Virus record (IMG/VR): IMGVR_UViG_3300033064_001323
Span: 1 to 51,634 of that record
DNA: 51,634 bases
Origin: a virus
Reading direction: 5' to 3' (one strand)
The position numbers were made by a program, and so were the translations under genes. Below the pieces are notes generated by a model. That model did not search any database. It saw only the letters and a program-made list of their open reading frames with translations, and was not told the origin of the DNA. This document shows, in pieces, positions 1-51,634 of the stretch. The first letter of the stretch is position 1, and the number at the start of each line of letters is the position of its first letter.

Positions 1-1712
1 ACTGGTGGTTGTACTGGTGGCTCTACAACTGGTGGTTGTACTGGTGGTTGTACTGGTGGCTCTACAACTGGTGGTTGTACTGGTGGCTCTGGCTGTACTG
101 GTGGTTGTGGTACGGGTGTTGGGGTAGGCTCTACTGGCTGTACTGGTGGCTGTACTGGTGGCTCTGGCTGTACTGGTGGTTGTGGTACGGGTGTTGGTTC
201 AGGTAAAGGAGTAGGCAATGGTGTTGGGACTGGTGTTGGGGTTGGCTCTGGCTGTGGTTGTGGGAGTGGTTGTGGCACTGGTTCTGGTGCGGGAGTGGGA
301 GCGGGAGTGGACGGAACGACTTGGGACTGCACAACTGAAGCAATTACGGCAACGGCAGAAGCGACTGTGGAAGTAGCAACCTCTGCTTTAACAACTGCAA
401 CCTCTGCTAACGTACTGGCAGTAGTAACTGCTACTTCCTTTGTTGATTGGAGAGTGGTTAATGTTTGAGTTTCTGTTGTTAGTGTGGTCTGAGTTGTTGC
501 AAGTGCTGTCACTGCTGCTGTTTTCACTTCTGTAACAGTTGCAAGAACGGCAGTATCGGTAGTAAGAGTTGTTTGAGCAGTTGCTAAAGTAGTTGTAGCG
601 GTTGCAACTATGGCTTCTTTTTGAGTATTAGTTACCGCAGTTAATTGAGTTAAAACTCCATCTTGTCTAACACCGCTTCTAGGTCCACCGTATACATCAG
701 TGTTCCCAGACATGGTTCCCACGCCAGTCCACTCACCTGTTGCTGGGTTAACTGTCATATCCCAGTTCATATTAGTAAGAGGACCTTGACTATCTCCCCA
801 TCTATGTACATCCCAATCCACACTTAAAGTGGTCTCTGTTGTAGTAACGGTAATTTTTGCATCTGTACCACTGCTCATAAAATCAGATTGAAATACATAA
901 ATACCATTTGGCTGCTGGTTAGGCCAATCCCAGTATGTGTAATCTTTTCCACCAAATGAAATAATTCCTTTAGGGCTTACATATATTTGACTTTCTGTTC
1001 CCTGTCCTTCAAATACTGTTGTTCCCACTTTAATATCAAACGGGGTTGTTATTTTTGCAGCGTCATCTCCCATTGTTGGAAGGACTGTTGTTGTAACAGT
1101 AGGAACGGCTGGAGCAACTGGGGCTACATAACCAGGTGTTGTATAGGTAATAGCGTTAGCGGGTAGCGTAGTTGCTACTTGTAAAGCAGTTGTGGCTGTT
1201 GCTACTGCTGTTGTATCAACTGCTACTACTGCTGTTTGAGAATCTACTGCTGCTATTGCTGTAGCCACTACTGCTGTTGCTGAATCTACGGTAGTAACGG
1301 CTTGCGTTACTACGGCTGTCTGTGAGTCGACGGCTTGAATGGCTGTAACTGCTACGGCAGTTGCTGAGTCTGCTGCTGCTATGGCGGTCTGTGCCTCTAC
1401 TACCGCAGTCTGTGCTGTTGCAACCGCAGCCACAACAGTTGTATCTGCTACAACAGAGGGAGCAGCAGTTGCAGTTGCTGTAGCAAGAGTTGAGGCTGCA
1501 GCGGTTGTCTCTGCAGTTGCACTATCTACCTTTACTTGGGCAATTGCTATGGTTGCTGTAGAAGTGTCTATTTGAGCAAGAACAACATCCGACGCAGGAG
1601 TGGTTTGAACTACTACGGGTTCTTCTGCAGAAGCGGTGTCAACACCTAAAATAGAATAGATAATTATAAATAGGGCGGTAGTAAAAAATACCGCTACTGC
1701 TCTCTTCAGCAA
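1..1712 (-). CDS. Partial secreted fibrous protein, Ala/Thr/Val- and Pro-rich (C-terminus cut by window edge)
   Basis: The minus-strand frame is open from a TTG at 1712 to the left edge, about 570 codons, with no stop. TTG is the earliest possible start because an in-frame TAA lies directly upstream; a GAGGGAG ribosome site (1722-1728) precedes it. The N-terminus reads as a signal peptide: MLKRAVAV, a hydrophobic run, then an SA-EE cleavage-like site near residue 29. Residues about 40-190 are heptad-like Ala/Thr/Val/Ser/Gln repeats, 215-350 look like a compact beta-rich domain with many Trp/Gly/Asp, 350-460 repeat the Ala/Thr/Val pattern, and from about 467 onward it is a Pro-rich stalk built of repeats such as PPVQPPV. 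A short inverted repeat (1726-1731/1745-1750) overlaps the ribosome site. Function is not recognised; a surface, tail-fibre-like or secreted adhesin role is inference. Confidence 0.8.
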   Translation of the reverse strand, partial: MLKRAVAVFFTTALFIIIYSILGVDTASAEEPVVVQTTPASDVVLAQIDTSTATIAIAQVKVDSATAETTAAASTLATATATAAPSVVADTTVVAAVATAQTAVVEAQTAIAAADSATAVAVTAIQAVDSQTAVVTQAVTTVDSATAVVATAIAAVDSQTAVVAVDTTAVATATTALQVATTLPANAITYTTPGYVAPVAPAVPTVTTTVLPTMGDDAAKITTPFDIKVGTTVFEGQGTESQIYVSPKGIISFGGKDYTYWDWPNQQPNGIYVFQSDFMSSGTDAKITVTTTETTLSVDWDVHRWGDSQGPLTNMNWDMTVNPATGEWTGVGTMSGNTDVYGGPRSGVRQDGVLTQLTAVTNTQKEAIVATATTTLATAQTTLTTDTAVLATVTEVKTAAVTALATTQTTLTTETQTLTTLQSTKEVAVTTASTLAEVAVVKAEVATSTVASAVAVIASVVQSQVVPSTPAPTPAPEPVPQPLPQPQPEPTPTPVPTPLPTPLPEPTPVPQPPVQPEPPVQPPVQPVEPTPTPVPQPPVQPEPPVQPPVVEPPVQPPVQPPVVEPPVQPP

Positions 1713-1802
1713 TTAAAAAGGCTCCCTCGACTAATGTGCGTAGTGTCGAGTTAGTGCTAAGAGTTAAGTTACATATTGTGTAAGTTAGACCCTAATTGAA
1801 GC

Positions 1803-1839
1803 AAAAAAATAACTTGTAGGTGAGTTAAACCTACAAGTT
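1803..1839 (-). terminator. Intrinsic terminator after lipoprotein gene
   Basis: An 11-bp perfect stem (AACTTGTAGGT at 1811-1821 and ACCTACAAGTT at 1829-1839) with a 7-base loop is followed on the minus strand by ATTTTTTT. It lies just downstream of the stop of the lipoprotein gene at 1847. Confidence 0.85.
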
Positions 1840-1846
1840 ATTTAAG

Positions 1847-2134
1847 TTAACCCTGTGGTTCGGGTAACGGAATTGGTTCTGGAGTGTCTACGCTATCTTC
1901 ACTCCATGCATCTGGAATATCTTGTGTTGCATTTGGGTCTTCGGTTGGAAGAGGATTAGGTAGGTAATCAGGTGGTTTTGGTAAATCATTTAAAGAACCA
2001 CCTGGGATAGTGACCGATGGATTGGTCACAACGTTATCGTGAATATCAAATGGACCCATAGGAGCGTTAACGCTGCATCCTGTGAGAAGTACAGAGGCTA
2101 GTCCTGCTGCTGCTAATTTCGGTGTTAGTAACAT
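1847..2134 (-). CDS. Small proline-rich lipoprotein
   Basis: The product is 95 residues from the ATG at 2134. It begins MLLTPKLAAAGLASVLLTGC, a signal peptide with lipobox LLTGC, so Cys20 would be lipidated and the protein anchored to the outer face of the membrane. The mature part is acidic and proline-rich (PKPPDYLPNPLP, PEPIPLPEPQG). A longer TTG start at 2170 is possible but would place 12 residues before the signal peptide and overlaps a good -35 box, so the ATG is preferred; there is no Shine-Dalgarno site and the message is probably leaderless. It is monocistronic, bounded by a promoter and a terminator. A role in superinfection exclusion or surface modification is speculation. Confidence 0.8.
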   Translation of the reverse strand: MLLTPKLAAAGLASVLLTGCSVNAPMGPFDIHDNVVTNPSVTIPGGSLNDLPKPPDYLPNPLPTEDPNATQDIPDAWSEDSVDTPEPIPLPEPQG

Positions 2135-2140
2135 GGCTTC

Positions 2141-2170
2141 AGAGTAACCTGACCAAGTTACTTGAGTCAA
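2141..2170 (-). promoter_or_regulatory. Sigma-A-type promoter for leaderless lipoprotein gene
   Basis: On the minus strand TTGACT (2170-2165), an 18-base spacer and TACTCT (2146-2141) are followed by exactly six bases and the ATG at 2134. The expected transcription start is therefore the A of the start codon. Confidence 0.75.
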
Positions 2171-2223
2171 CTACCTTGGCAAAAGAAGTATGATAACCTT
2201 TTAGTGCTTCCGCTAAAAGAAGT

Positions 2224-2280
2224 TAGGCCCTTGGTTTTTTGGCGTGCTTATACGTCTTTCGGGAAAAAACCAGGGGCCTA
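2224..2280 (-). terminator. Long terminator-like hairpin, possibly bidirectional
   Basis: A 17-bp stem with one G-T wobble pairs 2224-2240 (TAGGCCCTTGGTTTTTT) with 2264-2280, around a 23-base loop. The loop-proximal six pairs are all A-T. It sits immediately after the stop of the gene at 2282 and upstream of the lipoprotein promoter, so it probably ends the minus-strand lysis operon. There is no long T run beyond the stem (ACTTCTTTTAG follows on the minus strand). Confidence 0.7.
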
Positions 2281-2281
2281 T

Positions 2282-2557
2282 TTAAAAGCCACCACTCCCA
2301 CCAGCGTCACCAGCACCCATTGAACCAGAAGCATCTCCTGTTGCTGAAGCACCGCTATCTGAATCTGAAACAGGAGGATTTTGAGCGGTAGTTAAATATC
2401 CGCCGTAGCCACTTGTTGAGCCTGTGTATGTGGGATACATTCCCCAATAGAAGCCATTACCAACAAACCCTCTACCAGAGTTCATTAAACCTCTTCGTCG
2501 AATATTTTCTTCTTCCTCAACCGCTTTAGCAAATTGAGAGTTACTTAGGTTGCTCAT
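2282..2557 (-). CDS. Hypothetical Gly/Ser-rich small protein
   Basis: This 91-residue protein has an acidic and basic N-terminal helix (KAVEEEENIRRRG), a Gly/Tyr-rich centre and a C-terminus dominated by Gly, Ser, Ala and Asp. No family is recognised. It is last in the minus-strand lysis operon, overlapping the upstream gene by four bases (ATGA), so translation is probably coupled. Low complexity at the C-terminus suggests a flexible tail, perhaps a minor virion or internal protein, but that is only a guess. Confidence 0.8.
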   Translation of the reverse strand: MSNLSNSQFAKAVEEEENIRRRGLMNSGRGFVGNGFYWGMYPTYTGSTSGYGGYLTTAQNPPVSDSDSGASATGDASGSMGAGDAGGSGGF

Positions 2558-2736
2558 AAAGAAGCCATAGCGGGATGAAGAATTGATTCTGGGTCTTCGA
2601 TAGTTAAAGCAGCCTTCTTTAAAGAAGAACCAAATTCTTTAGAGTGATGTCCACAGAAAAGAAGTTCTCCACTTAGAAGAGTAAACCGCACCATGGCTGC
2701 TGCACCACAACGGTCACAACGGTCGTTTGCGTTCAT
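2554..2736 (-). CDS. DUF7455-like zinc-ribbon protein
   Basis: The 60-residue product has CDRCGAAAMVRF near the N-terminus and FCGHHSKEF in the middle, the pattern of DUF7455, a small actinobacterial and actinophage family. Cys7, Cys10, Cys28 and the His pair probably bind one zinc ion. Its molecular role is unknown. It overlaps both neighbours by one to four bases, so it is translated as part of the lysis operon. Its presence is one of the better signs of an actinobacterial host. Confidence 0.88.
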   Translation of the reverse strand: MNANDRCDRCGAAAMVRFTLLSGELLFCGHHSKEFGSSLKKAALTIEDPESILHPAMASL

Positions 2737-3020
2737 TATTTCTTCTTTCTGTTTTGGTTGCCTTTGCCAATATTTTTACTTGCAGACATTACCTTAAGGT
2801 TAGATGAAGATTCATTCTTATGGTTGTTATCTGCGTGGTCTACATGTTCCTTCTTACCGAGTTTTCTTCCTAAAGAAGTTTCTTTTTTGTGGCGGGCAGC
2901 ATTAGTTGAAGTTGTTTTCTGACTCTTAGGGTCATACTTAACAACAATAGAACGTCCACCATTTTGCTTAGAACCTTTATAAGGTCCGTAAACTTTTGCC
3001 TTTTTACTTGGAAGAGTCAT
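2736..3020 (-). CDS. HNH-endonuclease-like basic protein
   Basis: From the ATG at 3020 (one base after the stop of the endolysin gene) the product is 94 residues. The middle carries EHVDHADNNHKNESSSNL, the D-H ... N ... N-L core of phage HNH nucleases, where the His is the general base and Asn/His bind the metal. The C-terminus is very basic (NIGKGNQNRKKK), suited to DNA binding. It could be a free-standing homing-type nicking enzyme or a packaging-linked HNH protein. The frame extends to 3101 inside the endolysin gene, but the ATG at 3020 gives the standard spacing. Confidence 0.75.
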   Translation of the reverse strand: MTLPSKKAKVYGPYKGSKQNGGRSIVVKYDPKSQKTTSTNAARHKKETSLGRKLGKKEHVDHADNNHKNESSSNLKVMSASKNIGKGNQNRKKK

Positions 3021-3021
3021 A

Positions 3022-3570
3022 CTACTTACCGCATGTAGGACATTTGTCAGAGGTTGCTGCTGCTCCTGCTGCTTTAAACTTAGGACGACCAAAGCCAACA
3101 ATAGAAATCATTACTCCAGCCTTATTCTTCTTAAAGGCACGAAGTTGCTTGCACACTTCTCCGCCATTTCTTTGGCTTCCAGACTTCTTAGAAGATGTGT
3201 TTCCTTCTATACACCAAACAGTGCCATCTTCATTGTCTTTTACAACAATTCCAACGTGAGAAATTCTATCGACACCATCTGAGGGGAAATCAAAATATGC
3301 AATATCTCCTGGTTCTGGGTCTGCAACATCTCCATCAATCCATGAGCCAGCCTTTTTAAATGCTTGTGCACCACTTGGAGTGTAAACAGTATTAGGAATC
3401 TTTACGGCACTTTCGTTCCCGCACCAGTTTACGAAACTTCCGCACCATGGTTGGAAGTTTGCTTTGGTAAAAGCACCGTACTTAGTCTCGTTATCTTTAG
3501 GACCTTCAATGGTTCCAAGTTCCGCTTTAGCAACTTCGATTAAACGTGCTGCTGTTCCTTGGTCCGCCAT
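3022..3570 (-). CDS. Endolysin, CHAP-domain amidase/peptidase
   Basis: The 182-residue protein from ATG 3570 is a CHAP-type lysin that cuts peptidoglycan peptide or amide bonds at the end of infection. The CHAP core is visible: Cys43 in PWCGSFVNWC, His105 in ISHVGIVV and the Glu122/Asn124 pair in IEGNTS, with DPEPGDIAYFDF between. There is no signal peptide, in keeping with release by the adjacent holin. A short C-terminal tail with CPTC could be the remnant of a wall-binding or zinc element. Its start overlaps the holin gene stop as TAATG, so the two are translationally coupled. Confidence 0.9.
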   Translation of the reverse strand: MADQGTAARLIEVAKAELGTIEGPKDNETKYGAFTKANFQPWCGSFVNWCGNESAVKIPNTVYTPSGAQAFKKAGSWIDGDVADPEPGDIAYFDFPSDGVDRISHVGIVVKDNEDGTVWCIEGNTSSKKSGSQRNGGEVCKQLRAFKKNKAGVMISIVGFGRPKFKAAGAAATSDKCPTCGK

Positions 3571-3980
3571 TAATCTTTGTCCCAATCTGCATCAACAGGT
3601 TGTTCCTCTGGCATTGCACCATCTGGCTTTGCTGCAAGACGTGCTGCTGTAGCATCAATCTCGGCTTCTAATTTTTTGTCTGCCTGTGTATTTTTGGCAT
3701 CCATCTCTTTGTTTGCTAACTGTGCTGTCATAACGTCTTTAGCACCAGATGAACCAATGAGGATACCTGCAAGAGTTCCTGTAATAAATGTTGCAATACT
3801 TCCCAAAACATTAAAGAACATCTTGTCATTCTCTGATTGTGCTCCAATAGGCTGCGTTACAAATAAAAGACCGTAAAGGATGCCGAGTGATGTACATAAT
3901 AAGATTGTTCCTAGTGTTATTCCTAGAACAAACTTTAATCTTGCATCTAAGTCTTGTGGTGTTAGTTTTTCTCTACGCAT
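3570..3980 (-). CDS. Holin-like membrane protein
   Basis: The 136-residue protein has two hydrophobic segments, about residues 16-42 and 56-76, separated by a short polar turn (GAQSENDKM), then a charged, helical Ala/Lys-rich tail ending acidic. Two membrane passes plus a charged C-terminus directly before a CHAP endolysin is the usual layout of a class II holin. The call rests on topology and neighbours, since holins share little sequence. It overlaps the lipoprotein gene at 3973 by eight bases and the endolysin gene by TAATG. Confidence 0.78.
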   Translation of the reverse strand: MRREKLTPQDLDARLKFVLGITLGTILLCTSLGILYGLLFVTQPIGAQSENDKMFFNVLGSIATFITGTLAGILIGSSGAKDVMTAQLANKEMDAKNTQADKKLEAEIDATAARLAAKPDGAMPEEQPVDADWDKD

Positions 3981-4176
3981 TTGGTGTTCCTTCTGGTTGA
4001 GGTATCTTTACTAAGTCTATAGGACAAGTTTGTGTTGCGGTGCAAATGGGTGGTTTACACTCTGCGGTTTCCCAGTTTTTTGGGTCTTGGCAAGGGTATC
4101 TAAAAGAACCGCTATAGCCACAACTTGATAGCGCGATTGTAAGACATAATGCTAACGCTATTTTTAAAAATGACAT
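3973..4176 (-). CDS. Cys-rich lipoprotein of the lysis cassette
   Basis: The 67-residue product starts with a lipoprotein signal, MSFLKIALALCLTIALSSC, lipobox ALSSC at residues 15-19. The mature part contains YPCQDPKNWETAECKPPICTATQTCP, with four further Cys that could form disulfides outside the cell. Very similar Cys-rich lipoproteins occur beside holin genes in pelagiphages and other aquatic phages. By position it might play a spanin-like part in lysis, but an outer membrane is not expected in an actinobacterial host, so that role is uncertain. Confidence 0.8.
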   Translation of the reverse strand: MSFLKIALALCLTIALSSCGYSGSFRYPCQDPKNWETAECKPPICTATQTCPIDLVKIPQPEGTPNA

Positions 4177-4187
4177 GCTGTTCCTAT

Positions 4188-4517
4188 CTAGGTGTATTTA
4201 ACAGGGCTACCAGAATCTGCTGCACCTCGTCGTAGTTGTGACTGATGCTTTGAAGTTGTTCGAGAATACTTAGTGTTTGGAATTACCCAACCTTGAGAAT
4301 GGCTATGAACACCAATAGGTGTGCTGTAAGAACTAACCACGTAGTTAATGTCAGGTAACTTACTAATAGTTTCTCTTTGGTCATGAGGAAGTTCACCAAA
4401 AATCATAGCGTCGCCAGGTCCTGTGTGACCACGAGCAGATAATGCGCCATGACTTACAAAAGCCTCACGACGAGAGATAGGTCCAGATGCGTCTCTGGTA
4501 GGTACTTTTTTTGCCAT
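4188..4517 (-). CDS. Hypothetical protein, DUF8033-like
   Basis: The 109-residue protein has a conserved-looking C-terminal half: NYVVSSYSTPIGV, GWVIPNTKYSRTTSKHQSQLR. This Y-S/N-T-P-I ... K-Y-S-x-T-T-S-K-H pattern is found in many phage and plasmid proteins of unknown role (DUF8033-like). There is no Shine-Dalgarno site before the ATG; instead TACAAT lies exactly six bases upstream, suggesting a leaderless message that opens the lysis block. Confidence 0.8.
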   Translation of the reverse strand: MAKKVPTRDASGPISRREAFVSHGALSARGHTGPGDAMIFGELPHDQRETISKLPDINYVVSSYSTPIGVHSHSQGWVIPNTKYSRTTSKHQSQLRRGAADSGSPVKYT

Positions 4518-4523
4518 ACAGGA

Positions 4524-4529
4524 ATTGTA
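4524..4529 (-). promoter_or_regulatory. Candidate -10 box for leaderless gene at 4517
   Basis: TACAAT on the minus strand, six bases (TCCTGT) and then ATG 4517. A -35 match is weak (AGTACA at 18-base spacing). No ribosome site is present between the box and the start codon. Confidence 0.6.
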
Positions 4530-4535
4530 AAGGCT

Positions 4536-5078
4536 TTAGATGTATTTGTACTGCTCTTTCTTTTGAAAAGGTCCAGAAGTCCAAGCATCTTGGTTTTCGG
4601 CAATCTTCATAGCCTTTAGAGGAGTAGCACCTGCTAAAAGTGCCCCAATTGCATACTTAGCACCATTACCAACTCCATAGAGACCATCGCTACGGATTCC
4701 CACTGAGAGGTCGTCTTCAACTGCAAAGAGTGTTCCGCCCACAGCGATTAAGAATTGAAAGCGGTATTCACCATCGCCATCTTCTTCAAACTTATAACCA
4801 TTGTCTATTAAACAAGTTCGTAGAGAGGGAACAACCTTTGCAATCATAAAGTGATAGAGGTCTTTAACATCTCTTTCTGTAGGAGATGGTGGGTTCCAGA
4901 TATGTTGTGCTACATCGCAAGGAAAGGCTTCTCCTGCTCCTGCAATTAAATAGTCACCGCGTCGAGAAATTTTTGCCATCTGTGGGTGGGTAAACATTCG
5001 CCCTTGACCATCTGTAGTTTGTGCATCTGAATAGATAACGCATTTATCTTTTTGCTGTAAGCCAATTATCGTTGTCAC
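4536..5078 (-). CDS. Ntn-hydrolase resembling HslV / proteasome beta subunit
   Basis: The start is set at GTG 5078, with AAGGA eight bases upstream; a longer frame to 5141 exists without such a site. The encoded protein is M-TTIIGLQQKDKCVIYSDAQ..., 180 residues. Removal of Met would expose Thr1, the nucleophile of the HslV and proteasome beta families. Asp17 (YSDAQ, counted from Thr1) is at the family position, Lys35 (MAKISRRGDYLIAGAG) matches the catalytic Lys33 after a two-residue insertion, and AGAGEA fits the oxyanion-loop Gly. It is probably a self-compartmentalising peptidase or related hydrolase. No ATPase partner such as HslU is adjacent. Whether it degrades host protein or processes virion protein cannot be told. 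Confidence 0.8.
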   Translation of the reverse strand: MTTIIGLQQKDKCVIYSDAQTTDGQGRMFTHPQMAKISRRGDYLIAGAGEAFPCDVAQHIWNPPSPTERDVKDLYHFMIAKVVPSLRTCLIDNGYKFEEDGDGEYRFQFLIAVGGTLFAVEDDLSVGIRSDGLYGVGNGAKYAIGALLAGATPLKAMKIAENQDAWTSGPFQKKEQYKYI

Positions 5079-5103
5079 AGGCGTTATCCTTAATATTGGG
5101 GTA

Positions 5104-5136
5104 AGGGGGTCAAGGAATATTCTACCCTGACCCCCT
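5104..5136 (-). other. Inverted repeat between 5159 gene and Ntn-hydrolase
   Basis: AGGGGGTCA (5104-5112) pairs with TGACCCCCT (5128-5136), a perfect 9-bp stem with a 15-base loop. There is no T run on either side, so it is a weak terminator, an attenuator, or an operator. It lies inside the optional N-terminal extension of the Ntn-hydrolase frame, which argues that this stretch is non-coding. Confidence 0.6.
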
Positions 5137-5158
5137 GACAATTAAAGGGTGGTTAGGC

Positions 5159-5401
5159 CTACGCCTTAACCTCTAGAGAGGCTGTCATGCTCTTCTTGTC
5201 CTCTGCAACTATCCAAGTTAGGCGATTTCGCCCAACAACAGTTGCTGACCATCTTTTGGCTGGTGCTGCACTTGAGAAGGCTGCACAGCCTTTTAATGCG
5301 CCATCATTAGGCACTTCTGGTTCCTTGATTGAGTAAGAAGCAAGCCATGCTCCACCTTTATCAAGATTTTTTGCGACCTTAAAGTGATACGTTTTTTTCA
5401 T
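5159..5401 (-). CDS. Hypothetical protein, 80 aa
   Basis: A good ribosome site (AAGGAG five bases before ATG 5401) supports this start. The product MKKTYHFKVAKNLDKGGAW... ends in SLEVKA and has a mixed beta-like pattern with no Cys pairs, no membrane segment and no motif recognised. It is the first gene of the minus-strand block and is divergent from the gene at 5455, with a 53-base shared control region. Confidence 0.8.
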   Translation of the reverse strand: MKKTYHFKVAKNLDKGGAWLASYSIKEPEVPNDGALKGCAAFSSAAPAKRWSATVVGRNRLTWIVAEDKKSMTASLEVKA

Positions 5402-5442
5402 AAGTTCTCCTTAGTTTACGGGGATAAAGAAAAGCCTAGCAC

Positions 5443-5448
5443 TAGACT
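5443..5448 (+). promoter_or_regulatory. Candidate -10 box for leaderless gene at 5455
   Basis: TAGACT is followed by GGGCAA and then ATG 5455, the same six-base spacing as at other leaderless starts here. No clear -35 box is seen. Confidence 0.55.
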
Positions 5449-5454
5449 GGGCAA

Positions 5455-5664
5455 ATGAGTGATATGGCAGGTATTGATTTTAGAGGCATTCCTACCCATG
5501 AATGCCCCGTATGTCAATCTCGGACCTTTAAAGTGATGGCTGCTTTTGAGAATTATGATATTGCTATGTGGGGAACAGAGGCTGAATGCTACGAATGCGG
5601 GACACGTGTTACAGTTCCCTGCCCTGTTGATTCCCCCGAGTATAAGGTGATGAATGAAGATTAA
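5455..5664 (+). CDS. Zinc-ribbon protein, 69 aa
   Basis: Two knuckles, CPVC (residues 17-20) and CYEC (45-48), spaced by 24 residues with a Gly following, form a classical zinc ribbon. The rest is acidic. Such proteins in phages often bind nucleic acid or host proteins, but this one has no recognised partner. It is the first of only two plus-strand genes between minus-strand blocks and overlaps the next gene by 11 bases. No ribosome site precedes it; translation is probably leaderless. Confidence 0.82.
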   Translation: MSDMAGIDFRGIPTHECPVCQSRTFKVMAAFENYDIAMWGTEAECYECGTRVTVPCPVDSPEYKVMNED

Positions 5665-5935
5665 AGAAGTCCCTATTGTTACAAAGCAGTTATTTACTAA
5701 GTCCTATTGGAACAAGGTTAACATCATTGAGTTTTGGGCTTTCTCAACTAAGTTGTCTATTATTATTCCAGGCCTGTTGTTTGGTAAGCAGTGGTGGTGG
5801 CTCTACATATTTGCAATCGCTTCTTCTTTAGCATTGATTTTGACATCAACAATAAAAACCCTACCCACAATTATTTACTTCAATATTGCTTGGACAATAC
5901 TAGCCACAACAGCAATTGTTAAGCACTTTATTTAA
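5654..5935 (+). CDS. Small membrane protein, 93 aa
   Basis: After a basic N-terminus (MKIKEVPIVTKQLF) there are two to three hydrophobic segments at about residues 33-43, 47-64 and 70-90 (KQWWWLYIFAIASSLALIL and so on). It probably sits in the host membrane. It overlaps the zinc-ribbon gene at its start, so the two are co-translated, and its stop overlaps the stop of the convergent gene at 5932. Function is unknown. Confidence 0.78.
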   Translation: MKIKEVPIVTKQLFTKSYWNKVNIIEFWAFSTKLSIIIPGLLFGKQWWWLYIFAIASSLALILTSTIKTLPTIIYFNIAWTILATTAIVKHFI

Positions 5936-6069
5936 AATTCAATACCAAACCAAATAAAAGGTAAGTCAAGAGAAAGACCGTACCTGTCTATTGAGAAACC
6001 AATAGCAAGTCCGTTTGTTTTCCATCCCCAAGAAAACCACCAACCACCTAGTTTAAACTCGTGTCTCAT
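5932..6069 (-). CDS. Small Trp/Phe-rich protein, 45 aa
   Basis: A short gene overlapping the DUF6065 stop by four bases (ATGA). The product MRHEFKLGGWWFSWGWKTNG... ends GLSLDLPFIWFGIEF. It has five Trp and six Phe in 45 residues and a pattern of alternating beta-strands with G-F-S-I-D-R-Y-G in the middle. Similar tiny proteins occur in other phages by memory, but no function is known to me. Coupling to the halogenase cassette suggests it belongs to that unit. Confidence 0.68.
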   Translation of the reverse strand: MRHEFKLGGWWFSWGWKTNGLAIGFSIDRYGLSLDLPFIWFGIEF

Positions 6070-6785
6070 TTGTACTCCTTTTTCTGCCACCAATTATCTC
6101 GGTAAAACCCTCGAATGGTGGTGCGAGGAATTGCAGTCACTCCTTCATCTTCTTCAATGGGAGAATTAAATGATTGCCAAGGTTCTCTTTTTATAGGAAT
6201 CATTTGTAGAAAGGGCGTTCCTTTAGGAATAATTCCTTCAAAACCAATTTTCATAGAAAAAGGAATAGAACCTGAATGCCCATAAATATCTGTATCCATA
6301 ATTCCTGAAGATGTTCTGAAAGGAAGGTTATCTTGGTTTAGTGGGTGCGTGTATAGCATGCTATATCCAGGAGGAGTGATTGCTTCAAAAGCAGTATGCC
6401 AAATGTATATTCCTGGTGTAAAACCATTTGGGCTTGGCATCATCCCCGCTAATGATAGCCCTCGAGTTTTAATAATAGAAGGCCCCTTATACCCATACTC
6501 AAGCATAGGTTGATTTGGATTATCGTAAATACGAACTTCTATATCGTGAGGTGTCACAAACATATAGCCAGCCGTTAATGCATCTAACAAAGGCATACAG
6601 GACTTAGGACTTGAATTTCCAGGCTCTAATTCAGGCTTTGTACCACCACGTGTATACAAGGGCATATCTCTGTACCACGACGGAACGACTCTAGTCGAAG
6701 GAGTTGGGAAAGGGAATATTTCTTCAGGTAATCTTGGTCTACGACGAAATTCAACGGTTTTCTCTTTCGAAAGTTTTTTAAACAT
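6066..6785 (-). CDS. DUF6065-family protein, downstream copy
   Basis: The 239-residue protein matches the second DUF6065 copy at 8382-9158 through its whole length: EFRRRPRL, VPSWYRDMPLYTRGG, SPKSCMPLLDALTAGYMFVTPHDIEV, ITPPGYSMLYTHPLNQ, LPFRTSSGIMDTD, FEGIIPKGTPFLQMIPIKREPW, GFYRDNWWQKKEYK. The DUF6065 fold is not characterised to my knowledge; a cupin-like or small-molecule-binding beta fold would fit. The start has AAAGGAG just upstream and overlaps the halogenase gene by eight bases, so the two are co-expressed. A role in supplying or binding the halogenase substrate is inference from position. Confidence 0.85.
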   Translation of the reverse strand: MFKKLSKEKTVEFRRRPRLPEEIFPFPTPSTRVVPSWYRDMPLYTRGGTKPELEPGNSSPKSCMPLLDALTAGYMFVTPHDIEVRIYDNPNQPMLEYGYKGPSIIKTRGLSLAGMMPSPNGFTPGIYIWHTAFEAITPPGYSMLYTHPLNQDNLPFRTSSGIMDTDIYGHSGSIPFSMKIGFEGIIPKGTPFLQMIPIKREPWQSFNSPIEEDEGVTAIPRTTIRGFYRDNWWQKKEYK

Positions 6786-8385
6786 CTTGCTCCTTTGTGT
6801 AGAATTTTTCTTGTAAATACTGACGAAGAGTAGGTGCTTCTAAAGCATTTTTAACCCACTTGTCTTTTCTTTCTTCCCAACGAACGACAATTTCACTATT
6901 CTCTTTTCTTATGTCATTCTTTTGTTCTTTCTGTATGTTTAAAAATCTATACTCAGTAACCATGTCTAAATGTAAACCTGTTGCAATATAGGTATTTCCT
7001 CCTTGACCTTCAGGGTGATACCAAGCATGCATGTATCGAAAATTCATATCCCAAAAATAGTCTACTTTATCTACAGAAGGGAAATAAGAGTTTCCTTGTT
7101 TATCAACGTAATTCTTATTTAATAGTGCTTTCCAATAAGGGGTGTCATCCCGATGAGATAACGCGTAATGCAGAGAAACAAATTTAGCAAACCCATCAAA
7201 GGCTTTTTTAGTGCTTGTGTTGTACATATCCCTATCCCATTGGGATATTTCTCCGCGAGATAGAGTATCAATCAAATAGAAGAGAAATTCGTGAACACTA
7301 TACAAAGCATTGCTCTCTAAGGGTTCAATAAAAGCAGCAGACAAACCAATAGAAACAACATTCTTTACAAAGGTGCGTTCATACATACCGACTTTAAAAG
7401 GAACGTCATTATATTTAAAGGAGTCCACCTCTTCACGAGTGCGTGGAACAACCATCTTGTCAGACATCAAGTATTGCTTAAACTCTTCTTTAGCAGTTTC
7501 AGGGTCAACAAATTTGTCTGAATATACGTAGCCAGCACCAATCCTAGAAAACAACGGAGTATTCCAACACCAACCGTTTTGAATTGCCGTGCAATTAGTA
7601 AAGCCTTGAACCTCAGCATCAGGATTCTTATGGGGAATCTGTGCTGCCCAAGCACGGTTGTTGGGCAGTAAATCAGAGTAAGAAGTAAATGGCTCTTCTA
7701 GAGCACCACCAAGCAAAAGACTTTTAAATCCAGTACAGTCGATGTAAAGGTCAGCAACAAGAGTTTCACCTGAATCTGTGACCAACCCAGTAATACCATC
7801 TTCATCTTGAGTAATGGATACAACAGTACCTATAATATGTTCAACACCTTTTGGGACACAGTACTCATCACGAAGATAAATTCCAAATTTTGCAGCATCA
7901 AAATGATAAGCAATATCATCGTTGGGGTTAAAGTTATCAAACTCGCCATTAAGATTTTCTGAGTACTTGTCTGTTTCAAATAAAGCAGAGGCTGGAAATA
8001 AACAACGGACTAAATCCTCTACAGGAGTTTTAGGGTAAAAGTACTTTTTTAAATGCCAGTCTGCAAAAGCGTTACGTTCTCTATCTTTCATAGGGAAACC
8101 AAATGGATAATGGAATCCCCCAGAGTCTTTCTTGTAAAAGTCGTTAAACTTAATACTCATCTTAATTGTGGCATCGGTTTTTGCAAAAAAGGTTTCGTCT
8201 CTTAACCCAACGTATTGTGACCATTTTCTAATCCCACCAACAGTAGACTCTCCTACACCAATGGTAGGTATATCTTTAGACTCAATAACTTGGATTTTTT
8301 TATTTGGATAGGCTCTTACTAATGTGGAGGCTGTCATCCAACCAGAGGTTCCACCACCTACGATAACAATGGAGTCTAATTTCAT
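6778..8385 (-). CDS. Flavin-dependent halogenase (tryptophan halogenase family)
   Basis: The 535-residue protein has the FAD-binding GGGTSGW at residues 10-16, the lysine K79 (SIKF) that carries the hypohalous-acid intermediate in PrnA and RebH, and E357-S358 in FIEPLES, the same residue numbers as in RebH. The halogenase signature GWxWxIP reads GWCWNTP (271-277), with Thr in place of Ile. These enzymes use FADH2, O2 and chloride, bromide or iodide to halogenate an electron-rich ring; a reductase must come from the host. A phage iodinase of this family (VirX1) is known from cyanophage. The gene overlaps both DUF6065 genes. The substrate is unknown. Confidence 0.9.
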   Translation of the reverse strand: MKLDSIVIVGGGTSGWMTASTLVRAYPNKKIQVIESKDIPTIGVGESTVGGIRKWSQYVGLRDETFFAKTDATIKMSIKFNDFYKKDSGGFHYPFGFPMKDRERNAFADWHLKKYFYPKTPVEDLVRCLFPASALFETDKYSENLNGEFDNFNPNDDIAYHFDAAKFGIYLRDEYCVPKGVEHIIGTVVSITQDEDGITGLVTDSGETLVADLYIDCTGFKSLLLGGALEEPFTSYSDLLPNNRAWAAQIPHKNPDAEVQGFTNCTAIQNGWCWNTPLFSRIGAGYVYSDKFVDPETAKEEFKQYLMSDKMVVPRTREEVDSFKYNDVPFKVGMYERTFVKNVVSIGLSAAFIEPLESNALYSVHEFLFYLIDTLSRGEISQWDRDMYNTSTKKAFDGFAKFVSLHYALSHRDDTPYWKALLNKNYVDKQGNSYFPSVDKVDYFWDMNFRYMHAWYHPEGQGGNTYIATGLHLDMVTEYRFLNIQKEQKNDIRKENSEIVVRWEERKDKWVKNALEAPTLRQYLQEKFYTKEQDV

Positions 8386-9158
8386 TTATAAGACTTCTTC
8401 GTCCAAGCGTTGTTTCTATAAAAACCAACTCCAACAGTTGTTTGCTGTAGTGGACCCATAAGGTTTTCTATCTCAGGAGAATCGTACTTCTCCCAATTTT
8501 CACGCTTAAAAGGAAAAATCTGAATTATTGGCGTTCCTTTAGGAATGATGCCTTCAAAACCTTTTCTTAAGAAGAAGGGGATGTATCCGCCATAGCCACC
8601 ATTTTTGTCACAATCAATAATTCCGCTACTTGTAATAAAAGGTAGGTCGTAACGATTTGCAGGGTGCATAAACCAAACGCTATAACCTGGCGGGGTAATG
8701 ATTTGATTTGGCGTACTCCACGTCCACACACCTGGGTAATACCCTTCAGGTGTAGGAATATCTTTCGCCAACTCCAAGTCTCGATGTTGGATAATTGGCA
8801 TACTTGGATAAGACTGAACAATAACTGGTGCTGGTGCGTTTATTGTAATATTTGGGTCATTAAGCATTTCAACAGGGACTACTTTTTCAACAGGCTTAAC
8901 CTCTAAGTCGCAGGCAGTTACTAGCATGTAACCGCTTGTAAACCCATCCATTAATGGAACGCAGTGTTTAGCAGTTAAATTTGAGGGTTGAAGGTGTAGT
9001 TCTTTATCTCCACGTTGATACCTAGGCATATCTTTGAACCACTCAGGAACAAAGTTATACGCAGGTTGTGGGGTTAAGTAGACACGTGCGTCTAGTTCCT
9101 TTTTTAAACGAAACTCAATAGTTTTTGTTGCGGGAGACTTAATTTTGCGGAATTTCAT
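8382..9158 (-). CDS. DUF6065-family protein, upstream copy
   Basis: This 258-residue paralogue of the 6066-6785 protein shares the same block order, for example VPEWFKDMPRYQRGD, LMDGFTSGYMLVTACDLEV, ITPPGYSVWFMHPANRYDLPFITSSGIID, FEGIIPKGTPIIQIFPFKRENW and GFYRNNAWTKKSYK. It has about 20 extra residues near 87-110 (a Val/Pro-rich insertion). AAGGTGG stands just before ATG 9158. Its stop overlaps the halogenase start by four bases. Paralogues on both sides of one enzyme suggest they act as a pair on the same substrate or complex. Confidence 0.85.
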   Translation of the reverse strand: MKFRKIKSPATKTIEFRLKKELDARVYLTPQPAYNFVPEWFKDMPRYQRGDKELHLQPSNLTAKHCVPLMDGFTSGYMLVTACDLEVKPVEKVVPVEMLNDPNITINAPAPVIVQSYPSMPIIQHRDLELAKDIPTPEGYYPGVWTWSTPNQIITPPGYSVWFMHPANRYDLPFITSSGIIDCDKNGGYGGYIPFFLRKGFEGIIPKGTPIIQIFPFKRENWEKYDSPEIENLMGPLQQTTVGVGFYRNNAWTKKSYK

Positions 9159-9288
9159 TGACCACCTTCTTAGCGAGACATCTCTTACAGATTGCGTAAG
9201 TCTTCATTGTATAGGGACACGATGCTTGAATTGTATTCTTATGTTTGCAAAACACGGGTAGTAGCACTTCTTTGATTCGGGTTATCAT
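9139..9288 (-). CDS. Small Cys/His zinc-finger-like protein, 49 aa
   Basis: The frame from ATG 9288 encodes MITRIKEVLLPVFCKHKNTI and continues with SCPYT and AICKRCLAKK. Cys14, His16, Cys24, Cys34 and Cys37 can make a zinc site. It overlaps the following DUF6065 gene by 20 bases. No ribosome site precedes it, but TAGGGT lies six bases upstream, the leaderless arrangement seen at other starts. This would make it the promoter-proximal gene of the halogenase cassette. Confidence 0.62.
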   Translation of the reverse strand: MITRIKEVLLPVFCKHKNTIQASCPYTMKTYAICKRCLAKKVVNEIPQN

Positions 9289-9294
9289 GAGAAA

Positions 9295-9300
9295 ACCCTA
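9295..9300 (-). promoter_or_regulatory. Candidate -10 box upstream of halogenase cassette
   Basis: TAGGGT, then six bases (TTTCTC), then ATG 9288. It lies inside the 3' noncoding gap and adjacent coding end of the gene at 9305. The -35 region is weak. Confidence 0.5.
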
Positions 9301-9304
9301 TCAT

Positions 9305-9592
9305 TTATTCGTGAGTATGTGCCCTTCGGTGTTCAAACTCGCCCTTAGCGTGCATAGACTCATGCCAAGCAATAGCATCAGTTACACCCTCTGGTACTGA
9401 GAACATTTTACCAGAACCCGAACCGTCTGCAAATGTTTTTGTTTGTGTGTGGCTTTCAAAGATGTGGTCTTTAAGAGCACGGTCTCTTTTTTCAAATTTA
9501 GGAAGAACCGCCGCGCCTGGAGCAATGTGGTTGGGTGCACCATCGCCTAGGTTAAATTGTTGCGGGTTAAGGTTTATAGACATGTCACCCAT
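9305..9592 (-). CDS. Hypothetical protein, 95 aa
   Basis: AAGGA six bases before ATG 9592 supports the start. The product has a Gln/Asn/Gly/Pro-rich first third (NLNPQQFNLGDGAPNHIAPGA), a charged middle and a His/Glu-rich end (WHESMHAKGEFEHRRAHTHE) that could bind metal. No family is recognised. Its start codon overlaps the stop of the Cys-rich frame at 9592-9687 as TAATG. Confidence 0.75.
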   Translation of the reverse strand: MGDMSINLNPQQFNLGDGAPNHIAPGAAVLPKFEKRDRALKDHIFESHTQTKTFADGSGSGKMFSVPEGVTDAIAWHESMHAKGEFEHRRAHTHE

Positions 9593-9687
9593 TAGACATC
9601 CTTCTTATCGCATACACACTTACAGTTATCTTCAAAGCAACAAGATGAATCGTATAACTCGTGGTCGCATTTAATACATTTAGTGAT
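9592..9687 (-). CDS. Candidate Cys-rich micro-protein with non-AUG start
   Basis: A frame ending in TAATG with the next gene encodes, from an ATC codon at 9687, MTKCIKCDHELYDSS followed by CCFEDNCKCVCDKKDV (31 residues, seven Cys). No ATG, GTG or TTG is available; GGGGAG stands seven bases before the ATC, inside the end of the upstream gene. CxxC plus CxCxC suggests a zinc or metal knuckle. It may be a real gene with a rare AUC (or AUU) start, a gene with a base error, or a chance frame. The tight TAATG junction and Cys content favour a real protein. Confidence 0.4.
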   Translation of the reverse strand: MTKCIKCDHELYDSSCCFEDNCKCVCDKKDV

Positions 9688-10090
9688 GGAAGTGCTCCCC
9701 GTCTAGATTAGTATGAGGATAATCCTCTGAATACTTGTTATGGTCGTGGTGATGGGCTGCGATTAATTCGCGATGAGACATCTTATCCATATCTCCTCCT
9801 CCATCAGGGTCTTTAGGACGCACGCCAGGGATGTGGTCATCGTAGCCATCATGACCTGAACGCCATTCGGCGTGGTCAATGCTATGACCATTACCTGATT
9901 TCAGGTGGTCAAGTAAATCGGCGTGAGAATGTGTGTCTACTGCACGAGTGCGTTCAATCTCTGAACCTGCTGCGTGTAGTTGGGCTGCGTTACTAATAGC
10001 CTTATACATGTTAATAGAGTGCTCATCGAGTTGGATGTGCCCATGGTTACGTCCTGCTGATGAGCAGGATGGGTCTGTACAGTTTTCCAT
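9680..10090 (-). CDS. His/Asp-rich hypothetical protein
   Basis: From ATG 10090 the product is 136 residues. It has CTDPSCSS near the start and many His throughout, including HTHSHADLLDHL, HRELIAAHHHDHNKY and GEHFHH at the very end, with several Asp clusters. Metal binding is likely; no enzyme motif is recognised. The longer GTG start at 10105 lies in a repeated element shared with the neighbouring gene start at 10265/10250, where CACAAT is placed six bases before ATG 10090, so the ATG is preferred and translation may be leaderless. Confidence 0.75.
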   Translation of the reverse strand: MENCTDPSCSSAGRNHGHIQLDEHSINMYKAISNAAQLHAAGSEIERTRAVDTHSHADLLDHLKSGNGHSIDHAEWRSGHDGYDDHIPGVRPKDPDGGGDMDKMSHRELIAAHHHDHNKYSEDYPHTNLDGEHFHH

Positions 10091-10094
10091 AAGA

Positions 10095-10136
10095 CTATTG
10101 TGCACCGCCCGAGGGCTATTGTGGTGCTTTACTCAA
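10095..10136. repeat. 42-bp imperfect direct repeat, copy 1
   Basis: About 32 of 42 bases match the copy at 10255-10296, spaced 160 bp apart. Each copy spans the junction of two tandem small genes on the minus strand: the end of one gene (LSKA...), then CGGTGCACAATAG, then the next start codon. CACAAT sits six bases before the start in both. Confidence 0.7.
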
Positions 10137-10250
10137 CCGTTCCTTTGCTTCATCGTGATGTTTGGTTTCGCATCCACGTGCTAGGTCAGGGACTACATAC
10201 TGCTTCCCACACACCTTGCACTTCCAAGCCTCGTAACGAGAATCCTGCAC
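10116..10250 (-). CDS. Zinc-finger mini-protein, 44 aa
   Basis: From GTG 10250 the product reads (M)QDSRYEAWKCKVCGKQYVV and ends ETKHHDEAKERLSKAPQ. CKVC plus GC...HH is a likely four-ligand zinc site (Cys11, Cys14, Cys27, His31/32). GTG 10265 would add five residues. It is the last of a tandem set of zinc mini-genes on this strand. CACAAT lies six bases upstream of GTG 10250. Confidence 0.72.
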   Translation of the reverse strand: MQDSRYEAWKCKVCGKQYVVPDLARGCETKHHDEAKERLSKAPQ

Positions 10251-10254
10251 GTGC

Positions 10255-10296
10255 CTATTGTGCACCGACCAAGGGTTTTTAGTTGGCTTTACTTAA
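10255..10296. repeat. 42-bp imperfect direct repeat, copy 2
   Basis: Partner of the repeat at 10095-10136. Conservation is highest in CTATTGTGCACCG and GCTTTACT (plus-strand reading), that is, around the minus-strand -10-like box and the end of the preceding coding sequence. Confidence 0.7.
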
Positions 10297-10437
10297 GATT
10301 CGATTTACAGGTGTCCCGCAAGACGGGCAGTTTCCAGAGACTAATTTGCGACCTGACTCGGTGGTCTTTAACGAACCGATGAAGGCAACGTTATCTCTAC
10401 AGGTAATACACCAAGCATTGCCATCCCACGGCTCCAT
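10279..10437 (-). CDS. DUF5679-like zinc ribbon, 52 aa
   Basis: The product MEPWDGNAWCITCRDNVAFI continues through KLVSGNCPSCGTPVNRIL. WCITC and NCPSCG with a basic, beta-rich middle are the DUF5679 zinc-ribbon pattern: a W-C-x-x-C start and G-x-C-P-x-C-G-T near the end. These small proteins are common in actinobacteria and their phages and have no proven role; nucleic-acid binding is the usual guess. The start is nine bases after the stop of the gene at 10446. Confidence 0.82.
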   Translation of the reverse strand: MEPWDGNAWCITCRDNVAFIGSLKTTESGRKLVSGNCPSCGTPVNRILSKAN

Positions 10438-10445
10438 GAGCAGGG

Positions 10446-10595
10446 CTACTTGCAACTGTTGCAGTAGTTATAGACACGTAGGTTAGATGCTCCAGTACGG
10501 AATGTACGAGCACAGCCATAGCAAGCCACAGAGACTATCTCTGGCTTAGGCTTGGGAGCCTTGGTGATACGAAGTCCTAATAGTTCCATCCCCAT
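10446..10595 (-). CDS. Zinc-ribbon mini-protein, 49 aa
   Basis: From ATG 10595 (or 10589) the product has a Lys/Pro-rich lead (TKAPKPKPEIVSV), then ACYGC and YNYCNSCK at the C-terminus: two CxxC knuckles 18 residues apart, a complete zinc ribbon. The last Lys is followed by TAG. It is the first of three tandem minus-strand zinc mini-genes (10595 to 10116), all too short for common length cut-offs. Confidence 0.75.
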   Translation of the reverse strand: MGMELLGLRITKAPKPKPEIVSVACYGCARTFRTGASNLRVYNYCNSCK

Positions 10596-10630
10596 AGGCT
10601 ACTGCCTTGGAGACGTTTTGTAAACTCTAG

Positions 10631-11041
10631 TTAAATGCGTCTTCCGTCTCGCCCATTTTTTACATAGGACTCTTTGCTAGGGTCAAACTCTGGAAAACTT
10701 CTTTTGATGGCTTCATGGTTATCTGGCTGTCCTAGTACCGAAGCCACCTGGTGCTTTACCTTGAACTGCTTACCGATGAAGATACCCTTCTCTTCAGTAG
10801 GGTGTGCTGTGTGTTCACCTACTGGCTCTACCTCATAGACGTTACCGTGATGGACTGGATATTCTCCACCCGCCTTTATTCCAAAGCCACTACGTGCTCT
10901 GTCATGAGCATGAGCAAGAGCGTAATTCATATCTGATGTAGCCCATGCTGTGCCATGCTCTGTACGAGGCTTAATGACATCTCCTGGCTTTAGAGTCTCA
11001 ATGGTTCCATGGAATAGAGCATGAGATAGGTTTTGATTCAC
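10631..11041 (-). CDS. Arr-like ADP-ribosyltransferase
   Basis: The 136-residue protein starts (M)NQNLSHALFHGTIETLKPGD. The F-H-G-T motif at residues 10-13, followed by LKPGDVI, and the central NVYEVEPVGE (67-76) match the rifampin ADP-ribosyltransferase (Arr) family, which uses NAD+; the conserved Y/H and Asp lie between. Length fits Arr (about 140). It would transfer ADP-ribose to a protein, nucleic acid or small molecule in the host; the target is unknown. Phages use such enzymes to alter host RNA polymerase. It has the promoter TAAAAT six bases before GTG 11041, so it is probably the first gene of the 5932-11041 minus block. Confidence 0.75.
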   Translation of the reverse strand: MNQNLSHALFHGTIETLKPGDVIKPRTEHGTAWATSDMNYALAHAHDRARSGFGIKAGGEYPVHHGNVYEVEPVGEHTAHPTEEKGIFIGKQFKVKHQVASVLGQPDNHEAIKRSFPEFDPSKESYVKNGRDGRRI

Positions 11042-11047
11042 TCCCCG

Positions 11048-11053
11048 ATTTTA
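11048..11053 (-). promoter_or_regulatory. -10 box for ADP-ribosyltransferase gene
   Basis: TAAAAT on the minus strand, then CGGGGA and GTG 11041. The box is near consensus. A GGAGG lies before it but would be upstream of the predicted transcript start. Confidence 0.6.
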
Positions 11054-11059
11054 CCTCCG

Positions 11060-11122
11060 AAATGTACCCTAAGTGACATAAAGGTACATTTGAGAAGAGT
11101 TTATAGGTGAGAGTGTACCTTT
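11060..11122. repeat. Three GGTACA arms forming alternative inverted repeats
   Basis: AAATGTACC (11060-11068), AAAGGTACATTT (11080-11091) and TGTACCTTT (11114-11122). The middle arm is a 9-bp inverted repeat of either neighbour. They lie at about -20, -40 and -75 from the predicted start of the ADP-ribosyltransferase gene, so an operator array is likely; mutually exclusive hairpins are the alternative if transcription starts farther upstream. Confidence 0.6.
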
Positions 11123-11389
11123 CGGCTACTGCCTAGAGTCCCAGGGTCCAACCGTGTTCCTGACCTGGGGGTCCAAAAACAAGCCACTTTCTAAGGGTGG
11201 GGGGTCACGTTCATACTTCTTTTACAATTTAAATAACTTGTTTCTTACACTTGTATTACGTGTTCTATCTACGTGTAATTAATTAAATAAATTAACTATT
11301 GATAGTGCGTTTGATAGTTGCGTTGGCTACTGTGTTTTATAACAACGCGACTGTGCGAATAACACCAGCCAAACACTCACTTTAGAACG

Positions 11390-11406
11390 CTGTTATCAGA
11401 TAGTTA
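11390..11406. promoter_or_regulatory. CTGTTATC palindromic site 1 (non-coding)
   Basis: CTGTTATCAGATA followed by GTTA: the first 13 bases match the perfect palindrome at 27854-27870. Located in the non-coding control region. Confidence 0.5.
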
Positions 11407-11636
11407 ATTCACTATAAATAACTAACTACTTGAACGCATTACTAATCACTATCTATTACGTATTAATTGATTCAATAGATACGTGCTATTGGTTATCTAT
11501 CATCTACCTACGACATACATACATCTATCTCTTATCTATAAGAAGTAATAACAACCTTCTTTAGTAACCCCGAATAATTTTAAAATTGACGCACGGAATA
11601 GTCCCTGCCGAGCAACCGAGTGTGTAGCAGTAGTAG

Positions 11637-11664
11637 TTGACGTGTATTAATAACTACTTACAAT
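11637..11664 (+). promoter_or_regulatory. Sigma-A-like promoter, rightward
   Basis: TTGACG (11637-11642), 16-base spacer, TACAAT (11659-11664). The tandem 12-bp repeats start 12 bases downstream, so they would lie in the early transcribed region or act as an operator. Confidence 0.6.
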
Positions 11665-11675
11665 CAATTAGTTGT

Positions 11676-11711
11676 GCACTTAGTTATGCACTTAGTGAGG
11701 CACTTAGTTAA
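11676..11711 (+). repeat. Three tandem 12-bp repeats (iteron-like)
   Basis: GCACTTAGTTAT, GCACTTAGTGAG, GCACTTAGTTAA stand head to tail with exact 12-bp period. The core GCACTTAGT is identical in all three. They are embedded in an AT-rich stretch, as iterons of an origin or operators of a regulator often are. Confidence 0.75.
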
Positions 11712-11859
11712 TTACTTATCTATTCTTCTTTAACAATTAATACGATTAATAACACTCTGGTTGCCCCGTAATTTTTTAACAATTTATTCGTCATGGGTGA
11801 GTAATACCTATGGGGAGGGCTGGCGATTCACGCTCAGAACACGCTCACTTTGGGCAGAG

Positions 11860-11889
11860 TTGCGGTTCGTCAGACTTCGACCCTATAAT
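11860..11889 (+). promoter_or_regulatory. Rightward promoter with consensus -10
   Basis: TTGCGG (11860-11865), 18-base spacer and a perfect TATAAT (11884-11889). It would drive the MoxR operon with a leader of about 380 bases. An inverted repeat CGACCCT/AGGGTCG (11878-11884/11910-11916) brackets the -10 and start site. Confidence 0.6.
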
Positions 11890-12194
11890 TGCCTCAAGTC
11901 GTTAGCCCGAGGGTCGCAGTCGTGGCGGACAGAGTGAAAGTAATTATTTATTTATTTTTACAATCAATCAATCAAGTTACGTGATTACATAATCAAACGA
12001 ACTTCTTTCGATTCAATAAATAGTTATCACAGCAAAACTTTCACATAGTTGGTTCTACAACATCGCAACTATTGCTAACGACTTCAAGGTGCATTGTTCT
12101 GCATAATAAATAATTAGTAACTACGCCTAGTGCGACAAACTCAAACGGTTACTTGCAATCTTATTTATTCTACTTACATTCAAAATTAAATACG

Positions 12195-12260
12195 CAAGGT
12201 GTGTGACTAACTACTTCACGTTGTTAGTCGCACGCCTTGTGTAGTTAACTTCAACTACAC
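12195..12260 (+). other. Two strong hairpins in the leader of the MoxR operon
   Basis: A 17-bp stem with two G-U pairs (12195-12211 with 12223-12239, loop 11) is followed at once by an 8-bp stem GTGTAGTT/AACTACAC (12239-12246 with 12253-12260, loop 6). The ribosome site GAAAGGGAAG begins a few bases later. There is no T run, so these are more likely an mRNA-stabilising or regulatory structure than a terminator. Confidence 0.7.
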
Positions 12261-12277
12261 ACTATGAAAGGGAAGTC

Positions 12278-12451
12278 ATGGCTAATACATACAAAGATAC
12301 AAAAGATAAATACCTAACTGCTGACGAACTACTGGAACGCAGTTACATCAAACGCAATTCAATTCGCAAAATACGTTTAAACAATCTTCTTTTAGAAGAG
12401 GCAGTAACTGAACTACAACTCGCAATCAATCACTACAGAGAGGCAAACTAA
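12278..12451 (+). CDS. Small helical protein, 57 aa
   Basis: From ATG 12278, preceded by GAAAGGGAAG, the product MANTYKDTKDKYLTADELLE continues with ERSYIKRNSIRKIRLNNLLL and ends INHYREAN. It is charged and probably all helical. It is the first gene of the plus-strand operon and ends three bases before the MoxR start (TAATAAATG). It may be a small regulator or adaptor of the ATPase, which is inference from position only. Confidence 0.75.
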   Translation: MANTYKDTKDKYLTADELLERSYIKRNSIRKIRLNNLLLEEAVTELQLAINHYREAN

Positions 12452-12454
12452 TAA

Positions 12455-13855
12455 ATGAATACAACATCAATCACAACTGGTTATGCAGTATTACTAACAT
12501 CGCAAACAGCAGAACTTGGTTACCTTCGACAACAACTAGTTGTTGCTGACATCGAACGTGGCGTAAAAGTTTGGTCACGTGTTACTAACGGCGGTCGTGG
12601 TGTATCAAACGCATGGACTGATTCAACTTATGATTCATTCACTATCAATAAGTTTGGTAATGAATTAGTTGTTGGTTCTGTTCTATCTTCACCACTTACA
12701 GCAACTGACATCAAGGACGTGTTTACTGATAACTCTGCATTCAACATGATTCAGAAGTTAACAAAACAATTCGCACTACGCGATAAAACACTTACTGGTC
12801 AATTACTAAGTGACGTTGTTGCAGACGTTGATACTTGCTTAGCAACTGACATCAATTCGCTTGTGAAGTTTCGTAGTGACGGTCGTGCAGATAAAACTGC
12901 AACTGTTAATTACAAACCAATCAACATCGCTTCTGCACCAATCAGAACTGCTTCTGTTGCTCCTGTTGCAACTGTTGTTGTTCGTGAGGACATTCCGCTT
13001 GAGATTAAAAACAAGTACGTGCCTTCACAAACTGACCCTGAAGTTGCTAATTACATTCAACGCACATTCGACGGTATAAAAGAGTTTGACATCTTCGAAC
13101 GTGCTTTGATTAACAAAGAAAACATCTTGTTAGAAGGTCATGCTGGAACTGGTAAAACAACTTCTGCAAAAGCATTCGCTTCTGCAAAAGGATTACCGTT
13201 CTACGCAATCGGAATGAACCTTGCAAGTGAACCTTCTGATTACAAAGGACAACTAGAACCGCAATCAGACGGCACACTCAAGTTTGTTTACGGTGAGTTA
13301 GCACTCGCGTTTAAATACGGTGGTGTTGTTCTTCTTGATGAACTTTCATTCATTAAAGAAGGTTGCTCTGCTGACATGCACAATGCACTTGATAAGTTGC
13401 GACAGATTACTTTGCGTGGCAACGACAATGAAGTTATTCAAGGTCATGATGAACTTCTTATCATCGGTGCATACAACGCAGGTTATCGTGGCACTCGTAA
13501 ATTAAATGAGGCGTTTGCAGATAGATTCACAACTCAATTAGTTTACGAATACGACTCGACTATTGAAAAGAAAATCATTAAGTCAAAGTCGTTACTGGAA
13601 CTTGCAAATCAAATGCGTGCAGAGTCTGTTCGTGGAGAGTATGAGACACCAATCAGTCTCAGACTTCTTAAGGGCTTTCAGTATCACGTAATCAATTACA
13701 ACTTCGACTTCGCTGTTCGTTGCTTTACTAATCACTTCAATGAAGAAGAGCGACCAAGCGTTAAGTTGTTGTTGGAGGCTTACAGCACCAACATCGCAGA
13801 AGAGTATGAAGTTGCAGTTAATACTCCTACCGTTGACAAGGGTGCAGATAATTAA
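12455..13855 (+). CDS. MoxR/CobS-like AAA+ ATPase
   Basis: The 466-residue protein has an N-terminal region of about 200 residues that is not recognised, then a MoxR-type AAA+ module: Walker A GHAGTGKTT at 228-236, Walker B VVLLDE at 291-296, and a sensor-like region near IIGAYNAGYRGTRKLNEAFADRF, where R-K/N-E-A-F-x-D-R-F is typical for this class. MoxR ATPases act as chaperones that remodel or insert cofactors into targets, working with a VWA-domain partner. The VWA protein is the next gene. A 13-bp hairpin overlaps its stop codon. Confidence 0.88.
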   Translation: MNTTSITTGYAVLLTSQTAELGYLRQQLVVADIERGVKVWSRVTNGGRGVSNAWTDSTYDSFTINKFGNELVVGSVLSSPLTATDIKDVFTDNSAFNMIQKLTKQFALRDKTLTGQLLSDVVADVDTCLATDINSLVKFRSDGRADKTATVNYKPINIASAPIRTASVAPVATVVVREDIPLEIKNKYVPSQTDPEVANYIQRTFDGIKEFDIFERALINKENILLEGHAGTGKTTSAKAFASAKGLPFYAIGMNLASEPSDYKGQLEPQSDGTLKFVYGELALAFKYGGVVLLDELSFIKEGCSADMHNALDKLRQITLRGNDNEVIQGHDELLIIGAYNAGYRGTRKLNEAFADRFTTQLVYEYDSTIEKKIIKSKSLLELANQMRAESVRGEYETPISLRLLKGFQYHVINYNFDFAVRCFTNHFNEEERPSVKLLLEAYSTNIAEEYEVAVNTPTVDKGADN

Positions 13856-13867
13856 TCTGCACCCTTG
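13837..13867 (+). other. Hairpin across the MoxR stop codon
   Basis: A perfect 13-bp stem (13837-13849 with 13855-13867) with loop AATTA includes the TAA stop. No U tract follows. It could protect the upstream message or reduce read-through. Confidence 0.7.
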
Positions 13868-13888
13868 CAACATTCTTTATAAAAAAAT

Positions 13889-13903
13889 CCGCAACAAAAA
13901 ATC
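13889..13903 (+). repeat. CCGCAACAAAAAATC element, copy 1
   Basis: The 15-base element ends 15 bases before ATG 13919. Identical copies are at 15961-15975 and 17858-17872. No promoter or ribosome-site consensus is inside it. Confidence 0.75.
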
Positions 13904-13918
13904 TACTGAGAGGCAGTC

Positions 13919-15886
13919 ATGCAACAACTAACAGCACAAGAACTACAGAACGTAAAGCGCGATAGATTACTTCGATTAGCACAAGTCTTTCAACGTGCTA
14001 ATTCCGTTATTGCACTTCGCCCAATTAAAGTGCACATCGTTAATCAACCCGACGGTGCTCCTGCTTGGTCAGGTGCTAATGACGTGTTCTTTAACGAAGC
14101 AAAGATAGGTGACAAGTTTGATACACAAACTTTGTTATCAATCCAAGGCTTGGACTTTCACGAGTTAGCACACGTTCGTTACACACCACGTAACGGTTCT
14201 GACATCTGCTTATGGGTAATTGAAAACAATTACTGGAAAGCATTCAATGCGTTAGAAGACCAACGTATTGAAACACTTATGGTTGGTAGATTCCCTTCAA
14301 CTGTTAATTGGTTGACTGCAACTGTTGCACAATTTATTCTCGATACTCCTGAAGCAATCAACAATGCGTATCCGTTGTTACGCGGTCGCAGATACTTGCC
14401 TCTTGAGATTCGTCAACTTGCACGCAAGCACTATGCAAAACAAGAAAACATAGTTGCACTTGGTGAAGTAATTGATGAATACCGTTTGCTGTTATTCCCT
14501 GACGATACAGAACGTGCAAAAGAATTAATTGCACGATTCGCAGAATTATTACAGGGCGATAATCTTGCAGACCCAAACGGTCATGAAGCAAGACCATTCC
14601 ATGGTCATGAGTCTTCTGATTCACGACCTGCACCAAAGCGTGAACAAGAGCGTGACCGTAAGAATGCTGAGAAGCAGGAAAAAGAATTAGATAAAGAAGA
14701 TACACAATCTTCTTCTGCTGATTCTGATTCTGATGATTCAGATTCTGATGAAGAAGATTCACAATCTAATTCTTCTGCAGATGATTCTGCAGATGATTCA
14801 GATACTGATTCAGATTCAAACGGTAATGGTGCTGGTGATTCAGATGATGATGATTCAGATTCAGATTCAAAAGAAGATTCTGATTCTTCTTCTGACTTTG
14901 GTGACGTTACTGTTGCTGAAGATTCTGATGATGATTCAGAGTCTGATGATTCTTATAACGCAGACAACTTAAGCCGTCATGCTGGTGCTGGTGGTAAAAG
15001 TAAAACTGGCAACTCAAAAGAAGTTACAGATACCATGGAAGAGATTATTCAATCAGTTACTGAAGACCTTATGGATAACTTAAATAAGTTATCAATGCAG
15101 GTAGTTGGTAAACCTCTTATGGGAACTGTTAATGCAGAGTCGGTATCACAGGCTGATTACCGTTCTGTGCCTGCAGGTGCAGACTTAGTAATGGTGCAAC
15201 GTTCGTTTGCTCGTGAGTTAGAAAGACTCAAGGCGAACTACGACCCTTCATGGTTAACTGAGCAACGAAGTGGAAAGTTAAATGCCAATCGTTACATGCA
15301 AGGTGCAAGTGTTCGCACTTTGTTTAACAAGTGGCAAAGTGGTCGCGATGACGTAACTGCAATCGAAGCAGTTATTCTTCTTGACCGTTCTTCTTCTATG
15401 CAAGGTCACAACGCAAAAGAAGCATACAAAAGTTTGTGGGCTATCAAACGTTCTTTAGACAAGGTGCAAGCAAGCACAACTGTTTATACGTTTGATTCAC
15501 ATACTCACTTACTTTATTCTGCAGATGAAAAAGCAGATACAACAATCAGAGACTCAGGTGCAAGTGGAACAACACAACCTGAAGTTGCAATCTTAAATGC
15601 ACAAAACATTCTTGCTAATACAGATAAGCCAATCCGCATTCTCTTCATGATTACTGACGGTGCATGGGGCGGAGACAAAGCGGAAGAGTCTGTAAGAAGA
15701 ATGAAAGAGGCAGGTGTTCTTACTTGCCAAGCACTTCTCTATCCTAATGAAGTTTCGAATGACGGATTAGAACGGTGCAGACATAACTTTGAGATTATCA
15801 AACGAATTGGTGAAGCCAAAGACATCTTGTCTCTTGGTCAATCCTTAGTGCGAACTGCAATCGCACGTCGCTTGGTATCTCAATGA
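13919..15886 (+). CDS. VWA-domain protein with N-terminal HEXXH motif, MoxR partner
   Basis: In 655 residues, three parts are visible. Residues 1-200 contain FHELAHVRYTP (HEXXH at 81-85) and ALEDQRIETL (111-120), the pair seen in CobT-like and phage metallopeptidase-type proteins. Residues about 255-350 are a Ser/Asp repeat tract (DSDSDDSDSD) encoded by GATTCAGATTCT runs. The C-terminal part is a VWA domain: MIDAS LLDRSSSM near 487 and ITDGAWGG near 578. Together with the MoxR ATPase it forms the classic ATPase-VWA pair; the metal site suggests it may also cut a peptide. Target unknown. A CCGCAACAAAAAATC element precedes it. Confidence 0.88.
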   Translation: MQQLTAQELQNVKRDRLLRLAQVFQRANSVIALRPIKVHIVNQPDGAPAWSGANDVFFNEAKIGDKFDTQTLLSIQGLDFHELAHVRYTPRNGSDICLWVIENNYWKAFNALEDQRIETLMVGRFPSTVNWLTATVAQFILDTPEAINNAYPLLRGRRYLPLEIRQLARKHYAKQENIVALGEVIDEYRLLLFPDDTERAKELIARFAELLQGDNLADPNGHEARPFHGHESSDSRPAPKREQERDRKNAEKQEKELDKEDTQSSSADSDSDDSDSDEEDSQSNSSADDSADDSDTDSDSNGNGAGDSDDDDSDSDSKEDSDSSSDFGDVTVAEDSDDDSESDDSYNADNLSRHAGAGGKSKTGNSKEVTDTMEEIIQSVTEDLMDNLNKLSMQVVGKPLMGTVNAESVSQADYRSVPAGADLVMVQRSFARELERLKANYDPSWLTEQRSGKLNANRYMQGASVRTLFNKWQSGRDDVTAIEAVILLDRSSSMQGHNAKEAYKSLWAIKRSLDKVQASTTVYTFDSHTHLLYSADEKADTTIRDSGASGTTQPEVAILNAQNILANTDKPIRILFMITDGAWGGDKAEESVRRMKEAGVLTCQALLYPNEVSNDGLERCRHNFEIIKRIGEAKDILSLGQSLVRTAIARRLVSQ

Positions 15887-15888
15887 GA

Positions 15889-15950
15889 GAGTTAGTTGTA
15901 GTTGCCTCTCCAACTAACTCGCAGGGCAGAGACTTCCCTCTCTGCCCTGC
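15889..15950 (+). other. Two tandem intergenic hairpins after the VWA gene
   Basis: Stem 1: GAGTTAGTTG (15889-15898) with CAACTAACTC (15911-15920). Stem 2: 12 bp perfect, 15921-15932 with 15939-15950, loop CTTCCC. ACAATCTTCA follows, not a U run. The arrangement hairpin-then-CCGCAACAAAAAATC repeats the one after the MoxR gene. Confidence 0.7.
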
Positions 15951-15960
15951 ACAATCTTCA

Positions 15961-15975
15961 CCGCAACAAAAAATC
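15961..15975 (+). repeat. CCGCAACAAAAAATC element, copy 2
   Basis: Ends 30 bases before ATG 16006, directly downstream of two hairpins. Confidence 0.75.
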
Positions 15976-16005
15976 CACCAACCAAAAGAAAGTAGGTAAC
16001 TTCTT

Positions 16006-16605
16006 ATGAAACTTTCAGAACTCGAAGCAGGTGTTGAGTATGCAATCGCTAACTCATTCGGATACACAAAGCGTAATGCTGTTGACATCAACAACGTTGC
16101 AAAGCACAACGTTTACAAAGCAACACTTGTCTCAAAGGATAAGTATTACTGGAAAGATACTCGACCTTCTTTAGTAGAAGCAGACTTCTCTCCTGCACCA
16201 AAGAAAGAAACAAAGGGCGTTGGTTTACTCTTTACACTTCAAGACGATAACGGCGAGAAGTTTTATTACGTCACACGACTTGCAAGTGTTATTGCACGTC
16301 ATGCAGTTGTTGAACTTGTTTGGACTCATAAAGAACTTGAAGAGAAGCGAGTGCGTGCAGAACAAGAAGCACTAGAGCAAATTGCACGTGCAAAGAAAAA
16401 ACAAGTGCAAGAACATGCAGAGCGTGCAAGGTTAACTATGCCAAACACAATCAAGTCACTACTGGGTGGGAAGTTATACGACGAAGTAAACATCGAGATA
16501 CCTTACTTCACATCAGACAATGCAAACGCAAGAGTAAGTATTACTTTGCGTGACATGGAACGTTTAATCGAACTCGTCTACGACAAGAAAGAAGAGGTGG
16601 CATAA
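16006..16605 (+). CDS. Hypothetical protein with long central helix, 199 aa
   Basis: The N-terminal 100 residues look like a mixed alpha/beta domain (KLSELEAGVEYAIANSFG, VYKATLVSKDKYYW, GVGLLFTLQDDNGEKFYYVT). Residues 106-150 are a highly charged helix (HKELEEKRVRAEQEALEQ, then ARAKKKQVQEHAER) likely to form a coiled coil, and the end is again mixed. No enzyme motif is seen. It opens the run of small accessory genes to 22263 and is followed without gap by the next gene. Confidence 0.82.
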   Translation: MKLSELEAGVEYAIANSFGYTKRNAVDINNVAKHNVYKATLVSKDKYYWKDTRPSLVEADFSPAPKKETKGVGLLFTLQDDNGEKFYYVTRLASVIARHAVVELVWTHKELEEKRVRAEQEALEQIARAKKKQVQEHAERARLTMPNTIKSLLGGKLYDEVNIEIPYFTSDNANARVSITLRDMERLIELVYDKKEEVA

Positions 16606-16887
16606 ATGGCTACAATCGTTCTAAAGAAGTATGAAACAAGTAAGTATCCAACCGTAACTCTGCCAAACAATGCACAGCAATCTTCTTCTGTTTACGTTAC
16701 AGAAGATTTACGCTGGGTTGTTTATAAGTTTGGAAGCACAGAGTGGGGTTGGTATGCACTCAATGAAAAGTTTTACAACGACTTAAGTGGTGTCAGTCGT
16801 TATGACACAACTAAAACTTCTGTTGTTGAAACTTTGCAACACTTAGTTGATGAAGAAGAGCACGATGAAAAACTCTGGAAAGAGTAA
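16606..16887 (+). CDS. Hypothetical protein, 93 aa
   Basis: Starts on the base after the previous stop, with AAGAGGTGG as ribosome site. The product MATIVLKKYETSKYPTVTLP has several aromatic residues (DLRWVVYKFGSTEWGWYALN) and an acidic end (DEEEHDEKLWKE). No motif is recognised. Confidence 0.8.
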   Translation: MATIVLKKYETSKYPTVTLPNNAQQSSSVYVTEDLRWVVYKFGSTEWGWYALNEKFYNDLSGVSRYDTTKTSVVETLQHLVDEEEHDEKLWKE

Positions 16888-17089
16888 ATCTAAAACTTCT
16901 TTAACTGCGCCTGTCTCTCTTTCAATCCGTATTAATTGGAATGAGAGACAGGTGCAAACCTTAAAGAAGATTATTAATACAGAAGACTTCACACGTTACT
17001 TGGAACTTTATTTACGCAACGCAATCGTGTGGTCTGCAGTCGGCACAGCAATTCAACTACTAGAAGTAACAGCGACTGAGGAGGAATAA
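16865..17089 (+). CDS. Hypothetical protein, 74 aa
   Basis: ATG 16865 overlaps the previous gene by 23 bases and is preferred to the ATG at 16847. After a Lys/Ser-rich start (MKNSGKSKSKTSLT) the core SLSIRINWNERQVQTLKKII is amphipathic and the end acidic (VTATEEE). It resembles a small ribbon-helix-helix or helix-only protein in character, but no fold is established. Confidence 0.72.
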   Translation: MKNSGKSKSKTSLTAPVSLSIRINWNERQVQTLKKIINTEDFTRYLELYLRNAIVWSAVGTAIQLLEVTATEEE

Positions 17090-17320
17090 ATGATAACTAC
17101 AGTTAAAGACCTGAAAGTAAATCTCGATGAAAACTTTAAAGATACAGATTCAATCTGCGTTCTCTTCTTCTCTAAAGAAGAGTTTGAAGATAAGTTTGAG
17201 TCAGAAGTTACAGACAAAGCATGGCAACAAGCACTTGCATTCGTTGATGATGATGAAGCAGACCAACTAATTCAAGAGCAAATCTCACATGAACTATCAA
17301 CCCAACTGGATAAGGAGTAA
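17090..17320 (+). CDS. Acidic hypothetical protein, 76 aa
   Basis: GAGGAGGAATAA overlaps the ribosome site and the previous stop. The protein is very acidic (FESEVTD, FVDDDEADQLIQEQ) and predicted helical with one short hydrophobic strand (SICVLFFSKEEF). Strong negative charge suggests a DNA mimic or protein-binding role, unproven. Confidence 0.78.
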   Translation: MITTVKDLKVNLDENFKDTDSICVLFFSKEEFEDKFESEVTDKAWQQALAFVDDDEADQLIQEQISHELSTQLDKE

Positions 17321-17325
17321 CACAC

Positions 17326-17541
17326 ATGGCTAATACAAAAGAAGTATCAGTAGCAGAAGTAACAGAAGTTAAATACGAATGGACATTCGGTGATTACTCT
17401 GCACGCACATGGTTTGGTGCAGAGTATGGACACCACACAGAATGGTTTAAAGGAGAAGTGTTTATTGATAGCACACGCATTCCTTTATTAATACAAACAC
17501 AGCATGAAGAGAAGATACAAGAAGTGGAGGCAAACTGGTGA
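17326..17541 (+). CDS. Hypothetical protein, 71 aa
   Basis: AAGGAG precedes ATG 17326. The protein MANTKEVSVAEVTEVKYEWT has a middle rich in Trp, His and Gly (FGAEYGHHTEWFKGEVFI) and ends with HEEKIQEVEANW. No family is recognised. Its last codons overlap the next start as GTGA. Confidence 0.76.
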   Translation: MANTKEVSVAEVTEVKYEWTFGDYSARTWFGAEYGHHTEWFKGEVFIDSTRIPLLIQTQHEEKIQEVEANW

Positions 17542-17696
17542 CACTACACATTCTTTCAGTCAATGATGAACAACTAACTGTTGTTCTTCAATCTTTACTT
17601 GCAACTAATAATCCAAAAGCAAAAGAAGTTGCAATTAGATTTAAAAACATGGCAACTCCTGTGCTTATCCATGAAGATGAATACGCAGGTGCATGA
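17538..17696 (+). CDS. Small hypothetical protein, 52 aa
   Basis: GTG 17538 has GGAGG seven bases upstream and overlaps the previous stop (GTGA). The product (M)TLHILSVNDEQLTVVLQSL continues with a short helix (NPKAKEVAIRFKNM) and ends EYAGA. It is below usual length cut-offs, but start signal and coupling on both sides support it. Confidence 0.72.
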   Translation: MTLHILSVNDEQLTVVLQSLLATNNPKAKEVAIRFKNMATPVLIHEDEYAGA

Positions 17697-17851
17697 TGAA
17701 CATGCAAACTAAATACCGCATAAGAAGGTTGGCTGTAGTAGCAATCTTCTTATGCCTTATTGCTTGGGCGTTCAATGCAACTACGCCTGCTGAATGCAAA
17801 GTTCCTGTTGAACAGATGAGTTCATTCTGCAAGGACTTGCTTTACCCATAA
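17693..17851 (+). CDS. Small membrane-anchored or secreted protein, 52 aa
   Basis: Overlaps the previous gene as ATGATG. A basic start (MMNMQTKYRIRR) leads to one hydrophobic segment, LAVVAIFLCLIAWAF, followed by an external-looking segment with two Cys (PAECKVP and SSFCKDLLYP). A signal anchor with a small disulfide-bonded outer domain would fit. Function unknown. Confidence 0.7.
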   Translation: MMNMQTKYRIRRLAVVAIFLCLIAWAFNATTPAECKVPVEQMSSFCKDLLYP

Positions 17852-17857
17852 CCCAAT

Positions 17858-17872
17858 CCGCAACAAAAAATC
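17858..17872 (+). repeat. CCGCAACAAAAAATC element, copy 3
   Basis: Ends 15 bases before ATG 17888, the same distance as copy 1. TCTAGGGAGG follows and supplies the ribosome site. Confidence 0.75.
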
Positions 17873-17887
17873 TAGGGAGGCAAAACT

Positions 17888-18592
17888 ATGGCTACAAAAG
17901 CAACACATCGTAAGGCTGGTGCACGTGGTGGTAATCAATACGGCGAATACAAGGTTCGCTATGCAAGTGAGAAGCAAGCCAACTTCATAAAGAAGTTACT
18001 TGATACAAAGCAACATTCTTATGACACTCCTGACTATGCATTACTCAACGTGCAAGGAGCAACTGAGTTAATTGCTAATCTTCTTAAGTGCCCAAACAAA
18101 GCAGGCGTTGTTCGTCTTGCAACATCAAAGCAACTTTGGTTGCTAGGAAAACTGGTGCAGGACAAGCAAGAAGGCAAAGCCTTACTTTCTGCAACACTTT
18201 CAAAAGAAGGTGTGACTGTGTTGGAGCAGTTGTCTATTGATTCAGTAAGTGGATTAATTACACAACTTAAAGACGCACCGTCTTTAGAACCTGAGATAAA
18301 AGAAGTTGGTGCATACCTTCTTAATAACTCTATTTATCAAATCCGTATGGGTTTGAATAGTCGCAAACTTCAAGTATGGACAATCAATCGTAATCATGAC
18401 GGATTCGATTACGACACAACAAGACAAGCGGTGCTCTTTGAGTTAACGCCTGAACATCGTTTGACTTTATCAAAAGCAATAGAACTTAGCGTGCAGTTTG
18501 GTTGCTGTGTTCATTGTGGACGTGCACTAACAAGAGCAGTATCTGTTGCAAGAGGCATGGGTGCTGTGTGTGCTGGGAAGTATCAATCATGA
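17888..18592 (+). CDS. DUF6011-domain protein with N-terminal basic region
   Basis: The 234-residue protein begins with a basic lead (MATKATHRKAGARGGNQYGE) and a segment VRYASEKQANFIKKLLDTK that is typical of phage proteins with a repeated SxKQxxFIxxLL helix; a second copy appears near ATSKQLWLLGKLVQDKQ. The C-terminus is DUF6011: CVHCGRALTRAVSVARGMGA followed by VCAGKY, a zinc-binding C-x2-C-G-R-x-L-T ... G-x-G-x-x-C pattern. It probably binds DNA or RNA. It starts a new set in the operon after a CCGCAACAAAAAATC element. Confidence 0.85.
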   Translation: MATKATHRKAGARGGNQYGEYKVRYASEKQANFIKKLLDTKQHSYDTPDYALLNVQGATELIANLLKCPNKAGVVRLATSKQLWLLGKLVQDKQEGKALLSATLSKEGVTVLEQLSIDSVSGLITQLKDAPSLEPEIKEVGAYLLNNSIYQIRMGLNSRKLQVWTINRNHDGFDYDTTRQAVLFELTPEHRLTLSKAIELSVQFGCCVHCGRALTRAVSVARGMGAVCAGKYQS

Positions 18593-18870
18593 AGGTATCC
18601 AAGGCAATCGAATACTTGCAAGCACTCAACCCTGACGAAGAAATTATTATCGAATGGGTTACAAAAGATTATGCAGACACCAACGAATGGGGTTGCGAGT
18701 TTCTCGAAGACACCATGGAGTATGCAGAAGTTTCAAAAGAAGTTTGGAATGAGTTAGTAGACAAGGTGCAAAACATTCTCGAATGGGAAGAAATGGGAAA
18801 CACTTTCGCTGACTGGATTCACGAACAATACGTATCAATTAACCAAAAGAGAGAAGAGGTAACAGTATGA
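18589..18870 (+). CDS. Acidic hypothetical protein, 93 aa
   Basis: ATG 18589 overlaps the DUF6011 stop as ATGA; the open frame extends upstream only in the shadow of that gene. The product MKVSKAIEYLQALNPDEEII continues with many Glu/Asp and Trp (IEWVTKDYADTNEWGCEF). The start M-K-V-x-x-A-I-x-x-L-x-x-L-x-P-D-x-E-I is a common phage motif of small hypothetical proteins. Function unknown. Confidence 0.8.
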   Translation: MKVSKAIEYLQALNPDEEIIIEWVTKDYADTNEWGCEFLEDTMEYAEVSKEVWNELVDKVQNILEWEEMGNTFADWIHEQYVSINQKREEVTV

Positions 18871-19121
18871 ATGCAACTCCGCAACAAAAAAACCTGCTCG
18901 CACTAGGCACACCGATTCATGAAGTTATTCATGGAGAAGTCTTAGTTGAAATTATCAATCAACAAAAGCACTTATCCGAAGCAACTGGTGAAGAAGCAGT
19001 TGTTGGAGGCTATGAGTATCACAGAGGTTATACAGACGCTATGCAAAAAGTGTATGCACTTGTGTATGCACTTGTATTCGAACAAGCAGACCAAAAGAAA
19101 GAGGTGGCACATGGCAATTAA
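18867..19121 (+). CDS. Hypothetical protein, 84 aa
   Basis: Overlaps the previous stop as ATGA. The product MNATPQQKNLLALGTPIHEV continues VIHGEVLVEIINQQKHL and GYEYHRGYTDAMQKVYALVY. The first codons contain a variant of the CCGCAACAAAAAATC element (18879 onward, CCGCAACAAAAAAACC). No motif known. Confidence 0.77.
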   Translation: MNATPQQKNLLALGTPIHEVIHGEVLVEIINQQKHLSEATGEEAVVGGYEYHRGYTDAMQKVYALVYALVFEQADQKKEVAHGN

Positions 19122-19308
19122 AGAGATTCAACTACCGCTTGAGAACATCACAAGAAAGTTACGTTCTGAATTGAAGAGTGTGGAGATAACCCATGCTCTT
19201 GAAGACGGAGCAGATTCTAACCTTCACTACACAGACGGCAAAGCAGACGGCATTCGTCTTGCTATCTATCTAATCTCTAAAGAAGAAGAAAGGTTGGCAA
19301 AACTATGA
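19111..19308 (+). CDS. Hypothetical protein, 65 aa
   Basis: ATG 19111 follows GAGGTGG and overlaps the previous gene by 11 bases. MAIKEIQLPLENITRKLRSE is followed by EDGADSNLHYTDGKADGIRL. The YxxGKADGIRLAIYLI segment is like that of the neighbouring 18867 gene (YHRGYTDAMQKVYALVY), so the two may be distant paralogues. Function unknown. Confidence 0.74.
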   Translation: MAIKEIQLPLENITRKLRSELKSVEITHALEDGADSNLHYTDGKADGIRLAIYLISKEEERLAKL

Positions 19309-19667
19309 GTAAGCAAATCGCAGTAATTATCTCTTCAAAAGAAGACATCGAACTAAGCACTCTCGCTAATGCAATTACAGGTGCAGGACTATCTTTAATT
19401 GCTGACGGAGTTGTTAAGGTTAACGGCGAAGTTTACATTCGTGTTGTTGACTTTGATAAAGCAACATACATCGCTAAAGATTCCAACTACGGTTGGGCAA
19501 GTGGCTTGTGTGTTGTTGATACTGATTCATGGTCAAAAGAAGACTGGGAAGCAATAGATAACTTTACTGACTCAGAACTTGAAGAGTTGGGAAGAATTAT
19601 TAATAGCGACCCTTCTTACACTCCATTCAAGTTTGCTCAAACACAGGAGGAGTATCGTGGCAACTAA
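19305..19667 (+). CDS. Hypothetical protein, 120 aa
   Basis: ATGA overlap with the previous gene. The product starts MSKQIAVIISSKEDIELSTL with a predicted beta-alpha start, contains YGWASGLCVVDTDSWSKEDW and ends EELGRIINSDPSYTPFKFAQ with a short tail. No catalytic motif is recognised. Confidence 0.8.
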   Translation: MSKQIAVIISSKEDIELSTLANAITGAGLSLIADGVVKVNGEVYIRVVDFDKATYIAKDSNYGWASGLCVVDTDSWSKEDWEAIDNFTDSELEELGRIINSDPSYTPFKFAQTQEEYRGN

Positions 19668-20253
19668 ACCTGCACCGAAGAACATCTACGACTTGTGTAA
19701 TGAAGTGTATGCACGTCATGGGCAGTATGGCGTATTCGATTATGTCGGCAAGTTCGACAACATCGAATGGACATGGTGCATACCTTGTGAGTCAGTAACT
19801 CCATTCGACCCATACGGAGAGACTTTCATCTTCAATGAAGATACAGAACGCAACGATAAAGAAGTTGTGTGTTTGGTTTGTGGTAGTTCCAACGTCTACG
19901 TAAATTATAAAGAAGTTAAGGCAGTTATCTTTTACGAAGACGGAACGAAAGCAGTCCAAGAAGTTAAAGCAGAAGACCAGTTAGAGTTCTTACAATCAAC
20001 ATGCAAAGGATACGTTGAGTGCAAGACCCTACCTTCTCAAGACATAACACTATGGTTTAACGAAGAAGCACGCTTTAAGAACCTAGGGTTAGTTCCAAAC
20101 TTTACCGCCACAAAATTATGGCTTAACGAGTTTGGCAAAGATGATGAAACAGTTCTGTTAGGTAACGTAGTAATTACTAACGCTGTTACTGATTCAAACG
20201 GAATGATAACTTCTTTAACTCCCGAACAAGTAGAAGGGCTGGTAACACTATGA
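19657..20253 (+). CDS. Zinc-ribbon plus DUF3846-domain protein
   Basis: GTG 19657 (GGAGGAG upstream) is preferred over an in-frame ATG at 19579 that would bury the start in the previous gene. In 198 residues, the first half carries WTWCIPCESVTPFDPYG and VVCLVCGSSNVYVN, two CxxC knuckles. The second half matches DUF3846: LEFLQSTCKGYVECKTL, TLWFNEEARFKNLGLVPNFT, LLGNVVITNA, the Q-x(n)-G-x-V-E ... N-E-E ... L-x-x-N ... G-N-V-V pattern. DUF3846 is common in actinobacterial mobile DNA; role unknown. Confidence 0.82.
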   Translation: MATKPAPKNIYDLCNEVYARHGQYGVFDYVGKFDNIEWTWCIPCESVTPFDPYGETFIFNEDTERNDKEVVCLVCGSSNVYVNYKEVKAVIFYEDGTKAVQEVKAEDQLEFLQSTCKGYVECKTLPSQDITLWFNEEARFKNLGLVPNFTATKLWLNEFGKDDETVLLGNVVITNAVTDSNGMITSLTPEQVEGLVTL

Positions 20254-20864
20254 AATACCCAAGCATAAATCCTAATTACGTAAAGAAGATTAAAGAGATA
20301 GCAGAAGGTCAACCTTTAAAGAACCAGTTGCTAACTCCTGAAGTGTATTTAATCTTTGCTTCTTTTAAGACAAAAGAAGAAAGAAACCAATACGTATGGA
20401 GACTTAGAAAAGAAGAAGGCTGGTCTCTTGAAAGTATCGGGCAGGCTGTTGGTGTGACACGAGAGATGATTAGGTTAATCGTAGATAAACTCGACCAAAC
20501 ACCGTTCCAACTTACGCTCTCAGTTGCTAGTTACCCAGTTCCAAAGCGTGCTCGTATTGAAAGGGTTGTTTATAGAAAAACACCTATTGACCCTGAAGCA
20601 CTAAAAGTTCTTAAAGAACTTCATGCAACCGCCACTCTTCTTAGAGGTAAGTCTGTTAAGAACAGAGCAGAAGCAGAAGAGTTCACACGCTTAATACATG
20701 AGCAGACTCTCTTAGGAGTAAGCACATACACAATCGCAAAAGAACTTGGGTTAACTATTGGCGCAGTTAATCTACGTTTGATTCGTTATGGATACAGAAA
20801 GACTGCTGGGCACTCACGTGCAACAAACCGTATCAAATACTCAACACAAAAAAAGGAGGCATAA
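20250..20864 (+). CDS. Double helix-turn-helix DNA-binding protein
   Basis: ATGA overlap with the DUF3846 gene. Residues about 57-80 (EGWSLESIGQAVGVTREMIR) form a helix-turn-helix like sigma-70 region 4, and residues about 162-185 (VSTYTIAKELGLTIGAVNLR) a second one. The rest is basic. It is likely a transcription regulator, perhaps of the small-gene block or of the promoters in the 11-12 kb gap, which is inference. Confidence 0.8.
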   Translation: MKYPSINPNYVKKIKEIAEGQPLKNQLLTPEVYLIFASFKTKEERNQYVWRLRKEEGWSLESIGQAVGVTREMIRLIVDKLDQTPFQLTLSVASYPVPKRARIERVVYRKTPIDPEALKVLKELHATATLLRGKSVKNRAEAEEFTRLIHEQTLLGVSTYTIAKELGLTIGAVNLRLIRYGYRKTAGHSRATNRIKYSTQKKEA

Positions 20865-20865
20865 C

Positions 20866-21195
20866 ATGACACCACAACTACTATCACAGGTAACTAAAAC
20901 TCGTCGTATTACTAACGAGAAGTGGCAAGAAACATACAAGCCGATAGGGAACACACTTGATGAAAACGCTTCATGGCAAGATGAGAATGGCGTAGGGATT
21001 CTCTTTGAGACATACGGAGAAGAGCAAGCCTTTGTTAATGCTTGCGATTATCACAACGTATGGACTCTTGTTGACGGAGACAATGGAGGCACTTACATAG
21101 TTAATGGACGTGCAGTTGTAAACCGTATTGGTTACTTCATCACACCACTTCCATGGAAAGTTGGAGAGAACTTCTTTATCAAGGTGTCTTCATGA
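20866..21195 (+). CDS. Hypothetical protein, 109 aa
   Basis: AAAGGAGGCATAAC precedes ATG 20866, one of the best ribosome sites here. The product MTPQLLSQVTKTRRITNEKW contains a stretch ASWQDENGVGILFETYGEEQ and a Gly/Val-rich end with aromatic residues. It is mixed alpha/beta; no motif recognised. Confidence 0.8.
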   Translation: MTPQLLSQVTKTRRITNEKWQETYKPIGNTLDENASWQDENGVGILFETYGEEQAFVNACDYHNVWTLVDGDNGGTYIVNGRAVVNRIGYFITPLPWKVGENFFIKVSS

Positions 21196-21425
21196 CAAGA
21201 TACGTAGTTCGATACGCCGAAGAAAATTATGGAATCATAACGTTTGACGCTAACTCTAAAGAAGAAGCAGAGACGTTAATCGCACAAGCAGAACAAGGTG
21301 AGATAGAGATAGACCAACTAGAAAACTACTCAAGAAGTGTGAAGTCTGCTAGTTATTCTTTAACAGCCCTAGAAGAAGTTCAACCTTCTTTACCGCCAAT
21401 TCCTATCATGGGGGTCATCGTATGA
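21192..21425 (+). CDS. Hypothetical protein, 77 aa
   Basis: ATGA overlap with the previous gene. MTRYVVRYAEENYGIITFDA is followed by NSKEEAETLIAQAEQGEIEI, the usual beta-alpha pattern of small phage proteins of unknown role. The end (SLPPIPIMGVIV) is hydrophobic. Confidence 0.76.
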   Translation: MTRYVVRYAEENYGIITFDANSKEEAETLIAQAEQGEIEIDQLENYSRSVKSASYSLTALEEVQPSLPPIPIMGVIV

Positions 21426-21475
21426 AACTTGGTGGTCAGCACACCATCAACCAACCCTTAAAGAAGAAAGGATAA
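21422..21475 (+). CDS. Possible 17-residue peptide gene
   Basis: ATG overlaps the previous stop (GTATGA); the product is MKLGGQHTINQPLKKKG. It ends four bases before the next start and contains that gene's ribosome site (AAAGGATAACG). It could be a leader peptide or simply a spacer that happens to be open. Confidence 0.3.
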   Translation: MKLGGQHTINQPLKKKG

Positions 21476-21479
21476 CGCT

Positions 21480-21860
21480 ATGACAACACTATCTATAATC
21501 AAAGCAAGCATTCGTTGGAAAGAAGACCCGATAACAAAGAAAGTAACACTCAACACAGAGAAGGTTACATTCGGAATAAAGCAGGAAGAGTGGGAAGGTA
21601 GAGAAGAAGAGCACCCACTTGATGATGAAATCTTCTTTTGGCTTGAACCTGCAGAAGCGGACAAACTCTGTGCGGGTTATGACATGGGAGATTGGAAAGT
21701 AATGCGAGTAAACTCTCGTAGAGAGATAACCGTATACCCTCCTGTCTTAACCCAATACGTTGAAGAACTAAAAGCGAACATGGTAAAGAAGCAACTTTTA
21801 ATCAAAGAGTTGGAAACTAAAATAAAAGAAGGAGTGCCTTATGTATCTACAAACGACTGA
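21480..21860 (+). CDS. Hypothetical protein, 126 aa
   Basis: GAAAGGA precedes ATG 21480. The first 60 residues are charged beta-like (RWKEDPITKKVTLNTEKVTF), the middle acidic (EEWEGREEEHPLDDEIFFWL) and the end a charged helix (VEELKANMVKKQLLIKELET) likely to be a coiled coil. No family known. Confidence 0.8.
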   Translation: MTTLSIIKASIRWKEDPITKKVTLNTEKVTFGIKQEEWEGREEEHPLDDEIFFWLEPAEADKLCAGYDMGDWKVMRVNSRREITVYPPVLTQYVEELKANMVKKQLLIKELETKIKEGVPYVSTND

Positions 21861-22026
21861 TTTACTGGCAATTATGATTGCGCTTGTAAGTTCATGCGTA
21901 GTTATGATTGTCTCTGTTAATGCCCACCGTAACTTGCTTAGAGTTAATAAAGAACTTATAAAAACTATTCGAATCCTTCAAGGCAAAGAAGATTATTTTG
22001 AAATCTTCAAAGCAAGGAATAAGTAA
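21841..22026 (+). CDS. Small membrane protein, 61 aa
   Basis: Overlaps the previous gene by 20 bases with GGAG upstream. One clear membrane segment, LLAIMIALVSSCVVMIVSV (residues 8-26), precedes a basic amphipathic tail (RNLLRVNKELIKTIRILQG). It probably has the N-terminus outside or a reversed single pass. Role unknown. Confidence 0.72.
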   Translation: MYLQTTDLLAIMIALVSSCVVMIVSVNAHRNLLRVNKELIKTIRILQGKEDYFEIFKARNK

Positions 22027-22263
22027 GTGAATAGTGTTAAAGAAGATGTAAAGTTTGCTGGGCAACTAAGCCTGTGCGGTGCTTCTTTAAAGTTGGCTAT
22101 CGAAGTTTATGCTGACATGGTTGACGCAGGGTATCAACCCACTAACTATGTAACCGCAGGAAAGTTCTTAGACATGATGCTGGAGGCTTCAAAAGAACTT
22201 ACAGAGATTATGAAGAATCATGCTGTGGTTATACAAGCACACACCGAGTTGGGTAAGATGTAG
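22027..22263 (+). CDS. Helical hypothetical protein, 78 aa
   Basis: GTG 22027 comes right after the previous stop, with AAGGAATAAGTA upstream. (M)NSVKEDVKFAGQLSLCGASL is followed by a mainly helical sequence. It is the last of the small-gene run before the excisionase-like gene. No motif is recognised. Confidence 0.72.
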   Translation: MNSVKEDVKFAGQLSLCGASLKLAIEVYADMVDAGYQPTNYVTAGKFLDMMLEASKELTEIMKNHAVVIQAHTELGKM

Positions 22264-22287
22264 CCATGCTCACGAAAGGAGCAAAAA

Positions 22288-22488
22288 ATGCAAGAGTGGC
22301 TAACTCAAAAAGACTTAGCAGAAAAAGCAGGGATAAGTCAGAACACGTTAAAGAACTATCTCTATCGAAACTTAAACACCCTTCCCAAACCCGACAACTA
22401 CTTCGGGAGGACTCCTGTGTGGAAAACAGAAACCGCAGAGGCTTGGGTGCAAAGCAGAAGAAAGTTGTCTCCAAAGCCAACTAACTAA
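22288..22488 (+). CDS. Excisionase/AlpA-like winged helix protein
   Basis: AAAGGAGCAAAAA leads to ATG 22288. The 66-residue product MQEWLTQKDLAEKAGISQNT has the L-T-x-K-D-L-A-E-x-x-G-I-S-x-x-T-L-x-x-Y recognition helix of MerR/AlpA-type excisionases, then PDNYFGRTPVWKTETAEAWV with the usual W and a basic end. Position directly before the integrase fits a recombination directionality factor; it could alternatively be a regulator. Confidence 0.8.
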   Translation: MQEWLTQKDLAEKAGISQNTLKNYLYRNLNTLPKPDNYFGRTPVWKTETAEAWVQSRRKLSPKPTN

Positions 22489-22517
22489 CACTTCCTAAAC
22501 GAGAGAGGAGCAAGTGT

Positions 22518-23813
22518 ATGGCTTATGTAATTACCCGAAACAAACGGCACACAGGTTACTTCCGCAACAAAAATAATCGCGTAGTGTCTGCTGGAACGTT
22601 TGGCTCAAAAGCCAAAGCCTTATCCTCTGCAATTCTTGCAGAAGGTGGGCTGTCAGTTAATGAGTCAGAATCAAACCAAACCTTAGAAGCATACTTAGAG
22701 GATTGGTTGATTAGAACAGATGTTCGCTTGATAACTAAGAAAACCTACAAGACTTCGTTAAAGAAGTATGTCATTCCTTCTTTAGGTAATAGACAGGTCT
22801 TGTCCATAACAAAGCGTGATGTGCGTAGCCTTTTTGAGAAACTTACTCAAGAAGGAGTAAGCCCTTCCACCGTCCTCCATGTAAAGATTGCTTTAGGGTC
22901 TGCATTCCGTCCGCTTGTTCAAGATGAACAAATGGTTGCAAACCCTACGCATGGGGTGAGGGTGAAAGTGCCTCAGACTGACCCATTCATTACTTTAGAG
23001 CCTGACGACTTCAAACAAATAGTTGCCAAGTTACCTACTGACGGAGCACAGTTGTTCGCTCAGTTCTTAATTGCAACAGGTTGTCGTTTTGGAGAAGCAA
23101 CAGAATTACGAGTGAAAGACTTGAACTTTAAGTCTAAAGAAGTTTACATTCGTCGAACTGTATGTGACATAGGTAAAAAAGCAAATAATGGTTCACGCTT
23201 TTTAATAGTGCCCACAACAAAAAACAATCATAAAAGAACAGTAGTTGTTAGCACAACACTCTTAAAGACGTTAAAAGCCTTTATAGCAGATAAAAAGTTA
23301 TCTAATAATGACCTCTTATTTGGTAATCGCACCATCGAAGTTGGTAAACTAATTCATGCAGGCAGTTCTTCCATAAGAACTAACGAAACTTTTACCGTAA
23401 CAGGTAAGGTTTTCAATCATGCAACTCCTTACGCTTACAACGTGGGAAAGTGCAGATGTGACCTGTGCAAAGAAGCGATAAGGGATTATCGTAAACAATA
23501 CAGGAAGGACAAATCAAAAGGCAGAGACAGCCTTAGCCAAAGTATCGGCTCAGGTCACCTCAGTCGAACCAAGTGGAGAACCATTTGGAACGAAGCCATA
23601 GAAAAGTCAGGTATTGGTTGGTATCCAAAAACGCACGACCTTCGGCACGCCAATGCCACTCAACTATTATCGTTGGGTGTCAACGTGCATGAGGTTAAAG
23701 AACGTTTGGGTCATCAGTCAATCACAACTACGGAGCGGTATTTACACCGTATCCGTCACCAGCAGTCGAAAGCAGGGGAACTTGTGGACGAGTATCTGTT
23801 GGGAGAAAGGTGA
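22518..23813 (+). CDS. int: Tyrosine integrase with zinc-knuckle insertion
   Basis: The 431-residue protein has an arm-binding-like N-terminus (residues 1-45), a core-binding domain (about 55-145) and a catalytic domain with R190 (ATGCRFGEATEL), H373-x-x-R376 (THDLRHANA), H399 (LGHQS) and Tyr408 (TTTERYLH), so it should be active in site-specific recombination. An insertion at about 300-335 reads HATPYAYNVGKCRCDLCKEA followed by a basic helix; it is the H-x-T-P-x-x-Y ... C-R-C-x-x-C motif seen alone in many actinobacterial proteins. No att site could be identified. Confidence 0.92.
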   Translation: MAYVITRNKRHTGYFRNKNNRVVSAGTFGSKAKALSSAILAEGGLSVNESESNQTLEAYLEDWLIRTDVRLITKKTYKTSLKKYVIPSLGNRQVLSITKRDVRSLFEKLTQEGVSPSTVLHVKIALGSAFRPLVQDEQMVANPTHGVRVKVPQTDPFITLEPDDFKQIVAKLPTDGAQLFAQFLIATGCRFGEATELRVKDLNFKSKEVYIRRTVCDIGKKANNGSRFLIVPTTKNNHKRTVVVSTTLLKTLKAFIADKKLSNNDLLFGNRTIEVGKLIHAGSSSIRTNETFTVTGKVFNHATPYAYNVGKCRCDLCKEAIRDYRKQYRKDKSKGRDSLSQSIGSGHLSRTKWRTIWNEAIEKSGIGWYPKTHDLRHANATQLLSLGVNVHEVKERLGHQSITTTERYLHRIRHQQSKAGELVDEYLLGER

Positions 23814-23819
23814 GAAACT

Positions 23820-24389
23820 ATGCGACTAACACAACGTGGAAAGAAAGTAATTGCAATAGCAATTATGACATTATCGGGAGCATTGTTTTGTAGTGGCTTT
23901 GTTGTAGCAAAAGCACTAGAAGCAATTCCCACAGAAGCAGTAGAGGCACAGCCAGTTCCTTTACTCCAATCCTCAGTCGAAAAAGAACTAAAAATAAAAG
24001 CCTCTTCAGAAAGGTTAGAGAAATACCGTAACAAGGTAAAACTCTCTCACGTAGAATGTAAAGGGCTTTTAAAAGAAGTTGGGTTCAAAGGCAAAGCCTT
24101 AGAACATGCATGGGCTATCGTCATGCGTGAAAGCAACTGTCGTTCTCATGCCTACAACGGCAACGAGAAGACAGGAGATAACTCTTACGGAATCTTTCAG
24201 ATAAACATGATTGAAAAAGTAGGAGACTCACGTAGGGAGAAGTTTGGCATGGTTTCTAATGCGATGTTGTTAGACCCTGTGACAAATGCCCAAATTGCTT
24301 ATTACATGAGCAAGGGCGGAACTGATTGGTCTGCATGGAAGGGTGTAACCCCTCGTGCACAAGAATGGCTAAAGAAGTTTCCTAAGTAA
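23820..24389 (+). CDS. Lytic-transglycosylase-like lysozyme with N-terminal membrane segment
   Basis: The 189-residue protein has a hydrophobic segment at residues 9-31 after a basic start (signal peptide or anchor), a linker, a short charged helix and then a lysozyme-like domain: AIVMRESNCRSHAYNG with catalytic Glu104 and NSYGIFQINM at 121-130, the family's S-x-G-x-x-Q-I-N motif. It acts on the glycan strand outside the membrane. It is far from the CHAP endolysin and follows the integrase by six bases, so it may serve entry, wall remodelling, or a lysis backup. Confidence 0.82.
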   Translation: MRLTQRGKKVIAIAIMTLSGALFCSGFVVAKALEAIPTEAVEAQPVPLLQSSVEKELKIKASSERLEKYRNKVKLSHVECKGLLKEVGFKGKALEHAWAIVMRESNCRSHAYNGNEKTGDNSYGIFQINMIEKVGDSRREKFGMVSNAMLLDPVTNAQIAYYMSKGGTDWSAWKGVTPRAQEWLKKFPK

Positions 24390-24407
24390 TACAAGCAGTA
24401 AGTAAAG

Positions 24408-24438
24408 AGCCTTCTGTGTTGATAGCAGGAGGCTTTTT
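24408..24438 (+). terminator. Intrinsic terminator after lysozyme gene
   Basis: AGCCTTCTG (24408-24416) pairs with CAGGAGGCT (24426-24434), one G-U pair, loop nine, followed by TTTT. It closes the plus-strand operon that began at 12278. Confidence 0.85.
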
Positions 24439-24471
24439 GCTGTAACCTACAACTATGAGGAGGAAATAAAC

Positions 24472-24630
24472 ATGGGAAAACATCATGACAAAATTGCTGC
24501 AGCCCTAGAAGTTCGTAAAGCAGGTCATAAATCAGGGCAAGGCGGTAAAGTTCCTGGAAGTATGAATAAAAAGAAGACTGGATACAGAAGTATCAAGTCT
24601 AACGAAGCAAAACGACTTCTAAGTAAATAA
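24472..24630 (+). CDS. Small basic protein, 52 aa
   Basis: GAGGAGG nine bases upstream gives a strong start. MGKHHDKIAAALEVRKAGHK continues with Gly/Lys-rich sequence and ends EAKRLLSK. It is positively charged and rich in Gly, like small nucleic-acid-binding or virion-internal proteins. It lies between two terminators as a single-gene unit. Confidence 0.75.
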   Translation: MGKHHDKIAAALEVRKAGHKSGQGGKVPGSMNKKKTGYRSIKSNEAKRLLSK

Positions 24631-24632
24631 TT

Positions 24633-24668
24633 AAACCCCCTACAGCAACTGCTGTGGGGGGTTTTTTT
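24633..24668 (+). terminator. Strong intrinsic terminator
   Basis: AAACCCCC and ACAGC pair with GCTGT and GGGGGGTTT around loop AACT, one bulged T, then a run of seven T. It is the most typical terminator in the window. Confidence 0.92.
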
Positions 24669-24669
24669 G

Positions 24670-24675
24670 TATCAT
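24670..24675 (+). promoter_or_regulatory. -10 box for leaderless gene at 24682
   Basis: TATCAT directly follows the T run of the terminator; six bases (TTTCTT) later ATG 24682. No ribosome site lies between. No good -35 is seen because the terminator stem occupies that position. Confidence 0.5.
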
Positions 24676-24681
24676 TTTCTT

Positions 24682-25011
24682 ATGGCAACCGAGAACAAAC
24701 CAACTCCTGAAGAAGCGAACTACGTCATTCAACAAGGAACTAAAACAAACTTAGACAACGGTCAAACACGTCATACTGGCAGACACCCACAAAACCCTGA
24801 CCACAACATAACTATTATCACAGCAACTGTGAACAAGAAGCCTCACATCATCAAAGCCTCTCGTGAACTTATCCCTATGAAGGAAGTTAATGACGCATCA
24901 AAAAAACGTGAGGGAGAAGCCAAAGCAAGTAAAGATAGAACTGCTTCAGCACAAAAAGCACAACTTGCTAAAAAACGCCTTAGAACTCCTACACCTAATA
25001 AAAAGAAGTAA
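24682..25011 (+). CDS. Lys/Ala-rich hypothetical protein, 109 aa
   Basis: From ATG 24682 the product MATENKPTPEEANYVIQQGT has a folded-looking N-terminal half with many His (RHTGRHPQNPDHNITIITAT) and a Lys/Ala-rich C-terminal helix (KREGEAKASKDRTASAQKAQ) ending KKRLRTPTPNKKK. The basic tail suggests nucleic-acid binding. The upstream ATG 24667 would lie within the terminator tail, so it is not used. It ends one base before the stop of the convergent reductase gene. Confidence 0.75.
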   Translation: MATENKPTPEEANYVIQQGTKTNLDNGQTRHTGRHPQNPDHNITIITATVNKKPHIIKASRELIPMKEVNDASKKREGEAKASKDRTASAQKAQLAKKRLRTPTPNKKK

Positions 25012-25024
25012 TTAACCTTCTTTT
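25001..25024. other. Small inverted repeat at convergent gene ends
   Basis: AAAAGAAG (25001-25008) pairs with CTTCTTTT (25017-25024), loop eight. It spans both stop codons and may act as a weak bidirectional terminator, though the stem is mostly A-T. Confidence 0.4.
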
Positions 25025-27057
25025 AGATACTTAACTTCACAAGCATCTGTAGTGCAGTAAGCCTCACCAATAGCGTCAAAAGCAACTCCATCATAGATTC
25101 CTGTTAAATCTAATTGGAACAATTTCATAGTTGCTTCTTCATACTCTTCTTCAGTAATCTGCGTGTAAGGCATTTGTGGATACACCGCATTACCCATTGG
25201 TAAGAACGAAACAGTTTTCATTCTTCCCTCAAACATTCTTAAAGCCGTTCCAATCTCTTTACTTTCTTTTTCAGGGTCGAAAGTTACGGTAACTGATACA
25301 GAGTTATCACTCCAGTAGAATTGAGCCGTTGCTGCCAAGTCCATTTTTTCATAGATTGAAACTTCTTTTTCAGCACGCTTAGCCTCTGTCTTGATAGGGA
25401 AGAAAACAACAGAGGTTGTTTCAGGAGATTCAGAAGCAGGTTCAACTCGATAGTTTGCCATTTTGAAAAGAGGAAGCATTGGGTCACCGTTAGCAAAACG
25501 AATTGCTCTGTTAAAGAACTTACCACCTGAAGCCCAGTGAACTCCTGGAGATTCTCCAGCAAGGATTGAAACTGTTCCTGAAGGCTTTACCGTTGTCATT
25601 TTAATTGACTCACGAACACCAAGCCATTCTGAGTAAGTGCTGTCATAACTCTTTACAAGTTTGTAGCCTTCATCAAGCCACGCACGAAGAACAGGCAAGC
25701 CTTTATTGTCAGCAAAGTTAGCCATGCCTGAGACTGAAGTTCCAATGCGACGATTGCGTTGCATGATTGCGTTAGTCTCTTCCCAATGTGTAGGAAGAAG
25801 AGTTACAGTCTTTGCATAGAGGTAAGCAAACTTTAGAGTTCTTAAGAAGTCTTCTTTATTTTTGTGGCGATTGAGATACGTCTCAACCAAGGTGCAACAT
25901 TCAAAGGACTCTAGGCTTTGCTCTGCACAAGGGTTGTAGCCAGCAATACGGTGGTCTTTGTTATTGATAGGGTCAGCAAGTCTTCCGTATTTTCTTGAAA
26001 CATCTAGCCAAACAATTCCTGGTTCTCCATTAAGAATAATGCCGTCAACAATTTTAGAGTAATCAGAGCCAACAGTTGCTTCTACAGAGTTGTTCGACAT
26101 CCAAGCCCAACCAGGATTCTTAGGGTCATAGGAGTTACGCTCAGGGTAAACCTCTGCGTTCTTTAGGTTTAGGAAATCTTCATCATCAATACGTCCAATA
26201 AGAAGTTCTGCGGAACGACGGACGTTGCCTGAAACAACACAGACTCCAATAAGGTTTCCAATGTCTGCTATGTCTTTACGAGTGACCTTTTCACCAGCCC
26301 GATTTTCAAACATCTTAAAGAAGTAATCATGCAGTCTTAGAAGTGGTTCATGTCCAGCAGCAGTGCCACCAAAGATTTTGATAGGTGCACCTGCAGGGCG
26401 AATGAGAGAGTAATCAAAAATCCAACGAGGTTGGTCAGCCTTTAGGTAGGAGTTTAAAACAAGAGTCACAGACTCGACCCAGCCCTCACGAGTATCAGGG
26501 ATTACATAGGTTTGAAGGTTAGCCTCTGCTTTAGAAGGCTCATAGATAGTGAAGTCTTTATCCGCTCCCTTATCGTCAAAGCCCACACCCACGCCCAGCA
26601 TTGAAGCCTCCATGAGAAAGGAGAAAGGCTTAGCAGGGTTGTTCTTAGTCATTTCAACGGTAGAGACAAACGCACAGTTTTGCAGTGCTGCTGAGTTGCG
26701 GTGCTTGTTTACTAAAGAAGTTCCCATTACCCAGAGTCCTCGACCAGGTGGAGTCCACTTTAATTCAAAAAGACGTTCGAATGCTTCTTTTGCCGAAGAC
26801 TGAGCCTTGGAGTCATTCCAAGGTAGACGCTGAGATTTAGCGTGGTCTTTCTGTAGAGAGTACATTCCATTGATTACACGCTCACAAACGTCAACCCAAG
26901 TCTCCTTAGTTCCGTCTTCTTTGAGACGGCTATAAGTTCTTAAGAAGGTTATCTCCCCAACAGAGTTACCAGCAGCATCGGTGTAGCCAAAGGGAGGCTT
27001 CTTTGAGCGGAAGCCTGAGACGAAATCCTCATTAAGATTAAAAGACAAAAATGACAT
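25012..27057 (-). CDS. nrdJ: Adenosylcobalamin-dependent ribonucleoside-triphosphate reductase (class II, monomeric)
   Basis: The 681-residue enzyme converts ribonucleotides to deoxyribonucleotides using coenzyme B12. It matches the Lactobacillus leichmannii RTPR type: Cys128 (ALQNCAF) and Cys388 form the active-site disulfide pair, N375-PCAE holds the thiyl radical Cys377 and Glu379, spaced as in RTPR (C408, E410, C419), and the C-terminal C668-x4-C673 pair transfers electrons. FEGRMKTVSF and LTGIYDGVAF are also usual blocks. It provides dNTPs for replication without oxygen dependence, relying on host cobalamin. It is alone in its unit, with a promoter in the gap upstream. Confidence 0.94.
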   Translation of the reverse strand: MSFLSFNLNEDFVSGFRSKKPPFGYTDAAGNSVGEITFLRTYSRLKEDGTKETWVDVCERVINGMYSLQKDHAKSQRLPWNDSKAQSSAKEAFERLFELKWTPPGRGLWVMGTSLVNKHRNSAALQNCAFVSTVEMTKNNPAKPFSFLMEASMLGVGVGFDDKGADKDFTIYEPSKAEANLQTYVIPDTREGWVESVTLVLNSYLKADQPRWIFDYSLIRPAGAPIKIFGGTAAGHEPLLRLHDYFFKMFENRAGEKVTRKDIADIGNLIGVCVVSGNVRRSAELLIGRIDDEDFLNLKNAEVYPERNSYDPKNPGWAWMSNNSVEATVGSDYSKIVDGIILNGEPGIVWLDVSRKYGRLADPINNKDHRIAGYNPCAEQSLESFECCTLVETYLNRHKNKEDFLRTLKFAYLYAKTVTLLPTHWEETNAIMQRNRRIGTSVSGMANFADNKGLPVLRAWLDEGYKLVKSYDSTYSEWLGVRESIKMTTVKPSGTVSILAGESPGVHWASGGKFFNRAIRFANGDPMLPLFKMANYRVEPASESPETTSVVFFPIKTEAKRAEKEVSIYEKMDLAATAQFYWSDNSVSVTVTFDPEKESKEIGTALRMFEGRMKTVSFLPMGNAVYPQMPYTQITEEEYEEATMKLFQLDLTGIYDGVAFDAIGEAYCTTDACEVKYLKEG

Positions 27058-27108
27058 TGAAAGACCTTTCGGGAAGGGGGTTTAGAAAGATTAGAGGTTG
27101 AAGTTTGC

Positions 27109-27137
27109 TGGATAAATCATGTTAATGCACCTGACAA
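27109..27137 (-). promoter_or_regulatory. Candidate promoter for ribonucleotide reductase
   Basis: On the minus strand TTGTCA (27137-27132), 17-base spacer, TATCCA (27114-27109). The -35 matches five of six consensus bases, the -10 three. The reductase start follows about 50 bases later behind GAAAGG. Confidence 0.5.
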
Positions 27138-27181
27138 TAAGCCTCCACTTTCCCCCACCTTGTTCCACGTATACCCACCTG

Positions 27182-27198
27182 CTGTTATCAGATAACTA
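27182..27198. promoter_or_regulatory. CTGTTATC palindromic site 2
   Basis: CTGTTATCAGATAAC then TA: 15 of 17 bases of the full palindrome. It overlaps the stop codon of the 27196 gene and lies about 45 bases upstream of the reductase -35 box. Confidence 0.6.
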
Positions 27199-28713
27199 CT
27201 CTATGCTTTGTTGAATAATTTTCGTTGTTTCTGCCTCCGTTAAACCTCCATTTGGGAGGTCTTTTAGGGCTTGTGCTCGGTCTCCGAAAATGGCTGAAAG
27301 CACCCCTCCTGAAGACTGTCGTTCGGCTGTAATTCTAATGAACTCGCGGTTCTCTTCCAACTCTTTCATGCCCTTTACTAACTTGAAAAGTCGGTCAATT
27401 TCCTGCGAAGTATTGGGGTCAGGGTAGCCTCCGTTTAATTCTTCTGCAAACCGAGAGAAGGCAACTCGTGCTCCTTGCATCTCTATAACGACGTTTAATA
27501 GGGCTTTTAACTGTTCTTTAGTCTTTATCTCAACAGGTAGGTTGAAGGCACAGGAGTTCTGTGGTTTGAAGGCTGGGCAGTTAGAGGCGACAAAGCAAGT
27601 GTCGCATTGGCGTAAAGAAGTGCCAGTAGTTTGAACTAAAGGAACTTCTTTAAGAACGTCATTTCCCTCGTCATCTGTGTCTACAATCGTCTTCATCTTG
27701 TAGCCAAAGACAGGTAGGTTTTGAATCTCTTGAGGGTCTCTTTCAATCAGTTTTTTAGGCTCTTCTATCGCAGAATCTTTCCGCATCTCAAGGTCACTGT
27801 TATCAGAAAGGTCACCCCATGTTTCCGCGAAAGTGCTTAGTAGAGGGGTCTCACTGTTATCAGATAACAGAGGCTCTTTTCCCCCATCAATAATGTGTAG
27901 GTCGGGGCGTTTCTTGTCCATTGATTTCTCCAACTGTTGGTATGACCAGACTGCGACCTTAGAGGATTCCACCCCATTGTTCTTTAAGAACGCATCATAG
28001 TCTAAATTAGCCTTGGCTATTACTGACGAGTAGCGTTTTCTTGCTTGCCCCATCATCTTCTTGGGATACCGAACTACCTTCATTCCGTCCCAAATTATGG
28101 TCTCGCCATTTCTCATGGGAGACAACCACGATAGGGTTGTAGCAGTAGTAAAGGGTATCTGACGAAGATTATCAGGCTTGGCTGAGCCTAGGGCGTGGAA
28201 CTTCGTACCATACTGGCTAGACAGCCCTCTGGTGACCCCTGCAAGGCTCGTACAGGCTTCAATAGTAGCGTGGGGTATGGCTATATTTGAATAGCGTTTA
28301 GCCCATTGGCGTAGGACTGGAAGCCCGTAGGAGTCATGCCAAACAACCCACAATTTGGGGTCATGCTCAAAGGAAGCCCTTTCTTGAAGAATCCACTCCA
28401 ACCCTAGGGTCTGAGAATCCGCCTCAACAAACCCCAGAATAGACTCCAGGTTATTGGCGACAAACTCTTGGTATTCAGCCCCTAAAGAAGTTAGTTCCTC
28501 TTTAGACAACCCATCACGTTCAGCCTGGGCAATGCCAGAATCTACCAAGATGTCTAGTGTAGGTAGGAAGTGCTCAGAGACTAGCCATAACTTCTTTTGG
28601 GGTAATCCACGCTTCTTTAAGGCGTAAAAAGAAAGTGCCATGCGGGTAACACCCATGGATTCGAGCAGCGTTCGGTTGCTGCCAACTTCGGTGCCCCCGT
28701 AAATAATGTTCAT
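27196..28713 (-). CDS. TGT/DpdA-like TIM-barrel protein with C-terminal Cys cluster
   Basis: In the N-terminal 250 residues of this 505-residue protein, LWVVWHDSYGLPVLRQWAKR, KFHALGSAKPDNLRQIPFTT and TLSWLSPMRNGETIIWDG follow the order seen in phage relatives of tRNA-guanine transglycosylase, including DpdA, which inserts 7-deazaguanine bases into DNA. The last 190 residues carry CDTCFVASNCPAFKPQNSC (four Cys, possible Zn or Fe-S site) and a helical end. No preQ0 biosynthesis genes are in the window, so the substrate is unclear. A linker (about 285-320) contains two SDNS motifs encoded by CTGTTATC palindromes. Family assignment is moderate. Confidence 0.7.
   Translation of the reverse strand: MNIIYGGTEVGSNRTLLESMGVTRMALSFYALKKRGLPQKKLWLVSEHFLPTLDILVDSGIAQAERDGLSKEELTSLGAEYQEFVANNLESILGFVEADSQTLGLEWILQERASFEHDPKLWVVWHDSYGLPVLRQWAKRYSNIAIPHATIEACTSLAGVTRGLSSQYGTKFHALGSAKPDNLRQIPFTTATTLSWLSPMRNGETIIWDGMKVVRYPKKMMGQARKRYSSVIAKANLDYDAFLKNNGVESSKVAVWSYQQLEKSMDKKRPDLHIIDGGKEPLLSDNSETPLLSTFAETWGDLSDNSDLEMRKDSAIEEPKKLIERDPQEIQNLPVFGYKMKTIVDTDDEGNDVLKEVPLVQTTGTSLRQCDTCFVASNCPAFKPQNSCAFNLPVEIKTKEQLKALLNVVIEMQGARVAFSRFAEELNGGYPDPNTSQEIDRLFKLVKGMKELEENREFIRITAERQSSGGVLSAIFGDRAQALKDLPNGGLTEAETTKIIQQSIE
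27797..27813. promoter_or_regulatory. CTGTTATC site 3 (inside coding sequence, half site)
   Basis: CTGTTATCAGA followed by AAGGTC. It encodes SDNS in the linker of the 27196 gene on the other strand. Confidence 0.45.
27854..27870. promoter_or_regulatory. CTGTTATC site 4: perfect 17-bp palindrome
   Basis: CTGTTATC-A-GATAACAG, perfectly symmetric around A27862. It encodes LLSDNSE on the minus strand. Confidence 0.65.
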
Positions 28714-28715
28714 GC

Positions 28716-29210
28716 TTAGTCATCGAATCTAAAAAGAGCACCATCGTTGAAATTAGAAATGTCTAAAGAACGTTTGATGTTTCTTTTGGTGATTACGTCT
28801 TCAATATCTGTCCAGGCCCGCATTTTATGGGGAGCATCGGGACGATTCTGCACAAGCATGGTGTCTGGGTGGGCTAACACTAAAGAAGGTAGCCCCTGTT
28901 CAAATGCCCATGCTGCTAACTTTGGGTCACCAGTGACTAAGAGTTCTACCTGTTGTCTTGAGCGTGCAACGGTGATTTGGCGTTGAGCCAGTTCATCACC
29001 AATTAGGTCATAGGTATTATCAATGAGTTCGTCATAGCCAACGAAGCCGTTTACATTGAGCCAGTGCTCTGCTTGAGACTTACTCCAAGAGGTAAAAATT
29101 GCAACGCGGTGGGTAGGCTTAAATCCATAGTAGACCATCGCTCCAACTCTGCTTGGGTTGTCGCTGTTATCTGAACTAAGTACGCCTTCTAGTGCTACAA
29201 GTATGTTCAA
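28716..29210 (-). CDS. Degenerate HAD-like protein
   Basis: The 164-residue protein has the outline of the HAD fold: an N-terminal strand MNILVALEGVL where HAD enzymes have hhhDxDGxL, a second strand VAIFTSWS (motif II-like) and LLVTGDPKLAAWAFEQGLPS (motif IV-like). The nucleophile Asp is replaced by Ala and the second Asp by Glu, so phosphatase activity is unlikely. SSDNSDNPS after the first strand is encoded by a CTGTTATC half-site. It lies two bases from the TGT-like gene and one from the nucleotidyltransferase-like gene, so the three probably act together. Confidence 0.65.
   Translation of the reverse strand: MNILVALEGVLSSDNSDNPSRVGAMVYYGFKPTHRVAIFTSWSKSQAEHWLNVNGFVGYDELIDNTYDLIGDELAQRQITVARSRQQVELLVTGDPKLAAWAFEQGLPSLVLAHPDTMLVQNRPDAPHKMRAWTDIEDVITKRNIKRSLDISNFNDGALFRFDD
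29164..29180. promoter_or_regulatory. CTGTTATC site 5 (inside coding sequence, half site)
   Basis: CTGTTATCTGA, the left half of the palindrome with central T; the right half is degenerate. Encodes SDNS in the HAD-like protein. Confidence 0.4.
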
Positions 29211-29211
29211 G

Positions 29212-30153
29212 TTATCTGCCTGTTCTGTACATCGCTGCTCTACGAATGAGGGTTTGGGTATCTGGAAGTGTTACGCCGTAAGTTTCTAACTCATCGGTTT
29301 CTTTAAAAGAATCTAAGTAATCTTTCATTACACGAAGAGCAGCAACCGTGCCCAGTTTTTTTCCTGCTTGCCATCGGTAATTGTAGAAGTCTCCGTATCC
29401 TTCTCCTGAATCAGAGAAGGCTTTCTTTCGGCTACTGTGAATGTCATCCCATAAAGCAGAGGCTTGTTCTAAAACAGCAATCAACTGTGCTTCAGCATTT
29501 CTCCGAGAAGCAGGATTAGTTGCTGCCTTTAATGTTGTTGTTGCACTTGAATACCTAGAAACTAACTCAACGGCTTTTTGTTTATCCCGCATAGTTGCTT
29601 CTTCCCATGCGCTATTGTTTTTTGGTTGTGCCTGTGGGTCAGGGTGCACAGTCCACTCGCTATGTGTTAAGTCGTAAGCAGCGTAGGGTTTAATAACTCT
29701 GATGTCTGTAGCCCCAGGGTTTACATAGAAGGTGACTTCATAGCCTTCCCAATTAGTAGTGTTAGGCATAAGTTTGGTGCGAAAGTCATCGTTTAACATT
29801 TTACTGATTTCAGTATCAGACAACTGAGTGTAATCAGGGTTACTGCGTCTAAACGTTAAATAGTCCACGCCGATTAATACATCAAGGTCTGCAGGTGAAC
29901 GTTGAACTTTCCATTGGTAAGAAACACCTGAACCTGCTAACCAAGTAGTTGCCCAAGACTCTTGTGACCTATAAGCAGTGTCTAAGCAGTCTTTCACCAT
30001 TCTTAAAAGGCTGTTACGAATCCATGGCTTTACTGTCTGTCCCTGAAATAAAATAGGGTCTAACTCTTTTTCAGGGTTAGAAAAATACGAAGTGGTTGCC
30101 TCAGAGATATTCACTGAGCCAACCACTCGCGTTAAAGCATCGTTGCGGTTCAT
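29212..30153 (-). CDS. Nucleotidyltransferase-fold protein
   Basis: The 313-residue protein contains TTWLAGSGVSYQWKVQRSPA then DLDVLIGVDYLTFR at about residues 69-105. G-S-G ... S-P-x-D-L-D-V-L-I-G-V-D is the G-S/D-x-D signature of the polymerase-beta nucleotidyltransferase fold; a third acid could be D in GATDIRVIKPY. The C-terminal half is helical. It may transfer NMP to a base, sugar or protein. It is the promoter-proximal member of the three-gene TGT-HAD-NTase set; TAAAAT lies six bases before its ATG. Confidence 0.7.
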   Translation of the reverse strand: MNRNDALTRVVGSVNISEATTSYFSNPEKELDPILFQGQTVKPWIRNSLLRMVKDCLDTAYRSQESWATTWLAGSGVSYQWKVQRSPADLDVLIGVDYLTFRRSNPDYTQLSDTEISKMLNDDFRTKLMPNTTNWEGYEVTFYVNPGATDIRVIKPYAAYDLTHSEWTVHPDPQAQPKNNSAWEEATMRDKQKAVELVSRYSSATTTLKAATNPASRRNAEAQLIAVLEQASALWDDIHSSRKKAFSDSGEGYGDFYNYRWQAGKKLGTVAALRVMKDYLDSFKETDELETYGVTLPDTQTLIRRAAMYRTGR

Positions 30154-30159
30154 GCTTTT

Positions 30160-30165
30160 ATTTTA
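30160..30165 (-). promoter_or_regulatory. Possible -10 box before 30153 gene
   Basis: TAAAAT, six bases (AAAAGC), ATG 30153, at the 3' end of the preceding gene. GAAGAG just upstream might alternatively serve as a weak, distant ribosome site. Confidence 0.4.
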
Positions 30166-30375
30166 CTCTTCATCGTCCTCAATTATCGGCTTGAAGAAGT
30201 GTTTTTTCATAGGGACACGTCTCTCTTTATCTACAGCAGGAGCATCAATGTAGCCACAAACTGTATGAGCACTGGTAAACCTATGTGTGAGATGCCATAG
30301 TTGTTCGGTCTCTTCTTTGTCTCCTGTGAGGCTTAGAGTAGCCCCACAAGCACAAGACATCTCAATGGCAACCAT
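30163..30375 (-). CDS. Zinc-finger protein, 70 aa
   Basis: EMSCACGATLSL, then LTHRFTSAHTVCGY: Cys8, Cys10, the His pair and Cys40 can form a zinc site. This C-x-C-G ... H-x3-H/C pattern recurs in actinophage small proteins. The end is acidic (FKPIIEDDEE). It starts one base after the stop of the 30377 gene, so it is translationally coupled. Confidence 0.8.
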   Translation of the reverse strand: MVAIEMSCACGATLSLTGDKEETEQLWHLTHRFTSAHTVCGYIDAPAVDKERRVPMKKHFFKPIIEDDEE

Positions 30376-30376
30376 G

Positions 30377-30727
30377 TTAGTTTTCTACGATTTCTGCTTC
30401 TTCAGTTTCGAATGAAACGGCTTGACCATTACTTGCGTCAAACTCAACACCACGCTCTTTTAGGTTCTGAGCGATTCGCTCTGGAACTGTCATGTCACGT
30501 TGTGCCATAGCATTCATAACACCAGCAACTACGCGGTCTGCAAGCAAAGAAGCCTCAATATCAGAGACAATCTCTTTGGCAACCTTGTAAATGTCGAATG
30601 TAGATGCTGTGCGTTCAGTAGTTACGTTTGTAGGTAACTCCTTGTAAGTCTGGATATTGCCGTCTTTTTCGACTCCTACAACAAAGTAGAAATCGAGGTC
30701 TAAGTTATTATTTTCCATGTTAGTCAT
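30377..30727 (-). CDS. Hypothetical protein, 116 aa
   Basis: ATG 30727 lies inside the end of the previous gene (eight-base overlap) behind ATGGGAATGT; ATG 30718 is an alternative. The protein has a beta-like start (LDLDFYFVVGVEKDGNIQTY), a long helix (KVAKEIVSDIEASLLADRVV) and an acidic end. No motif is recognised. Confidence 0.78.
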   Translation of the reverse strand: MTNMENNNLDLDFYFVVGVEKDGNIQTYKELPTNVTTERTASTFDIYKVAKEIVSDIEASLLADRVVAGVMNAMAQRDMTVPERIAQNLKERGVEFDASNGQAVSFETEEAEIVEN

Positions 30728-31274
30728 ACATTCCCATCAGTTGTCGTTTACGTTGAACTACCTTAGCGTGGATTGGACAAAAATGACACAAGTAATTTTT
30801 TGGTCCTGCCATCGTTGTGTCTAATCCTAACTCTTTTCTTTCCTTTTTTGTATTAGGCACAAGTTTCTTACTGTCACTTTGATAATCAGGGCAACTGTCT
30901 TGTGGTCTATTTCTGCTCTTCCAGCAGTTCATGGCATCTTCACCAAATTGACTCTTAGTATCGTAGAAAGTAGAGTCGATTTCGTCAAGACCCTTAGAGC
31001 CACCACCTTTAATTTGGCGAATCATATCTCTGCGAGCATCTGTGTTACTCCACGCCTTTACTGGAACAATAAAGAGCAATCCTTTATGTTCTTCTCCAGA
31101 AGGGAACTTATGTTTTTCACACGCAATTTCTAATAGGTAATCTTGTTCTGGAGCACCTACGTAGGGAGGGAGTTCTTCAATACTGTTACACACTTTGCAG
31201 TGTAAAAGACGAATGACTGGACCAGTGTTTTGGTCATCAGATTTACGAGAACCCAATAAAGGGATTTGTCCCAT
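30720..31274 (-). CDS. Multi-Cys zinc-binding phage protein, 184 aa
   Basis: AAGGAG precedes ATG 31274. Cys clusters are HCKVC (25-29), ACEKH (51-55), NCW and SCPDY in the middle, and YLCHFCPIHAKV near the end; at least two zinc sites are likely. The segment RRDMIRQIKGGGSKGLDEID is basic and Gly-rich. Such proteins recur in actinophages without known role. Confidence 0.8.
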   Translation of the reverse strand: MGQIPLLGSRKSDDQNTGPVIRLLHCKVCNSIEELPPYVGAPEQDYLLEIACEKHKFPSGEEHKGLLFIVPVKAWSNTDARRDMIRQIKGGGSKGLDEIDSTFYDTKSQFGEDAMNCWKSRNRPQDSCPDYQSDSKKLVPNTKKERKELGLDTTMAGPKNYLCHFCPIHAKVVQRKRQLMGMYD

Positions 31275-31314
31275 GTGATACTCCTTGTTCAGTAAACGGT
31301 AAGTCTACAGTTAA

Positions 31315-31500
31315 TTAATCTATTTTGACGCGACGCTTCCTACCACCAACGGTTGGAATTGGTTTTCTAATCTTTCCACCCTTTTTGCGGTTAGGTCTTG
31401 CTCCGCCACCTTCTTTACGTTCTTCAGTGAACTCAACTCTTACTTGCTTGGCTCCACCTTTACCTGCTTTAGCACCAATGCCACGAGGTTTTTTTGCCAT
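31315..31500 (-). CDS. Small Lys/Arg-rich protein, 61 aa
   Basis: MAKKPRGIGAKAGKGGAKQV continues to RKKGGKIRKPIPTVGGRKRR and ends VKID. Extremely basic and Gly-rich, with no acidic cluster except EFTEERKEGGG. Likely to bind nucleic acid; may be packaged. It is the last of a run of small basic genes that are spaced one to three bases apart. Confidence 0.75.
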   Translation of the reverse strand: MAKKPRGIGAKAGKGGAKQVRVEFTEERKEGGGARPNRKKGGKIRKPIPTVGGRKRRVKID

Positions 31501-31502
31501 GG

Positions 31503-31709
31503 TTACTTACCAGGGTTTACCTTGTTTGGGTGTTCAGTAGTTGCAAAACCATAGTTAAAGAAAGGGTTTAGTGCTTGACGATTAGCAAGAGTCTCTTCTG
31601 ACCCTGCACCTGGAACAACTTCAGTATCAGGACGAGCCTTACGATACTTACCATCTGTTGCACCAGCATCTAGTGATTGGTTCATTGAACGTGATGAATT
31701 AACAGCCAT
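31503..31709 (-). CDS. Hypothetical protein, 68 aa
   Basis: The product MAVNSSRSMNQSLDAGATDG is polar and low in hydrophobic residues except NPFFNYGFATTEHPNKVNPG at the end. Probably unstructured alone. Sits between two basic genes with two-base gaps on both sides. Confidence 0.74.
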   Translation of the reverse strand: MAVNSSRSMNQSLDAGATDGKYRKARPDTEVVPGAGSEETLANRQALNPFFNYGFATTEHPNKVNPGK

Positions 31710-31711
31710 GA

Positions 31712-32029
31712 TTATTTCGCTTTCTTTGGGTTTGCTCGCATTGGTTCTTTATCAGTCAAGTGATATTTTTCAGGATTATCAGAAACACGTTTTGCTGCAG
31801 TTTTGTAATTTTTTGCTCTGGCGTATGGGTCGTTTCCTGCCTCAAAACCAACACTACGTGCTGTATCTTTAACAGCACGGCGTTCATCTGCGCCAGTACT
31901 TGCAAATTTATCTGCTGTTGAACGCTTTGGTGCAGCACGTAACGTTCCCGTTTTTGCCATAGCAGAAATCTGTGCTTTGGTTGTGGCACTAGCAGCCTTG
32001 TTTGCTTTACGACGGTCATTCCAATTCAT
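31712..32029 (-). CDS. Basic Ala/Lys-rich protein, 105 aa
   Basis: AAAGGAACAACTC precedes ATG 32029. MNWNDRRKANKAASATTKAQ and ARAKNYKTAAKRVSDNPEKY are basic helical stretches, and the end is RANPKKAK. The composition resembles histone-like or internal virion proteins, but no family is recognised. Confidence 0.75.
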   Translation of the reverse strand: MNWNDRRKANKAASATTKAQISAMAKTGTLRAAPKRSTADKFASTGADERRAVKDTARSVGFEAGNDPYARAKNYKTAAKRVSDNPEKYHLTDKEPMRANPKKAK

Positions 32030-32628
32030 GAGTTGTTCCTTTCAGCACGAATTTTTCTCATTCGTTCTTGATAGCCTGCTTGGCTATTCTCAATATTACT
32101 CTCTGAGGAGTTCTTATAAATGCTAAGTCTGTCATCAATTGCTTTATGAGCCAGGGCTAAGTGCTTTGGAGAGTCTTGGGTGGGGTTAGCAACCGAGGTT
32201 TTTGCCACTCCAAGGGACATGTGGATGTCTGGAGCACCTATGGCTATGGTTGCATGGACCTCATTAAAGGCTTCGTGATGCTCATGAAAGGCTGGGGTTC
32301 CGTGGGTTTCTTGCATATTCTTTAGGTGCATTCGTGCTTGGTCTACTAGCCCCTTGATTACAGGGTAGGAACCTGCTGCACCTTTTGCTGCTGTGCCAAC
32401 ACCACGAACTGCTGAAACTCTTTGAACTGCACCAATTTTTTGCTCAGGAACTCCCATTGTATTTCTGTCAGCCGTTGGTAAATCTGTTCTACGAGCAGCA
32501 TCTCTTTCTTGAGGGGAAGTGCCAACTAATTTTCCGTCATCGCCTCTTTTTACTGTAGGAACAGCAATTTTTCCTGATGAAAGTAAAGGCTTACCGCTTT
32601 TAGTTTTTGCTCGTGGTTTTTTGCTCAT
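32026..32628 (-). CDS. Basic protein with His-rich centre, 200 aa
   Basis: MSKKPRAKTKSGKPLLSSGK begins a basic lead of about 75 residues; the centre has THGTPAFHEHHEAFNEVHAT and the end is helical and charged (QAGYQERMRKIRAERNN). It overlaps both neighbours by four bases. No enzyme motif; the His-rich helix could bind metal. Freshwater phage proteins of this style are usually unassigned. Confidence 0.76.
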   Translation of the reverse strand: MSKKPRAKTKSGKPLLSSGKIAVPTVKRGDDGKLVGTSPQERDAARRTDLPTADRNTMGVPEQKIGAVQRVSAVRGVGTAAKGAAGSYPVIKGLVDQARMHLKNMQETHGTPAFHEHHEAFNEVHATIAIGAPDIHMSLGVAKTSVANPTQDSPKHLALAHKAIDDRLSIYKNSSESNIENSQAGYQERMRKIRAERNNS

Positions 32629-32825
32629 GCCATTCTATCCTTAAGACGTTTGGCAGAATGCTGGGAGAAGCACTGTGGGCACATACCCTTGCTATACATC
32701 ATAGACACAGGGTCCATAATAACACCACATTGTGGGCAAGCAGCAGAACCGTTGTATTTAACAGCGTTGTCCATAATTAGTTTTGCCTGCATTTCAACAG
32801 TGAAGTTGCCTGAATCCATATCCAT
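32625..32825 (-). CDS. Zinc-ribbon protein, 66 aa
   Basis: AACPQCGVIMDPVSMMYSKG and MCPQCFSQH give two C-P-x-C knuckles 15 residues apart, a complete ribbon, with a basic C-terminus (SAKRLKDRMA). It overlaps its neighbours by one and four bases. Probably nucleic-acid or protein binding. Confidence 0.82.
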   Translation of the reverse strand: MDMDSGNFTVEMQAKLIMDNAVKYNGSAACPQCGVIMDPVSMMYSKGMCPQCFSQHSAKRLKDRMA

Positions 32826-33196
32826 TAGTTATTCCCCAAACTATTTCTCATAGAACCTGTGTAACCTGCTACTCCTCCTGAGTACCAGCCAACTCTTGGC
32901 TCAACGTAGTTACGGTCGATAGTAACTATGTCATCGATGCCTAAAGTTTTTCTGTTGTAGCCGTATTTTTCTGGGAACAACCGAATCTGAGGTAGGTTAG
33001 GGCGAACCATTGCTTGAATGTCTGCACCTGGGATGTTCATAACCATTAAGGCTTGAGAAGTTAAACGCTCTTCATTAGAAGACCAAGGTCCAGTATATTG
33101 CCAGCGTTTTGCAACTTGGTCAGGCATGAATGGAGGACGTTGAGTCCAAGGCTTTGTGTGGTCATAACGACCGTCTGTGCCACTACCTCTAGCCAT
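32825..33196 (-). CDS. Hypothetical protein, 123 aa
   Basis: MARGSGTDGRYDHTKPWTQR leads to RWQYTGPWSSNEERLTSQAL and a middle with VMNIPGADIQAMVRPNLPQI. It ends Gly-rich (WYSGGVAGYTGSMRNSLGNN). It overlaps the DUF7178 gene by eight bases. No family is recognised. Confidence 0.76.
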   Translation of the reverse strand: MARGSGTDGRYDHTKPWTQRPPFMPDQVAKRWQYTGPWSSNEERLTSQALMVMNIPGADIQAMVRPNLPQIRLFPEKYGYNRKTLGIDDIVTIDRNYVEPRVGWYSGGVAGYTGSMRNSLGNN

Positions 33197-33824
33197 TTGC
33201 CTGTCTTCCTTTTAGTTGAGTTCCCCATGTTACCGCTTGAACTTGATTAGGAATCGGCATACCTAATTCGTGAGCAGCATTTCTATAAGCATCTGCAAAA
33301 TGGCGGTATTTAGGTCCTTTCATTTGACCCTTTAACACATGGGTCATTTCTCCCTTACTATCAACAGCAATATCGTAAGCATGACGGTCAATAGTAATAG
33401 GCGTTGGATTTTCTGGGTCTACAATATTTTGATAAAAGTTTAATGTTTTTGGGCCTGATTTAAAACTAAATAAACCATCAGGGTCTTCGCCATCTAATAT
33501 TCTTTTAGCCTTATCTACAGTGTTTACATGTGCCATGTGATGGGCTGTAGTTCCTGTGCTTACTAACTCTTTGGCAGCCCTTATATTACGACTCCACTCC
33601 ATAGAAGGACTTAAAGCAGAGATAATTCCTGCTCCTTTTTTAACATCGCCTTTACCTAGTTTAAATGCTTCTTCATGTGCTCTTCGATACCAATTTAATC
33701 CTGTATCTCGTTCTTCACGTGAAGCACTGTTGAAGCGTGTTTGTATACTTTCAACATGTTTTTGCATTAACTGTTGAGACATGATGGGGCTAAAAACAAC
33801 CCGCTTTGCTAATTCTTCTGCCAT
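33189..33824 (-). CDS. DUF7178-like protein
   Basis: The 211-residue protein carries the family blocks: GLNWYRRAHEEAFKLGKG, GAGIISALSPSMEWSRNIRA, KAKRILDGEDPDGLFSFKSG, GPKTLNFYQNIVDPENPTPI, TIDRHAYDIA and a C-terminal IPNQVQAVTWGTQL. The order resembles a helix-hairpin-helix or endonuclease-III-like arrangement with a conserved T-I-D-R-H, so DNA binding or glycosylase-like activity is possible; no activity has been shown to my knowledge. GGAGATAAC precedes ATG 33824. Confidence 0.83.
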   Translation of the reverse strand: MAEELAKRVVFSPIMSQQLMQKHVESIQTRFNSASREERDTGLNWYRRAHEEAFKLGKGDVKKGAGIISALSPSMEWSRNIRAAKELVSTGTTAHHMAHVNTVDKAKRILDGEDPDGLFSFKSGPKTLNFYQNIVDPENPTPITIDRHAYDIAVDSKGEMTHVLKGQMKGPKYRHFADAYRNAAHELGMPIPNQVQAVTWGTQLKGRQANG

Positions 33825-33825
33825 G

Positions 33826-34356
33826 TTATCTCCAGGCAGGACGCATATTTAAAAGTTGAGATGCTCTCTTTGGATTTAATTGCCCAGGTTGGTCAGCACG
33901 TAGGTTTGCTTTTCCATCATTAACGAGATGCGGGGCAGGGGTCAGTTCAACCACTGGGCTATTTCGGGCCACACGATATACAACCGTTCCGTTGGTATTA
34001 TCCATTTTCGCATTCATTTGGCGCGATAATCCACGGGTTGGTTGTAACTCGACGGGCCAGTAATAACCACTTGGCTCAATGCGTTCACCTTTGTGAACAC
34101 CTCGTTGGTACGCCTTCTTGTTAACATTGTTCTTGAGTGAATCAAGAAGTCTGTCATCTCGACGACGTGTAGTAAGTGTACCTAAATATCCGTCAGGATA
34201 CTCAGCAGACGGAACTCTTCCTACACCAATTCTTTGAAAGTCTAAGTTATCTCTAACTGCGGGTCCGCCAGAACCACCTTGATTGTTGTAACCATACAAA
34301 CCACCTGCTCCAAGTGATTGCCAATCTTGATTTGGGGACATACTGCTACTAGGCAT
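33826..34356 (-). CDS. Hypothetical protein, 176 aa
   Basis: MPSSSMSPNQDWQSLGAGGL has a Gly/Asn-rich start (YNNQGGSGG), a charged middle (TTRRRDDRLLDSLKNNVNKK) and a more ordered C-terminal half (GYYWPVELQPTRGLSRQMNA, TVVYRVARNSPVVELTPAPH). It overlaps the upstream gene by one base. No function is recognised. Confidence 0.76.
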   Translation of the reverse strand: MPSSSMSPNQDWQSLGAGGLYGYNNQGGSGGPAVRDNLDFQRIGVGRVPSAEYPDGYLGTLTTRRRDDRLLDSLKNNVNKKAYQRGVHKGERIEPSGYYWPVELQPTRGLSRQMNAKMDNTNGTVVYRVARNSPVVELTPAPHLVNDGKANLRADQPGQLNPKRASQLLNMRPAWR

Positions 34357-34976
34357 TATTCACCTCTCATACGGTTTGTGCGATTCTCATTTATAGTTCT
34401 TAAAACACTTTCGTAATTAACCGCTTTTCCATTTAGTGTTCCGCCAACTTTTTTCCAGTCTTTATTTGCGTATTGGTTACGAGTAAAACTACCCTTACCG
34501 CCTGCCATATCTAATGCACCTGGGCGATAGCGTGGGTCTGAATCATTTTTACCTAAGTCACCAGTGTGGAATAAAACATCTCCACCTTCTTTAAGGTGGT
34601 GTCCTCTGCTAGAAACTCGACTTCCAGGCAATGCATAAGCAGCCTGCTGTTTTTCGGTTTCTCCCATTTTTTGAGATTCACTAGGAGTTGAAACCTGAAC
34701 TGATAAATCTTGAGTGTAATGTCCCTCTGGGTATTTCCAAGCACCGTGAACTGCTGCTGCATTACCTTGAACTGCGGGTTTATTCTTTTCTTTAAAAGAA
34801 GTTATGTCTGCTTCTTTTGCAGGTAGTGGTAGTGTCTTTTCAGCACCAGAAAAGGCTGTCATAAACCCTTTGCCTGAAACCTCTGTTCGGTCTTTAAAGT
34901 TTAGGGAGGCTCCACCCGTGTTTGGGTTGTTTAAGTGCTCCGCAAATTGACCATCACTAAGGGCTGCATTACTCAT
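34356..34976 (-). CDS. Hypothetical protein, 206 aa
   Basis: MSNALSDG-like start (MSNAALSDGQFAEHLNNPNT) followed by polar sequence with RHHL-type segments (SSRGHHLKEGGDVLFHTGDL) and NRMRGE at the end. It resembles phage proteins with short conserved blocks and no known fold. It opens the 30-35 kb minus-strand set; CTGACA, 17 bases, GAACAT, six bases and ATG 34976 give a leaderless promoter. Confidence 0.75.
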   Translation of the reverse strand: MSNAALSDGQFAEHLNNPNTGGASLNFKDRTEVSGKGFMTAFSGAEKTLPLPAKEADITSFKEKNKPAVQGNAAAVHGAWKYPEGHYTQDLSVQVSTPSESQKMGETEKQQAAYALPGSRVSSRGHHLKEGGDVLFHTGDLGKNDSDPRYRPGALDMAGGKGSFTRNQYANKDWKKVGGTLNGKAVNYESVLRTINENRTNRMRGE

Positions 34977-34982
34977 ACCTAT

Positions 34983-35011
34983 ATGTTCTAAGATAAGGTA
35001 GCGTTTGTCAG
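34983..35011 (-). promoter_or_regulatory. Leaderless promoter for 34976 operon
   Basis: CTGACA (35011-35006), 17-base spacer, GAACAT (34988-34983), ATAGGT, ATG 34976. The -35 matches five of six bases. Confidence 0.6.
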
Positions 35012-35028
35012 GATAAAGGGGGTATCAA

Positions 35029-35199
35029 ATGGGACTAAAACACCACGCTGTGGTCGCTATCGTAAGCGATGTCCTTTACCAAGCCACTTGTAACCCAACT
35101 AAATGTGGGTGGCATGGTTCAGTAACTTCAGATATTGATATGGCTAAATTTGAAATTGAAATGCATTACGTTGCAGTGTTAGAACTCAGAAATTCTTGA
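35029..35199 (+). CDS. Lone plus-strand zinc-ribbon protein, 56 aa
   Basis: ATG 35029 follows AAGGGGG. The product MGLKHHAVVAIVSDVLYQAT has CNPTKCGWHGSVTSDIDMAK and ends FEIEMHYVAVLELRNS. C-x4-C-G-W-x-G ... A-x6-H is a frequent phage zinc-binding pattern (C..C.W.G with a distal His). It is the only plus-strand gene found in 25-51 kb, divergent from the 34976 gene and overlapping the end of the metallophosphoesterase gene by 34 bases. Confidence 0.72.
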   Translation: MGLKHHAVVAIVSDVLYQATCNPTKCGWHGSVTSDIDMAKFEIEMHYVAVLELRNS

Positions 35200-36380
35200 C
35201 CTTGGTAAACGGCATGTCCTTCAATGATATGAATTGGGTCGATTGAGAAACGTCCTGTCTCCTCGTTAAACCAAACAACTGCCATTCCTTGTTGCCAGTT
35301 CTCCCAATGAGTTCCTGGACGACCATCAGCACCAACACCTGAGTTAACAGAAGGCACTGCACCATCAACACGGCATAAACATCCTGGACTAAATGCAACG
35401 CTACGAATCGGACCATCAGCGTCGTAAGTAGTCTTGTATTGCATTTCAATTCGGTGGATGTGTCCAAAGATAGTTGAGAGATGTCCTGTGTCGTTTGTAT
35501 AGGCTGCAGCAGTTGAGCCACCACTACGCACTTTGTTTCCGTGCATGGCACGAAGGTATTTACCTAACCAAATCTGAGAATCTTGTGAAGGATACTTGTC
35601 AAAGAATTCGACCTTAAGTTCATCTAAACATAGAAGGTTCTGAACACTAAGAACAGGGTTACCCTCTAGGTCATTAGACTTCTTTAGTCCATAGGAAGCA
35701 TTAGCATTACGAGTTGAATACAGGTTTAAACGGTTATCGTGGTTTCCTTCTAAGAGGATAACTCGTGCATCAGGTGCAATCGCTCTTTGTTTTGCCAAAA
35801 ATTCATAGCCATAGTTAATTGCCAATTGTGTTGTGTGTGCAAAGGCTGCTTCAATAACAAAGCGAGAGTGTTCAGGTAGGTCAAGGAAGTCACCTAAGTT
35901 AATAATCATGTCTACGCCAAAATGTTCTTGAACATAAGCGGTTACTTGTAGTGCAACGTCAATTGCTTGTGGGTCATGAAAAGGGTCTAACGTTCCGTCT
36001 TCGTAACGACGATAGCCAATCTGTGGGTCAGGAAGAATTACGGCACACTTTAAATTAGCGTTATCTTTTACGTGGCGTGTAGGAGACCAATCAAGTTTTA
36101 CATCTACAGGAGTTGCTGGGCGAATTACTTCCCATTGGGGTCCTGCTTCCCAAGAAGGATGGAGAACAACCTTAATCGCTTCAAGGTCGTTGATGACTGG
36201 TTCGCCGTCTTCACCTTTAGTAACCGTTTGGTAAGTAGATACACTAACCCGAGAAATCTTCCCAACTTCATCGCGGTTAATTCCGTTTTTTTGTAAGACA
36301 TCATTTATCTTGGACTCAACTACTAGTTGTTCAGCATCCGTAAGAACCTTATCTAACTCTTCTGGATTTAACTTCGACAT
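35166..36380 (-). CDS. Calcineurin-like metallophosphoesterase
   Basis: In 404 residues the metal-binding motifs appear in order: ILPDPQIGY (D-x-Q/H, about 117), INLGDFLDLPEHSRF (GD, about 161), LLEGNHDNR (GNHD, about 211), AMHGNKVRSG (H, about 284) and FGHIHRIEM (GHxH, about 308). The N-terminal 100 residues hold a short helix-turn-helix-like stretch (DEVGKISRVSVSTYQTVTKG). It hydrolyses phosphodiester or phosphomonoester bonds and may be a DNA- or nucleotide-processing enzyme; the substrate is not known. Confidence 0.88.
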   Translation of the reverse strand: MSKLNPEELDKVLTDAEQLVVESKINDVLQKNGINRDEVGKISRVSVSTYQTVTKGEDGEPVINDLEAIKVVLHPSWEAGPQWEVIRPATPVDVKLDWSPTRHVKDNANLKCAVILPDPQIGYRRYEDGTLDPFHDPQAIDVALQVTAYVQEHFGVDMIINLGDFLDLPEHSRFVIEAAFAHTTQLAINYGYEFLAKQRAIAPDARVILLEGNHDNRLNLYSTRNANASYGLKKSNDLEGNPVLSVQNLLCLDELKVEFFDKYPSQDSQIWLGKYLRAMHGNKVRSGGSTAAAYTNDTGHLSTIFGHIHRIEMQYKTTYDADGPIRSVAFSPGCLCRVDGAVPSVNSGVGADGRPGTHWENWQQGMAVVWFNEETGRFSIDPIHIIEGHAVYQGQEFLSSNTAT

Positions 36381-36622
36381 GCACAGCGTCCTGTTCTATG
36401 AGTCCTAATGGTGTCCCGACTAACGTCACATACTCTTGACAATAACCGATGAAGTTCTGCATGAGTTATGTTTGATTCCATTATTTTATTAACGCGAGAT
36501 ATTTCATCTGCCGTTAAAGTTTCTAGCCACTTAGCAAATTTGCATGTCCATGGACGAACTGTGCGGGCTTCTGCTTTTGCCAATAGTTCATCAAGAACTG
36601 AAAGAAGCGACTGGTCTGCCAT
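36368..36622 (-). CDS. Small DNA-binding-like protein, 84 aa
   Basis: AAAGGACTACTT precedes ATG 36622. The C-terminal region SRVCDVSRDTIRTHRTGRCA with CRS resembles phage proteins ending in a short helix-turn-helix and HRxGxCxC. The N-terminal half is helical (LLSVLDELLAKAEARTVRPW). It overlaps the metallophosphoesterase gene by 13 bases. Regulatory function is likely but unproved. Confidence 0.75.
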   Translation of the reverse strand: MADQSLLSVLDELLAKAEARTVRPWTCKFAKWLETLTADEISRVNKIMESNITHAELHRLLSRVCDVSRDTIRTHRTGRCACRS

Positions 36623-36637
36623 AAGTAGTCCTTTGTT

Positions 36638-36671
36638 AATAGTTTGCCTACGAATTAGTATACAAACTATT
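36638..36671 (-). promoter_or_regulatory. Promoter within an inverted repeat (possible operator)
   Basis: TATACT (minus strand, 36662-36657) is a near-consensus -10 box. It lies between the arms AATAGTTTG (36638-36646 on plus) and CAAACTATT (36663-36671), a 9-bp inverted repeat. The 36622 gene, itself DNA-binding in appearance, starts 16 bases from the arm. Confidence 0.55.
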
Positions 36672-36694
36672 TAACGAAAACTACCGCGACACTC

Positions 36695-36937
36695 CTACTT
36701 CTTTTCAACGTTAGTTTGAGAAGAACCGCCATCATCCCACTTGTAAAAAGAGCCTTGTGTTTGCTTTGATAAAGGTTGTGGAGTTCCATAAGGGTCACTG
36801 TCATTTGTCCACGCAGTGCGTTTACCTTGTGACGTTGTGTTTACGCTGCCTAAGCCTTTTGGAGAGGAAACGCCAGCATACCGATATGGCTTTGGCATCT
36901 CTCCACCTTGTGCAGCAGAAAGGGCGTTTGAACTCAT
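36695..36937 (-). CDS. Hypothetical protein, 80 aa
   Basis: ATG 36937 lies one base past the stop of the previous gene; a longer frame to 37012 would overlap it. MSSNALSAAQGGEMPKPYRY is followed by polar, Gly/Ser/Thr-rich sequence (GLGSVNTTSQGKRTAWTNDS). Probably disordered. No function known. Confidence 0.7.
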   Translation of the reverse strand: MSSNALSAAQGGEMPKPYRYAGVSSPKGLGSVNTTSQGKRTAWTNDSDPYGTPQPLSKQTQGSFYKWDDGGSSQTNVEKK

Positions 36938-36938
36938 G

Positions 36939-37340
36939 TTAGTCTCTTGAGTCGTGAATGGAATCTGTGAGCGATGCTCGAGTTCCCATTGTGCTTGAAA
37001 CAACTCTACCATTTCTCATGGTTGATGCTGCTTCTGGAGAAGTAACAGAGTATGAAGATGTGATTCTGCATGCTGGTCCAAGTTTTTCAGCACCTGCCTG
37101 CATTGGAGCACGGCGTGCTTTTGGTCCCATACTTGCTGGGTCTGCTGCTTGTGTGCTCTTCTTAGGAATTAACTTTCCACGAACTGCACCTACAGATAGA
37201 CGAGCACTTGACGCATTTAGCATGTCACTAATTGCATCAGGCATTTCAACTGAAACTTTTTTATCAAGGCCACCCATTGTGCTGCTTGACGCACCTGCAC
37301 GACGACGCATACCTTGACCCATACTTCTATAATCTGACAT
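36939..37340 (-). CDS. Basic hypothetical protein, 133 aa
   Basis: AAAGGAG seven bases before ATG 37340. MSDYRSMGQGMRRRAGASSS is basic and Ser/Gly-rich, the middle has VSVEMPDAISDMLNASSARL and the end is Ser/Thr-rich. It resembles low-complexity phage proteins. TATTAT lies upstream as a possible -10 box. Confidence 0.75.
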   Translation of the reverse strand: MSDYRSMGQGMRRRAGASSSTMGGLDKKVSVEMPDAISDMLNASSARLSVGAVRGKLIPKKSTQAADPASMGPKARRAPMQAGAEKLGPACRITSSYSVTSPEAASTMRNGRVVSSTMGTRASLTDSIHDSRD

Positions 37341-37375
37341 TTTAACTCCTTTAGTTAAGTTAATAATACTCTTTT

Positions 37376-37666
37376 TTACTTCGCTTCAATGTTAAAAACA
37401 ATTGCAGAAATCTCTCCATCACGGCTCTCAATGGTTGTAAAGCCTGGTTTACAGGTCAAGTCCAATCCACGGGGAGCGACATAGCCTCGAGCAATCGCTA
37501 GTGCTTTAACCGCTTGATTAACGGCTCCTGCACCTACGGCTCGTAGTTTTACTTGCCCACCTGCATACAAAGCATGAGCAATTGCAGAAGCAACGCTTTG
37601 AGGGTTACTTCCAGCACTTACACGTAAAAATGCTTCTTCTGAAGCGGGTGTCGGTTCTTTAGTCAC
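37376..37666 (-). CDS. spoVS: SpoVS-like (stage V sporulation protein S family) protein
   Basis: The 96-residue protein matches SpoVS through its core: LRVSAGSNPQSVASAIAHAL, YAGGQVKLRAVGAGAVNQAV, KALAIARGYVAPRGLDLTCK and PGFTTIESRDGEISAIVFNI. The family has an Alba-like fold that binds nucleic acid, and in Bacillus it influences sporulation and septation. The 15-residue N-terminal extension is polar. A phage copy could alter host regulation or bind phage RNA or DNA. Start GTG 37666 has AAGGA upstream. Confidence 0.9.
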   Translation of the reverse strand: MTKEPTPASEEAFLRVSAGSNPQSVASAIAHALYAGGQVKLRAVGAGAVNQAVKALAIARGYVAPRGLDLTCKPGFTTIESRDGEISAIVFNIEAK

Positions 37667-37738
37667 AATTAGTAGTCCTTTAAGTTCGATTTGTAGTGCC
37701 CTACCTGCTCATAAAGGTAGAGAAGAAACCCCTAAAAA

Positions 37739-38329
37739 TCAGGCTAAACGTGGTTCATCTCTGTACTTTGGATTAGACATCTGCTCAATAATATCGGTTT
37801 CAACCTTGTTTATCCCGTTTCCTGAGACTAGACGGGCTAAGGCGTAGGAATCGGCAGCATTGTCATCGTTGAACTCAACGCCCCAACGTTTGTACATTTG
37901 TAGGAGCATCTCTTGTTTTTTGGCGTTTCCTTTACCCGCAGCAAACTTCTTTAAGGTCATGGGAGATACTTGCAGAGGAAATATCTTGTCTCTTTCGTAT
38001 AAAGAAAGTTTAACAATCGCTGCTAACTCTCCTAACTTAAGGGCAGCAGGGCTTTGTAACACACTTCCCTCTATAGATACATCAAGTAACTCTGCACCCT
38101 GTTCTTGAATGTAATCTAAAGTATCTTCAAGCCACTCTTTAATGTCTACTAGTCTTTCAATACCAAAATATGGAGATTTGTATACCCACGTAAAAAACTC
38201 TAATGGGTCATCTTCAGATAGGGCTGTTAAAGCAAACCCCGTTAACGATTGGTCAATGCCAATGTAAACGTCAGTTTTTCTTGTTAACCCACCGTCAAGC
38301 GTTTTTGTTGGCACGCAGTTCACGTTCAT
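37739..38329 (-). CDS. RuvC-like Holliday junction resolvase
   Basis: The 196-residue protein has RNase H-fold resolvase acids in order: Asp26 (YIGIDQSLTGFAL), Glu86 (VSIEGSVLQ), and D155-x3-D159 (NDDNAADSYALA), with the typical SPMTLKKFAAGKGNAKKQEM. It resolves branched DNA before packaging. The first 21 residues, which overlap the DUF6378 gene by 35 bases, are not family-like, and GTG 38314 is an alternative start. Confidence 0.88.
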   Translation of the reverse strand: MNVNCVPTKTLDGGLTRKTDVYIGIDQSLTGFALTALSEDDPLEFFTWVYKSPYFGIERLVDIKEWLEDTLDYIQEQGAELLDVSIEGSVLQSPAALKLGELAAIVKLSLYERDKIFPLQVSPMTLKKFAAGKGNAKKQEMLLQMYKRWGVEFNDDNAADSYALARLVSGNGINKVETDIIEQMSNPKYRDEPRLA

Positions 38330-38582
38330 CTATGACCATCTGCAGTGTGCCTAAGTAACCAGCACCGTCAACAATGTTGTCTCGACTATGTTGATGAACT
38401 TCTCGGCATATCTTTACCCACGTCATTGCTAACGCAACTTGTTCTTCAGTAACCTCACTATTAAAAATTACAGACCAACCTTTTGCAATACGAGCAAAAT
38501 TATCTAGTGGGTGGTCATAGGCTTTATTACGGTCATTAGTAATTAAACGCTGTGCCTCATAGAGAACCGTCTCATCTACCAT
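38295..38582 (-). CDS. DUF6378-like protein
   Basis: The 95-residue protein carries LYEAQRLITNDRNKAYDHPL, DNFARIAKGWSVIF, EEQVALAMTWVKICREVHQH and RDNIVDGAGYLGTLQMVIDE. This is the phage DUF6378 pattern (E-A ... I-x-x-D-R-x-x-x-Y-x-H-P-x-x-N-F-x-R-I ... D-N ... D-G-A-G-Y), thought to be related to nucleotide-pyrophosphohydrolase-like all-helical proteins. It overlaps the gene upstream by seven bases. Confidence 0.87.
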   Translation of the reverse strand: MVDETVLYEAQRLITNDRNKAYDHPLDNFARIAKGWSVIFNSEVTEEQVALAMTWVKICREVHQHSRDNIVDGAGYLGTLQMVIDERELRANKNA

Positions 38583-39064
38583 TGTGATTTATCTTGTCTA
38601 TTGGCTCTAAAGTCAGATGCTCGACGAGTTAACTCTCTAGAAATTAAAGCGGAGTCTCTCTCTAGGTTAAAGAACATTACCTCAATCATTTTTCTATACG
38701 CATACAATACTTCTAAGTCTTCCGATAATTTTATAATCTCAGGGCTTCCAGCAACATCAGCCTTCATAGCAGCAACAGGTGTTTTAGCGGTTGAACTTGA
38801 CCTCAAAATCATACGTTTTGCAGTTTGTGTGTCTAGCAGTTTTTCAGCAAAACGCTCATCAATTTGTGCTGCTGCCAATTGAGTTGCAACGTAATTAGTC
38901 CAAGCGGTTAACTTGCTAAACAACCTGCTCAACTCTTCGCTATCTAAAAGAGTTAAATCTTCCTGTGGAACAGGGTAAGTAGACTGTGTGGGTGTAATAA
39001 CAAACCCTTGGTTTAGTAACTCTTCAACTGCTTGTTTTGCTGCTTGCCCTAGTTTAAGCGACAT
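38576..39064 (-). CDS. Hypothetical helical protein, 162 aa
   Basis: GGAGGAG stands before ATG 39064; the open frame to 39112 lies inside the Cas4-like gene. MSLKLGQAAKQAVEELLNQG is followed by a mostly helical, charged chain (SEELSRLFSKLTAWTNYVAT, QLAAAQIDERFAEKLLDTQT) ending RASDFRANRQDKSQW. The position next to a Cas4-like nuclease recurs in phages, suggesting a recombination or partner role. No motif proves it. Confidence 0.8.
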   Translation of the reverse strand: MSLKLGQAAKQAVEELLNQGFVITPTQSTYPVPQEDLTLLDSEELSRLFSKLTAWTNYVATQLAAAQIDERFAEKLLDTQTAKRMILRSSSTAKTPVAAMKADVAGSPEIIKLSEDLEVLYAYRKMIEVMFFNLERDSALISRELTRRASDFRANRQDKSQW

Positions 39065-39908
39065 CTTCTCCTCCAAATTGTTGACATGATTTACAGCCAG
39101 CCTTTTTGCCAATATTACACTCTAAAGGTTCTTTAGCCTCAACAGCAGCACACACTAGTTTGGCTTTTTCAAAAATTTCCTCAACCATGCCGAAGTCTGC
39201 CTTTATAGTAAATTCCATATAATCTTGGTCAGCCTTTAACTCATAAAGAAAAACAATCTCATCTACTGGCTGCATCATTCGTCGCATAAGTTCTAGGTAG
39301 ATTTGACCTTGAAGTAAATGTGTATTAAACGGACGCTTGATTGAACGCCACGCTTTTTGTAAATCTCCGTCGTTTTTTGCTAACAAATCAGGGGCTTCAA
39401 AGCGTAGAGTTCCTGCACCAATTGACTTTATCTCAATTAAACAGTCATTCTTAATTCCTTTTATCCAACCATCTGTATGCCCTTGAATTCTTGTTTCAGG
39501 GTCAGCCAAAGTAACTTCGCTGTACTTTAAGAAAAGGCTTTTAGCACCACAATTTAAACAAACAACTGGAGAGGTAGCAAACATCTCTTTGCTACAAACC
39601 ATGCAGTTCCACTGTCCGTGTAATACACCCATTTCTCGAAACCAACTCTGCCACTTATGATGAATAAAGTGCCCTTCATCAAAGATGGATTGCAAACGTA
39701 GGTTTGGGGCTTCTTTTTTAACGGTTGCTCCAGTTAATGCAAAGTAAGAGGCTCGTAAACACCAGTCTTTTTTTACCATCTCTGAAGGGTGTAAGACAGT
39801 AGTAGACCGTGCTTCGGGTGCTCTAGAGAGTAAGTGTCGTTCAACATCCCCTACAAGTCTAGGGTTAGTCTTCTTAGCCTCTAGAAACCTCTTTAACTCT
39901 GCATTCAT
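39054..39908 (-). CDS. Cas4/RecB-like PD-(D/E)XK nuclease with Fe-S type cysteines
   Basis: The 284-residue protein shows H144-T-D146-G and E159-I-K161 (GHTDGW ... LIEIKS), the RecB/Cas4 active site. Cys50 (KKDWCLRASYF) plus C-terminal Cys264, Cys272 and Cys275 (ECNIGKKAGCKSCQQFG) are in the places that hold the 4Fe-4S cluster in Cas4. An additional knuckle pair, CMVC (102-105) and CLNC (117-120), is inserted between. It would degrade or trim DNA ends, possibly in recombination with RecA. There is no CRISPR array nearby. Confidence 0.87.
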   Translation of the reverse strand: MNAELKRFLEAKKTNPRLVGDVERHLLSRAPEARSTTVLHPSEMVKKDWCLRASYFALTGATVKKEAPNLRLQSIFDEGHFIHHKWQSWFREMGVLHGQWNCMVCSKEMFATSPVVCLNCGAKSLFLKYSEVTLADPETRIQGHTDGWIKGIKNDCLIEIKSIGAGTLRFEAPDLLAKNDGDLQKAWRSIKRPFNTHLLQGQIYLELMRRMMQPVDEIVFLYELKADQDYMEFTIKADFGMVEEIFEKAKLVCAAVEAKEPLECNIGKKAGCKSCQQFGGEDVA

Positions 39909-40226
39909 TTAATCCTCTAGTTCTTTGATGTATTGTTCTAACGACATAGTTTTTTTGTATTTCTTTTTCCATTTACGAATTAGAGCGTTTCTTTCTCGAT
40001 GAGACAGACCTCCCCAAATTCCATGTGGCTCATCCCTTTCTACAGCATCCCACAGACAATTTAAACGAACTGGACAGGGTTTATTCCCTGTCGCTCCAAA
40101 ACAAAACGTCTTTGCTCTATCTGCAATGACTGTGTACTTTTCTTTATCACGAGGTGGGTAAAAAGTGTCAGTGTCTTCTCCGCGACACTTTGCTTTATAC
40201 CGCCACGTGTAAGACGGCTCATCCAT
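39909..40226 (-). CDS. whiB: WhiB-family transcription regulator
   Basis: The 105-residue protein has the WhiB blocks: KCRGEDTDTFYPPRD with Cys14, Cys42 in KTFCFGATGNKPCPVRLNCL with Cys51 and Cys57, GIWGG at 69-73 and a basic C-terminal helix (IRKWKKKYKK). These Cys hold a 4Fe-4S cluster and the GIWGG turn contacts the sigma-A subunit of RNA polymerase. Spacing between Cys42 and Cys51 is eight residues where two is usual. WhiB is restricted to actinobacteria and their phages and marks the host group. It abuts the Cas4-like gene without a gap. Confidence 0.92.
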   Translation of the reverse strand: MDEPSYTWRYKAKCRGEDTDTFYPPRDKEKYTVIADRAKTFCFGATGNKPCPVRLNCLWDAVERDEPHGIWGGLSHRERNALIRKWKKKYKKTMSLEQYIKELED

Positions 40227-40229
40227 GCT

Positions 40230-40550
40230 TTACAATTCCTTTTCAACGGTCTCTCTCATTTCCAAGTAATCATCTTCAAGAAGAACCACGTAGTTCTCCC
40301 CATCTAAATGTAAACCGAGCACGGGGATTCGGTTATCTAGTATTGCCTCTCTCGTAATCTTCTTTAGAACCTCTGACTTTATTGTGACCTGTTTTTTACT
40401 AGTCCACTTATGTTCAATTAAGAGTCCTTTAGAACGAACGTCTCCTTTTCTTGACCAGAAAGCCCCAGAAGCAGCAGTGCGTGTTCCACCAACTTTTTTG
40501 GCTAGACGCTTTTCATGCTTTTGAGATTGTTTTTGTCCCTCAGACCTCAT
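40230..40550 (-). CDS. PD-(D/E)XK endonuclease-like protein
   Basis: The 106-residue protein has GDVRSKGLLIEHKWTSKKQ with D37, E46 and K48, the D-x(8)-E-x-K nuclease site, after a basic lead (GQKQSQKHEKRLAKKVGGTR). GAFWSRKGD plus a C-terminal YVVLLEDDYLEM are typical of small phage resolvase or nuclease proteins. It may cut branched or damaged DNA. It overlaps RecA by four bases, so the two are probably used together. Confidence 0.8.
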   Translation of the reverse strand: MRSEGQKQSQKHEKRLAKKVGGTRTAASGAFWSRKGDVRSKGLLIEHKWTSKKQVTIKSEVLKKITREAILDNRIPVLGLHLDGENYVVLLEDDYLEMRETVEKEL

Positions 40551-41560
40551 AATGATAATACCTTTTTAGACAGTTCTTCTTTTAGGTCGACTTCTTCCCG
40601 AATACTGGCTATTACAGCCTCGTTTCCTTGCCACTTTCTGTCACCGTAGTAATACCAGCCACCCTTTCGTTCCACAATATCGTGGACAACCGCCATGGCT
40701 GCAATCTCTTTTGCAAAGTCATACTCTCCTGGAGAACAATCTCCTCCTGGAGCAAAGTAGAAGTCAAAGTAAGCAACTCTTTGAGGTGGAGCCGTTTTAT
40801 TTTTTAGACTACGAACTTTAATAGTTTGCCCAATGCGAACCTTATTTCCACTTGGACCAATCTCAATCCACTCATCTCGTCTAACCTCACAGCGAGTAAA
40901 GAAAGCATAGTTCTTGCCTTCTCCTCCAGGAGTAGTTCGAGGGTCACCATGCATTACGCCAATTTTCATACGGTATTGATTGATAATTAAGCCTAATACA
41001 GGTCTTTCATCTTCAATCAAACTTCTTTTCATTGCAGAACCAACAACCCTAAAGAACTTGTTTGTTAGTAAAGCACCACGTCCTATAGTCATCTCATCCA
41101 TATTCTTTTCCATCTCAGGCAAAGGGGATAAGGCAGGTAGAGAATCAATAACTATGGCATCCACTGATTTTGAGTCAGCAAAATCAATTACCGCTTGGTA
41201 AGCCTCTTCCATAATGTTTGTTTCTATAACAATAACTCTGGTCGAGTCAACACCACACATCGCTGCATATTCAGGAACCCATTGTTCAGCAGCAACCCAG
41301 ACGGTTGTGTAATCAGGGTTTAGTCTTTGATTAGCAGCGATACATTTTAATGCAACAGCCGTTTTGCCATGAGAAGATTCACCAATTAATTCGTTCCACT
41401 GGTTTCCTGGAAATCCTCCTCCAAGGACGTAATCCAATGTAGTAGAACCACTGGTAATGCGAGGAATAATGTCAGCCCTAATATCAGAAGCGACCACAAC
41501 GACGTTGTTGCCAAATTTCTTATTGAGTTGTGCAACGATTTTTTTTGCTTCATCGTTCAT
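40547..41560 (-). CDS. recA: RecA-like recombinase
   Basis: From ATG 41560 (TAATG overlap with the gene upstream) the product is 337 residues. Walker A is GESSHGKT at 60-67, Walker B-like VDAIVIDSLPAL, and RGALLTNKFFRVV, LIINQYRMKIGV and PGGEGKNYAF follow the RecA loop order. The N-terminal region VASDIRADIIPRITSGSTTL fits RecA. The C-terminus is longer and more acidic than in UvsX-type proteins. It catalyses strand exchange and may drive recombination-dependent replication with the adjacent nuclease. Confidence 0.9.
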   Translation of the reverse strand: MNDEAKKIVAQLNKKFGNNVVVVASDIRADIIPRITSGSTTLDYVLGGGFPGNQWNELIGESSHGKTAVALKCIAANQRLNPDYTTVWVAAEQWVPEYAAMCGVDSTRVIVIETNIMEEAYQAVIDFADSKSVDAIVIDSLPALSPLPEMEKNMDEMTIGRGALLTNKFFRVVGSAMKRSLIEDERPVLGLIINQYRMKIGVMHGDPRTTPGGEGKNYAFFTRCEVRRDEWIEIGPSGNKVRIGQTIKVRSLKNKTAPPQRVAYFDFYFAPGGDCSPGEYDFAKEIAAMAVVHDIVERKGGWYYYGDRKWQGNEAVIASIREEVDLKEELSKKVLSL

Positions 41561-41937
41561 TAATCCACTCTTCCTATAATCCCTTGGGGATTCCAATTGT
41601 TACCTAGTTCATTACCTGCTGCCATTTTTGTTGTGCCTTCTACTTGTGCTCCAGTTAAGGAACCGTAACGACTTCCTGATTGAGAAATCGGATAACCACA
41701 ATCGTAGCAACGAGGTGCGACATTTGCGTTGACCGCTAAATAGTTATTAGAGTTGCATTCAGGACATTGCTGTGTTTGATTTACGCTTTGTGCTTTAGAA
41801 GGAGCAGGGGGTTGCACAGTAGGAGCAACATACCTCGTCATAGGTTGTTGTGACGGAGGCATTGGAGGCGTTGGGTCAGGTCTACCAACAGCAGGTCCCT
41901 GTCCTTGTAGTTTCTTTGCCCACCAATCTGAACTCAT
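41560..41937 (-). CDS. Pro/Gln-rich zinc-ribbon protein, 125 aa
   Basis: The first 55 residues are Pro/Gln-rich (PTPPMPPSQQPMTRYVAPTV), followed by QCPECNSNNYLAVNANVAPR and CYDCGYPISQSG, a zinc ribbon, and a short polar tail (NWNPQGIIGRVD). Such proteins are common in actinophages beside replication genes. The ribbon may bind ssDNA or a partner. Coupled with RecA by TAATG. Confidence 0.83.
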   Translation of the reverse strand: MSSDWWAKKLQGQGPAVGRPDPTPPMPPSQQPMTRYVAPTVQPPAPSKAQSVNQTQQCPECNSNNYLAVNANVAPRCYDCGYPISQSGSRYGSLTGAQVEGTTKMAAGNELGNNWNPQGIIGRVD

Positions 41938-42353
41938 TGTGGTCTCCTTGGTCCAACGGAAAGTAAATTTAAATCTACTAATTGAGAGATAGAACCACAG
42001 ATAGCAGCAAAAGCAACTTCTTTATGAATCTCCTCTAACTTATCCCAGAATTCTTCTGGCATCTGCATTTCAATATTTTTAGTTCTTTGAAGTTCTGTTG
42101 TTCCTTTTGAGAGTGTTGTAGCGTGAGCAATTAACAAAGGAAACAAGTGCATAACTTTTGATACGCGACGCTTACTTTCAAACTCTTCCATGTCGGCAAC
42201 CTCTTTACTAGTAAAAGAAGTTCCAGCCATAACACTCATACCCCAAGGGTCTTCCATACCAGAGTCTAAAAATAGAGCACGTATACGAAACATTATCTCT
42301 GCGTGCAAGGCCTCAATGTCAAAAGAAGGAGCCTTCTTCTTAAAGAACTTCAT
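41934..42353 (-). CDS. Hypothetical helical protein, 139 aa
   Basis: ATG 42353 overlaps the polymerase stop (ATGA). MKFFKKKAPSFDIEALHAEI is followed by helices (MFRIRALFLDSGMEDPWGMS, DMEEFESKRRVSKVMHLFPL) and ends VDLNLLSVGPRRPQ. Many phages place a small unassigned protein after the polymerase. No motif seen. Confidence 0.8.
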   Translation of the reverse strand: MKFFKKKAPSFDIEALHAEIMFRIRALFLDSGMEDPWGMSVMAGTSFTSKEVADMEEFESKRRVSKVMHLFPLLIAHATTLSKGTTELQRTKNIEMQMPEEFWDKLEEIHKEVAFAAICGSISQLVDLNLLSVGPRRPQ

Positions 42354-44362
42354 TTGGCTTGACCCCATTTTTCTACGATTTTCATATCCGCAATAAGCGG
42401 AACTACCATATCGGGCAATCTTACCCCCTCCATAGATTCTTTTATCGCTTCGCCCACTTGGTCGGCTAACGCGTCGGGAGTAACTGTTACTAGTTCATCG
42501 TGAACTGTCAATATAACGTTAACCGTAGGTTCGTTTACAAAGCATGAGTGTGCTCTAACCATGGCTAGTTTAATTAGGTCTGCAGCCGAGCCTTGAATAA
42601 CAGTGTTAAATGCTTGACGTTCAGCCCTAGATTTTTGTCCAAGGTCTTTACTTAGAATTTCGGGGATGTAGCGTCGTCTGCCTAAAACTGTTGACACATA
42701 AGGCATAGGGCGTTGTTGTGCTGCAAGACGAATAAGTTGATGTCTGTAGCGATTGATGTCTTTGAACCTATCATTAAACAGGTCCATTAATTGATGAGCC
42801 TCTTTTACAGTGCCTCCAAGTTGGTCTGCAATTTTTTCTGGACCAATTCCGTAAGCAATTGCTAGAACTAAAACCTTACCTGCTTTTCTGTTCACACCCA
42901 TTCTGTCTCCAATGGTGGTGTAAATATCTCCCCCATCTAGGTAGTTTTTAACAAACTCGGGGTCTTTAGAAAAAGAAGCAATGATTCTTGGCTCAATCTG
43001 AGAGTAGTCAGCCACTACTAACTTGTGTCCTGGAGGAGCAATAAAGAGGTTTCGAATTAACTTGCCGTAGGTTCCATCTGTTGGAATATTCTGCAGGTTT
43101 GGCTCACTACTAGAAAAACGACCAGTCTCTGCTCCATGTGACTTAAAGTTTGTGTGGACTTTTCCATTAACTAAAAGGCTGTGTTTTTCAGAAGTCTTAG
43201 ACTTACCAGCAGTTGTTCTAGTAATTTCGCCACCTGTGTAAGGGGTTACGTAAGTTGTCATTATCTTATTTAAGTCTTGATACTTTAAAATCTCTGCAAC
43301 CAAAGGGTCTTTTTCTCTGTAATACTCAAGGGCTTCTGCACTAGTGGAGTAATGACGAGTTGTTAACTCCTCGCCTTTCTTTGAGGCTTCTAATCCTTTA
43401 GGGGTTAACGCAATCTTAATTTTAGTATTGGGGCGAATTCCTCGTCCACCTTCTGCTTTAGGGGTAAACAACAAGGCTTGTTTTTCTGGGATAGAGTTCA
43501 AAGAAAACTCTTTACCCGCTAGTTTATAAGCGTTACCTGTAACCTCAATTAAGTCTTTTTCTAGTTTTTTTGATAGCAGGCTTAACTCGGTTTCATCCAT
43601 GTAAGCACCAGTTAACTCCATGTCTGCTAGAACTAGTAGTAAGTCCATTTCTAAACGCCATACGGTAAGTAGGTTGTAGTCCTTTAACTTAGGCTCGTAG
43701 ACCTTGTATAAATTCCAAGTTGTCTCTGCATCAATTCCAGCATAGTTAGCCACATCGCTAAAGGAGTGACGTTCAACCGCTTTTCCAATTCCTTTGACTA
43801 CCTCTATACCAAGTTCACGGGCAGCACAAGCATCTAAGGCTAACGAGTTCTTTGTTCTGTTATCAATAATAAAAGCAGCCATTAAAGTATCAAAGTATGG
43901 TTTTGAACATACAACACCACGGTAATACTTTGCTATTGCTTTTAAGTCGAACTTTAAGTTGTGTCCAATTTTAAGTTTGTCGCTAAACATTAAAGGTTTT
44001 AAGGCTGCAAAAACTTGACCTGGTAATAGTTGTGGTGGTGGAACATCAAATATAGGAGTCCAACTTGTTTCACGTCTAGAAAAATCTTGCTCACGAATTT
44101 CTAATCCTTCGGTTGCTCTAGCCTGTGCAGAATTTAGTAAAGGCTTATCCCACTCTAAGAACTCACCATTTGGGTGTCCCATAGGAATAACATCTACGCG
44201 TCCTTCTGTAGCAAAAGAAATCCAAGTAATCTCATTAAGCATTGGGTGGAGCCGAGAAAAATCATCGGGTCCAACGGTTTCCACGTCGAAAGCAAAAGCA
44301 GGTTGGTCTAAGTAATAGTCAACCATTTCTAGTAAACCAGCAGACGTTGTAATGATATTCAT
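42350..44362 (-). CDS. polA: DNA polymerase I (family A) with 3'-5' exonuclease
   Basis: From ATG 44362 (AAGGGG upstream) the enzyme is 670 residues. The exonuclease has D26-V-E28 (FAFDVETVG), KIGHNLKFDLKAI and YAGIDAETTW, so all three motifs are intact. The polymerase has motif A VVADYSQIEPRIIA, motif B RQAFNTVIQGSAADLIKLAM and motif C VILTVHDELV. It lacks a 5' nuclease domain. It is the phage replicase. The frame is open to a GTG at 44404, which would add 14 residues that look non-family. Confidence 0.94.
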   Translation of the reverse strand: MNIITTSAGLLEMVDYYLDQPAFAFDVETVGPDDFSRLHPMLNEITWISFATEGRVDVIPMGHPNGEFLEWDKPLLNSAQARATEGLEIREQDFSRRETSWTPIFDVPPPQLLPGQVFAALKPLMFSDKLKIGHNLKFDLKAIAKYYRGVVCSKPYFDTLMAAFIIDNRTKNSLALDACAARELGIEVVKGIGKAVERHSFSDVANYAGIDAETTWNLYKVYEPKLKDYNLLTVWRLEMDLLLVLADMELTGAYMDETELSLLSKKLEKDLIEVTGNAYKLAGKEFSLNSIPEKQALLFTPKAEGGRGIRPNTKIKIALTPKGLEASKKGEELTTRHYSTSAEALEYYREKDPLVAEILKYQDLNKIMTTYVTPYTGGEITRTTAGKSKTSEKHSLLVNGKVHTNFKSHGAETGRFSSSEPNLQNIPTDGTYGKLIRNLFIAPPGHKLVVADYSQIEPRIIASFSKDPEFVKNYLDGGDIYTTIGDRMGVNRKAGKVLVLAIAYGIGPEKIADQLGGTVKEAHQLMDLFNDRFKDINRYRHQLIRLAAQQRPMPYVSTVLGRRRYIPEILSKDLGQKSRAERQAFNTVIQGSAADLIKLAMVRAHSCFVNEPTVNVILTVHDELVTVTPDALADQVGEAIKESMEGVRLPDMVVPLIADMKIVEKWGQAK

Positions 44363-44425
44363 AATGCCCCTTGTTATAGAAGTGGGGAGCCTGTGTGACG
44401 GCACAGACTCCCCTTATTCAGTAAG

Positions 44426-45076
44426 TTATGCGCCTGCTACTTCACGGGCAATTTTTAACATCTCTTCACGAGGTGTTTCTTTTATAACATCTGGCGTAAA
44501 GCAAACAGCATCTTTCAGGATTTCGTTAACTGAAGCAAGAGTTAAATTCCATTCCTCTTCAATGTCACGACCACGTACATAATTAAGTGTGTATTGAGTA
44601 GTTGGACCATTTCCCATTCGAGAAACTTCCCAAAACTCTTTACTTAGAGGTCCTTTTCTCTCATCTTCGTGTGCACGACGAATTTGACGTGCAAATGAAG
44701 GAGGAGCAGTAAGGATTTGAACAGTGTGTGTATCACCACTCAAGGCAATAACGTTAAACGCAAAGCGTGCTCTTGGTTTGCTACCAAGTAAGTCTGTAAA
44801 GGGGTCATCGTTTTCTAAAGCAACGAATGATTTTTTCCCAGTTCGTTCAATCCAGTGCTGTTCATACACACGGAATGGACCATCTTCTAGGAATTTAATG
44901 AGTTGAGGTTCTTCGCTGAATTTAAAATCAGTTGGAAACTCTGTGGTGTCTTGACGTAATAGGGCATCGGCTGAATCCCAACCAGATTGAACGGTTGTTC
45001 CGACTTTTGGTGCTGCATCTTCTTGGTCTACATCTAAATACGATGCAGCGTTTACTGTTGGATTGGTTATTGACAT
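44426..45076 (-). CDS. Putative single-strand DNA-binding or replication protein
   Basis: The 216-residue protein starts MSITNPTVNAASYLDVDQED and carries GWDSADALLRQDTTEFPTDF, IKFLEDGPFRVYEQHWIERT, SFVALENDDPFTDLLGSKPR and an acidic C-terminus. The mid region has strand-like blocks as in phage single-strand binding proteins, and it is directly upstream of the polymerase gene. I do not recognise a definite family, so the function rests on position and composition. Confidence 0.75.
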   Translation of the reverse strand: MSITNPTVNAASYLDVDQEDAAPKVGTTVQSGWDSADALLRQDTTEFPTDFKFSEEPQLIKFLEDGPFRVYEQHWIERTGKKSFVALENDDPFTDLLGSKPRARFAFNVIALSGDTHTVQILTAPPSFARQIRRAHEDERKGPLSKEFWEVSRMGNGPTTQYTLNYVRGRDIEEEWNLTLASVNEILKDAVCFTPDVIKETPREEMLKIAREVAGA

Positions 45077-45123
45077 GTTCTTCTTTCGGTTATGAGGCTT
45101 ACGCTCTCGGTTGGGTTTGAGGT

Positions 45124-45603
45124 CTACTGACTCTCGTTAGCAACATGTTCCTTCCACCGCGAAGTTATCGCAATAGTTAAATCATGGTGCTTAGACCATT
45201 CTACACGAGAAACGCCTAAAAGCCCCCTTTTGGAGAACTCTTCAATAGTTATTTCTATTAGCCTTCTTGTGTAGACCCTATTGCCTGCAACCTTTACCCC
45301 ATTAAGGGTTTTGGAACGCAAACGATAAGGAGCACTTGGTAGATACCCTCGTTTTTCCCACGACCGAATGCTAATGATGCTCTTTTCTAATGCTTGAGCC
45401 ATAGCACCAATCGTGAAAACCTCTGTTTCTTTCCCATTTAGTTGTTTCTTTATTGCTAAGGAATCCCAAGGAGATTCTTCTTTAACCTTTCGTTTTCGAG
45501 AAACTTCTGGATTTATAGTGCGTCGTTTTTGTTTAGACCCAGGCTTGTAGTGCAGGTCTGCAAATGCTTTTTCAATCTCGTCATCACTACGCAACCCAGC
45601 CAT
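45124..45603 (-). CDS. MerR-like helix-turn-helix regulator
   Basis: The 159-residue protein has a basic lead (YKPGSKQKRRTINPEVSRKR) and a MerR-type DNA-binding block: EVFTIGAMAQALEKSIISIR, then SWEKRGYLPSAPYR, with the family's T-I-x-x-x-A ... I-R-x-W-E-x-x-G-x-L-P. RVYTRRLIEITIEEF follows as the second recognition part. There is no ligand-binding C-terminal domain. It may control the replication block. Confidence 0.83.
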   Translation of the reverse strand: MAGLRSDDEIEKAFADLHYKPGSKQKRRTINPEVSRKRKVKEESPWDSLAIKKQLNGKETEVFTIGAMAQALEKSIISIRSWEKRGYLPSAPYRLRSKTLNGVKVAGNRVYTRRLIEITIEEFSKRGLLGVSRVEWSKHHDLTIAITSRWKEHVANESQ

Positions 45604-45605
45604 AA

Positions 45606-46049
45606 TTACTTCTTACTTAACTTTAATGCCCAAACAACTTTAGGAGGGAAGATTGCATCTACCTCTTCTTCAGTCAGTATGCCCTCGTACAGGGCTGCCC
45701 ATAACGCATCTTGGTCAACTACCTGCACTGTTTTGTACAGTCTCTTTGCTAAGCCTTTTTCTTCAATAATTCTGTCAGCAACTAAGTCATCAATCTTTGT
45801 TCGAGAAACTCGTTTTTCTTTTTGAACAGAATTAATGTCTGCAATCGGCTCAGTCAACTCATACCACCAGTGACCCTTACCATCTTCAAAACCATTCTCT
45901 TCAATATACGCAAATAACTTTTCTTTAAGTGTCTTTTGACGTTTTTCAGCGTCATCAACAACACCTTTTAAGTAAGAGTATTCTTTTATCTGTCCTTCAA
46001 GACTTTCACCATCAGTAAAATCTCTAGGCTCATCAATTGCTTTTACCAC
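45606..46049 (-). CDS. Hypothetical protein with coiled-coil, 147 aa
   Basis: GTG 46049 is preceded by AAGGAG. The sequence has a charged helix (LKGVVDDAEKRQKTLKEKLF), a block GFEDGKGHWWYELTEPIADI, and VSRTKIDDLVADRIIEEKGL. It is similar in character to other phage proteins of unknown role next to SNF2-type helicases. Probably a partner in replication or nuclease control. Confidence 0.8.
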   Translation of the reverse strand: MVKAIDEPRDFTDGESLEGQIKEYSYLKGVVDDAEKRQKTLKEKLFAYIEENGFEDGKGHWWYELTEPIADINSVQKEKRVSRTKIDDLVADRIIEEKGLAKRLYKTVQVVDQDALWAALYEGILTEEEVDAIFPPKVVWALKLSKK

Positions 46050-46058
46050 GGGGTCTCC

Positions 46059-47639
46059 TTAGATAGATGCGTTTAATAAAAAGTTTAAAAGGCTGCCGAC
46101 TGTTAAGTCAACGCCTCCTTTAGTATTTATACCTGTCCCATCAACAACAGCATCGGCTACTAAATTTTTTTGATTTAGCATTTCAAACTGCCGTTCTTCA
46201 ATCGAGTTTAACACTATGAAGTCTTGAATAATAACAGAGGGCCATTTGCTTGACGCACGGCGTATTCGAGAGTTACGCTGAACAGCCTTACCTGCTGACC
46301 ACGGTAAGTCATAATTTACCAGTAAATTGGCTTGAGGCAAGTCAACGCCATAACCTCCAGCATCACTAGAAATTAAAACCCTAACTTCTTTTGAAGTTTG
46401 GAAATCTAATTTTGAATCTTCTTTTTCTTTAGCATTCAGTTGGCCTGAGTAAATACGGCTTTTAATTTTTTTCTCTAACAAAGCATTTTGAAGCAAAGAC
46501 AACATACCAATGTAACTCGTAAAAACTACAACCTTAGAAAGTTCGTCTGTGTCTAAATGGTCAACTACGTAACTCACTACGGCATCTAACTTAGAAGCAC
46601 CTAGGTCTAGGTTCTCTAGGTAACCTTCATCGTCAAGATGAGCAGCATAAGAACTACCCCCTAAACCTTGATTTAGTTTGTACTTTGTAGCACTATCAAC
46701 AAGTAAAGAAGGGCTGTCACACACCATACGTAACGCAGTAATTTTAGACATGATAGCCCCACGCATCGCGTCTATGGGTCCACCAAAGGCTTGTCCTTGC
46801 CCGTATATCGCGTCTAAAGAAAAACCCCCGCCAAATAAAGATTGGGCTTCTTCTAAGTCAGTTGTTAAATCTAACTTAATTTTGTCATACAGAATTCGAG
46901 CAGGTTTACCCAAGCGAACTTTTATAGGGCTTAAATGAATAGTGGCGGGTAGGTAGGGGGCAACATCAGGGTCTGACTGAGCCTTCCTAACTGACGCTTC
47001 TTTAATCTTCTCGTGTAGTAACGGAAGATTGCGGTATCTCTGTACCCCGCCAAAGTTATTTCGTACAATGAAAGTCTTATCAAATAAATCAAAGCGACCT
47101 AACATAGTTGGCTCAACAAACTGCATAATGCTGTACAACTCTTCAGGCTTACCGTTTTCAATTGGAGTGCCAGTTAGTGCGTACTTAACAGGAGTTTTTG
47201 TTGCGAGTTCTTTTACTTTCTTAGTTCTCTTAGAACGAAACCCTTTTATAGCAGTAGCCTCATCACATACGATAGCGTCAAATAGCAACCCCTTTAACAC
47301 ATCCCAGTCATTAACAATAGACTCGTAGTTAGTCACTATGTAGTCGGTGTATGTGCCATCAATGTACTGTTTAATTCGTACTGTTTTTGACCCGTCTACG
47401 ACGGTAACGGTGGCGTTTGAAAACTTTTTTATTTCCGCTTCCCACTGATACTTTAAACTTGCTAACACAATAACTAATGTGGGTTGAGTAATCTCTTTTC
47501 TTTCTCGCAACACTTCAAGTGCTGCAATCGTCATACAGGTCTTTCCTAAGCCCATCTCGTAAGCAACCAGCAGTTTCTTTTGCTTTGCCATACGTTCAAC
47601 GGCTTCAACTTGATACGGTTTTAAAGTGCCTGTAAACAT
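46059..47639 (-). CDS. SNF2-family DEAD-like helicase/ATPase
   Basis: The 526-residue protein has YEMGLGKTCMTIAALE (Walker A, about 28-34), IVCDEATAIKG (DEAT, Walker B), ALTGTPIENGKPEELYSIMQ (motif III/IV region), VVVFTSYIGMLSLLQNALLE, LISSDAGGYGVDLPQANLLV and VQRNSRIRRASS (motif VI). This is the SNF2-like DNA translocase used by phages for replication or recombination. It overlaps the primase gene at TAATG. Confidence 0.92.
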   Translation of the reverse strand: MFTGTLKPYQVEAVERMAKQKKLLVAYEMGLGKTCMTIAALEVLRERKEITQPTLVIVLASLKYQWEAEIKKFSNATVTVVDGSKTVRIKQYIDGTYTDYIVTNYESIVNDWDVLKGLLFDAIVCDEATAIKGFRSKRTKKVKELATKTPVKYALTGTPIENGKPEELYSIMQFVEPTMLGRFDLFDKTFIVRNNFGGVQRYRNLPLLHEKIKEASVRKAQSDPDVAPYLPATIHLSPIKVRLGKPARILYDKIKLDLTTDLEEAQSLFGGGFSLDAIYGQGQAFGGPIDAMRGAIMSKITALRMVCDSPSLLVDSATKYKLNQGLGGSSYAAHLDDEGYLENLDLGASKLDAVVSYVVDHLDTDELSKVVVFTSYIGMLSLLQNALLEKKIKSRIYSGQLNAKEKEDSKLDFQTSKEVRVLISSDAGGYGVDLPQANLLVNYDLPWSAGKAVQRNSRIRRASSKWPSVIIQDFIVLNSIEERQFEMLNQKNLVADAVVDGTGINTKGGVDLTVGSLLNFLLNASI

Positions 47640-48601
47640 TAAAGATACGCCTTCTCCCCATAAATCATGTCAATAGCATTTTCTATACCCCAAAGAATTT
47701 GTTCGTTAGCCATATCGCCTACGTCCTTTATACCTGTAGAGGCATAATTAAAAAACTTAGCAGTAATGCCTAATTTCTTAGCCCCTTGTAAAAACGCTTC
47801 GCAACCCTTTTTCCCAGCAGAGTCTACTTTTGGATTATCTAACGCAACGATGACCACATCGGAATAACGTAGGAGTTTAAGTTGAGACTCACTTACCTGT
47901 GCTCCAAAAGCAGCCACTCCACCTACTACTCCTGCAGAAGCGATTCTTACAGCGTCCAGAGGTGACTCAACTAAGATTGACATTTCTGGGGTTAATTCGT
48001 GTGCACCAAATAATGTTCGAGACTTTGTAACGCCTAGGGGTCTGTTTCTAAATAAACGTTGCTCTGAGTGTTTTTCTTGCCAACCCCATAAATTATGGTC
48101 ATGTGGGTTTCTAATTGGAAGTATCCATGTATCTTCTTTTGCCCACAGTACTTCATACTTACGACAGGCTTCTGCTGTTAAACCCCTAGATGCTAAAGCC
48201 CATGCTGGAGGCTCAGTAAATAACGCCAGTCTTGAATTGTCCATAGGTAACTCTTGCTTTGGTGCTACATATTGAGGGGCTTCTTTTAAACGAGCAGCCA
48301 ATTCTTCTGGAGTAATGTTTTCAATTTGAGCAATCCATCTGCCAACTGCTGCGTAATCAATGTCTTCCGAAATGTACAAACCTTGCACTTCTCCAACTAA
48401 AGAAAACAAGTTCCCTTTAAACCCACAAGAAAAACACATGTGAGCACCTGTTCGTTGGTTTATGAACCAAGATGGGTTAACATCCTTTTTCCCAGTCCTA
48501 ATCTCATGACCAGGGCAATGAGCCTGCATCTCATCGCCACGGTTTCTTAGTATGTACACACCTAGTTTATTAAGAACTTTCTCAACATCTACAACTGTCA
48601 T
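47639..48601 (-). CDS. DnaG-like primase with CHC2 zinc finger and TOPRIM domain
   Basis: In 320 residues, a CHC2-type zinc finger has Cys29, His32, Cys56 and Cys59 (HCPGHE ... MCFSCG). The TOPRIM domain has ILVESPLDAVRIASAGVVGG with the catalytic Glu, and VIVALDNPKVDSAGKKG with D-N. It makes RNA primers on the lagging strand. The DnaB-like helicase gene is next and overlaps by four bases, so helicase and primase are co-expressed as separate proteins rather than as one T7-type fusion. Confidence 0.9.
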   Translation of the reverse strand: MTVVDVEKVLNKLGVYILRNRGDEMQAHCPGHEIRTGKKDVNPSWFINQRTGAHMCFSCGFKGNLFSLVGEVQGLYISEDIDYAAVGRWIAQIENITPEELAARLKEAPQYVAPKQELPMDNSRLALFTEPPAWALASRGLTAEACRKYEVLWAKEDTWILPIRNPHDHNLWGWQEKHSEQRLFRNRPLGVTKSRTLFGAHELTPEMSILVESPLDAVRIASAGVVGGVAAFGAQVSESQLKLLRYSDVVIVALDNPKVDSAGKKGCEAFLQGAKKLGITAKFFNYASTGIKDVGDMANEQILWGIENAIDMIYGEKAYL

Positions 48602-49851
48602 ATTACTGAGCCTCTCTTACACACAGAACAAGTTGTGTTCTTTGTTTCTTCATGGAAACACCCTGTCTCCCATTTCCAAGTCAAACTTGTTTCACTAGGA
48701 CCACAGTTACGGCTTGCAACAATCTTTAAAGTTCTTAAGTCGTCGTAATCTGGAACTGGTTCTAAACCAAGGATGACATCTGAGTCTTGGAAAAATGAAG
48801 AGGAGTAACCAATAGAGTCGGCAGTTACTTTCCCGCCTTTCATCTTCCACAATAAAGTTTGAGTTGTTACAACAACTGGAATGTCGTGACGTTGAGCAAG
48901 ACGCTTTAGTGCTCTAGTCACATTTGTAATAGATTGTGGAGTATTCATCTCACCAGTCATTTCATCCATCATGAGATAAACGCCATCAACAAACACAATG
49001 TCTGGCTTTAACTTTGAAATTTTGGCAGATAACGACGCAACTGTTAATCCGTTTACAGCATCAACAAGATGAAAAGGTTCTTTTGCTCCATCCATTCCCT
49101 TTAGCATGTCAAGGTAACGAGTTTCTTCATCGGTGAAAAGTTTTCCTCGACGAAGACGACCATGAGAAACTTGAGCACGAATTGAGTCATGTCGTTGTTG
49201 TTGTTCTCTGTTAGTCATTTCAAAAGACTGGAACATTGGCACTTTGCCGTCACGATGCACGTGTATCGCTATTGCTAGTGCTATTTGTGATTTACCTGTT
49301 TTAGGAGGAGCAATAACTGTCACTAACTGCCCACCCTGTAATCCAGCAGTTGCTTCATCAATTTTGTCGAAGCCTGTTGGAATTCCTAGCATTGTTTGAT
49401 TTGCTAATGCTTGATACTCAGCAAATCTTGCTTCCGCGTCTTTTGTTAAATCAAGTTCGTTAGTTCCTTGAACACCTTGCAAATTAACTTTAGTAATGGC
49501 TGCTTCCATAGCAACCAAAGCACCTTCGTGGTCATTTTCGGTTAACTTTTGAACAGAGTTTTCTAAGCCTTGTCTTACAAGTAGTTTTCTTCTAAAAGTT
49601 ACTGCTTGGTCAACTAAAAATTCTAATGAGTCTTGAACATCTAAAACTTTGTATGTTGGGTAATGGTCTTTAACAGTTACGGCAGTTGGAACTTCTGAAT
49701 ACTCTGCATAATGTTTTACAACAAATTTCCATACACGAGAGTTGTCATCATCTAAGAACCAATCAAAGGTAACTCCACGTTGTAAAACTGGGAGAATGTC
49801 GCGGTCCCGAATTACTTTACTTACTAGTCGATGTTCATTATCTGCTGCCAC
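48598..49851 (-). CDS. dnaB: DnaB-like replicative helicase
   Basis: The 417-residue protein has a DnaB N-terminal-like helical domain (1-130) and a RecA-like motor: TVIAPPKTGKSQIALAIAIH (Walker A), FEMTNREQQQRHDSIRAQVS, PDIVFVDGVYLMM (Walker B), VVTTQTLLWKMKGG and GYSSSFFQDSDVILGLEPVP. It ends with TTCSVCKRGSVI, an extra C-x-x-C near the C-terminus. It unwinds DNA at the fork, loaded by the DnaC-like protein at 50576. GTG 49851 has GAGGAG upstream. Confidence 0.9.
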   Translation of the reverse strand: MAADNEHRLVSKVIRDRDILPVLQRGVTFDWFLDDDNSRVWKFVVKHYAEYSEVPTAVTVKDHYPTYKVLDVQDSLEFLVDQAVTFRRKLLVRQGLENSVQKLTENDHEGALVAMEAAITKVNLQGVQGTNELDLTKDAEARFAEYQALANQTMLGIPTGFDKIDEATAGLQGGQLVTVIAPPKTGKSQIALAIAIHVHRDGKVPMFQSFEMTNREQQQRHDSIRAQVSHGRLRRGKLFTDEETRYLDMLKGMDGAKEPFHLVDAVNGLTVASLSAKISKLKPDIVFVDGVYLMMDEMTGEMNTPQSITNVTRALKRLAQRHDIPVVVTTQTLLWKMKGGKVTADSIGYSSSFFQDSDVILGLEPVPDYDDLRTLKIVASRNCGPSETSLTWKWETGCFHEETKNTTCSVCKRGSVI

Positions 49852-49866
49852 GAATTCATTCTCCTC

Positions 49867-50283
49867 TCATAAACGATTTAATTCAATACCCCAAGAACCA
49901 TATCTTCCTAATCTAGTGGGAATGTCTATCACACCTTTTAGGTTTACGCGATAGGGTAAGTCATCTACTAACTCTTGTGTCGTTATGTAGAGTTGTGCAA
50001 AATTAAACGGGTTGCCTCCTCTCCTGTCAAGAATTTCCATTAGATGGTCTAAATCAGATTTATCTAAACCACTTTCCTCAATACCTGCAAGTTCTACTGA
50101 CAAACCATACTTATTAGTTAAAATCCATAGTTGAGCAACTGCTTCTTTATTAATGTTACTTATGCGAAGATAGGTAGAAGACTTGAAGAGTTTCTTTTCT
50201 TTTACTTCCTCAGTTTGTGCAACAACTTCAGCGAGAACAATTAAACGCGAAGGTGTTTCATTTGAAATATCGCCATTCTTCAC
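49867..50283 (-). CDS. Hypothetical protein, 138 aa
   Basis: It overlaps the SWIM gene by four bases. The product is mixed alpha/beta (RLIVLAEVVAQTEEVKEKKL, LRISNINKEAVAQLWILTNK, NPFNFAQLYITTQELVDDLP). It lies between the loader/SWIM genes and the helicase, where replication accessory factors usually are. No motif is recognised. Confidence 0.8.
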   Translation of the reverse strand: MKNGDISNETPSRLIVLAEVVAQTEEVKEKKLFKSSTYLRISNINKEAVAQLWILTNKYGLSVELAGIEESGLDKSDLDHLMEILDRRGGNPFNFAQLYITTQELVDDLPYRVNLKGVIDIPTRLGRYGSWGIELNRL

Positions 50284-50579
50284 AACACTTCCACTCTCGC
50301 ATATTTTAAAATAAAATTTCTAAACGCGTCTGCAGAATCATTGGCTTGAGCAGCCTCATCTTCAGGAACATCTTCAGGAACTAAAATAGCGTATTGCCCA
50401 GAGTTTTCAAGCATTCGCTGTTGAATAAATTCTGTGTGTTTACATTTGCTTCTGACGCGGTAAGAAGGACAGTTACATTTCGCATTCGTATCACCAGGGC
50501 GTAGTTGTACCTCGTACACCCCCGTAGTTGAGAGGAATAACTGGACCGTTCTCCATGTCTCCAAGTGTGAGCCTTTCAT
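50280..50579 (-). CDS. SWIM zinc-finger protein, 99 aa
   Basis: KCNCPSYRVRSKCKHTEFIQ is a SWIM-type C-x-C-x(n)-C-x-H zinc site at residues 34-47, with the typical P-S-Y between. The N-terminal part has beta-strand character (YEVQLRPGD). SWIM domains bind DNA or proteins, often in recombination or SNF2 partners; a SNF2 helicase is encoded downstream. Overlaps both neighbours by four bases. Confidence 0.86.
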   Translation of the reverse strand: MKGSHLETWRTVQLFLSTTGVYEVQLRPGDTNAKCNCPSYRVRSKCKHTEFIQQRMLENSGQYAILVPEDVPEDEAAQANDSADAFRNFILKYARVEVL

Positions 50580-51298
50580 GCTCGTGCCTTCCGTAAGTCT
50601 TTGTTAACTAGGCGAACTCTTTGGAATGCCTCATTAGCAAAACTTGCCATCGCGTTGCTATATTTGGCTCCCCAATTTTCCAGCATCTCGTTGGTAGTTA
50701 CTATTGTAGGCAATGCTCTGTCGTATCGACTGCGTAAAATCTCATCAAAAGAAGTGTTGTCGTAGTTAGAACCGTATTCCTTACCTAAGTCATCAAGAAT
50801 TAACAACCGAACATTTAACCAATCTTCTTTTGCACGTCCGTGAAAACCTTCCATCTCTCGATTCATCTCACGCTTTTCATCCGTGTCTGCGTCAAACATA
50901 GCCTTCTTGCGAGAGAGAAACTCAGGGTAGGTTAGATAGTAAATAGGGCGAGATAACATTCCATAATCTGAACCTGACTTATATTCAAGAACTCTTTTAG
51001 CAATATCTTCATCTTCAGGTAACTGTTTTATAAACTCCATGGCTGCTACAACTGCGTGAGTTGTCTTGCCAAGTCCTGGTCCTCCATCAAAGAGCAACCC
51101 AACACCTGTTAAACCGAGACCACCGACCTGTTTAATAACGTTGCCCGTTACTATCTCCTCTAACCAGTCAACAACTGTTTCTGGAAAGTCTGTCAGCATG
51201 TCCGCAGGTTCTAATCCAAGAAAACGTCGTGGGATGTTTGAGTTACGTAATATCCAATGTCGTTTGAGAGGAGCCAGTGATTCAATCTGATAAGTCAA
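50576..51298 (-). CDS. DnaC/DnaA-like AAA+ helicase loader
   Basis: The 240-residue protein has GGPGLGKTTHAVVAAMEFIK (Walker A) at about 74, RLLILDDLGKEYGSNYDNTS (Walker B and sensor) at about 165, and PTIVTTNEMLENWGAKYSNA with sensor-like N and R residues. It resembles phage DnaC-type loaders that place DnaB on DNA. Its last codon overlaps the SWIM gene and its start overlaps the upstream gene by 17 bases. Confidence 0.87.
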   Translation of the reverse strand: MTYQIESLAPLKRHWILRNSNIPRRFLGLEPADMLTDFPETVVDWLEEIVTGNVIKQVGGLGLTGVGLLFDGGPGLGKTTHAVVAAMEFIKQLPEDEDIAKRVLEYKSGSDYGMLSRPIYYLTYPEFLSRKKAMFDADTDEKREMNREMEGFHGRAKEDWLNVRLLILDDLGKEYGSNYDNTSFDEILRSRYDRALPTIVTTNEMLENWGAKYSNAMASFANEAFQRVRLVNKDLRKARA

Positions 51299-51488
51299 CT
51301 GAGATTCCCCTGTCGTCGGTGTATTTTCCTTTACCGTTCGTAGTCATCCCTGTTTCCTGAATTGTTAAAACAAAGTACAACTCTCCTGGAAACAAGATTC
51401 CGACAATAACATCTAAAATTTTAGACTTCCACTTGGGCATAGTGACGATAGCAAATACAGGAAGGTCAACTTTCTTTTTCTTAGGCAT
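51282..51488 (-). CDS. Hypothetical protein, 68 aa
   Basis: MPKKKKVDLPVFAIVTMPKW starts basic and then has a hydrophobic central strand or segment (SKILDVIVGILFPGELYFVL) with polar end. Role unknown. The start follows the upstream stop by one base (TAATATG). It is the promoter-distal neighbour of the partial gene at the right edge. Confidence 0.76.
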   Translation of the reverse strand: MPKKKKVDLPVFAIVTMPKWKSKILDVIVGILFPGELYFVLTIQETGMTTNGKGKYTDDRGISVDLSD

Positions 51489-51489
51489 A

Positions 51490-51634
51490 TTACGTTAACT
51501 CCTTCTCTATCGCTTGGATTGTGGGGCAGGGGTAAGTAACTGGTACAGCATCGTAACAATCCTGAATAAAATCTCTTGAACAATAAGAACAAATCCCTTG
51601 AAGTATGTCAGGCTTATGCAACTCCACTACTGCA
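51490..51634 (-). CDS. Partial Cys-rich protein, N-terminus cut by window edge
   Basis: The minus-strand frame is open from the right edge to TAA at 51490 and encodes about 48 residues: VVELHKPDILQGICSYCSRD, then FIQDCYDAVPVTYPCPTIQA and IEKELT. H ... C-x-x-C ... C ... Y-P-C-P-T-x-x-A-I is a pattern of small actinophage zinc-binding proteins. Start lies outside the window. Confidence 0.72.
   Translation of the reverse strand, partial: AVVELHKPDILQGICSYCSRDFIQDCYDAVPVTYPCPTIQAIEKELT

Follow-up and report, generated by a model that had tools for sequence, protein, structure and literature searches.

We studied a 51,634-base IMG/VR virus record (the window, i.e., the whole stretch of DNA that was analyzed) and, within it, a compact group of genes built around a halogenase. 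The window encodes a WhiB protein, a tyrosine integrase, a CHAP endolysin and a B12-type ribonucleotide reductase; the integrase suggests that the phage is probably temperate and, together with WhiB, leads to its assignment as a probable temperate actinophage. Next to the lysis genes, among them the CHAP endolysin, five overlapping ORFs were found in the negative strand, all of them where a preliminary description of this DNA had placed them, with overlaps of 20, 4, 8 and 28 nt. The last overlap corresponds to a Trp-rich ORF read from a TTG codon (53 aa, 6093-5932), and it is reduced to 4 nt, against the DUF6065 stop, if the 45-aa version starting at ATG is considered. The positive strand presents the genes of a small membrane protein (SMP) and of a zinc-ribbon-like protein. 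Purifying selection acts on the cassette proteins that were tested, and it is strong on the halogenase and the two DUF6065 genes: dN/dS ratios relative to the sister contig L004 were 0.03-0.06 for these three genes, the halogenase and SMP each had a value of 0.05, and the 45-aa gene ranged from 0.05 to 0.22 across sister pairs. Scanning the cassette for promoters and terminators gave signals at about chance level, and the six proteins scanned had no match among the PADLOC profiles of known anti-phage defence systems. Elsewhere in the window we observed an HslV-like peptidase family protein close to the lysis genes (4536-5141; phrog_1040, 2e-22) and an AAA_5 ATPase followed by a VWA-domain protein (12455-15886), resembling a MoxR/CobS-VWA pair.

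Table 1 Genes of the halogenase region and the integrase, with positions given in the window
Feature	Position	Strand	Remarks
Zinc-ribbon-like protein, 69 aa	5455..5664	+	3' end shares 11 nt with the SMP start
SMP, small membrane protein, 93 aa	5654..5935	+	Predicted amphipathic helix and three TM helices; SemiSWEET/MPC-like model
Trp-rich protein, 45 aa from ATG	5932..6069	-	Accompanies DUF6065-A, not the halogenase; kept in halogenase-less L087
DUF6065/phrog_7084 protein A, 239 aa	6066..6785	-	phrog_7084 1e-31; dUTPase-like fold in the model
Flavin-dependent halogenase, 535 aa, VirX1-like	6778..8385	-	PF04820 E 7e-102; phrog_2928 2e-135
DUF6065/phrog_7084 protein B, 258 aa	8382..9158	-	phrog_7084 8e-33; dUTPase-like fold predicted by homology to A
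Cys/His-containing small protein, 49 aa	9139..9288	-	Conserved backbone, outside the swapped cassette; present in L087
Tyrosine integrase	22518-23813		Phage_integrase 3e-26

Judged from its family matches, the 535-aa protein is a flavin-dependent halogenase (FDH): the Trp_halogenase domain PF04820 was recognized with 342 bits against a cut-off of 21 (E 7.1e-102), and the closest solved relative was VirX1 (PDB 6QGM), aligned over residues 2-530 with an E value of 4.5e-90. The flavin motif GxGxxG reads GGGTSG at residue 10. The catalytic pair had been reported before as K79 and E357; both residues are present, the glutamate at 357 and the lysine at residue 75 of this protein, K79 being the name of the homologous position in RebH and VirX1. 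The Ile to Thr change noted in the GWxWxIP signature was also confirmed: the position reads GWCWNTP, with GWxWxxP kept, and 20 of 173 related viral halogenases have the same Thr, so that this variant is not unusual. Family match, flavin motif, K75 and E357 together support the earlier prediction that the enzyme is probably active. Relatives of the halogenase were found in 65 annotated phage records, mostly of cyanophages, and in 569 confirmed stretches of IMG/VR. One viral locus (L016, 1-7581) carries four halogenase-like genes together with a DUF6065 relative.

The two genes flanking the halogenase had been described as DUF6065 paralogues. The assignment holds for both at the level of phrog_7084, whereas the Pfam profile itself, PF19541, was reached only below threshold (19.1 and 17.0 bits vs a cut-off of 26.6). 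Among 77 aligned relatives, all matched phrog_7084 and 27 matched PF19541 at E <= 0.01; a search for DUF6065 in one literature library gave no paper. The AF2 model of protein A (pLDDT 93.3) was compared by Foldseek with the PDB, where the top 50 matches were all dUTPases, dUTPase complexes or dCTP deaminases (best E 6.7e-4, probability 1.00), and with BFVD, where uncharacterised phage proteins came first and the annotated matches were mostly dUTPases. Profile alignment with hhalign pointed to the same family (E 6.7e-4), placing GIMDTD on GLIDSD and aligning the Gln of motif IV; the score of 29.3 was not equalled in any of 200 shuffles, whose mean was 12.7-12.8. The five dUTPase catalytic motifs are largely absent: what remains is the Asp position of motif III and the Gln position of motif IV. 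According to the model, DUF6065 thus has a dUTPase-like fold without the full dUTPase active site, a fold that protein B would share by homology to A, and dUTPase activity is not expected. A canonical dUTPase was not found elsewhere in the window with a profile of eight dUTPases. SapC-like and cupin-like substrate presenters were considered as candidates for DUF6065 and rejected, since the fold search returned dUTPases.

To describe the distribution of these genes, each family was used as an independent query and the loci were dereplicated into groups; the co-occurrence counts given below depend on these scans (best 80 loci per query) and on contigs that are in part fragmentary. With DUF6065 as query, a halogenase was nearby in 9 of the 49 dereplicated viral groups obtained from the best 80 loci and absent from the other 40, which indicates that DUF6065 is mostly independent of the halogenase. 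The preliminary description had taken a predominance of DUF6065 genes without halogenases as evidence against its own reading, and this is to a large extent what was found. DUF6065 often occurs in tandem copies without a halogenase; a relative in a haloarchaeal virus lacks one and lies near thymidylate synthase (L003, 3905-4768); and the family is present in 16 of 142 alphaproteobacterial genomes, where nine neighbourhoods showed no halogenase beside it and no obvious common context. Adjacency of DUF6065 and halogenase was nevertheless seen in several independent viral loci. A further family of 225-258 aa is often found directly beside halogenases (L176 439-1206, L197 2835-3584, L063 5265-6008 and others); most of its members start with a VYWAP/YWS-type motif, it aligns with DUF6065 by hhalign (E 9e-4), and it is probably another family with the dUTPase fold.

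A different gene, missed in the preliminary description, looks like the specific genetic partner of the halogenase. Attention was drawn to SMP by its homologues, which lie beside halogenases in L004, L086, L015, L073 and L162, yet are missing from L087 and L088, two sister phages that carry the DUF6065 pair and lack both halogenase and SMP. The flanks of L086 and L087 are 96-99% identical, and the two differ by an exchange of the block that runs from DUF6065-B to SMP (L086 3634-7151, L087 5180-6862). In L087 the halogenase and SMP are absent at two separate positions, with both DUF6065 genes, the 45-aa gene and the 49-aa gene kept; the zinc-ribbon-like 69-aa gene is retained in L087 and L088 despite the absence of SMP. 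In these sister phages the halogenase and SMP are either both there or both missing. Groups from the best 80 loci of the SMP query contained a halogenase in 32 of 36 cases and DUF6065 in 19 of 36. Within the DUF6065 query, also limited to the best 80 loci, SMP was found in 4 of the 9 groups with a halogenase vs none of the 40 without (Fisher p 6e-4). In the SMP-query loci the halogenase is usually immediately 5' of SMP, in the same strand and with an overlap of 10-13 nt, and SMP lies directly 3' of the halogenase, in the same strand, in 24 halogenase groups. The DUF6065-halogenase-SMP block appears, from the L086/L087 pair, as a recombination hot spot between sister phages.

The linkage is not reciprocal and is related in part to the host. 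With the halogenase as query (best 80 loci, dereplicated), SMP was present in 7 of 50 groups and absent from 43, and DUF6065 was present in 5 of 50. With SMP as query, at least 455 relatives were obtained from IMG/VR; no match was found in the annotated phage collection, nor in four annotated halogenase phages searched whole, which included DSL-LC01. On a tree of 106 halogenases the presence of SMP needs 13 changes, and testing SMP and DUF6065 as a pair of traits on the halogenase tree gave a median p of 0.375. WhiB was found in 15 of 48 SMP records vs 1 of 41 halogenase records without SMP; host type is therefore also associated, and actinophage hosts are a partial confounder of the link between SMP and the halogenase. 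Conversely, when 35 DUF6065 phage records were searched whole, 21 presented WhiB and only one presented SMP, the latter being a record with a halogenase, which argues that actinophage lineage alone is insufficient as an explanation. A few of the SMP-query loci hold SMP without a halogenase; in L197 and L200 its neighbours are a DUF6065 relative and a gene resembling carbamoyltransferases, and the flank contains no halogenase. L156 contains a fused halogenase-SMP ORF (6423-7868), which was set aside as decisive evidence: its halogenase part has an internal deletion relative to the separate genes of L162, so that the fusion may be a decayed or misassembled gene.

The SMP model (pLDDT 71.5) presents an amphipathic helix and three transmembrane helices. 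Its top matches in the PDB, and most of the better ones, were mitochondrial pyruvate carrier (MPC) proteins and SemiSWEET, all with Foldseek E values above 0.8, and the model superposed on SemiSWEET chains with TM scores up to 0.64/0.72 at ~2.1-2.4 A, and on MPC2 as well. With hhalign, SMP aligned with MPC at E 0.006 over 26 columns, a result not equalled in 200 shuffles, and gave no match to SemiSWEET profiles. In this alignment K33 of SMP, conserved in 48 of 48 sequences, falls on K49 of MPC2, a residue essential for the binding of pyruvate (PMC12007569); K33, N77 and E26 are invariant polar residues in or beside the helices. Searches against Pfam, including the MPC and SWEET families, and against NCBIfam, PADLOC and PHROG gave no match for SMP. 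Homology to MPC was also tried from single sequences and rejected, as only yeast Mpc2 ranked high and most MPC sequences did not rise above decoys; the resemblance is accordingly kept at the fold and profile levels. The comparisons used sequences of human MPC1 and MPC2, yeast Mpc2, SemiSWEET and E. coli dUTPase; of these, human MPC2 and one SemiSWEET were identical to PDB chains, and the dUTPase agreed at 100% with a deposited record.

We tentatively favour the following reading, for which the chances are appreciable without being even: a VirX1-type FDH and a carrier-like SMP, acting on a small aromatic molecule, form an exchangeable, moron-like accessory module of a probable temperate actinophage. 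For catalysis, substrate, transport and the part of DUF6065 we infer that the FDH would take FADH2 supplied by the host, O2 and a halide, and would halogenate a small aromatic or heteroaromatic compound, either during infection or in the lysogen. SMP would work with it, most likely as a half-carrier of SemiSWEET/pyruvate-carrier-like architecture that dimerises and carries the substrate or product of the FDH across the host membrane. The DUF6065 proteins would be optional ligand-binding neighbours, living also without the halogenase. The halogenase cassette proposed before therefore survives as an exchangeable unit, with a gene set that had been drawn slightly wrong; the idea of five genes as one dedicated halogenation system is not supported, given that halogenase-less sister phages still carry the DUF6065 pair and the 49-aa and 45-aa genes.

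SMP could instead tether the FDH to the cytoplasmic membrane as an anchor or scaffold; the substrate modified there would then be membrane-bound or part of the envelope, and no transport would occur. This is rather unlikely in our estimate: a three-helix membrane protein directly adjoining the gene of a soluble enzyme, the fused ORF of L156 and the excess of WhiB, i.e., of probable actinobacterial hosts, among SMP records are consistent with it, but the invariant K33, N77 and E26 exceed the needs of an anchor and the fusion carries the deletion mentioned above. Modification of proteins, e.g., tail fibres, by exchangeable post-translational modification islands composed of FDH, 2OG-Fe(II) oxygenases, GlcNAc transferases and carbamoyltransferases is unlikely too. 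Among the neighbours, 2OG-Fe(II) oxygenases are found most often (43 groups); PF11397 GlcNAc transferases and carbamoyltransferases also turn up repeatedly, the halogenase of DSL-LC01 adjoins collagen-repeat genes and a glycosyltransferase, and there is a weak match to QhpG, a flavin-dependent monooxygenase. Against this, the cassette of the window lies beside lysis genes, the dedicated partner, SMP, sits in the membrane and has a carrier-like fold in the model, and free small aromatics are in vitro substrates of VirX1 (PMC8407142).

The original proposal, in which DUF6065 presents the substrate within a dedicated complex of the halogenase and the DUF6065 pair, now appears improbable. The tight overlap of the genes speaks for it, as does the finding of DUF6065 or the related family directly beside the halogenase in 25 of 91 groups of pooled loci; however, DUF6065 occurs mostly without halogenases and often in tandem by itself, the pair survives in L087 and L088, and the modelled dUTPase-like fold does not suggest a presenting role. 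The same fold, typical of pyrimidine-nucleotide enzymes, and the haloviral homologue near thymidylate synthase led us to entertain a last, highly improbable reading: DUF6065 would bind dUTP- or dCTP-like ligands and the FDH would act on pyrimidine nucleotides, making 5-halopyrimidines that alter phage DNA or poison host nucleotide pools.

The fact that SMP travels with halogenases of distantly related clades suggests that the substrate or product probably meets the membrane. SMP offers a concrete handle on the natural role of viral halogenases, in the form of a two-gene system; in addition, DUF6065 can now be assigned a fold on the basis of the model, and sister phages were shown to swap the whole cassette.

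Compared with known systems, DUF6065 would share with the dUTPase/dCTP deaminase superfamily the modelled fold, the GxxD of motif III and the Gln of motif IV; unlike dUTPases, it is ~240 aa long and lacks the Asp of motif I, the RS of motif II and the Tyr of motif III, with motif V outside the match. SMP resembles SemiSWEET and MPC in its modelled amphipathic helix with three transmembrane helices and in the Lys aligned with MPC2 K49, and differs from them in the absence of the PQ motif and of a significant single-sequence match. DSL-LC01 (OQ999401), a freshwater, WhiB-bearing actinophage (PMC10611076), likewise combines a halogenase, annotated as tryptophan 7-halogenase, with an Actinomycetia phage, but its family match is weaker (171 bits), its halogenase neighbours are those given above, and SMP had no match in that phage. 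VirX1 of cyanophage Syn10, according to a review the first viral FDH and the first FDH preferring iodide, and for which that review gives no natural substrate (PMC8407142), is matched by our halogenase over nearly its full length and with the same catalytic Lys and Glu. The two are distinguished by the signature, GWxWxIP in VirX1 and GWxWxTP here, by the phage, a cyanophage in one case and a probable actinophage in the other, and by the neighbourhood, the halogenase described here being accompanied by SMP and DUF6065.
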